Shown here: positions 1-21,040 of the stretch, piece by piece | How the letters are laid out: the number at the start of each line of letters is the position of its first letter | How positions within the stretch are numbered: position 1 is the stretch's first letter | Program-made: the position numbers and the translations under genes | Notes under the pieces: model-generated | Databases searched by the model: none | Told to the model about the DNA's origin: nothing | Seen by the model: only the letters and a program-made list of their open reading frames with translations | Source of the DNA: a virus | Length of the DNA stretch: 21,040 bases | Direction: 5' to 3' (one strand) | IMG/VR virus record: IMGVR_UViG_3300044620_000353 | Span: 1-21,040 of that record

Positions 1-2267
1 CCAATCCAAGCGGTTCATCTACCTACACTTGGGCAACAGGCGTTAACTCAAGTTATACAGGCGGTGGTGGTTGGACAACTACTATTCCTGCTAATCCTGC
101 AACTGCGGGGATTCAGTTGTGGACAGCAATTAAGCCAACCGTGGTGGCGGCTGGAACGACTACTTCAACAATCAGTTGGACAAGTGGCTTTACTATATCT
201 TCTGTGACTGCTAACGGTGCTAATGGCGCCAATGGTACTAACGGCACAAATGGAACAAATGGCCTTCAGACTGCAAGACCTACAGTTTATTTGTGGGCGG
301 CTACATTGCCTTCTAGCCCAACAGGAACTACAACTTATACATGGTCAACTGGTAGTTATTCTGCGCCTTCTGGCTGGAGTACATCTATTACAAGTTCGCC
401 AAGTACAGGGTTTACACTTTGGGCGGCTACAGTCAATATTACTGATACGGCTACGGCAACCACCACCACAATCAATTGGGGCTTGTCTAGCATCATTGCT
501 TCAGGTTATGCAGGGATTAATGGTGCTACGGGTGCTACAGGTCCTACAGGCCCATCAGGTGGAACTGGCGCTACTGGCAATCAAGGTGCATCTTCTCGAA
601 TCTGCTACTCCAAAACAACTTTGAGTTCTTTGGACACAACGCCAACAACTATCACAACATCAGGAAGCGCATCATTCCCTCCAAATAATTCTTGGGGAAC
701 TGGAACTGTCTGGGTTGCACAGCCACCAACAATTACTGCGGGTGAATCTGTTTATCAATCAGACGGTATTTATGACCCCGTAACTGGCAATACGGTTTGG
801 AATGTTCCTTATCTTTCTGCGTTAAAAGTTGGTAGCCTATCTGCAATTACTGCAAACACAGGAAACCTGACTGTCTCTGGAACAATCCAATCTAACACGG
901 GTGCAATCAGTGGCACGACCATGACAGGTTCGGGCGCTGTCATTTACTCATCTGGCAACTTTGCTGTCGGTAACTCAACCAACAACATTACCTATAACGG
1001 CTCTGCTATTACGCTAAATGGAACGGTTGTTTTCCCTGCTAACATTAACTCCAACAACCTGACGCTAAAAGACGGTTCAGGCAATGTGATTTTGGGTAAT
1101 GGCACTCCGCTTAACTTTGCCAACATTACCCCTGCTTCCGGTTGGCTTAACAATAACATTTCTGTTTCTGGTGGTGCTATTTCTGGCATTGGTACAGGGA
1201 CAGGAACTGTTGTTGCTAACGATCAAATCTATATTTCTAGTGGGAGTTTGTTTGGCATTGGTTCTGGTGCTGGAACTGCTGTTGCCAATAACGCAATTAG
1301 CATTAACTCAAATGGAACATTGTCTGGTGCTGGTGGTGGCGCAGTTACCCCTAATGGCATCAATGCAGTCAATACCAATCTATCCAATGCGCCAGCGGGT
1401 ATTTTGAATAGCAATGTGTCTCTTGGAACATTGGGTGCTGGTGCATTTGCTTACATCAATGCCATCACTACTGCTAACGTATCAACCTACATTAATAGTG
1501 CAGCAATCGGAACGGCTCAAATAGGAGTTTTGGCGGCTGGCAACATTGGTGCTAATACGATTGATGCCTCCAAGATTGCTGCCAACACGATTACAGCGGG
1601 GCAGATTGCAGCCAACACAATTACTGCTGACAGAATGTCTGTCTCAACCCTATCGGCAATCACAGCCAATTTAGGAACAATTACAGCGGGTTCAATTAGT
1701 GGGTCATCTTTGAGCGTGGGTTCAAGCCCTGCGGTATCTGGCACGACAATGACAGGTGCAGGTGCAAAGATTAACACCGATGGCACATTTGCTTTAGGTA
1801 ATTCATCTACTAACATTACCTACAATGGTAGTGCTATGTACCTTAATGGTAACGTAGTTGCTACAAATAATATTAATGCTAATGCGGTAACAATTTCTGC
1901 AAGCGCATTTACTGCAGGAGAATCTAGAAATACAGCCTTAGGTGTTTGGCAAGATATTCAATCAGTAGTAATTACAACATCAGGTCAACGGGTTTATATT
2001 TCAAGTTGTGCTATTCCACTTGTTGGAATTTACATTGACACTGAAGGTGGAAATTCAGCTATTTATCCTATTTTTAGACTTGCCAGAGATTCAAATGAAT
2101 TATTAAGATCAGATCAAGGATCAATGTCTTTTAGCGAAACCCCTAGTGCTGGAACTTATACTTATAGCCTTCAATGTTTTACTACAAATCCGGGTGCTGT
2201 TTATTATGTTGAACCTCTTGCTGGTGGCTCAAATAGATCTTTATTTGTAATGGAAACAAAACGATGA
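1..2267 (+). CDS. Tail tip / central fibre protein, J-like C-terminal part (5' truncated)
   Basis: The frame is open from base 3, so the gene begins upstream; the first in-frame start-like codon (TTG at 117) is not a real start. The product is Gly/Thr/Ser/Asn-rich. Two copies of a beta-rich module (about bases 3-215 and 276-520, hallmark YTWxTG ... LWxA) are separated by short collagen-like linkers ([20 protein letters not shown]). A second duplicated unit of about 65 residues, sharing SAITAN, SGTTMTG and NITYNGSA, lies near 838-1023 and 1650-1850. Between them runs an alternating ANTI-xA-xxIAANTI stretch, which is typical of the C-terminal region of lambda J-type host-specificity proteins. 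It probably forms the distal tail tip that contacts the host surface. It ends in an ATGA overlap with the next gene. Family assignment rests on motif resemblance only. Confidence 0.8.
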   Translation, partial: NPSGSSTYTWATGVNSSYTGGGGWTTTIPANPATAGIQLWTAIKPTVVAAGTTTSTISWTSGFTISSVTANGANGANGTNGTNGTNGLQTARPTVYLWAATLPSSPTGTTTYTWSTGSYSAPSGWSTSITSSPSTGFTLWAATVNITDTATATTTTINWGLSSIIASGYAGINGATGATGPTGPSGGTGATGNQGASSRICYSKTTLSSLDTTPTTITTSGSASFPPNNSWGTGTVWVAQPPTITAGESVYQSDGIYDPVTGNTVWNVPYLSALKVGSLSAITANTGNLTVSGTIQSNTGAISGTTMTGSGAVIYSSGNFAVGNSTNNITYNGSAITLNGTVVFPANINSNNLTLKDGSGNVILGNGTPLNFANITPASGWLNNNISVSGGAISGIGTGTGTVVANDQIYISSGSLFGIGSGAGTAVANNAISINSNGTLSGAGGGAVTPNGINAVNTNLSNAPAGILNSNVSLGTLGAGAFAYINAITTANVSTYINSAAIGTAQIGVLAAGNIGANTIDASKIAANTITAGQIAANTITADRMSVSTLSAITANLGTITAGSISGSSLSVGSSPAVSGTTMTGAGAKINTDGTFALGNSSTNITYNGSAMYLNGNVVATNNINANAVTISASAFTAGESRNTALGVWQDIQSVVITTSGQRVYISSCAIPLVGIYIDTEGGNSAIYPIFRLARDSNELLRSDQGSMSFSETPSAGTYTYSLQCFTTNPGAVYYVEPLAGGSNRSLFVMETKR

Positions 2268-2671
2268 AATACACAATTTATCAAAGCAATGGCAAAATAC
2301 TCAGACTGCTTGATTGCGACAATATTGAACAGCAACTTGCCAGCGGGGAAGCCTATCTCAATAATTGGTTTCTTGATTCTGAATATTATGTGCAGAATGG
2401 TCAGGCAATACAAATGCCACCAAAACCTGACTATTATGCCGTTTTTGACTACACGACAAAGCAATGGGTTGAAAACGAAAACATGGCAATTGCTAGTGTT
2501 TCCCAGAAACGTCAAAGATTGCTATATTCAACTGATTGGACTCAAATTCCAAACAACCCTTTAAGCACTGCCCAACAAGAAGCATGGGCAACTTATCGAC
2601 AAGAATTGCGGGATATCCCACAGCAATCAGGCTATCCATTTAATGTTGTTTGGCCTGTTGCGCCAACCTAA
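2264..2671 (+). CDS. Tail fibre/tail assembly chaperone-like protein
   Basis: This 135-residue protein is coupled to the tail-tip gene by a 4-base ATGA overlap. The N-terminal half reads like the short beta domain of fibre assembly proteins. The C-terminal half has the pattern QKRQRLLYSTDWTQIPNNPL, then QEAWATYRQELRDIPQQSGYPF and VVWP. That pattern is characteristic of the phage tail assembly chaperone family (PF16778 type) usually encoded right after a fibre gene. The inferred role is to help fold or attach the preceding fibre; it may or may not remain in the virion. The start is fixed by the overlap. Confidence 0.8.
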   Translation: MKYTIYQSNGKILRLLDCDNIEQQLASGEAYLNNWFLDSEYYVQNGQAIQMPPKPDYYAVFDYTTKQWVENENMAIASVSQKRQRLLYSTDWTQIPNNPLSTAQQEAWATYRQELRDIPQQSGYPFNVVWPVAPT

Positions 2672-2714
2672 AAAGCACATTAGAATCTGTAAAACAAAAC
2701 AAGACACCATCCGC

Positions 2715-2747
2715 AACCCTGTGAGTACATAGGGTTTGTAACAACCC
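2715..2747 (+). promoter_or_regulatory. Two mutually exclusive stem-loops before the homing endonuclease
   Basis: AACCCTGTG (2715-2723) can pair with CATAGGGTT (2728-2736) across a 4-nt loop, with one G-T pair. The same GGGTT (2732-2736) can instead pair with AACCC at 2743-2747 across a 6-nt loop. The two hairpins cannot form together. They lie in the 80-base gap before the endonuclease and end 15 nt upstream of its chosen start. They could act as a small attenuator or limit translation. No U-tract follows, so this is not a canonical terminator. Confidence 0.35.
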
Positions 2748-2762
2748 AGAATGGGAATTGGA

Positions 2763-3242
2763 ATGGCTACTCTTTACTGGCTACGAATGCCTGAACATAC
2801 AGATATGTTCACACAAGGCTATATTGGCGTTGCAAGCGACATGGCTAAACGTCTAAGAAATCACAAGCATAAATTTAAAAATTTGTGGCAAAAAATCATT
2901 GTCCAACCGCTTGTAATTTCCACAAAAGAATATTGTTTTGATTTAGAACAAAAATTGCGCCCAACGCGCAATATTGGGTGGAATAAATCTATTGGTGGTT
3001 TTGGTAACAATAAAATGATTGGCGAAGAAAACCCAAATTTTGGCAAGTTTGGTGAGCAAGCCCCGCATTTTATTGGATGGTACATTACGCCATTAGGCAA
3101 GTTTTGTAGACCAGAAGATGCCGCAAAACTTCACAATTGCGCTTTGACTACTATTGACCGTAGATGTAAAGGCAGATATGTTAATGGAAAATTTTTAGCC
3201 CCAAAAGAAGGCTACGCATTTGAGCAGAAAGCCGTAGGATAA
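2763..3242 (+). CDS. GIY-YIG homing endonuclease (free-standing)
   Basis: The N-terminus carries a GIY-YIG core: YWLRMP, then GYIGV, then KRLRNHKH. A catalytic-type glutamate follows in LEQKLRP, with GWNKSIGG after it. The middle holds a NUMOD-like segment (GEENPNFGKFGEQAPHF). The C-terminus (AAKLHNCALTTIDRRCKG) resembles a NUMOD/HTH DNA-binding repeat. Such enzymes cut a specific site in a related genome and spread by repair. I chose ATG 2763 (159 aa) because GGGA lies 6 nt upstream; ATG 2751 (163 aa) has no ribosome binding site. The gene sits between tail genes and has no visible intron. Its last codons contain the AGGA that appears to serve the next gene. Confidence 0.85.
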   Translation: MATLYWLRMPEHTDMFTQGYIGVASDMAKRLRNHKHKFKNLWQKIIVQPLVISTKEYCFDLEQKLRPTRNIGWNKSIGGFGNNKMIGEENPNFGKFGEQAPHFIGWYITPLGKFCRPEDAAKLHNCALTTIDRRCKGRYVNGKFLAPKEGYAFEQKAVG

Positions 3243-3249
3243 AATCATA
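3236..3249 (+). promoter_or_regulatory. Ribosome binding site with apparent ATA start codon
   Basis: AGGA at 3236-3239 lies 7 nt before ATA at 3247, and 4 nt before ATC at 3244. It overlaps the last codons and the TAA (3240-3242) of the endonuclease. The reading frame of the next protein is open only from 3238 and contains no ATG or GTG before its conserved-looking N-terminus. Initiation at ATA, or less likely ATC, is therefore the best reading. The layout resembles the AGGATAAGAC-ATG start at 8718. Confidence 0.5.
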
Positions 3250-3735
3250 GCCATATTTTCTAAAAACGTACTCAGCCAAATTTCTGGCTTTGACAATCCT
3301 ATCCTTGCGGGTGAACTGGTTTATAACCAAAATACTTATTGGAATTTGACATTTACGAATTCCAATACAAACTTGCCAATCAATCTTACTGGTGCGACCA
3401 TCAACGCACAGATTGTTCGTAGGCAAGTCACAAACATCATTGATACCCGCAACGGGCTGACCTTTGACATTGCTGACTACAACCCAACCCCTACAGCGAT
3501 ACCCTTGACGGTAAGCAACATCGTTGCTGCTGCTGGCACTTGCACTTTGGTGATTGACAGCACGACATGGGGGTTAATTACGACTGATGCCCAACTTGAG
3601 ATTAACGCGACAAGTTGCGTGGGCTATTCAGGTCGGGTCAAGGTTTCATTCCCTGCTAGTGGCTCAACCCCTGCTGATGACCAAATCATCTTCTTGCTGT
3701 TCTTGGTTCGCTCTGATGGCATCGTGGTTGTATGA
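3247..3735 (+). CDS. Fibre-associated beta-sandwich protein, apparent ATA start
   Basis: The product is about 162 aa if it begins at ATA 3247. The only commonly accepted start, TTG 3346, has no Shine-Dalgarno and would remove 33 residues that read naturally into the rest ([10 protein letters not shown], then WNLTFTNSN). The pattern WNLTFTN ... [15 protein letters not shown] resembles the N-terminal beta domain of BppU-like baseplate or fibre proteins; the rest is beta-rich ([13 protein letters not shown]). It may anchor or connect the collagen fibre encoded next, to which it is joined by an ATGA overlap. The upstream homing endonuclease may have displaced the original start. Function is inference. 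Confidence 0.65.
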
Positions 3736-5576
3736 CAAAGGGAATAATCGTATCCCCTGCCAATAGAGGGGTTCAGGTTGTTGTAACGGATGAAAACAAC
3801 GTACAACTATTGATTGACAGCAATCGAGGCGTAAACCTTGAGGTTGTCCCTCAACCCCGTATTGATGTATTGGTTGACAAAGGCGTAAGTGGCCCTACAG
3901 GACCGCTTGGCCCTACTGGACCTACTGGCGCACCCTCAACCGTTCAAGGGCCTACAGGCGCAACTGGCCCTACTGGTGCTGCAGGCCCAACAGGGGCGGC
4001 ATCCACAGTTCAAGGCCCAACTGGTCCAACAGGCTCAACTGGACCTACGGGCGCGGCATCTACGGTGCAAGGCCCTACAGGACCTACAGGCTCACAAGGT
4101 GTAATTGGTCCTACAGGTGCTACGGGTTCGCCATCTACAGTTGCAGGACCTACAGGTCCTACGGGCAACCAAGGGCCAATGGGGTTTGTAGGTAATACAG
4201 GACCTACAGGACCGCAGGGCGTTGTTGGGCCTACAGGACCACAAGGAATTCAAGGTCTAACAGGACCAACAGGCACTCAAGGTATTCAAGGAATCCAAGG
4301 CCCAACTGGTCCTACTGGCGCTCAAGGCATACAAGGAATTCAAGGACCTACAGGTCCACAAGGTATCCAAGGTATTCAAGGTATTCAGGGTATCCAAGGG
4401 GTCACAGGTCCTACGGGCGCTCAAGGCAATACTGGACCAACTGGACCTACGGGTGCTGCTTCCACCGTTCAAGGGCCAACTGGACCAACTGGCGCACAAG
4501 GAACAGATGGTCAATCATCTAGTTTCTATCAATATCAGGCCGACACAAATCAAACATCTGGCACTCCAACCGCAGGGCATTTGTTTTGGAACACAGCAAC
4601 ACAGATTTCTGCCACTCAAATTACTGCAAGTCATCTTGAACAAGGTGGTTTTGATATTGATATTTTCTTGTCTTTCATTAAGACAGGCGATACCATTGTT
4701 TTACAAGACCAAAACAATTCTGCTAATTACCAAAAATGGCAAGTCTCAGCAACGCCTACTATTGTTCCAAATAGTTACATTAACTTGCCAGTTACATTGA
4801 TAACGTCTGGTGGTACAGGAACAACAAACTTTGCAAACAACCATGATTTGATTTTTGTCATTCAATCCCAAGGCGTTGTTGGCCCTACTGGTTCTACAGG
4901 ACCTACTGGCCCAACAGGAGCAAACTCCACAGTTGCTGGACCAACTGGACCGCAAGGCAACACAGGACCAACAGGGCCACAAGGTGCAATCGGCCCAACA
5001 GGACCGCAGGGCATCCAAGGTATCCAAGGCATACAAGGTGTTGCTGGTCCTACTGGCCCAACGGGTTCAACAGGTACAACGGGCGCACAAGGACCTACAG
5101 GCCCTACCGGAGCGCAAGGCATTCAGGGTATTGTTGGACCCACAGGCCCTACAGGGGCACAAGGCATTCAGGGTATTCAAGGTGATATTGGGCCAACAGG
5201 ACCAACAGGGGCGCAAGGTATACAAGGCGTAATTGGCCCTACTGGTCCAACAGGCGCACAGGGAATTCAAGGGATTGCAGGTCCTACTGGACCTACAGGC
5301 TCTACTGGTACGACAGGCCCAACTGGACCAACTGGTGCTAACTCCACAGTTGCTGGCCCTACAGGACCGACAGGCCCTGCGGGGTCAGGTTCTTCATTGA
5401 CGGTTAAAGACGAAGGCACGACACTCACCACTTCTGCAACTAGCCTTAACTTTACTGGTGCAGGTGTAGTTGCTACAAACGTAGGTAGTGATGTAACAGT
5501 AAATATCGCTGGCGGTGGTGGTGGCTCATCACCTCCAAAAGCAAAACTTGATACTTGGATGATTGGAGCAATGTAA
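3732..5576 (+). CDS. Collagen-like tail fibre protein with central globular domain
   Basis: This 614-aa protein has an N-terminal domain of about 53 residues ([18 protein letters not shown]). Gly-X-Y collagen repeats follow at about 54-260 and 380-551. Repeats are mostly [17 protein letters not shown] and GAASTVQ/STVAG interruptions. Between them lies a non-collagen domain (about 261-379, including [10 protein letters not shown] and [10 protein letters not shown]). The tail of about 60 residues ([11 protein letters not shown] ... [11 protein letters not shown]) is typical of phage fibre ends. It probably forms a trimeric triple-helical shaft with a knob in the middle. Thr-rich Y positions fit bacterial and phage collagens that lack hydroxyproline. 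The start is fixed by ATGA overlap with the upstream gene. The repetitive DNA could recombine. Confidence 0.85.
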
Positions 5577-6020
5577 ATGGCACAGAACACAAACCCTATT
5601 TTCCCCCTAATTCCTGTTAACTCTTGGGTAAGTGGAACAGCCGCAACTGCGGGCACTCCCGGCTTGTCAGCCAACACAACAACCGACCTAACTGCTGGCA
5701 CGATCTACGGCCCTCTTGAAACAGCGGGTGCGGTAGAAGGCTCACGGCTTGACTTCATCAAGGTTAGGGCGCTTGGTACTAACGTGGCGACTGTAATTCG
5801 TATCTGGTTGAACAACGGATCAGTGACTACAACAGCGGCCAACAACACGCTGTATCTTGAGCGCACTTTGTCTGCAACAACCGTATCTCAAACAGCAGAA
5901 CAGCCCGACATTATTTTGCCTATGGGTATTAGTTTGGCGGCAGGGTATCGTGTGTACGCTACGTTTGGTACAGCAGTAGCCGCAGGTTTCCACCTGACTG
6001 CCATTGGCGGGGATTACTAA
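5577..6020 (+). CDS. Small phage structural protein, fibre cluster
   Basis: This 147-aa protein starts directly after the collagen fibre stop with no spacer. It is rich in Ala, Thr and Gly and predicted mostly beta. Its features include LTAGTIYGPLETAG, RIWLNNG and a C-terminal AGYRVYATFGTAVAAGFHLTAIGGDY. No enzymatic motif is seen. Its place inside the fibre operon suggests a virion component or fibre-tip domain. I do not recognise a named family with confidence. Confidence 0.7.
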   Translation: MAQNTNPIFPLIPVNSWVSGTAATAGTPGLSANTTTDLTAGTIYGPLETAGAVEGSRLDFIKVRALGTNVATVIRIWLNNGSVTTTAANNTLYLERTLSATTVSQTAEQPDIILPMGISLAAGYRVYATFGTAVAAGFHLTAIGGDY

Positions 6021-7297
6021 TGTTTACGGGGTTTGCATCCGAAAACACGCCTGCAATTCAGGTTTGGGATTTATTTACCCCAATGGCGGCAGGGGCTGTT
6101 TCAAATATTTACCTTACTGACGATTGCGCCCCAATTCAATTCTTTAAAACAGGATCGTCAACATTAACAATTAAAGTCTATTTGCCAACGGCTCCAATTG
6201 AAGGCAAAACCATCAATTTTATTAACTCTCGCTTTGGGTCTTCTTTTCAAGAAATACAATTATTCTCCGCTGACCAGAGTGGACAAGGAACAAATACAAA
6301 CATTTATTCATTTGGTGCGGGGCAAATACTATCGTTAACTTACACAAAAAATGCAATTTCTTTTGGAACACTTGATGGCTTTAGAAGAACTGGTTGGATT
6401 CCTTTAAACATGGGGGCTTCTTCTGCCGTAAACCATTATGGAGTTGCCATAGGTGGCAGAAATAATCGAGTAGGTGCTTTTGCTGGCGTTGTTTCTGGCG
6501 ACTCTAGTGGTGCAACCGGCGACTATTCGTTTGTAGGTGGTGGTCAAAGCAACACAGCAAGCGGTTCAAATGCTGCTGTTGTTGGTGGTTCAAGCAACAC
6601 AGCAAGCGGTCTTGTTTCGGCTGCAATTGCTGGAAGTGGAAATACTGTAAGTGGTAATTTCTCAGTTGTTTTGGGTGGTGCGGGCCACAACATAAGTGTT
6701 ACTCATTCAGGAATTGTTGGTGGCTCAAGTAATACAGTAAGTAACCCATATTCTGCGGTAATTGGCGGGGACACCAGTAATGCTTCTGGAAATAATAGTG
6801 TTGTATTAGGTGGCGCATTTGGAGTAACTAGATCAATTCAAGGTAATTTGGTTTCCCCTGCATCAATAAATCCTGTTGCGTTTACAGTAGGTGGAAGTCA
6901 AACAGCCACATTAGTTTTAGGTCGTCAAACCACAGACGCAACTGCGACAAGGCTTACAAGCAACACATCTGCCGCATCCACAACCAACCAAGTAATCCTA
7001 CCCAACAACAGCGCATACTACGTCAAGGGCAGCATCATTGCCACTGTAACTGGCGGCGGCAACACAAAGTCTTGGGATTTTATTGCGACCATTAAACGTG
7101 GTGCAAATGCTGCTGCTACTTCTATTGTTGGCGCTGTTACTTTAAACGTGCAAGCCGCTGACGCAGGGGCATCTTCATGGATTGTTGCAATTACTGCCGA
7201 CACAACCAACGGTGGCCTTGCTGTTACGGTAACTGGACAGGCAGCAACAACAATTCGATGGGTTGCAAAACTTGAATCAACTGAGGTGACATACTAA
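6020..7297 (+). CDS. YadA-like beta-roll tail fibre/adhesin protein A
   Basis: This 425-aa protein overlaps the previous stop by one base (TAATG). The N-terminal domain spans about 1-145. Residues about 148-275 hold repeats of the form SxxVxGGxSNTASG (SFVGGGQSNTASG, AAVVGGSSNTASG, SGIVGGSSNTVSN, SAVIGGDTSNASG). These match the left-handed beta-roll of YadA/Hia head domains found in trimeric adhesins and some phage fibres. The last 133 residues (from SQTATLVLGRQ) are closely shared with the next gene, indicating a common C-terminal cap. Probable trimeric receptor-binding fibre. Confidence 0.8.
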   Translation: MFTGFASENTPAIQVWDLFTPMAAGAVSNIYLTDDCAPIQFFKTGSSTLTIKVYLPTAPIEGKTINFINSRFGSSFQEIQLFSADQSGQGTNTNIYSFGAGQILSLTYTKNAISFGTLDGFRRTGWIPLNMGASSAVNHYGVAIGGRNNRVGAFAGVVSGDSSGATGDYSFVGGGQSNTASGSNAAVVGGSSNTASGLVSAAIAGSGNTVSGNFSVVLGGAGHNISVTHSGIVGGSSNTVSNPYSAVIGGDTSNASGNNSVVLGGAFGVTRSIQGNLVSPASINPVAFTVGGSQTATLVLGRQTTDATATRLTSNTSAASTTNQVILPNNSAYYVKGSIIATVTGGGNTKSWDFIATIKRGANAAATSIVGAVTLNVQAADAGASSWIVAITADTTNGGLAVTVTGQAATTIRWVAKLESTEVTY

Positions 7298-8427
7298 TGC
7301 CTATTCAATTTGACAACACAAACACGGGTGTAGCTACTTTAAAGCCAGCTACCAGCGGAACGATTGCGTTGACCTTGCCATCTGCTGACGGTACAAGCGG
7401 TCAAGCAATAACAACTGATGGTTCAGGAAATTTAGCGTTTACAACTGTTGGCGGTGGCGGTGGACTGACAGGCTTTACTGCTGCTGAGTCTACGACTGCG
7501 CCTAACGCAACTGTTTTTGTTGATTCTCTGACGGCGGCTGCTTCATCCACTAACGCTGACGTTGCTTTTGTCGCCAAGGGCACTGGCGCTACTTTGGCAC
7601 AAGTGCCAACTTCAACCGTAGCAGGTGGAAATAAGCGCGGAACACACGCAACTGATTGGCAGAAATCAAGAAACGCCGCTACTCAAGTAGCGTCTGGTAA
7701 TTATTCCTCTATTCTTGGCGGTCAAAACAACACGGTAAGTAACTCTTATTCTGCTCTTGTTGGAGGATTAAGCAACACAATAACAGGTGATAATGCTTTT
7801 TTAGGTAATGGGTTTAACAATTCCGCTACTGGTTCTTACAGTACCATTGTAAATGGATATATTTGTACGGCAAGCGGGATAGCTTCATTTGTTTCTAACG
7901 GCGAATTAAACTTAGCAAACTCCTCATATGCTTTTGTTGGCGGAGGTTATGGCGGTTCTTCTCGGTCAATTGTTGGGAATGTAATTTTTGCTGCAAGTGG
8001 GCAACCAGTTTCTGGAACAGTAGGAGCGCAACAATCAGCAACATTGGTTTTAGGTCGTCAGACTACAGACGCAACCGCAACAGTTTTACGAAGCAACCCA
8101 TCTGCCGCAGGGACAAGTAACCAAGTAATCCTTCCAAACAACTCTGCTTACTTTTTTCAAGGTCAAGTTGTAGCGGGTGTTACTGGTGCTGGTGACACAA
8201 AAGGCTGGACAGTTGAAGGTGTGATTAAACGAGGCGCTAACGCTGCTTCTACCGTGCTTGTTGGCAGTACAGTTATGTCATCTTATGGTGACGCTGGCGC
8301 AGTTACATGGGTTGTTGCGCTGACTGCCGACACAACCAATGGCGGTTTGGCAATCACAGTTACAGGACAAGCGGCAACTACAATTCGGTGGGTCGCTCAA
8401 ATTCGTACAACGGAAATGACTTATTAA
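7297..8427 (+). CDS. YadA-like beta-roll tail fibre/adhesin protein B (paralogue of A)
   Basis: This 376-aa protein overlaps the previous stop by one base. The N-terminus (PIQFDNTNTGVATLKPATSG ... LTLPSADGTSGQ) is a domain often seen at the start of phage fibre proteins and differs from protein A. The middle, about 130-230, has beta-roll repeats (YSSILGGQNNTVS, YSALVGGLSNTITG, YAFVGGGYGG). The last 132 residues (QQSATLVLGRQTTDAT to TTEMTY) are highly similar to protein A. The pair looks like a duplication followed by exchange of the N-terminal part. It may be a second fibre or an interaction partner in the same appendage. Confidence 0.8.
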   Translation: MPIQFDNTNTGVATLKPATSGTIALTLPSADGTSGQAITTDGSGNLAFTTVGGGGGLTGFTAAESTTAPNATVFVDSLTAAASSTNADVAFVAKGTGATLAQVPTSTVAGGNKRGTHATDWQKSRNAATQVASGNYSSILGGQNNTVSNSYSALVGGLSNTITGDNAFLGNGFNNSATGSYSTIVNGYICTASGIASFVSNGELNLANSSYAFVGGGYGGSSRSIVGNVIFAASGQPVSGTVGAQQSATLVLGRQTTDATATVLRSNPSAAGTSNQVILPNNSAYFFQGQVVAGVTGAGDTKGWTVEGVIKRGANAASTVLVGSTVMSSYGDAGAVTWVVALTADTTNGGLAITVTGQAATTIRWVAQIRTTEMTY

Positions 8428-8437
8428 AGGAAACATC

Positions 8438-8701
8438 ATGGCTCTGAAAATCTCTATCCCCACAAGCAATGTAGGCGTTCCATTCACAGACGCTTATGCC
8501 CGTATCACGAACATCTTTGGCAACAAAGACCAAGTGCAATACCAAGTGTCTGTGTCTGCTAATGCTGATGCAAGACAAGCAAATGCTCAAGAAGTGGCAC
8601 AACACGCCTTCTATTGCCCAACTCCACAGGGAAACCTGATGGATGGTCTATATGCTGATCTTAAACAGCAAGTTGGTTTTGAGGATGCTGAAGACTGCTA
8701 A
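8438..8701 (+). CDS. Small conserved phage protein after fibre genes
   Basis: This 87-aa protein is preceded by AAAGGA 6 nt before its ATG. It begins MALKISIPTSNVGVPF and continues DAYARITNIFGNKDQVQYQV. That suggests a compact beta domain followed by a helical, acidic end (LYADLKQQVGFEDAEDC). No signal peptide or membrane segment is seen. Its position between fibre proteins and a glycosyltransferase suggests a minor tail component, but no function can be read from the sequence. Confidence 0.7.
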   Translation: MALKISIPTSNVGVPFTDAYARITNIFGNKDQVQYQVSVSANADARQANAQEVAQHAFYCPTPQGNLMDGLYADLKQQVGFEDAEDC

Positions 8702-8717
8702 CAAAATAGGATAAGAC

Positions 8718-9782
8718 ATGACAAGAAAACTCAAGATAGCAGTTTCTGCAATTAGTAAAAATGAATCACAATTTGTAAAGCGATTTTGTGATTCGGCAAA
8801 AGATGCAGATTTAATCTTAATTGCGGATACAGGCTCATCTGATGACACTATCCAACAAGCAATGAATTGTGGCGCACTTGTCTATGACATTTGCATTAGC
8901 CCTTGGCGGTTTGATTTAGCAAGAAATGCCGCTATTGCATTGCTTCCAAGAGATATTGATATTGTTATCAGCCTTGATTTAGATGAAGTACTAGAACCAA
9001 ACTGGCGTAAAGAAATTGAGCGCGTTTGGATTGATGGAACAACCAGACTTCGCTACAAATTTGATTGGGGTTGCGGAATCTCTTTCTTTTACGAAAAGAT
9101 ATTCTCCCGTCATGGTTACAGATTCCATCATGCAGTCCATGAGTATCCCCGACCAGATGGTCGCATCCAAGAAATCTATGCGCATACAGATATGTTGTTA
9201 GTTAGGCATCTGCCCGACAACACCAAATCCCGCGGTCAATATATGCCGCTACTTGAACTGGCGGTCAAGGAAGACCCTTTCTGCCCTCGCAATGCGTTTT
9301 ATTTTGCTAGGGAGTTAACCTTCTATTCACGTTGGGAAGAAGCGATTGTGGCGCTTCATAAGTACCTTGCAATGCCCGAAGCCGTTTGGAATACCGAAAG
9401 AAGTTATGCCATGCGTTTGTTGGGCAAATCGTATGAAAACTTAAAGAACAACCAGCAAGCATTTAAGTGGTATCAAATGGCAACAATTGAATGTCCAACC
9501 AGCCGTGAGCCGTGGGTGGATTTGTCGGTGTTTGCCTATATGCAAATGGATTGGGAATTGAGTTATTACACGGCTAAAAAGGCTTTGTCAATTAAAGATA
9601 AAGCCTTGGTTTACACAATGGACCCAAGTGCATGGGAGGAAAAACCCTATATGTACGCATCCATTGCCGCTTGGCATCTTGGAAAGATTGAAGAAGCAAG
9701 ACAACTTAACGAAGAAGCCTTAAAATTCTCACCAGAAAATCCCCTTCTTTTATCTAACCGTGAAGCAATGAAAAATGCCTGA
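8718..9782 (+). CDS. Family 2 glycosyltransferase with C-terminal TPR-like repeats
   Basis: This 354-aa protein is preceded by AGGA 6 nt before ATG. The N-terminal GT-A domain shows KIAVSAISKNES and LILIADTGSSDDT (about 33-44), the nucleotide-sugar binding segment. The metal-binding DLDE follows at 87-90 inside VISLDLDEVLEPNW. The C-terminal half (about 195-354) has helical repeats resembling TPRs (LLGKSYENLKNNQQAFKWY, AAWHLGKIEEARQLNEEAL). It presumably transfers a sugar from a nucleotide donor. The acceptor is unknown; a tail fibre protein from the same operon or a host surface glycan are both plausible. GT2-TPR proteins occur in several phages near structural genes. Confidence 0.85.
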   Translation: MTRKLKIAVSAISKNESQFVKRFCDSAKDADLILIADTGSSDDTIQQAMNCGALVYDICISPWRFDLARNAAIALLPRDIDIVISLDLDEVLEPNWRKEIERVWIDGTTRLRYKFDWGCGISFFYEKIFSRHGYRFHHAVHEYPRPDGRIQEIYAHTDMLLVRHLPDNTKSRGQYMPLLELAVKEDPFCPRNAFYFARELTFYSRWEEAIVALHKYLAMPEAVWNTERSYAMRLLGKSYENLKNNQQAFKWYQMATIECPTSREPWVDLSVFAYMQMDWELSYYTAKKALSIKDKALVYTMDPSAWEEKPYMYASIAAWHLGKIEEARQLNEEALKFSPENPLLLSNREAMKNA

Positions 9783-9954
9783 AATATCAACAACTGATGC
9801 CAGACTTAGTACGCATGAAGAAGTATGCGCCCTTCGTTATGAGCAAATTAATGCCCGTTTAAAACGGTTAGAAAGCATCCTAATTAAAGCCTGTGGCACT
9901 ATGCTTGTGGCTATGGCTGGCGTGGTTTATTCTTCTTTGATGCATTTGAAATAA
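9775..9954 (+). CDS. XhlA-like small coiled-coil membrane protein
   Basis: This 59-residue protein starts at ATG 9775, overlapping the glycosyltransferase end by 8 nt. The N-terminal half is a likely amphipathic helix or coiled coil (EEVCALRYEQINARLKRLES). The C-terminal half is one hydrophobic span (ACGTMLVAMAGVVYSSLM). This layout matches XhlA-type haemolysin/holin-accessory proteins that sit at the inner membrane in phage lysis cassettes. Four further genes of the lysis region follow. The assignment rests on size, topology and context. Confidence 0.7.
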   Translation: MPEISTTDARLSTHEEVCALRYEQINARLKRLESILIKACGTMLVAMAGVVYSSLMHLK

Positions 9955-9959
9955 TGTCT

Positions 9960-9973
9960 GGGAGTTAAAAATT
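9960..9973 (+). promoter_or_regulatory. Ribosome binding site with apparent ATT start codon
   Basis: GGGAG at 9960-9964 is followed by TTAAAA and then ATT at 9971-9973, giving a normal 6-nt spacing. The first in-frame ATG (9995) has no Shine-Dalgarno in front of it (CTTACCGCTTTTGCA). Reading from ATT gives (M)DPLTAFAMANAAFKGVKA. This matches the N-terminus I recognise in phage proteins that begin MDPLTAFA. Confidence 0.6.
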
Positions 9974-10450
9974 GACCCGCTTACCGCTTTTGCAATGGCA
10001 AATGCTGCCTTTAAAGGCGTTAAAGCATTGGTATCAGCAGGGCGGGAAATTGAGGATGTTGTTGGTCAATTAGGCAAATGGTACACAGCCGCGGCTAACT
10101 TTTACGTTGGCGCAAATCAAAAGAAAAAGCCTAAGTTATTTGGCAAATCCCAAAGTGGGATGTCGGTCGAAGAAGAAGCAATGCAAATTGCTGTTGCTCG
10201 CGAGACAATGCGAAAACAGGATATGCAATTGCAGAGCATGATAAAGATGCGCTACGGCATGGATGTGTACAAGCAGATGATGGACTTGCGGATTAAGTTA
10301 CAAAAAGAAAGATTAAAAGAAGAAGAAAATTTGCGAAAAGCAAAGATGAAATTTCACAATGATTTGTGGTTTGCAACCAGTGGCATTATTGTTGTGTTAA
10401 TTTTCTTTTTATTTCTGTGGAACATAATGACTTACACGGGGAAAAAATGA
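9971..10450 (+). CDS. Lysis-region protein with C-terminal membrane span, apparent ATT start
   Basis: The product is about 159 aa from ATT 9971, or 151 aa from ATG 9995. The N-terminal part (DPLTAFAMANAAFKGVKALV ... VGQLGKWYTAAANFY) is followed by a long charged helix with coiled-coil character (about 60-130, KLQKERLKEEENLRKAKMKF). One strongly hydrophobic span sits near the C-terminus (SGIIVVLIFFLFLWNIM). The topology is a cytoplasmic helical domain anchored at its end. It overlaps the next gene by ATGA. The lysis context suggests a membrane-associated accessory of lysis, but no catalytic motif is present and the role is unknown. Confidence 0.7.
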   Translation: MDPLTAFAMANAAFKGVKALVSAGREIEDVVGQLGKWYTAAANFYVGANQKKKPKLFGKSQSGMSVEEEAMQIAVARETMRKQDMQLQSMIKMRYGMDVYKQMMDLRIKLQKERLKEEENLRKAKMKFHNDLWFATSGIIVVLIFFLFLWNIMTYTGKK

Positions 10451-11058
10451 GTGAGGATAAAACAAACGATATATTGAGCAAAGTTTTATCCTATGTGGAT
10501 AGCCCGTTTAAACTGTTTGCCATATTGCTTATGGCCGTATTTACCTTTGCAGGGTACTTTGTTTGGCAAAACCAAGCCTTTTTGTTTGAGGCGTATAAAG
10601 AGAATAAAAAACTACCAACAATTGTTGAAGACCGAGCCGAGGATGTGGCGGCTCATCTGTTTAAGAATTCGGATGCGGCAATTGTTGCCATTTTTAAAGT
10701 CAATCCTTTGTTTGGCACAAGGGTGTTGTTTCGAGCATATACCCGTGAAGGCAGAGACAGAACCCATGAAGGTTTAGATGTTGGCCTTTTTACTCAGAGT
10801 TCTGCCAACAACCGTGATGTGGTTGCATTGATGGCCAATGAAATACCCTGTAGCGAATACACCGTAGCACAAAGTGAAATTGGGCTTTGGTACATTGAAA
10901 AAGGCGTAACCTTTGGATGCCGAGTTAGTGTGCCGCCAGAGCAAGGGCGCTTTGTTGGGCAAATCACCGTTGGTTGGGAAAAAGAGCCAAAGGATTTACA
11001 CAAAGCAATGGGTATGTTACAAATTGCAAGTACGATGCTAGCGAGGGCAAAACAATGA
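10447..11058 (+). CDS. Membrane-anchored protein of the lysis region
   Basis: This 203-aa protein starts at ATG 10447, overlapping the upstream TGA. One membrane span lies near the N-terminus (LFAILLMAVFTFAGYFVW, about 22-39). A soluble domain of about 160 residues follows (AAIVAIFKVNPLFGTRVLF ... GVTFGCRVSVP ... GQITVGWEKEP). The alternating beta pattern with a late glycine-rich strand recalls GAF-like sensory folds, but ligand residues cannot be assigned. It ends in an ATGA overlap with the holin gene. The function is unknown. Tight coupling to lysis genes suggests a modulator of lysis or an envelope-associated factor. Confidence 0.65.
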   Translation: MSEDKTNDILSKVLSYVDSPFKLFAILLMAVFTFAGYFVWQNQAFLFEAYKENKKLPTIVEDRAEDVAAHLFKNSDAAIVAIFKVNPLFGTRVLFRAYTREGRDRTHEGLDVGLFTQSSANNRDVVALMANEIPCSEYTVAQSEIGLWYIEKGVTFGCRVSVPPEQGRFVGQITVGWEKEPKDLHKAMGMLQIASTMLARAKQ

Positions 11059-11513
11059 TTGGACTTGATGCACTTTTATCGGTTGGTGGAAAACTTATAG
11101 ACAAGTTAATACCGGACCCAGAAGCCAAAGCCAAGGCGCAACTTGAACTGTCAAAGATGGCGCAAGATGGCGAGTTGGCAAAAATGGCCAATGAAACCAA
11201 GTTGCTAGAATTAAACAACGCCAACACCGACAGCGCAAGGGAAATGAACGCCAAGGTTCAAGAATCTACAAACGCTTCATGGCTTGCTAAAAACACTGCA
11301 TATGCGCTTGATATTGGCATCGTTACGGCCACCATATTCCTAGCGTGGTTTGCCTTTATGAAGGGCGTTCCAGAGGCTAATAAAGAACTTGTTTACATGG
11401 CGCTTGGTTCATTAATCACAATGTGCGGCACAGTGTTAAATTTTCATCGTGGAAGTTCACAAGGTTCAAAAGACAAAAATTCTGAAATTCAAGCATTGAA
11501 AGATAAAAAATGA
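11055..11513 (+). CDS. Holin, 3TM family
   Basis: This 152-aa protein starts at ATG 11055, overlapping the upstream stop (ATGA). The N-terminus (LDALLSVGGKLIDKLIPDPE, then AKAKAQLELSKMAQDGEL) is the typical opening of the Holin_3TMs family (PF11351). Two clear hydrophobic spans follow (AYALDIGIVTATIFLAWFAFM and LVYMALGSLITMCGTVLNF), then a charged tail ending KDKK. Holins collect in the inner membrane and open it at a set time so the endolysin can reach the cell wall. The gene is coupled directly to the endolysin by another ATGA. Confidence 0.85.
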   Translation: MIGLDALLSVGGKLIDKLIPDPEAKAKAQLELSKMAQDGELAKMANETKLLELNNANTDSAREMNAKVQESTNASWLAKNTAYALDIGIVTATIFLAWFAFMKGVPEANKELVYMALGSLITMCGTVLNFHRGSSQGSKDKNSEIQALKDKK

Positions 11514-11956
11514 ACTTAACACCGCATTTCACATTAGAAGAATTAACACACACCGACCACAGAACCTTGGATAACACCCCAAATGAAACTGAACTTGCAA
11601 ACATTCAAAGATTGGCTCAATTCCTTGAGGCAGTCAAAACCGTTCTTGGTGGTAAACCAATTATGGTTAACAGTGCGTTCAGGTCTAAAGCGGTAAATGA
11701 CGCGGTAGGCAGCAAAGACACATCACAGCACCGGATTGGTTGTGCGGCTGATATTCGAGTGCCAGGCATGACCCCAGACCAAGTTGTCAGGGCTATCATC
11801 GCGTCTGATTTACCTTACCATCAGGTTATCAGAGAATTTTCAGACCCAATAAAAGGTGGCGGTTGGACGCACGTTAGTATTACTAACAAATCAAATGAAA
11901 CGCCTAAAAAACAAGCATTAATTATTGACAAACAAGGAACTAGGCTATTCGCGTAA
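11510..11956 (+). CDS. Endolysin, peptidase M15 family
   Basis: This 148-aa protein matches the Peptidase_M15_3 type. Zinc-ligand motifs are SQHRIGCAADI (His74, Asp81) and GGWTHVS (His121), with NSAFRSKAVN upstream as in D-Ala-D-Ala carboxypeptidase-like lysins. It is expected to cleave peptide bonds in peptidoglycan cross-links. No signal peptide is present, so access to the wall depends on the adjacent holin. The 3' end overlaps the convergent minus-strand nuclease gene by 17 nt, and no terminator is visible between them. Confidence 0.9.
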   Translation: MNLTPHFTLEELTHTDHRTLDNTPNETELANIQRLAQFLEAVKTVLGGKPIMVNSAFRSKAVNDAVGSKDTSQHRIGCAADIRVPGMTPDQVVRAIIASDLPYHQVIREFSDPIKGGGWTHVSITNKSNETPKKQALIIDKQGTRLFA

Positions 11957-12218
11957 GTGCCGCGGTGGTTAAATCCAGCAATTCGTGTTCGCTTATGCCG
12001 TAGTGTTTTTCAAATCCTTTGTGGCCAAGCCCATGAACGCCTTTGTTACCTCGGTGATGCTCTGGGCATAAACCAATAACAGGGGCGTTGTCTCGTTTAC
12101 CGCCAAATCTGCGGATGTGGTGGATTTCACAAGGCGTTTGTCCAAAGGCAAGATATCGGCACAAAATGCACCCAAGTGATGCAACTTGTTCATAGTGTTT
12201 CTTTGTAATATTTTTCAT
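11940..12218 (-). CDS. HNH nuclease, Ref-like
   Basis: The chosen start gives 92 aa (MKNITKKHYEQVASLGC). A longer frame exists, but the extra 18 residues overlap the upstream gene and look non-coding. Zinc and HNH features are CILC, then CEIHHI, then GLCPEHHRG, followed by GVHGLGHKGFEKHYG. This pattern resembles the RecA-dependent nuclease Ref of phage P1 and relatives (Ref_like/RecA_dep_nuc). Such enzymes cut DNA within RecA filaments in phage recombination. It is the last gene of the minus-strand cluster and overlaps the upstream nuclease gene by 29 nt. Confidence 0.8.
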   Translation of the reverse strand: MKNITKKHYEQVASLGCILCRYLAFGQTPCEIHHIRRFGGKRDNAPVIGLCPEHHRGNKGVHGLGHKGFEKHYGISEHELLDLTTAALTRIA

Positions 12219-12702
12219 CAAATGGATAAAGTTCAGATTGAGCAACAGAGTAAAATTCACCCCGACCAACATTTCTTAGGTTATCAGGATGAAGAAACCT
12301 TGCTCGCCCAATCCATCCGACAAGCCGAATATGAGATGCGTGAATTTCTGTTAAGACAAAAATTGCGGCTGGCTTGGCGACAGAACCTCGCACAGCATTG
12401 AGATTACCGCCTACGGTTGTTGTGCTTTTAACCTCCAGTGGCCTGCCATCACTCAAGGTTAAATCGGCGCCAAACTTTCTAAAATTACAATTGAAATCAA
12501 AGTTTAGATTAAGTGTTTTGGCCACAGCATATTCAGTAATAACCCCATCAACACACATTTGAACAGGGTCTTTGCTGGTGTCTTGTCTGCCTTCAGAAAC
12601 ATTTTGTGCTGTTATTTTGTGGCGCATTTGGCCAATAAACTGGCAAATCTCATATTCTGTTTTTGTTAAATAGATATTAATGTATCTTTTATTGTGGTTC
12701 AT
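12190..12702 (-). CDS. Predicted PD-(D/E)XK nuclease
   Basis: This 170-aa protein starts MNHNKRYINIYLTKTEY with an ATGA overlap to the gene upstream. Residues GVITEYAVAK (Glu57), FGADLTL (Asp80) and RPLEVKSTT (Glu90, Lys92) form the order expected of the PD-(D/E)XK superfamily. The later part (AAIFVLTEIHASHIRLVGWI) is the beta-rich core that usually follows. The N-terminal 45 residues look helical and may bind DNA. It could process branched or foreign DNA or act as a phage-encoded restriction-like nuclease. The fold is fairly secure from motifs, but the substrate is unknown. Confidence 0.7.
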   Translation of the reverse strand: MNHNKRYINIYLTKTEYEICQFIGQMRHKITAQNVSEGRQDTSKDPVQMCVDGVITEYAVAKTLNLNFDFNCNFRKFGADLTLSDGRPLEVKSTTTVGGNLNAVRGSVAKPAAIFVLTEIHASHIRLVGWIGRARFLHPDNLRNVGRGEFYSVAQSELYPFDEKYYKETL

Positions 12703-13154
12703 AAAACGACCACTTCTTTGGCTTTGCTTTGGATGCGTTGACGGGTTTTGATAATCATTTTTTCGTACTGGCTGCGGGGAATGCTTCGCCTTTGCAAATC
12801 GTGGTATTCGAAAACCTCGCGCAAAGCATTTATTCCCGTTCCTGATAGTCCCATCCGCATAGTGCTTTGATAACGCAATGCGGCTTGTTCTAGGGCCTCT
12901 TGTGCGGCTTTGCAATAGGGCAAGGCTTCTGGCCCGATGCCTTCTATTGCCATGACCTCACAAATGTTCATCATGTCGGTCAATTCTTGCCAATCCTGAA
13001 GTGTTCCTAGACCCCTTGTCATTGCATCGAGCGAGGCCAGTTCAGTCATTCGCAGTTTATCCAATATATGTTCTTGGGTAATGCCAGCGCCAGTAATGGC
13101 ATGATGGATAACATCCAAAAGTTTCCAATGCTTGCGTTTAGTCTGCTTTTTCAT
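12699..13154 (-). CDS. Conserved phage protein of unknown function, helical
   Basis: This 151-aa protein has both ends fixed by ATGA overlaps with its neighbours. It begins with a basic stretch (MKKQTKRKHWKLLDVIHHAI). It is predicted almost wholly helical, ending in LREVFEYHDLQRRSIPRSQY followed by a short basic helix and EVVVL. The last part recalls small proteins found in accessory regions of proteobacterial phages. No catalytic or zinc motif is visible. The position right before two nucleases may matter, but no role can be assigned. Confidence 0.7.
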   Translation of the reverse strand: MKKQTKRKHWKLLDVIHHAITGAGITQEHILDKLRMTELASLDAMTRGLGTLQDWQELTDMMNICEVMAIEGIGPEALPYCKAAQEALEQAALRYQSTMRMGLSGTGINALREVFEYHDLQRRSIPRSQYEKMIIKTRQRIQSKAKEVVVL

Positions 13155-13402
13155 TTCATTAAACCCCGAACAAATTGGGCAAATGACTGAGCCGTATCAC
13201 CAAATGGCTTCATTTTTTCAAATTCTTTGGCCACTTCTTCTAGCGTTTTATTGCGTACTGGACAGTTTCTGCCTTGTGTACAGTCATAAGTGCAACAGTC
13301 CATACCGCTAGATTTATTGGATCGCAATATCTGCTTTCCAAGGTTACTATTTTGCTCAACCATGTTGAAAGCCTCATCTTCTTCTGGAGTCCAGTCAGTC
13401 AT
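13151..13402 (-). CDS. Small Cys-rich phage protein
   Basis: This 83-aa protein starts MTDWTPEEDEAF; both ends make ATGA overlaps. The centre contains GMDCCTYDCTQGRNCPVRNK, a cysteine cluster (C-C-x3-C-x5-C) found in many small phage proteins and possibly a metal site. The longer open frame upstream lies inside the previous gene and is rejected. No function is known to me. Confidence 0.7.
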   Translation of the reverse strand: MTDWTPEEDEAFNMVEQNSNLGKQILRSNKSSGMDCCTYDCTQGRNCPVRNKTLEEVAKEFEKMKPFGDTAQSFAQFVRGLMK

Positions 13403-13620
13403 AGATTTTTCTCCTTGAGTTTGGCTTCTGTACGCTTCATCAACTCCCAATCTGAATCTGTGCTTTCCCACAACTCGTTAGCCTCCTCATCAGTCAGCCC
13501 TAGCCATGTGCGCTGTTCTTCAAGGGCTTCAATTAACTTGTCTATGTATTCTTGAGCGTTGCAGTATCGGCATCCATCGCCTACAAGTTTGGTTCGTAAA
13601 TCACATTGGCATTTACTCAT
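13399..13620 (-). CDS. Small phage protein with N-terminal Cys motifs
   Basis: This 73-aa protein carries two cysteine pairs near the N-terminus (KCQCDL and GCRYCNAQ), a possible zinc-binding head. An acidic helical tail follows (LIEALEEQRTWLGLTDEEANELWESTD). It is coupled by ATGA to genes on both sides in the minus-strand operon. The function is unknown. Confidence 0.65.
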   Translation of the reverse strand: MSKCQCDLRTKLVGDGCRYCNAQEYIDKLIEALEEQRTWLGLTDEEANELWESTDSDWELMKRTEAKLKEKNL

Positions 13621-14132
13621 GCTTCCCCCTTAATGCCGTGTGCGGCTTCGATTGCTCGGGCAAAGTGAATATCAGTATGTTGATGCGAACTAGCGCAGTC
13701 AGCAATGATTAGCGTAATCTCCTCATCCGTCAGCGGCTTGCGCTGTGGTGGGGTGGTGTAGAGCCTTGAACCATCAGGCAGTAGACTTGTTGAGTCAGCG
13801 CGATAGATAAAACTACACATTTGCCCATGCACTTCTTTTGTTTCAACATACGCCACAGGCTCATCCTTCGCTCCTTGATGTGCTGGGGTAATGTAGACAT
13901 CGCTGTAATAAAGGTTCTGCGTGACAACCTTTCCGTCTTCAAACCAAGTCTTTGTCCCGACTACAGGCTCATCCTTCGCTTCTAGTGCGGCTTTAATGGC
14001 GGTGATGGCATCTCGACATTGAACAACCTCGTACAAACCGCCTGAGATAGACGCATCCAACACCTTGGGAGAATCATCTAAAACGCCTTCCAACGCCTCC
14101 AATGCAAGGCGTAATGCTTCGTCTTTAGTCAT
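13617..14132 (-). CDS. Modular phage accessory protein with repeated AKDEPV linker
   Basis: This 171-aa protein is preceded by AGGTG 6 nt before ATG. The N-terminus (DEALRLALEALEG) and the segment CRDAITAIKAALEAKDEPV are followed by a second AKDEPVAYVE. The C-terminus is RKPLTDEEITLIIADC ... FARAIEAAHGIKGEA. These blocks recur in different combinations in small phage accessory proteins, so the gene looks built from exchangeable modules. An 18-bp identical direct repeat (13855-13872 and 13963-13980) encodes the two linkers. The function is unknown. Confidence 0.75.
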   Translation of the reverse strand: MTKDEALRLALEALEGVLDDSPKVLDASISGGLYEVVQCRDAITAIKAALEAKDEPVVGTKTWFEDGKVVTQNLYYSDVYITPAHQGAKDEPVAYVETKEVHGQMCSFIYRADSTSLLPDGSRLYTTPPQRKPLTDEEITLIIADCASSHQHTDIHFARAIEAAHGIKGEA

Positions 14133-14290
14133 GTTTTCACCTGTAAAGATTTAGGTACATAAATGCAGGCTCTGTCTTTGGAATTTTTGACGTTCACAAA
14201 GTACTGAGCATTAGCAACCTGATAGCGTTTGCAGTTTTCGCACTTATCATCAGGTCTGTTTGGCAGACAAGCAACAATTTTTCCCATCAT
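14129..14290 (-). CDS. Small protein with CxxC motif
   Basis: This 53-aa protein starts at ATG 14290 (MMGKIVACLPNRPDD) by ATGA overlap with the gene upstream. It contains KCENCKRYQ and a later RACIYVP, so the three or four cysteines may bind zinc. The extended frame to 14374 lies within the upstream gene and is rejected. It overlaps the downstream gene by ATGA as well. Confidence 0.6.
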   Translation of the reverse strand: MMGKIVACLPNRPDDKCENCKRYQVANAQYFVNVKNSKDRACIYVPKSLQVKT

Positions 14291-14616
14291 GTTGTTGCCC
14301 TTCCTTCTGCGCGGTTGGAAGACTCTAAACTGCGCCAGACAGCGATTTTGGCCTCTGCCGCTACCATGAGCCATCTAAGGCGTTCAGACTCTGCTACAGC
14401 CGTTTCTAGGGCTTTTAAATGGGCTTTGTATTCAGGGTGGGAATAGGCGTAGGTTTCTTTGGCTGATTCTGTCTTTTCCCGACTGGCTGCCATGAGCATG
14501 GCTTTGATTGTTTTGCGGTATTCGGTCATATAGACCACGTTGGCCTTGGCTTGGGCGTAGCCAGGCGCGTTGTCGCGAATGAAATCAAGTGCTTTAAATG
14601 GTGAAATATCTTCCAT
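14287..14616 (-). CDS. Conserved helical phage protein
   Basis: This 109-aa protein is preceded by AGGAG at good spacing. The sequence PFKALDFIRDNAPGYAQAKA ... VYMTEYRKTIKAMLM ... ERLRWLMVAAEAKIAVWR ... SSNRAEGRA reads as a long helical protein. I recognise the pattern as common in replication and accessory regions of proteobacterial phages, without a known function. It lies one base after the stop of the upstream gene. Confidence 0.7.
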   Translation of the reverse strand: MEDISPFKALDFIRDNAPGYAQAKANVVYMTEYRKTIKAMLMAASREKTESAKETYAYSHPEYKAHLKALETAVAESERLRWLMVAAEAKIAVWRSLESSNRAEGRATT

Positions 14617-14617
14617 T

Positions 14618-14833
14618 TCACAACTCCTGAATGGTTACGCGGTAGGCTTTGCCCTGCATATCCACAATGTCAATGGTTTTGACAGTAGAGTTAAATACGC
14701 CATCAAAGTCTAAGTCCAGTTTGATGCGACCCACCTTGTCAAGCAGGTTTTCTTGGTCAAACTGCATTAGTGACTTTTGAACAATGTTTGCGATGTAATC
14801 GCAGTATGAAAGTTTGAATGATTGCTTCATCAT
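14618..14833 (-). CDS. Small phage protein of unknown function
   Basis: This 71-aa protein starts MMKQSFKLSYCDYIANIVQK and overlaps the replication loader gene by ATGA. A helical first half is followed by a beta-rich second half (GRIKLDLDFDGVFNSTVKTI ... YRVTIQEL). No catalytic motif or membrane span is seen. Confidence 0.6.
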   Translation of the reverse strand: MMKQSFKLSYCDYIANIVQKSLMQFDQENLLDKVGRIKLDLDFDGVFNSTVKTIDIVDMQGKAYRVTIQEL

Positions 14834-15225
14834 GTTTTCCTTAAGTATTGAGATTTAAGTTCTGCTAATTTTGCCAATGCTTCTGCTTTGGCTTTGTCGG
14901 TCTGCATTTGCTCATGCAGAGTTGGTTTCCTTTCAAGTCTTGGTAATGGTTTAACGGGGATTTCAGGACCTGCGTTGCACAGATTCCTAAACTTAATTGC
15001 GCTAGGAATAAACTCGCCATCCAGTTTGGCAATGGCAAAGTCCATGCTTGGTCGGTATGTCAGGAACTTGCCCAACTGGTTTTTCCATTCTTGTCGAACA
15101 AACTCTGGGTCAAGACCATCAAAATGTCGGTTAAATGGCGCACCAAAGATGGCCATCATTCGGCCAAAAATGTAATCAAGCCCTTGGTCTGCTGTGCAAA
15201 AATCATTCTCCAAGTAATTTGACAT
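14830..15225 (-). CDS. Lambda P-like helicase loader candidate
   Basis: This 131-aa protein starts at ATG 15225, preceded by GGAGGAGG in the mRNA sense. The longer TTG start would place that binding site inside the gene. The block DYIFGRMMAIFGAPFNRHFD, then EFVRQEWKNQLGKFL, then GEFIPSAIKFRNLCN parallels the region of lambda P-type proteins that ends in a proline-rich FxPSxxxF motif. It directly follows the DUF1376 protein gene, as P follows O in lambda, with a 23-nt overlap. The probable role is to bring the host replicative helicase to the phage origin. It is short compared with lambda P, so the assignment is moderate. Confidence 0.6.
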   Translation of the reverse strand: MSNYLENDFCTADQGLDYIFGRMMAIFGAPFNRHFDGLDPEFVRQEWKNQLGKFLTYRPSMDFAIAKLDGEFIPSAIKFRNLCNAGPEIPVKPLPRLERKPTLHEQMQTDKAKAEALAKLAELKSQYLRKT

Positions 15226-15913
15226 TGCTGCCTCCTCCAATAAGACCCCGTGTTAACCCTGAAATAACTCGCTGATTCATCTGGCCAGTTTTGCTAAGTT
15301 CGTCAGGCTTTATCCAATCAGCCTGAAATCCCTGCGACCCTCTGGCGCACCATATTGACAAAAATTCACTAAACGACATATTTGCCTTTGCCGCCTCTTT
15401 TCTTGCGCTATTGACTACGGTTTCAGTCACTGGCGCTTTCTTGGCTTTCCTGAGTTGTTTCCAATCATCCCAAATTTGTTTATCAACATCTGGTGGGCAA
15501 GCAACGCTAGTTGCTCTCTCTTTATTATGGTTATTGGTTATTGGTTTATGGTTATTGGTTGCTATTGGGGTAGCATTAGGGGGGCTATTAGCCTCCTCAT
15601 GGGGGGGCTTTGCCCACCTCTTAGCCGCCCCACGTTTACCCGCTTCGGCAAACTCTTTGTATTGCTTAATTTCCTTGTCAGCCCTTGGGTTAACAAACCC
15701 TTCAGGCGTTGAAAGAAAAAACTCATTAAGTACTGTTAAAACATCTTCTTCATGGTCGCGCATACCAATCTGGCGAGCAATATCACGATGCCTAATCGGT
15801 TGTTCATGGAGAAAATAAAAATCAAGCAAACGCCTATAGGCTAAATCTTCATACAAAGAAAGATGCCTTGTGTGACTCATGTAGTCACCAATATGGAACT
15901 GGTAGTAGTGCAT
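15203..15913 (-). CDS. DUF1376 (YdaU-like) phage replication protein
   Basis: This 236-aa protein has the DUF1376 N-terminal domain: MHYYQFHIGDYMSHTRHLSL, then DLAYRRLLDFYFLHEQPI and IARQIGM (about 1-85). A low-complexity linker rich in Asn, His and Pro follows (about 100-130). The C-terminal region (IWDDWKQLRKAKKAPVTET ... FLSIWCARGSQGFQADW) is typical of phage O-like initiators. It probably recognises the origin and recruits the loader encoded next. The DNA coding for the linker contains a 21-bp-period repeat that may be the origin itself. No clear Shine-Dalgarno precedes the ATG, and an in-frame stop excludes a longer start. Confidence 0.8.
   Translation of the reverse strand: MHYYQFHIGDYMSHTRHLSLYEDLAYRRLLDFYFLHEQPIRHRDIARQIGMRDHEEDVLTVLNEFFLSTPEGFVNPRADKEIKQYKEFAEAGKRGAAKRWAKPPHEEANSPPNATPIATNNHKPITNNHNKERATSVACPPDVDKQIWDDWKQLRKAKKAPVTETVVNSARKEAAKANMSFSEFLSIWCARGSQGFQADWIKPDELSKTGQMNQRVISGLTRGLIGGGSNVKLLGE
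15525..15560. repeat. 21-bp-period iteron-like repeat, candidate replication origin
   Basis: The 15-mer TTATGGTTATTGGTT occurs at 15525-15539 and again at 15546-15560, exactly 21 bp apart (two helical turns). Further ATTGG units lie between them and at 15564-15568. The repeat lies inside the DUF1376 gene, in the part coding for the low-complexity linker. In lambda the O-binding iterons also lie inside the initiator gene, so this is a plausible origin. No experimental support is available. Confidence 0.5.
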
Positions 15914-16057
15914 AAAACCGCTTTTTCAACCACCCTTTAGGAGGAACTTAGCGGCAGGAGAAGGGTTAACTCTTTTCGATTAGGTAGCAACTCCCAATCT
16001 AGCCGTGTTCCAACAATCAATTACGACTGCTTAAACGCATCATAAAACACAAACCTA
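15914..16057. promoter_or_regulatory. Intergenic region between rusA and replication gene with imperfect palindrome
   Basis: This 144-bp stretch lacks a gene on either strand. It contains an imperfect 20-bp palindrome at 15958-15977 centred on GTTAAC (GAGAAGGGTTAACTCTTTTC). Eight of ten positions pair perfectly and two are G-T. AGGAGG at 15939-15944 lies on the + strand and has no start after it, so it may be chance. The region could hold an operator or leader for the replication genes. I see no convincing -10/-35 pair. Confidence 0.35.
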
Positions 16058-16423
16058 TTATTTTGCAAGTACTTCCAAAATTATTTCTGCTGCGCCCCAT
16101 TTGACCACCTGTTCACGAGTAACAGTTAAAACGTCTATTTGGCCATCATCTACAAATACTCCAGACTGGCACAAGGCGTCAAGGGTTGACTTAACCACAT
16201 TGTCAATATCCCTAACCCTGCGGTCTGGCGGGTAAAGTTTGATTGTGACTGCCAAACGAGCCGTACTCAATGATTGATGGCCAGAGCGCACAAAGGCCAC
16301 CGTAACCATATCTTTAAAGACTTTGGCTCTAGAAGTCAAAAACCGCCTAGACCCCTTAAAGCCCCAATATGTGTTCACACTAGGTGGAAAGGGTATCGTT
16401 AAATTTATTTTATTTTGTGTCAT
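16058..16423 (-). CDS. rusA: RusA-family Holliday junction resolvase
   Basis: This 121-aa protein is the usual size for RusA. Signature features are IPFPPSVNTYW at the N-terminus, PDRRVRDIDNVVKSTLDAL (Asp72 and Asp74) and GVFVDDGQID (Asp92/93), which carry the metal-binding acidic residues. It forms dimers that cut four-way DNA junctions symmetrically. In phages it resolves replication and recombination intermediates and can prepare branched DNA for packaging. It is the first gene of the minus-strand cluster and is divergent from the recombination operon, with about 66 bp between the two starts. Confidence 0.92.
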   Translation of the reverse strand: MTQNKINLTIPFPPSVNTYWGFKGSRRFLTSRAKVFKDMVTVAFVRSGHQSLSTARLAVTIKLYPPDRRVRDIDNVVKSTLDALCQSGVFVDDGQIDVLTVTREQVVKWGAAEIILEVLAK

Positions 16424-16440
16424 ACATTGCCCAAAGTGTG

Positions 16441-16467
16441 TATAATACTTTCAGCACAATCGGTGCT
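16441..16467 (+). promoter_or_regulatory. Promoter -10 (TATAAT) followed by 5' stem-loop
   Basis: A perfect TATAAT lies at 16441-16446. Six bases later a stem-loop begins, AGCAC-AATCG-GTGCT (16453-16467), so a transcript starting at the usual distance would carry it at its 5' end. GGGAG and the ATG of the next gene follow at 16480-16492. No good -35 at 17 bp is apparent. The complementary strand reads GTATTATAC, so the site might serve rusA as well. The same arrangement recurs at 18515. Confidence 0.55.
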
Positions 16468-16489
16468 ATGTTCAAAAAAGGGAGTAAGT

Positions 16490-16786
16490 ATGAGTAGAGT
16501 ATATGACCAATGGCTAGACAGCCACAAACATGAATCAGACGAGTTCATGCACGAATTTGAGACGCGCACAGACCGCTATCTACAAACTGAATGGAATCCC
16601 AAAGACTACGAAAGATTCATGGATGCGTTATTTGACGCAGACCTTGAGGCGCGTAAAAAGGATTTAACTGAGGCCATTGCCAATGATGATGCCAAATGGC
16701 TCGGTCAAATCATTTTGCATTTAGTTTATGACTATTGCGAAGACAGGGCAAAACAGTTAGCAAAACAAGACATGGTGAAATTATGA
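16490..16786 (+). CDS. Unknown early protein, first gene of recombination operon
   Basis: This 98-aa protein starts at ATG 16490 with GGGAG 5 nt upstream. It is highly charged and helical, with acidic stretches (DSHKHESDEFMHEFETRTD, YERFMDALFDADLEARKKD) and a C-terminal helix (LVYDYCEDRAKQLAKQDM). No known motif is seen. It is coupled by ATGA to the annealing protein gene, so it may assist recombination or be an early host-takeover protein; this is inference. Confidence 0.7.
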   Translation: MSRVYDQWLDSHKHESDEFMHEFETRTDRYLQTEWNPKDYERFMDALFDADLEARKKDLTEAIANDDAKWLGQIILHLVYDYCEDRAKQLAKQDMVKL

Positions 16787-17406
16787 AAACTTTTAACGAA
16801 CTTCGCGCAATAAACGTCAATGAACATACTGAGAAAAAAGAGGGTTTAACTTATCTTTCTTGGGCATGGGCTTGGGATGCTTTTAAACAAGCCTGTCCAG
16901 ACGCAACCTATGAAGTGTTAAAAAACCCTGCTGGCCTGCCTTATTTTGAAGCAGCCGCGGGTGCAATTGTTTTTACAAAAGTTACCGCCAATGGCCAGAC
17001 GCATGAAATGTGGCTTCCAGTGATGGATGGCAAAAACAAAGCCATGAAAGCCGAGCCTTATACCTACACAGTTAAAGACTGGAAAACCAAACAACAGGTG
17101 GAAAAAACTGTTGAGGCTTATTCCATGTTTGACATTAACAAAACTTTGATGCGATGCCTGGTCAAAAACTTGGCCATGTTTGGACTTGCGTTGTACATAT
17201 ACAGCGGTGACGATTTGCCCGAAGTAGAGCCGGAAGTTATCGACACAGAGCCGATGTTAAACGCCATCATGCAGGCGGCAAGCCTAGAGGAATTGAAGAC
17301 AGTTTATTTTGGCGTTGTCAAACAAACCAAAGGCAATCAAGAAATTATGAGCCAGATGGAAAAAGCCAAAGATGCGCGTAAGAACGAACTGATGGGGGCA
17401 GCATGA
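16783..17406 (+). CDS. Single-strand annealing protein, DUF1071/Sak type
   Basis: This 207-aa protein starts at ATG 16783 by ATGA overlap. The features LTYLSWAWAWDAFKQACPDATYEV, AGAIVFTKVTANGQTHEMWL, EPYTYTVKDW and a late FDINKTLMRCLVKNLAMFGLALYIY fit the DUF1071 (PF06378) family. That family belongs to the Rad52-like phage single-strand annealing proteins. It would bind the 3' single strand made by the adjacent nuclease and anneal it to a partner. The C-terminal 50 residues are acidic and helical. It sits in an annealase-nuclease-SSB order like lambda Red and its analogues. Confidence 0.8.
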   Translation: MKTFNELRAINVNEHTEKKEGLTYLSWAWAWDAFKQACPDATYEVLKNPAGLPYFEAAAGAIVFTKVTANGQTHEMWLPVMDGKNKAMKAEPYTYTVKDWKTKQQVEKTVEAYSMFDINKTLMRCLVKNLAMFGLALYIYSGDDLPEVEPEVIDTEPMLNAIMQAASLEELKTVYFGVVKQTKGNQEIMSQMEKAKDARKNELMGAA

Positions 17407-18029
17407 TTCAGCCCTACATCAACATTGAGCAAGGCTCAGACGAATGGAAACTGGCTAGGCTTGGCCATGTAACAGCCAGCAACATTGCCGAAGTAATGAG
17501 CAAAGGCAAAGGAACGGCAGAGGCGGTCGGTCGATACAAGTACAAAGTCAAAATTGTTGCCGAGCGTTTAACAGGCACAGCAGGCGAATCCTTTACAAAC
17601 CCTGCTATGCAATGGGGCATTGAGCAAGAGCAATTTGCCTGCATTGAATACGAAGCCGCCACCAATCAATTTGTAGACAAAACAGGCTTTTGGCTGCACC
17701 CAGACATTCAATGGCTTGGCGTATCGCCTGACAGACTGGTTGGCCAAGAGGGACTCATTGAAGTGAAGTGTCCAAATACGACAACGCACTTGGATTACCT
17801 GTTTGAAAACAAAGTGCCATCAGAGTATTACAAACAAATCCAATGCCAACTGTGGGTAACTGGTCGCCAATGGTGTGACTTCGTTTCCTACGACCCCAGA
17901 CTGCCCAAACGCAATCAATTACTGATTGTTAGGACAGAACGCGATGAAAAACTCATTGCGGAAATGAAGACAGAAACCGAGAAATTCTTGGCCGAAGTCA
18001 CTAATCTAATCATCAAACTCGGAGAGTAA
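17403..18029 (+). CDS. YqaJ-family phage recombination nuclease
   Basis: This 208-aa protein is coupled to the annealing protein by ATGA. It opens with the family signature QGSDEWKLARLGHVTASNIA. Active-site parts follow: MQWGIEQE (Glu74/Glu76), GVSPDR (Asp110), LIEVKCP (Glu120 and Lys122) and YKQIQCQLW. This is the lambda-exonuclease-like YqaJ fold (PF09588), which digests one strand of duplex ends. With the annealase it makes a two-component recombination system. SSB follows three bases after its stop. Confidence 0.9.
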   Translation: MIQPYINIEQGSDEWKLARLGHVTASNIAEVMSKGKGTAEAVGRYKYKVKIVAERLTGTAGESFTNPAMQWGIEQEQFACIEYEAATNQFVDKTGFWLHPDIQWLGVSPDRLVGQEGLIEVKCPNTTTHLDYLFENKVPSEYYKQIQCQLWVTGRQWCDFVSYDPRLPKRNQLLIVRTERDEKLIAEMKTETEKFLAEVTNLIIKLGE

Positions 18030-18032
18030 ATC

Positions 18033-18416
18033 ATGGCTGTAAATAAATTCATTGGCATTGGCAACTTGGGGCGCGACCCTGAAATGCGTTTTATGCCGGA
18101 CGGGAAGGCAGTGACCAACTTTAGTATCGCAATCAGCGAAAAGTACAAAGACAAATCAGGCGAGGCCAAGGAAGTCACAGAATGGGTCAATGTGGCGTTT
18201 TTTGGCAAACTGGCTGAGATAGCAGGGGAATATCTGAAAAAAGGCTCTAAGGTCTATATCGAAGGCAAGATGAAGACAGAAAAGTATTCCAAGGATGGCG
18301 TTGACCGCTACACCACTAAAATCATTGGTGAGAAAATGGAAATGCTGTCCAGCAAGGGTGAGGAAAGAAAAGCAGCGCCAGTAGAAGAAATGGAAGATTC
18401 TGAAATTCCTTTTTGA
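18033..18416 (+). CDS. ssb: Single-stranded DNA-binding protein
   Basis: This 127-aa protein contains one OB-fold: [60 protein letters not shown] and [14 protein letters not shown] short linker ends in the acidic tip DSEIPF, the tail used to recruit partner proteins. It is shorter than host SSBs because the Gln/Gly-rich linker is missing, which is common in phages. It protects single strands during replication and recombination. A strong terminator follows 27 nt downstream, so this gene ends the operon. Confidence 0.93.
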
Positions 18417-18443
18417 CCTAAAATGAGGCGTAGTTGCCACTTA

Positions 18444-18472
18444 GGGGATGCTGAAAGGTATCCCCTTTTTTT
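18444..18472 (+). terminator. Rho-independent terminator after ssb
   Basis: GGGGATGC pairs with GTATCCCC (18444-18451 with 18458-18465, one G-T pair) around the loop TGAAAG. Seven Ts follow at 18466-18472. This ends the recombination operon and separates it from the promoter at 18515. Confidence 0.9.
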
Positions 18473-18514
18473 GTATTATTTTTACAACTATGATAAAAAA
18501 ACCTAATTTATCTA

Positions 18515-18544
18515 TATAATACTACTCATGGCAACATCGCCATG
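18515..18544 (+). promoter_or_regulatory. Promoter -10 (TATAAT) followed by 5' stem-loop
   Basis: TATAAT lies at 18515-18520. A perfect 6-bp stem-loop CATGGC-AACATC-GCCATG (18527-18544) starts six bases later, the same distance as at 16441. AAAGGA (18549-18554) and the ATG of a small membrane protein (18563) follow. No convincing -35 is seen in the AT-rich upstream part. It would drive the methyltransferase operon. Confidence 0.6.
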
Positions 18545-18562
18545 TGCAAAAGGAAACGAAAC

Positions 18563-18712
18563 ATGATTAAAGATACATTTTTGGCCATTGCGATTGGTGT
18601 TGTGATGGCACTGATATTGATTGAATGGGCAGTTGGATGCGGAGAGACATACACCGATTCAAAGGGTGTTGAGCATCGCCAAACCTGTGTGTTTGTAAAA
18701 GGCGGTGTATGA
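18563..18712 (+). CDS. Small membrane protein, leader of methyltransferase operon
   Basis: This 49-aa protein is preceded by AAAGGA 8 nt before ATG. It opens with a hydrophobic span (TFLAIAIGVVMALILIEWAVG) and ends with a short polar tail containing two cysteines (CGETYTDSKGVEHRQTC). Its TGA overlaps the methyltransferase ATG (ATGA). It is probably a small inner-membrane or exported peptide. The function is unknown. Confidence 0.65.
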   Translation: MIKDTFLAIAIGVVMALILIEWAVGCGETYTDSKGVEHRQTCVFVKGGV

Positions 18713-19533
18713 ATGAGTTGGCTCTTTTCGCAGGCGCTGGTGGAGGAATACTTGGTGGACACCTCCTTGGTTGGCGAACAGTCTGCGCTGTCGAATGGGA
18801 AGCCTACCCAGCAAGCGTACTGTGCGCCAGGCAAAATGACGGACTTCTCCCGCCTTTCCCGATTTGGGATGACGTACAAACCTTTGACGGAAAACCTTGG
18901 CGAGAAATTGTTGATGTTGTATCTGGAGGATTTCCCTGTCAGGACATTTCTGCCGCAGGAAAGGGTGATGGACTCGATGGGGAGCGAAGCGGAATGTGGA
19001 AAGAAATGGCACGGGTGGTTGGCGAAGTACGATCACAGTACGTCTTTGTGGAAAACTCCCCAATGCTCACTACTCGAGGAGGAGTTAGAGTCATTGGAGA
19101 CCTTACCGAAATGGGGTATGACTGTAAATGGACTGTTATGGGAGCAGCCGATGTTAATGCCCCACACCAGAGAGACAGAATGTGGATTGTCGGCAAATTG
19201 GCCAACACCAGTTCACAGCGAGGCCAGGCAGGGTCTACAGATTCGCAGGGAGGGCAAGAAAGGCACTCAAACGAGTCTCAGCACAGCGGTTCTAACTTGG
19301 CCTACACCTCGGACAAAGGGGATGTGTGGCGGGAGTGGGAGTTGGGATTTGTTGAACAAAAACACAACAATCGAAGAGGCTCGGCTAATGGGAGCAGGAA
19401 ATGGTGGTCAACTGAACCCAACGTGGGTCGAGTGGCTCATGGGGTGGCCTCTCGGGTGGACAGACTTAAAGCCATTGGAAATGGACAAGTCCCTCTCTGT
19501 GCTGCAACAGCCTGGAGAAAATTAACAATATAA
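18709..19533 (+). CDS. C5 cytosine DNA methyltransferase
   Basis: This 274-aa protein shows the conserved motifs in order: ALFAGAGGGILGG (motif I, 5-17), VVSGGFPCQDIS (motif IV, catalytic Cys77), FVENSP (motif VI, with Ser where Val is usual), HQRDRMWIV (motif VIII) and RLKAIGNGQVP (motif X). It transfers methyl from S-adenosylmethionine to C5 of cytosine at a specific site. In phages this often protects against host restriction. The region between motifs VIII and X, the expected target-recognition part, is short and low in hydrophobic residues. The whole gene is shared with a second reading frame that starts at 18713. The start is fixed by ATGA with the upstream small gene. Confidence 0.88.
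   Translation: MNELALFAGAGGGILGGHLLGWRTVCAVEWEAYPASVLCARQNDGLLPPFPIWDDVQTFDGKPWREIVDVVSGGFPCQDISAAGKGDGLDGERSGMWKEMARVVGEVRSQYVFVENSPMLTTRGGVRVIGDLTEMGYDCKWTVMGAADVNAPHQRDRMWIVGKLANTSSQRGQAGSTDSQGGQERHSNESQHSGSNLAYTSDKGDVWREWELGFVEQKHNNRRGSANGSRKWWSTEPNVGRVAHGVASRVDRLKAIGNGQVPLCAATAWRKLTI
18713..19525 (+). CDS. Overlapping +1-frame protein with WPTP motifs, nested in methyltransferase gene
   Basis: A complete 270-codon frame starts at ATG 18713, 4 nt after the methyltransferase ATG, and ends 8 nt before its stop. The protein is Trp/Met/Pro-rich and reads like a natural protein: SRFGMTYKPLTENLGE, YLEDFPVRTF, two WPTP motifs (163-166 and 196-199) and a C-terminal block NPTWVEWLMGWPLGWTDLKP (235-254). 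From memory, proteins with these blocks are frequent in phages next to or on top of cytosine methyltransferases, mostly annotated as hypothetical. Methyltransferase motif X and the MGWPxGWT block are encoded by the same bases. No function is known to me. Both frames may be translated from one binding site. Long minus-strand frames also exist here, so openness alone is not proof. Confidence 0.6.
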   Translation: MSWLFSQALVEEYLVDTSLVGEQSALSNGKPTQQAYCAPGKMTDFSRLSRFGMTYKPLTENLGEKLLMLYLEDFPVRTFLPQERVMDSMGSEAECGKKWHGWLAKYDHSTSLWKTPQCSLLEEELESLETLPKWGMTVNGLLWEQPMLMPHTRETECGLSANWPTPVHSEARQGLQIRREGKKGTQTSLSTAVLTWPTPRTKGMCGGSGSWDLLNKNTTIEEARLMGAGNGGQLNPTWVEWLMGWPLGWTDLKPLEMDKSLSVLQQPGEN

Positions 19534-19534
19534 T
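19529..19534 (+). promoter_or_regulatory. Possible promoter -10 before the winged-helix gene
   Basis: TATAAT overlaps the methyltransferase stop and lies 28 bp before the next ATG; AAGGGA follows as a binding site. No stem-loop or clear -35 is present. In this AT-rich spacer the match may be chance. Confidence 0.3.
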
Positions 19535-19562
19535 ATATTTATCTAATACATAAGGGACAACA

Positions 19563-19799
19563 ATGGCAAACGCAGCAACAAAAGTGCGTGACCTTTTTCA
19601 ATTAACACAGCGGCCAATGACCTTGACAGAGATTAGGAAGGCACAGCCAGACCTAAAGGCAAGTCAAATATCAATGGCCCTGTGTTACTTTATGAAGCAA
19701 CGCTACATGACGCGAGAGCAGATAAAGAACGAAATGTCACGAGGCAGAAAGAACGTCTATGTCTATACTTTCTACAATGACAAACAACCTGTGTCCTGA
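19563..19799 (+). CDS. Small winged-helix-like DNA-binding protein candidate
   Basis: This 78-aa protein has AAGGGA 7 nt before ATG. The pattern KVRDLFQLTQRPMTLTEIRK, DLKASQISMALCYFMKQRYM and REQIKN, followed by a short beta part (KNVYVYTFYN), resembles a winged helix-turn-helix. The helices are followed by a wing-like hairpin. It may regulate transcription in this early region. The family is not identified with certainty, and the 3' end overlaps the next gene. Confidence 0.7.
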   Translation: MANAATKVRDLFQLTQRPMTLTEIRKAQPDLKASQISMALCYFMKQRYMTREQIKNEMSRGRKNVYVYTFYNDKQPVS

Positions 19800-20013
19800 C
19801 TGCGACAACGCGGCAAAAAAGAAGTTTCATGGCGGTTATTCGTTTACTTGTTTTAAATGTCGTGAACGCTTGCTACTGGATGAGCCATGCAAGATGATGC
19901 GCGAGATGTTATCCATTACACTTAGAAAATGGGGCGAAGTACCTCAATGGAAAGTAGAGCCAAATTGCGGTTGTGCTAAAGCCTGTAAGCGCAGACAATA
20001 TCAAAAAGGATAG
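19777..20013 (+). CDS. Zinc-ribbon-like small protein
   Basis: The chosen start ATG 19777 gives MTNNLCPDCDNAAKKKF (78 aa). ATG 19759 (84 aa) is also possible, and neither has a strong binding site. Cysteine pairs are NLCPDCD and FTCFKCRER, with a second group at the C-terminus (NCGCAKACKRR). The first four fit a zinc ribbon. It overlaps the previous gene by 23 nt, which suggests translational coupling. Possible nucleic-acid binding protein; the role is unknown. Confidence 0.65.
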   Translation: MTNNLCPDCDNAAKKKFHGGYSFTCFKCRERLLLDEPCKMMREMLSITLRKWGEVPQWKVEPNCGCAKACKRRQYQKG

Positions 20014-20015
20014 AT

Positions 20016-20507
20016 ATGCCAGTCAGTAAAAAGTCAGACGGATGGTATTGGGGGTCAAAAGGGCCGTTCGATACCAAACAAAAGGCAATTCAAGTGGGTC
20101 AAGCAGCACACGCATCAGGATTTAAGGAATCAAACATGGACAATAAATTAGTCGGCACATTTGTCAGCACCTTGCTTCATTCTGCAACCCTGACCCACCT
20201 AATGCACTTTAAAACGCCATCCTATGCAACCCATGTGGCATTGCAGGCGTACTACGAAGGAATCCCTGAACTGGTTGATGGTCTAATCGAATCTATGCAA
20301 GGCGCATACGAAACAATCATTGAGCCATATCCAGCCATGTTTGGCAACGGCAACAATGACGACCCATTGTCATACATCATCAGTCTGCGTAACTATGTGC
20401 GCGATTACCGAAGCGAAATGCCACAAGACAGCGAGATACAGAACGAGATTGACAGCATAGCAACACTGCTAAACCAAACAGTTTATAAGTTGAAGTTCCT
20501 TAAATAA
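20016..20507 (+). CDS. DUF5856/Dps-like helical protein with N-terminal add-on
   Basis: This 163-aa protein has AGGA 5 nt before ATG. Residues 1-40 (PVSKKSDGWYWGSKGPFDTK ... AAHASGFKE) form a small module known from many phage proteins, often fused to others. Residues 41-163 (NKLVGTFVSTLLHSATLTHL, PELVDGLIESMQGAY) form a four-helix-like domain. It resembles the DUF5856 family, which recalls ferritin/Dps-like bundles. An internal ATG at 20136 with AAGGA 7 nt upstream could yield the second domain alone (123 aa). The molecular role is unknown. Confidence 0.75.
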   Translation: MPVSKKSDGWYWGSKGPFDTKQKAIQVGQAAHASGFKESNMDNKLVGTFVSTLLHSATLTHLMHFKTPSYATHVALQAYYEGIPELVDGLIESMQGAYETIIEPYPAMFGNGNNDDPLSYIISLRNYVRDYRSEMPQDSEIQNEIDSIATLLNQTVYKLKFLK

Positions 20508-20527
20508 ACCTATGCTCTGTAGGCTTC

Positions 20528-20965
20528 ATGCCATCAATACCAACTAACACTACCTGCTCACACTTAGGATGCAAGAACACTAAGAGTAAGTACAACCAGT
20601 ACTGCATAGAGCATGGCGGCAGAGATGTATTCAATCAAAAGTACAACAAAGACCGCAAATCATTTAATGATATGTACAACACAAGACAATGGTTATCACT
20701 CAGGCAAATACAACTAAGCAAACAACCCATCTGCATAGCCTGCCAATCCCAAGGCATCATCACACCAGCCAATGTAGTTGACCACCTATTCCCTTGGTCA
20801 CAAATAAGCAAAGAAGCCTTCTTCATCAACCGCTTCCAATCCCTCTGCCAAACACACCACTCAGAAAAGACCCAACTAGAACAGAAGGGCATTTACAGAG
20901 CCTATGGCACACCCCATAAAGATTACGCACAGGCAGATTACGCTAGGGTGATGGGTAATCATTAG
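20528..20965 (+). CDS. HNH endonuclease (packaging-associated type)
   Basis: This 145-aa protein has an N-terminal zinc-finger-like part (CSHLGCKN ... YCIEHGG). The HNH core then shows PICIACQ (Cys69/Cys72), VVDHLFPW (Asp85-His86), INRFQSLCQTHHSEK (Asn101, Cys107, His110/111). Such nucleases usually sit just before the terminase genes and assist cutting of DNA during packaging in cos-type phages. The position at the end of the early operon fits. The binding site is weak (AGG 4 nt upstream). Confidence 0.85.
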   Translation: MPSIPTNTTCSHLGCKNTKSKYNQYCIEHGGRDVFNQKYNKDRKSFNDMYNTRQWLSLRQIQLSKQPICIACQSQGIITPANVVDHLFPWSQISKEAFFINRFQSLCQTHHSEKTQLEQKGIYRAYGTPHKDYAQADYARVMGNH

Positions 20966-21040
20966 CATAGGGAAAACCCCAAATAATGGGAAAATCAAGA
21001 TTTGTGCCAGAAACTAAAAAAAAGTCGGGAAATTAAAAAG
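20966..21040 (+). other. Start of next gene or frameshifted fragment at window edge
   Basis: ATG at 20986 opens only 16 codons (MGKSRFVPETKKKSGN) before TAA at 21034-21036. The run CTAAAAAAAAG (eight As, 21016-21023) lies inside it, and another frame stays open to the window end. It could be the start of a terminase small subunit with slippage or an assembly error, or simply non-coding. The context after an HNH gene makes a terminase gene likely downstream. Confidence 0.3.

Follow-up and report, generated by a model that had tools for sequence, protein, structure and literature searches.

A viral contig of 21,040 bases, hereafter the window, carries a short tandem repeat inside a gene for a DUF1376 protein. 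The questions raised by this locus are whether the repeat is kept for the peptide that it encodes or for the DNA itself, and whether the segment around it can serve as an origin of replication, as the original prediction proposed. The features discussed below are listed in Table 1.

Table 1. Coordinates of the features in and around the DUF1376 gene of the window.
Feature	Position	Strand	Description
Upstream module, class C	15561..15612	-	coding ...CTAATAGCCCCCCTAATGCTACCCCAATAGC; putative initiator-binding repeats, assigned by homology and position
Heptamer array	15526..15560	-	AACCAAT AACCATA AACCAAT AACCAAT AACCATA; putative DNA unwinding element
A/T-rich spacer	15516..15525	-	coding ATAAAGAGAG
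Hairpin AGCAAC-GCTA-GTTGCT	15500..15515	+	c(GNNA)g tetraloop; coding AGCAAC-TAGC-GTTGCT
DUF1376 gene, putative initiator	15203..15913	-	N-terminal DUF1376 domain, disordered linker, O-like C-terminal domain
Next gene, probable P-like helicase loader	14830..15240	-	homologous to L067, L060, L054 and L109

The Heptamer Array in the Window

The gene matches PF07120 with E = 5e-19, in agreement with its earlier assignment to DUF1376. The 15-mer TTATGGTTATTGGTT occurs at 15525-15539 and at 15546-15560, and the repetition exceeds chance both in shuffled sequences and in synonymous recoding, which indicates that the repeat first reported is real. The offset of the two copies is 21 bp, as had been stated; however, the true unit is 7 bp. 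Tandem Repeats Finder gives a 7-bp unit, TGGTTAT, in 4.7 copies at 15528-15560, and on the coding (−) strand the array consists of five tandem heptamers of the form AACCANN. The lag-7 identity of the array is up to 22/26, a value that was reached in 0 of 2000 Markov shuffles of the DUF1376 gene and 0 of 300 shuffles of the window, and which synonymous recoding of the linker peptide of the window reaches with P = 1.5e-4. It is the sole array of its kind within the 21-kb record. If the heptamer were repeated without variation, CAA TAA would fall in frame once in every 21 bp, that is, a TAA in one of three units, so that a heptamer array that is to remain coding must show a period of 21 bp, or seven amino acids.

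The strand as read is G/T-rich at the array, as the original prediction had noted, and the A+T content is 71% at positions 15515-15566. The array falls within the extent of 15521-15570 that was first proposed, but the whole element is larger, at about 15500-15612, when the hairpin and a degenerate upstream module are included.

Conservation of DNA and Peptide among DUF1376 Genes

DUF1376 genes were collected from GTDB genomes and IMG/VR, sampled by the N-terminal domain only, which gave 160 nonredundant genes. A lag-7 score of at least 22/28 was found in the linker of 97 of these, compared with 1.6 expected when synonymous codons are resampled within each gene for the same peptides. Besides 7 and its multiples, only lag 11, together with 22, was far above this null, and lag 6 and its multiples were modestly above it. 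At least four [AC][AC]CA units spaced by 6-7 nt are present in 139 of the 160 genes (11.4 expected) and in none on the opposite strand.

The codons used in the arrays are nearly fixed: proline is encoded by CCA in 163 of 169 cases, compared with 31% elsewhere in the same genes, threonine by ACC in 159 of 207 (28% elsewhere), and isoleucine by ATA in 88 of 105 (18% elsewhere). In some phages, the unit is ACACANN, AAACANN, CACCANN or a hexamer instead of AACCANN, and these variants alter the peptide (TQDTEHI, PTPTPT, NQNQNQ) while the DNA theme is unchanged. The core positions of the heptamer are constant, and two other positions vary within a single array. Since a 7-bp period is impossible from peptide repeats, these results bear out the earlier suggestion that it is the DNA repeat, not the peptide, that is kept. 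The linker peptide would then be a by-product, in that the protein tolerates any disordered linker, which would leave the linker DNA free to be an origin. The conservation of reading frame was dropped as an argument, because 7-mers visit all frames. A G-quadruplex-forming repeat was also rejected, as some arrays (AAACAAG and ACACAAG units) have no CC or GG and four GG tracts are not universal. Hexamer arrays (AACCAG, CCAACA) were observed in L240, L396, L405, L212 and others, where they encode NQNQNQ or PTPTPT linkers, and the flanking hairpin is retained in several of the hexamer-array genes.

The absence of the repeats from close relatives had been named as an outcome that would speak against an origin; in 72 of 80 close relatives, the lag-7 array scores 17/21 or more, and the remaining 8 score 16/21. 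The array is also nearly confined to this family. In two scans of IMG/VR with the array pattern, open to any gene, 72 of 80 and 49 of 54 matches lie in DUF1376 genes, always on the coding strand, and several of the other matches are truncated copies. In 19 host genomes, 28 of the 30 matches that were read lie in DUF1376 genes, with one array locus per matching genome and two in one genome. Among cultured phages, the array occurs in Acinetobacter phages phiAC-1 and RM_A1, Moraxella phage Mcat18, Vibrio phage 1.052.A and Thalassomonas phage BA3. At L523 (genome G009, contig C11 near 14640), an AACCANN array lies in an ORF where a DUF1376 domain was not detected and which is either truncated or has another N-terminal domain. 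The circular, phage-like Acinetobacter plasmid pANC7919.1 (NZ_CP156790.1, L561; 60.7 kb) carries a DUF1376 (YdaU) gene with the array, and the stretches of its annotation that were read contain no second Rep gene, an observation that is consistent but not decisive.

Duplex Stability

The arrays have an A+T content of 65% compared with 51% for the genes, and the 12 nt after the array have a mean of 67% compared with the same 51%. In 72 of 108 array-bearing genes, compared with 11.2 expected, the 40-bp duplex of lowest stability is found at the array. The segment is thus predicted to be the most easily melted part of most of these genes.

The Hairpin Downstream of the Array

A class of hairpin is enriched and covaries within 0-45 nt after the arrays, and the hairpins cluster at 10-30 nt. 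Loops of the type C(TNNC)G account for 32 of 55 distinct tetraloop hairpins after the array, and for none of the 124 found in other parts of these genes. When CTNNCG anchors were picked regardless of pairing, each of the next three positions was paired in about 80% of the post-array anchors, compared with about 25% in 295 control anchors; all four pair types occur in the stems, with compensatory changes. Such anchors are present in 54 of 139 array genes, and a post-array hairpin by set criteria in 54 of 108, so that about half of the array genes have no clean one. The covariation supports the hairpin as a structure.

The strand on which it acts is suggested to be the template strand, where the hairpin reads c(GNNA)g; this form is predicted to be the more stable one for 31 of 34 hairpins, whether DNA or RNA parameters are used. 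Nakano and colleagues reportedly identified d(cGNNAg) by selection in 2002 as an especially stable class of DNA tetraloop. Coding-strand mismatches are A.C or C.A in 15 genes compared with G.T in 3; this direction of wobble was set aside as proof of the strand and is only suggestive, because C.T and other mismatches are equally common.

The hairpin and its T-rich flank could instead be read as an intrinsic terminator of antisense transcription or another regulatory RNA structure. On the + strand of the window, CTCTCTTTAT comes directly after the hairpin, which a simple terminator scan accepts, and the greater stability of the template-strand form with RNA parameters would suit such a role too. 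However, of 42 distinct hairpins, only 13 have a tract of at least 5 T in 8 nt on the template strand and 4 have one on the coding strand, and the scan found 4 sites compared with 1.9 in shuffled sequences. Stable RNA loops are expected to be of the GNRA or UNCG type, from which the template-strand loops GACA, GATA and GCTA differ. A terminator also accounts for neither the array nor the 11-bp repeats described below. An intrinsic terminator was rejected on the T-tract test, which it mostly fails, and we regard the whole class of RNA explanations as very unlikely.

The 11-bp Module Upstream of the Array

Upstream of the array, 11 bp is the best period in 78 of 108 array-bearing genes, and a strict test for period 11 is passed by 21 genes compared with 0.1 expected. 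The module of the window was assigned by homology and position because its own copy is degenerate, with a best 11-bp match of 9/16. The units fall into the classes cgttcaacgga, atgcgaacgca, aacccagtcgg, catgatgggta, gtcacgcacct and a CCCCNAT type, to which the window belongs. The class tracks the similarity of the N-terminal domain: 39 of 80 nearest neighbours with less than 75% identity agree in class, compared with 16.8 expected, an agreement for which linkage alone could suffice.

Near-identical sequences after the array can be joined to quite different upstream modules, as in L304 and L320. This would be expected if the array were a recombination crossover for swapping the N- and C-terminal modules of the initiator, with the repeats kept as homology for shuffling. 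Such a crossover leaves unexplained the 11-bp sites, the covarying hairpin with its fixed loop, the stability minimum and the near-confinement of the array to DUF1376 genes, and we consider it most improbable as the reason for the repeats; module swapping at an origin is likely to be a side effect.

The Gene and Its Neighbourhood

A profile search matched residues 102-213 of the DUF1376 protein to phrog_678, "replication initiation O-like", with E = 2e-15. This C-terminal domain aligns with annotated replication protein O and replication initiation proteins, with invariant residues in common, and the aligned replication proteins have N-terminal domains other than DUF1376. In the AlphaFold model, the pLDDT of the N-terminal domain is mostly about 90 or more, whereas most of the linker (residues 113-135) is below 50. 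A Foldseek comparison of the DUF1376 fold with the PDB gave no significant match, only weak winged-helix ones, and the sequence profile of DUF1376 gave no match to the PDB; binding of duplex DNA by this domain is for this reason a matter of inference.

The lambda P-like character that had been claimed for the next gene is supported only through its homologues: L067, L060 and L054 match phrog_109, "P-like helicase loader", at E = 2e-4 to 3e-3, and L109 is also among the matching homologues. The gene of the window itself reaches only E = 0.36 with this profile and has no direct profile match at the default cut-off. Profiles run on the next gene of the window and those of 61 relatives, 62 genes in all, identified a P-like loader (phrog_109) in 16, a DnaC-like loader in 6 and a DnaB-like helicase in 3. 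A RusA-like resolvase lies upstream of the DUF1376 gene on the same strand, and a Sak annealase, a YqaJ exonuclease and an SSB are encoded nearby on the opposite strand. A weak Rfam match to int-alpA RNA (E = 0.09; 23.2 bits, with a gathering score of 35.8) was observed at 15934-16009 (−), directly 5′ of the DUF1376 start.

Elsewhere in the window, two long ORFs on the + strand, 18709-19533 and 18713-19525, overlap almost completely in different frames. The first product is recognized as a C5 DNA methyltransferase (phrog_363, E = 3e-66; PF00145) and the second has matches of its own, to phrog_1008 (E = 3e-24) and phrog_26627, so that the two look like a genuine dual-coding pair. The ORF at 3732-5576 (+) encodes a collagen-like protein of 614 amino acids with GPTGPTG/GIQGIQG repeats (PF01391, E = 1e-44), which is probably a tail fibre.

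The Segment as a Probable Replication Origin

The arrangement in the window is that of a lambda-type origin. The array lies between the DUF1376 domain and the O-like domain, the latter placing the protein in the O-like initiator family (phrog_678); the easily melted A/T-rich region adjoins the upstream module, whose putative binding repeats are degenerate in the window; the inverted repeat at 15500-15515, with a loop of the same class as in lambda, lies downstream of the A/T-rich region; and a probable helicase loader gene, recognized by way of its phrog_109-matching homologues, follows directly. We conclude from these comparisons of sequence that the segment is very probably a lambda-type intragenic replication origin inside its own initiator gene, at which replication would be expected to fire. 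GC skew, computed for the window, phiAC-1 and P19250A, places no origin at the array; it is uninformative as a marker here, because the skew in the window tracks gene direction and phiAC-1 and P19250A are almost one-stranded.

Initiators often regulate themselves, and the sites lie inside the initiator gene, so that the repeats might be operators for autoregulation of the initiator operon and not an origin. We judge this extremely unlikely: the repeats are located hundreds of bases within the gene rather than at a promoter, an unwinding minimum and a hairpin are atypical of operators, and the same layout in lambda is its origin (PMC6022878). Neutral growth of the heptamer array through slippage, in a linker free of constraint, is scarcely conceivable, even if we consider the predicted disorder of the linker peptide and the replacement of heptamers by hexamers in some genes, since neutral expansion should yield arrays of unrelated sequence, whereas the same core is found on the same strand in distant phages beside fixed flanking elements, and stays constant while the two other positions vary within one array.

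If the segment is an origin, its operation may be pictured in four steps. The N-terminal DUF1376 domain would bind the class-specific 11-bp sites upstream of the array as duplex. This binding would melt the A/T-rich [AC][AC]CA heptamer array, whose easy melting is supported by the stability computation, and the initiator, the helicase loader or both may hold the exposed strand via its short motifs, which recur at regular intervals. The small d(cGNNAg) hairpin would fold on the template strand, once this is exposed, at the far edge, where it might mark the loading site of helicase or primase or the point at which unwinding stops; the role and strand of the hairpin are the part of the origin reading that we hold least certain. 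Finally, as gene order and domain identity suggest, the O-like C-terminal domain would recruit the helicase loader encoded next door.

In the literature searched, no paper on DUF1376 as an origin was found. With the present reading, DUF1376, a widespread phage family without known function, gains a testable role as an origin-binding initiator, and in the phages that encode it the origin would be narrowed down to some 110 bp. The segment would also be a coding region selected for its DNA, not its peptide, with two periods, 7 and 11, that are not those of codons.

Comparison with Known Origins

The Rac prophage of E. coli, an element with a known origin, oriJ (PMC3945230), has a DUF1376 protein, YdaU, followed by an ATP-binding (YdaV) gene. 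No heptamer array was found in Rac YdaU by the same statistic, and it was dropped as a direct example of an array origin. Iteron plasmid origins of the RK2 oriV type also place initiator sites beside short repeats in an A/T-rich unwinding element, which in oriV carries 13-mers (PMC10797057), and differ from the DUF1376 origins in repeat lengths.

Among phrog_678 proteins, those of Limnohabitans phage DC33, Pseudomonas phage KLEP17-4 and Mannheimia phage 587AP2 have the C-terminal domain in common with the DUF1376 protein. In several O-like genes whose N-terminal domains a profile search does not assign to DUF1376, the C-terminal domain is likewise preceded by 11-bp repeats and a TNNC hairpin; these genes differ in carrying AGAGAC hexamers and others in mid-gene. 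In 11 nonredundant genes of this kind, 8 CTNNCG anchors were found; the first stem position is paired in 7 of the 8, and so is the second. The taxonomy line of PQ492659.1 (phage DC33) gives Inoviridae, yet this is a 39-kb phage with an O-like initiator, and the classification looks wrong.

The closest comparison is with lambda, and it has become stronger than first claimed through the common C(TNNC)G hairpin. Within O, the established lambda origin combines iterons with an A/T-rich region of 39 bp (PMC6022878); O proteins of the lambda type bind the A/T-rich region in single-stranded form (PMC7466680). In NC_001416, the annotated iterons at 39034-39118 are followed by an A/T-rich stretch and then by a hairpin around 39173, GTCAGAGAATTC-TGGC-GAATCCTCTGAC, which is of the C(TNNC)G type (CTGGCG). 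Of its 12 stem positions, 11 pair; the exception is an A.C mismatch on the coding strand, that is, T.G on the template strand. A search with the C-terminal domain of lambda O returned near-identical copies alone. Like the segment in the window, the lambda origin (39034-39190) lies inside the initiator gene between the DNA-binding and C-terminal domains, runs from repeats through an A/T-rich stretch to a hairpin, C(TGGC)G in lambda, and is followed by the helicase loader gene, P, whose counterpart in the window was assigned via homologues. Lambda differs in that its four iterons are inverted repeats of 18 bp and its A/T-rich region is irregular, whereas the DUF1376 origins have 11-bp upstream repeats, a regular 7-bp (or 6-bp) array and a DUF1376 N-terminal domain. 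The covarying hairpin, to which the literature found assigns no function, ties the two together. We tentatively raise the possibility, about which we remain somewhat doubtful, that O-like phage origins, including that of lambda, have as a third element a strand-specific d(cGNNAg) hairpin of single-stranded DNA at the far edge of the melted region that directs the loading of helicase or primase, with phage-specific iterons and interchangeable unwinding arrays of short repeats being swapped as modules; the long-studied lambda origin would thereby gain a third element that can be tested.
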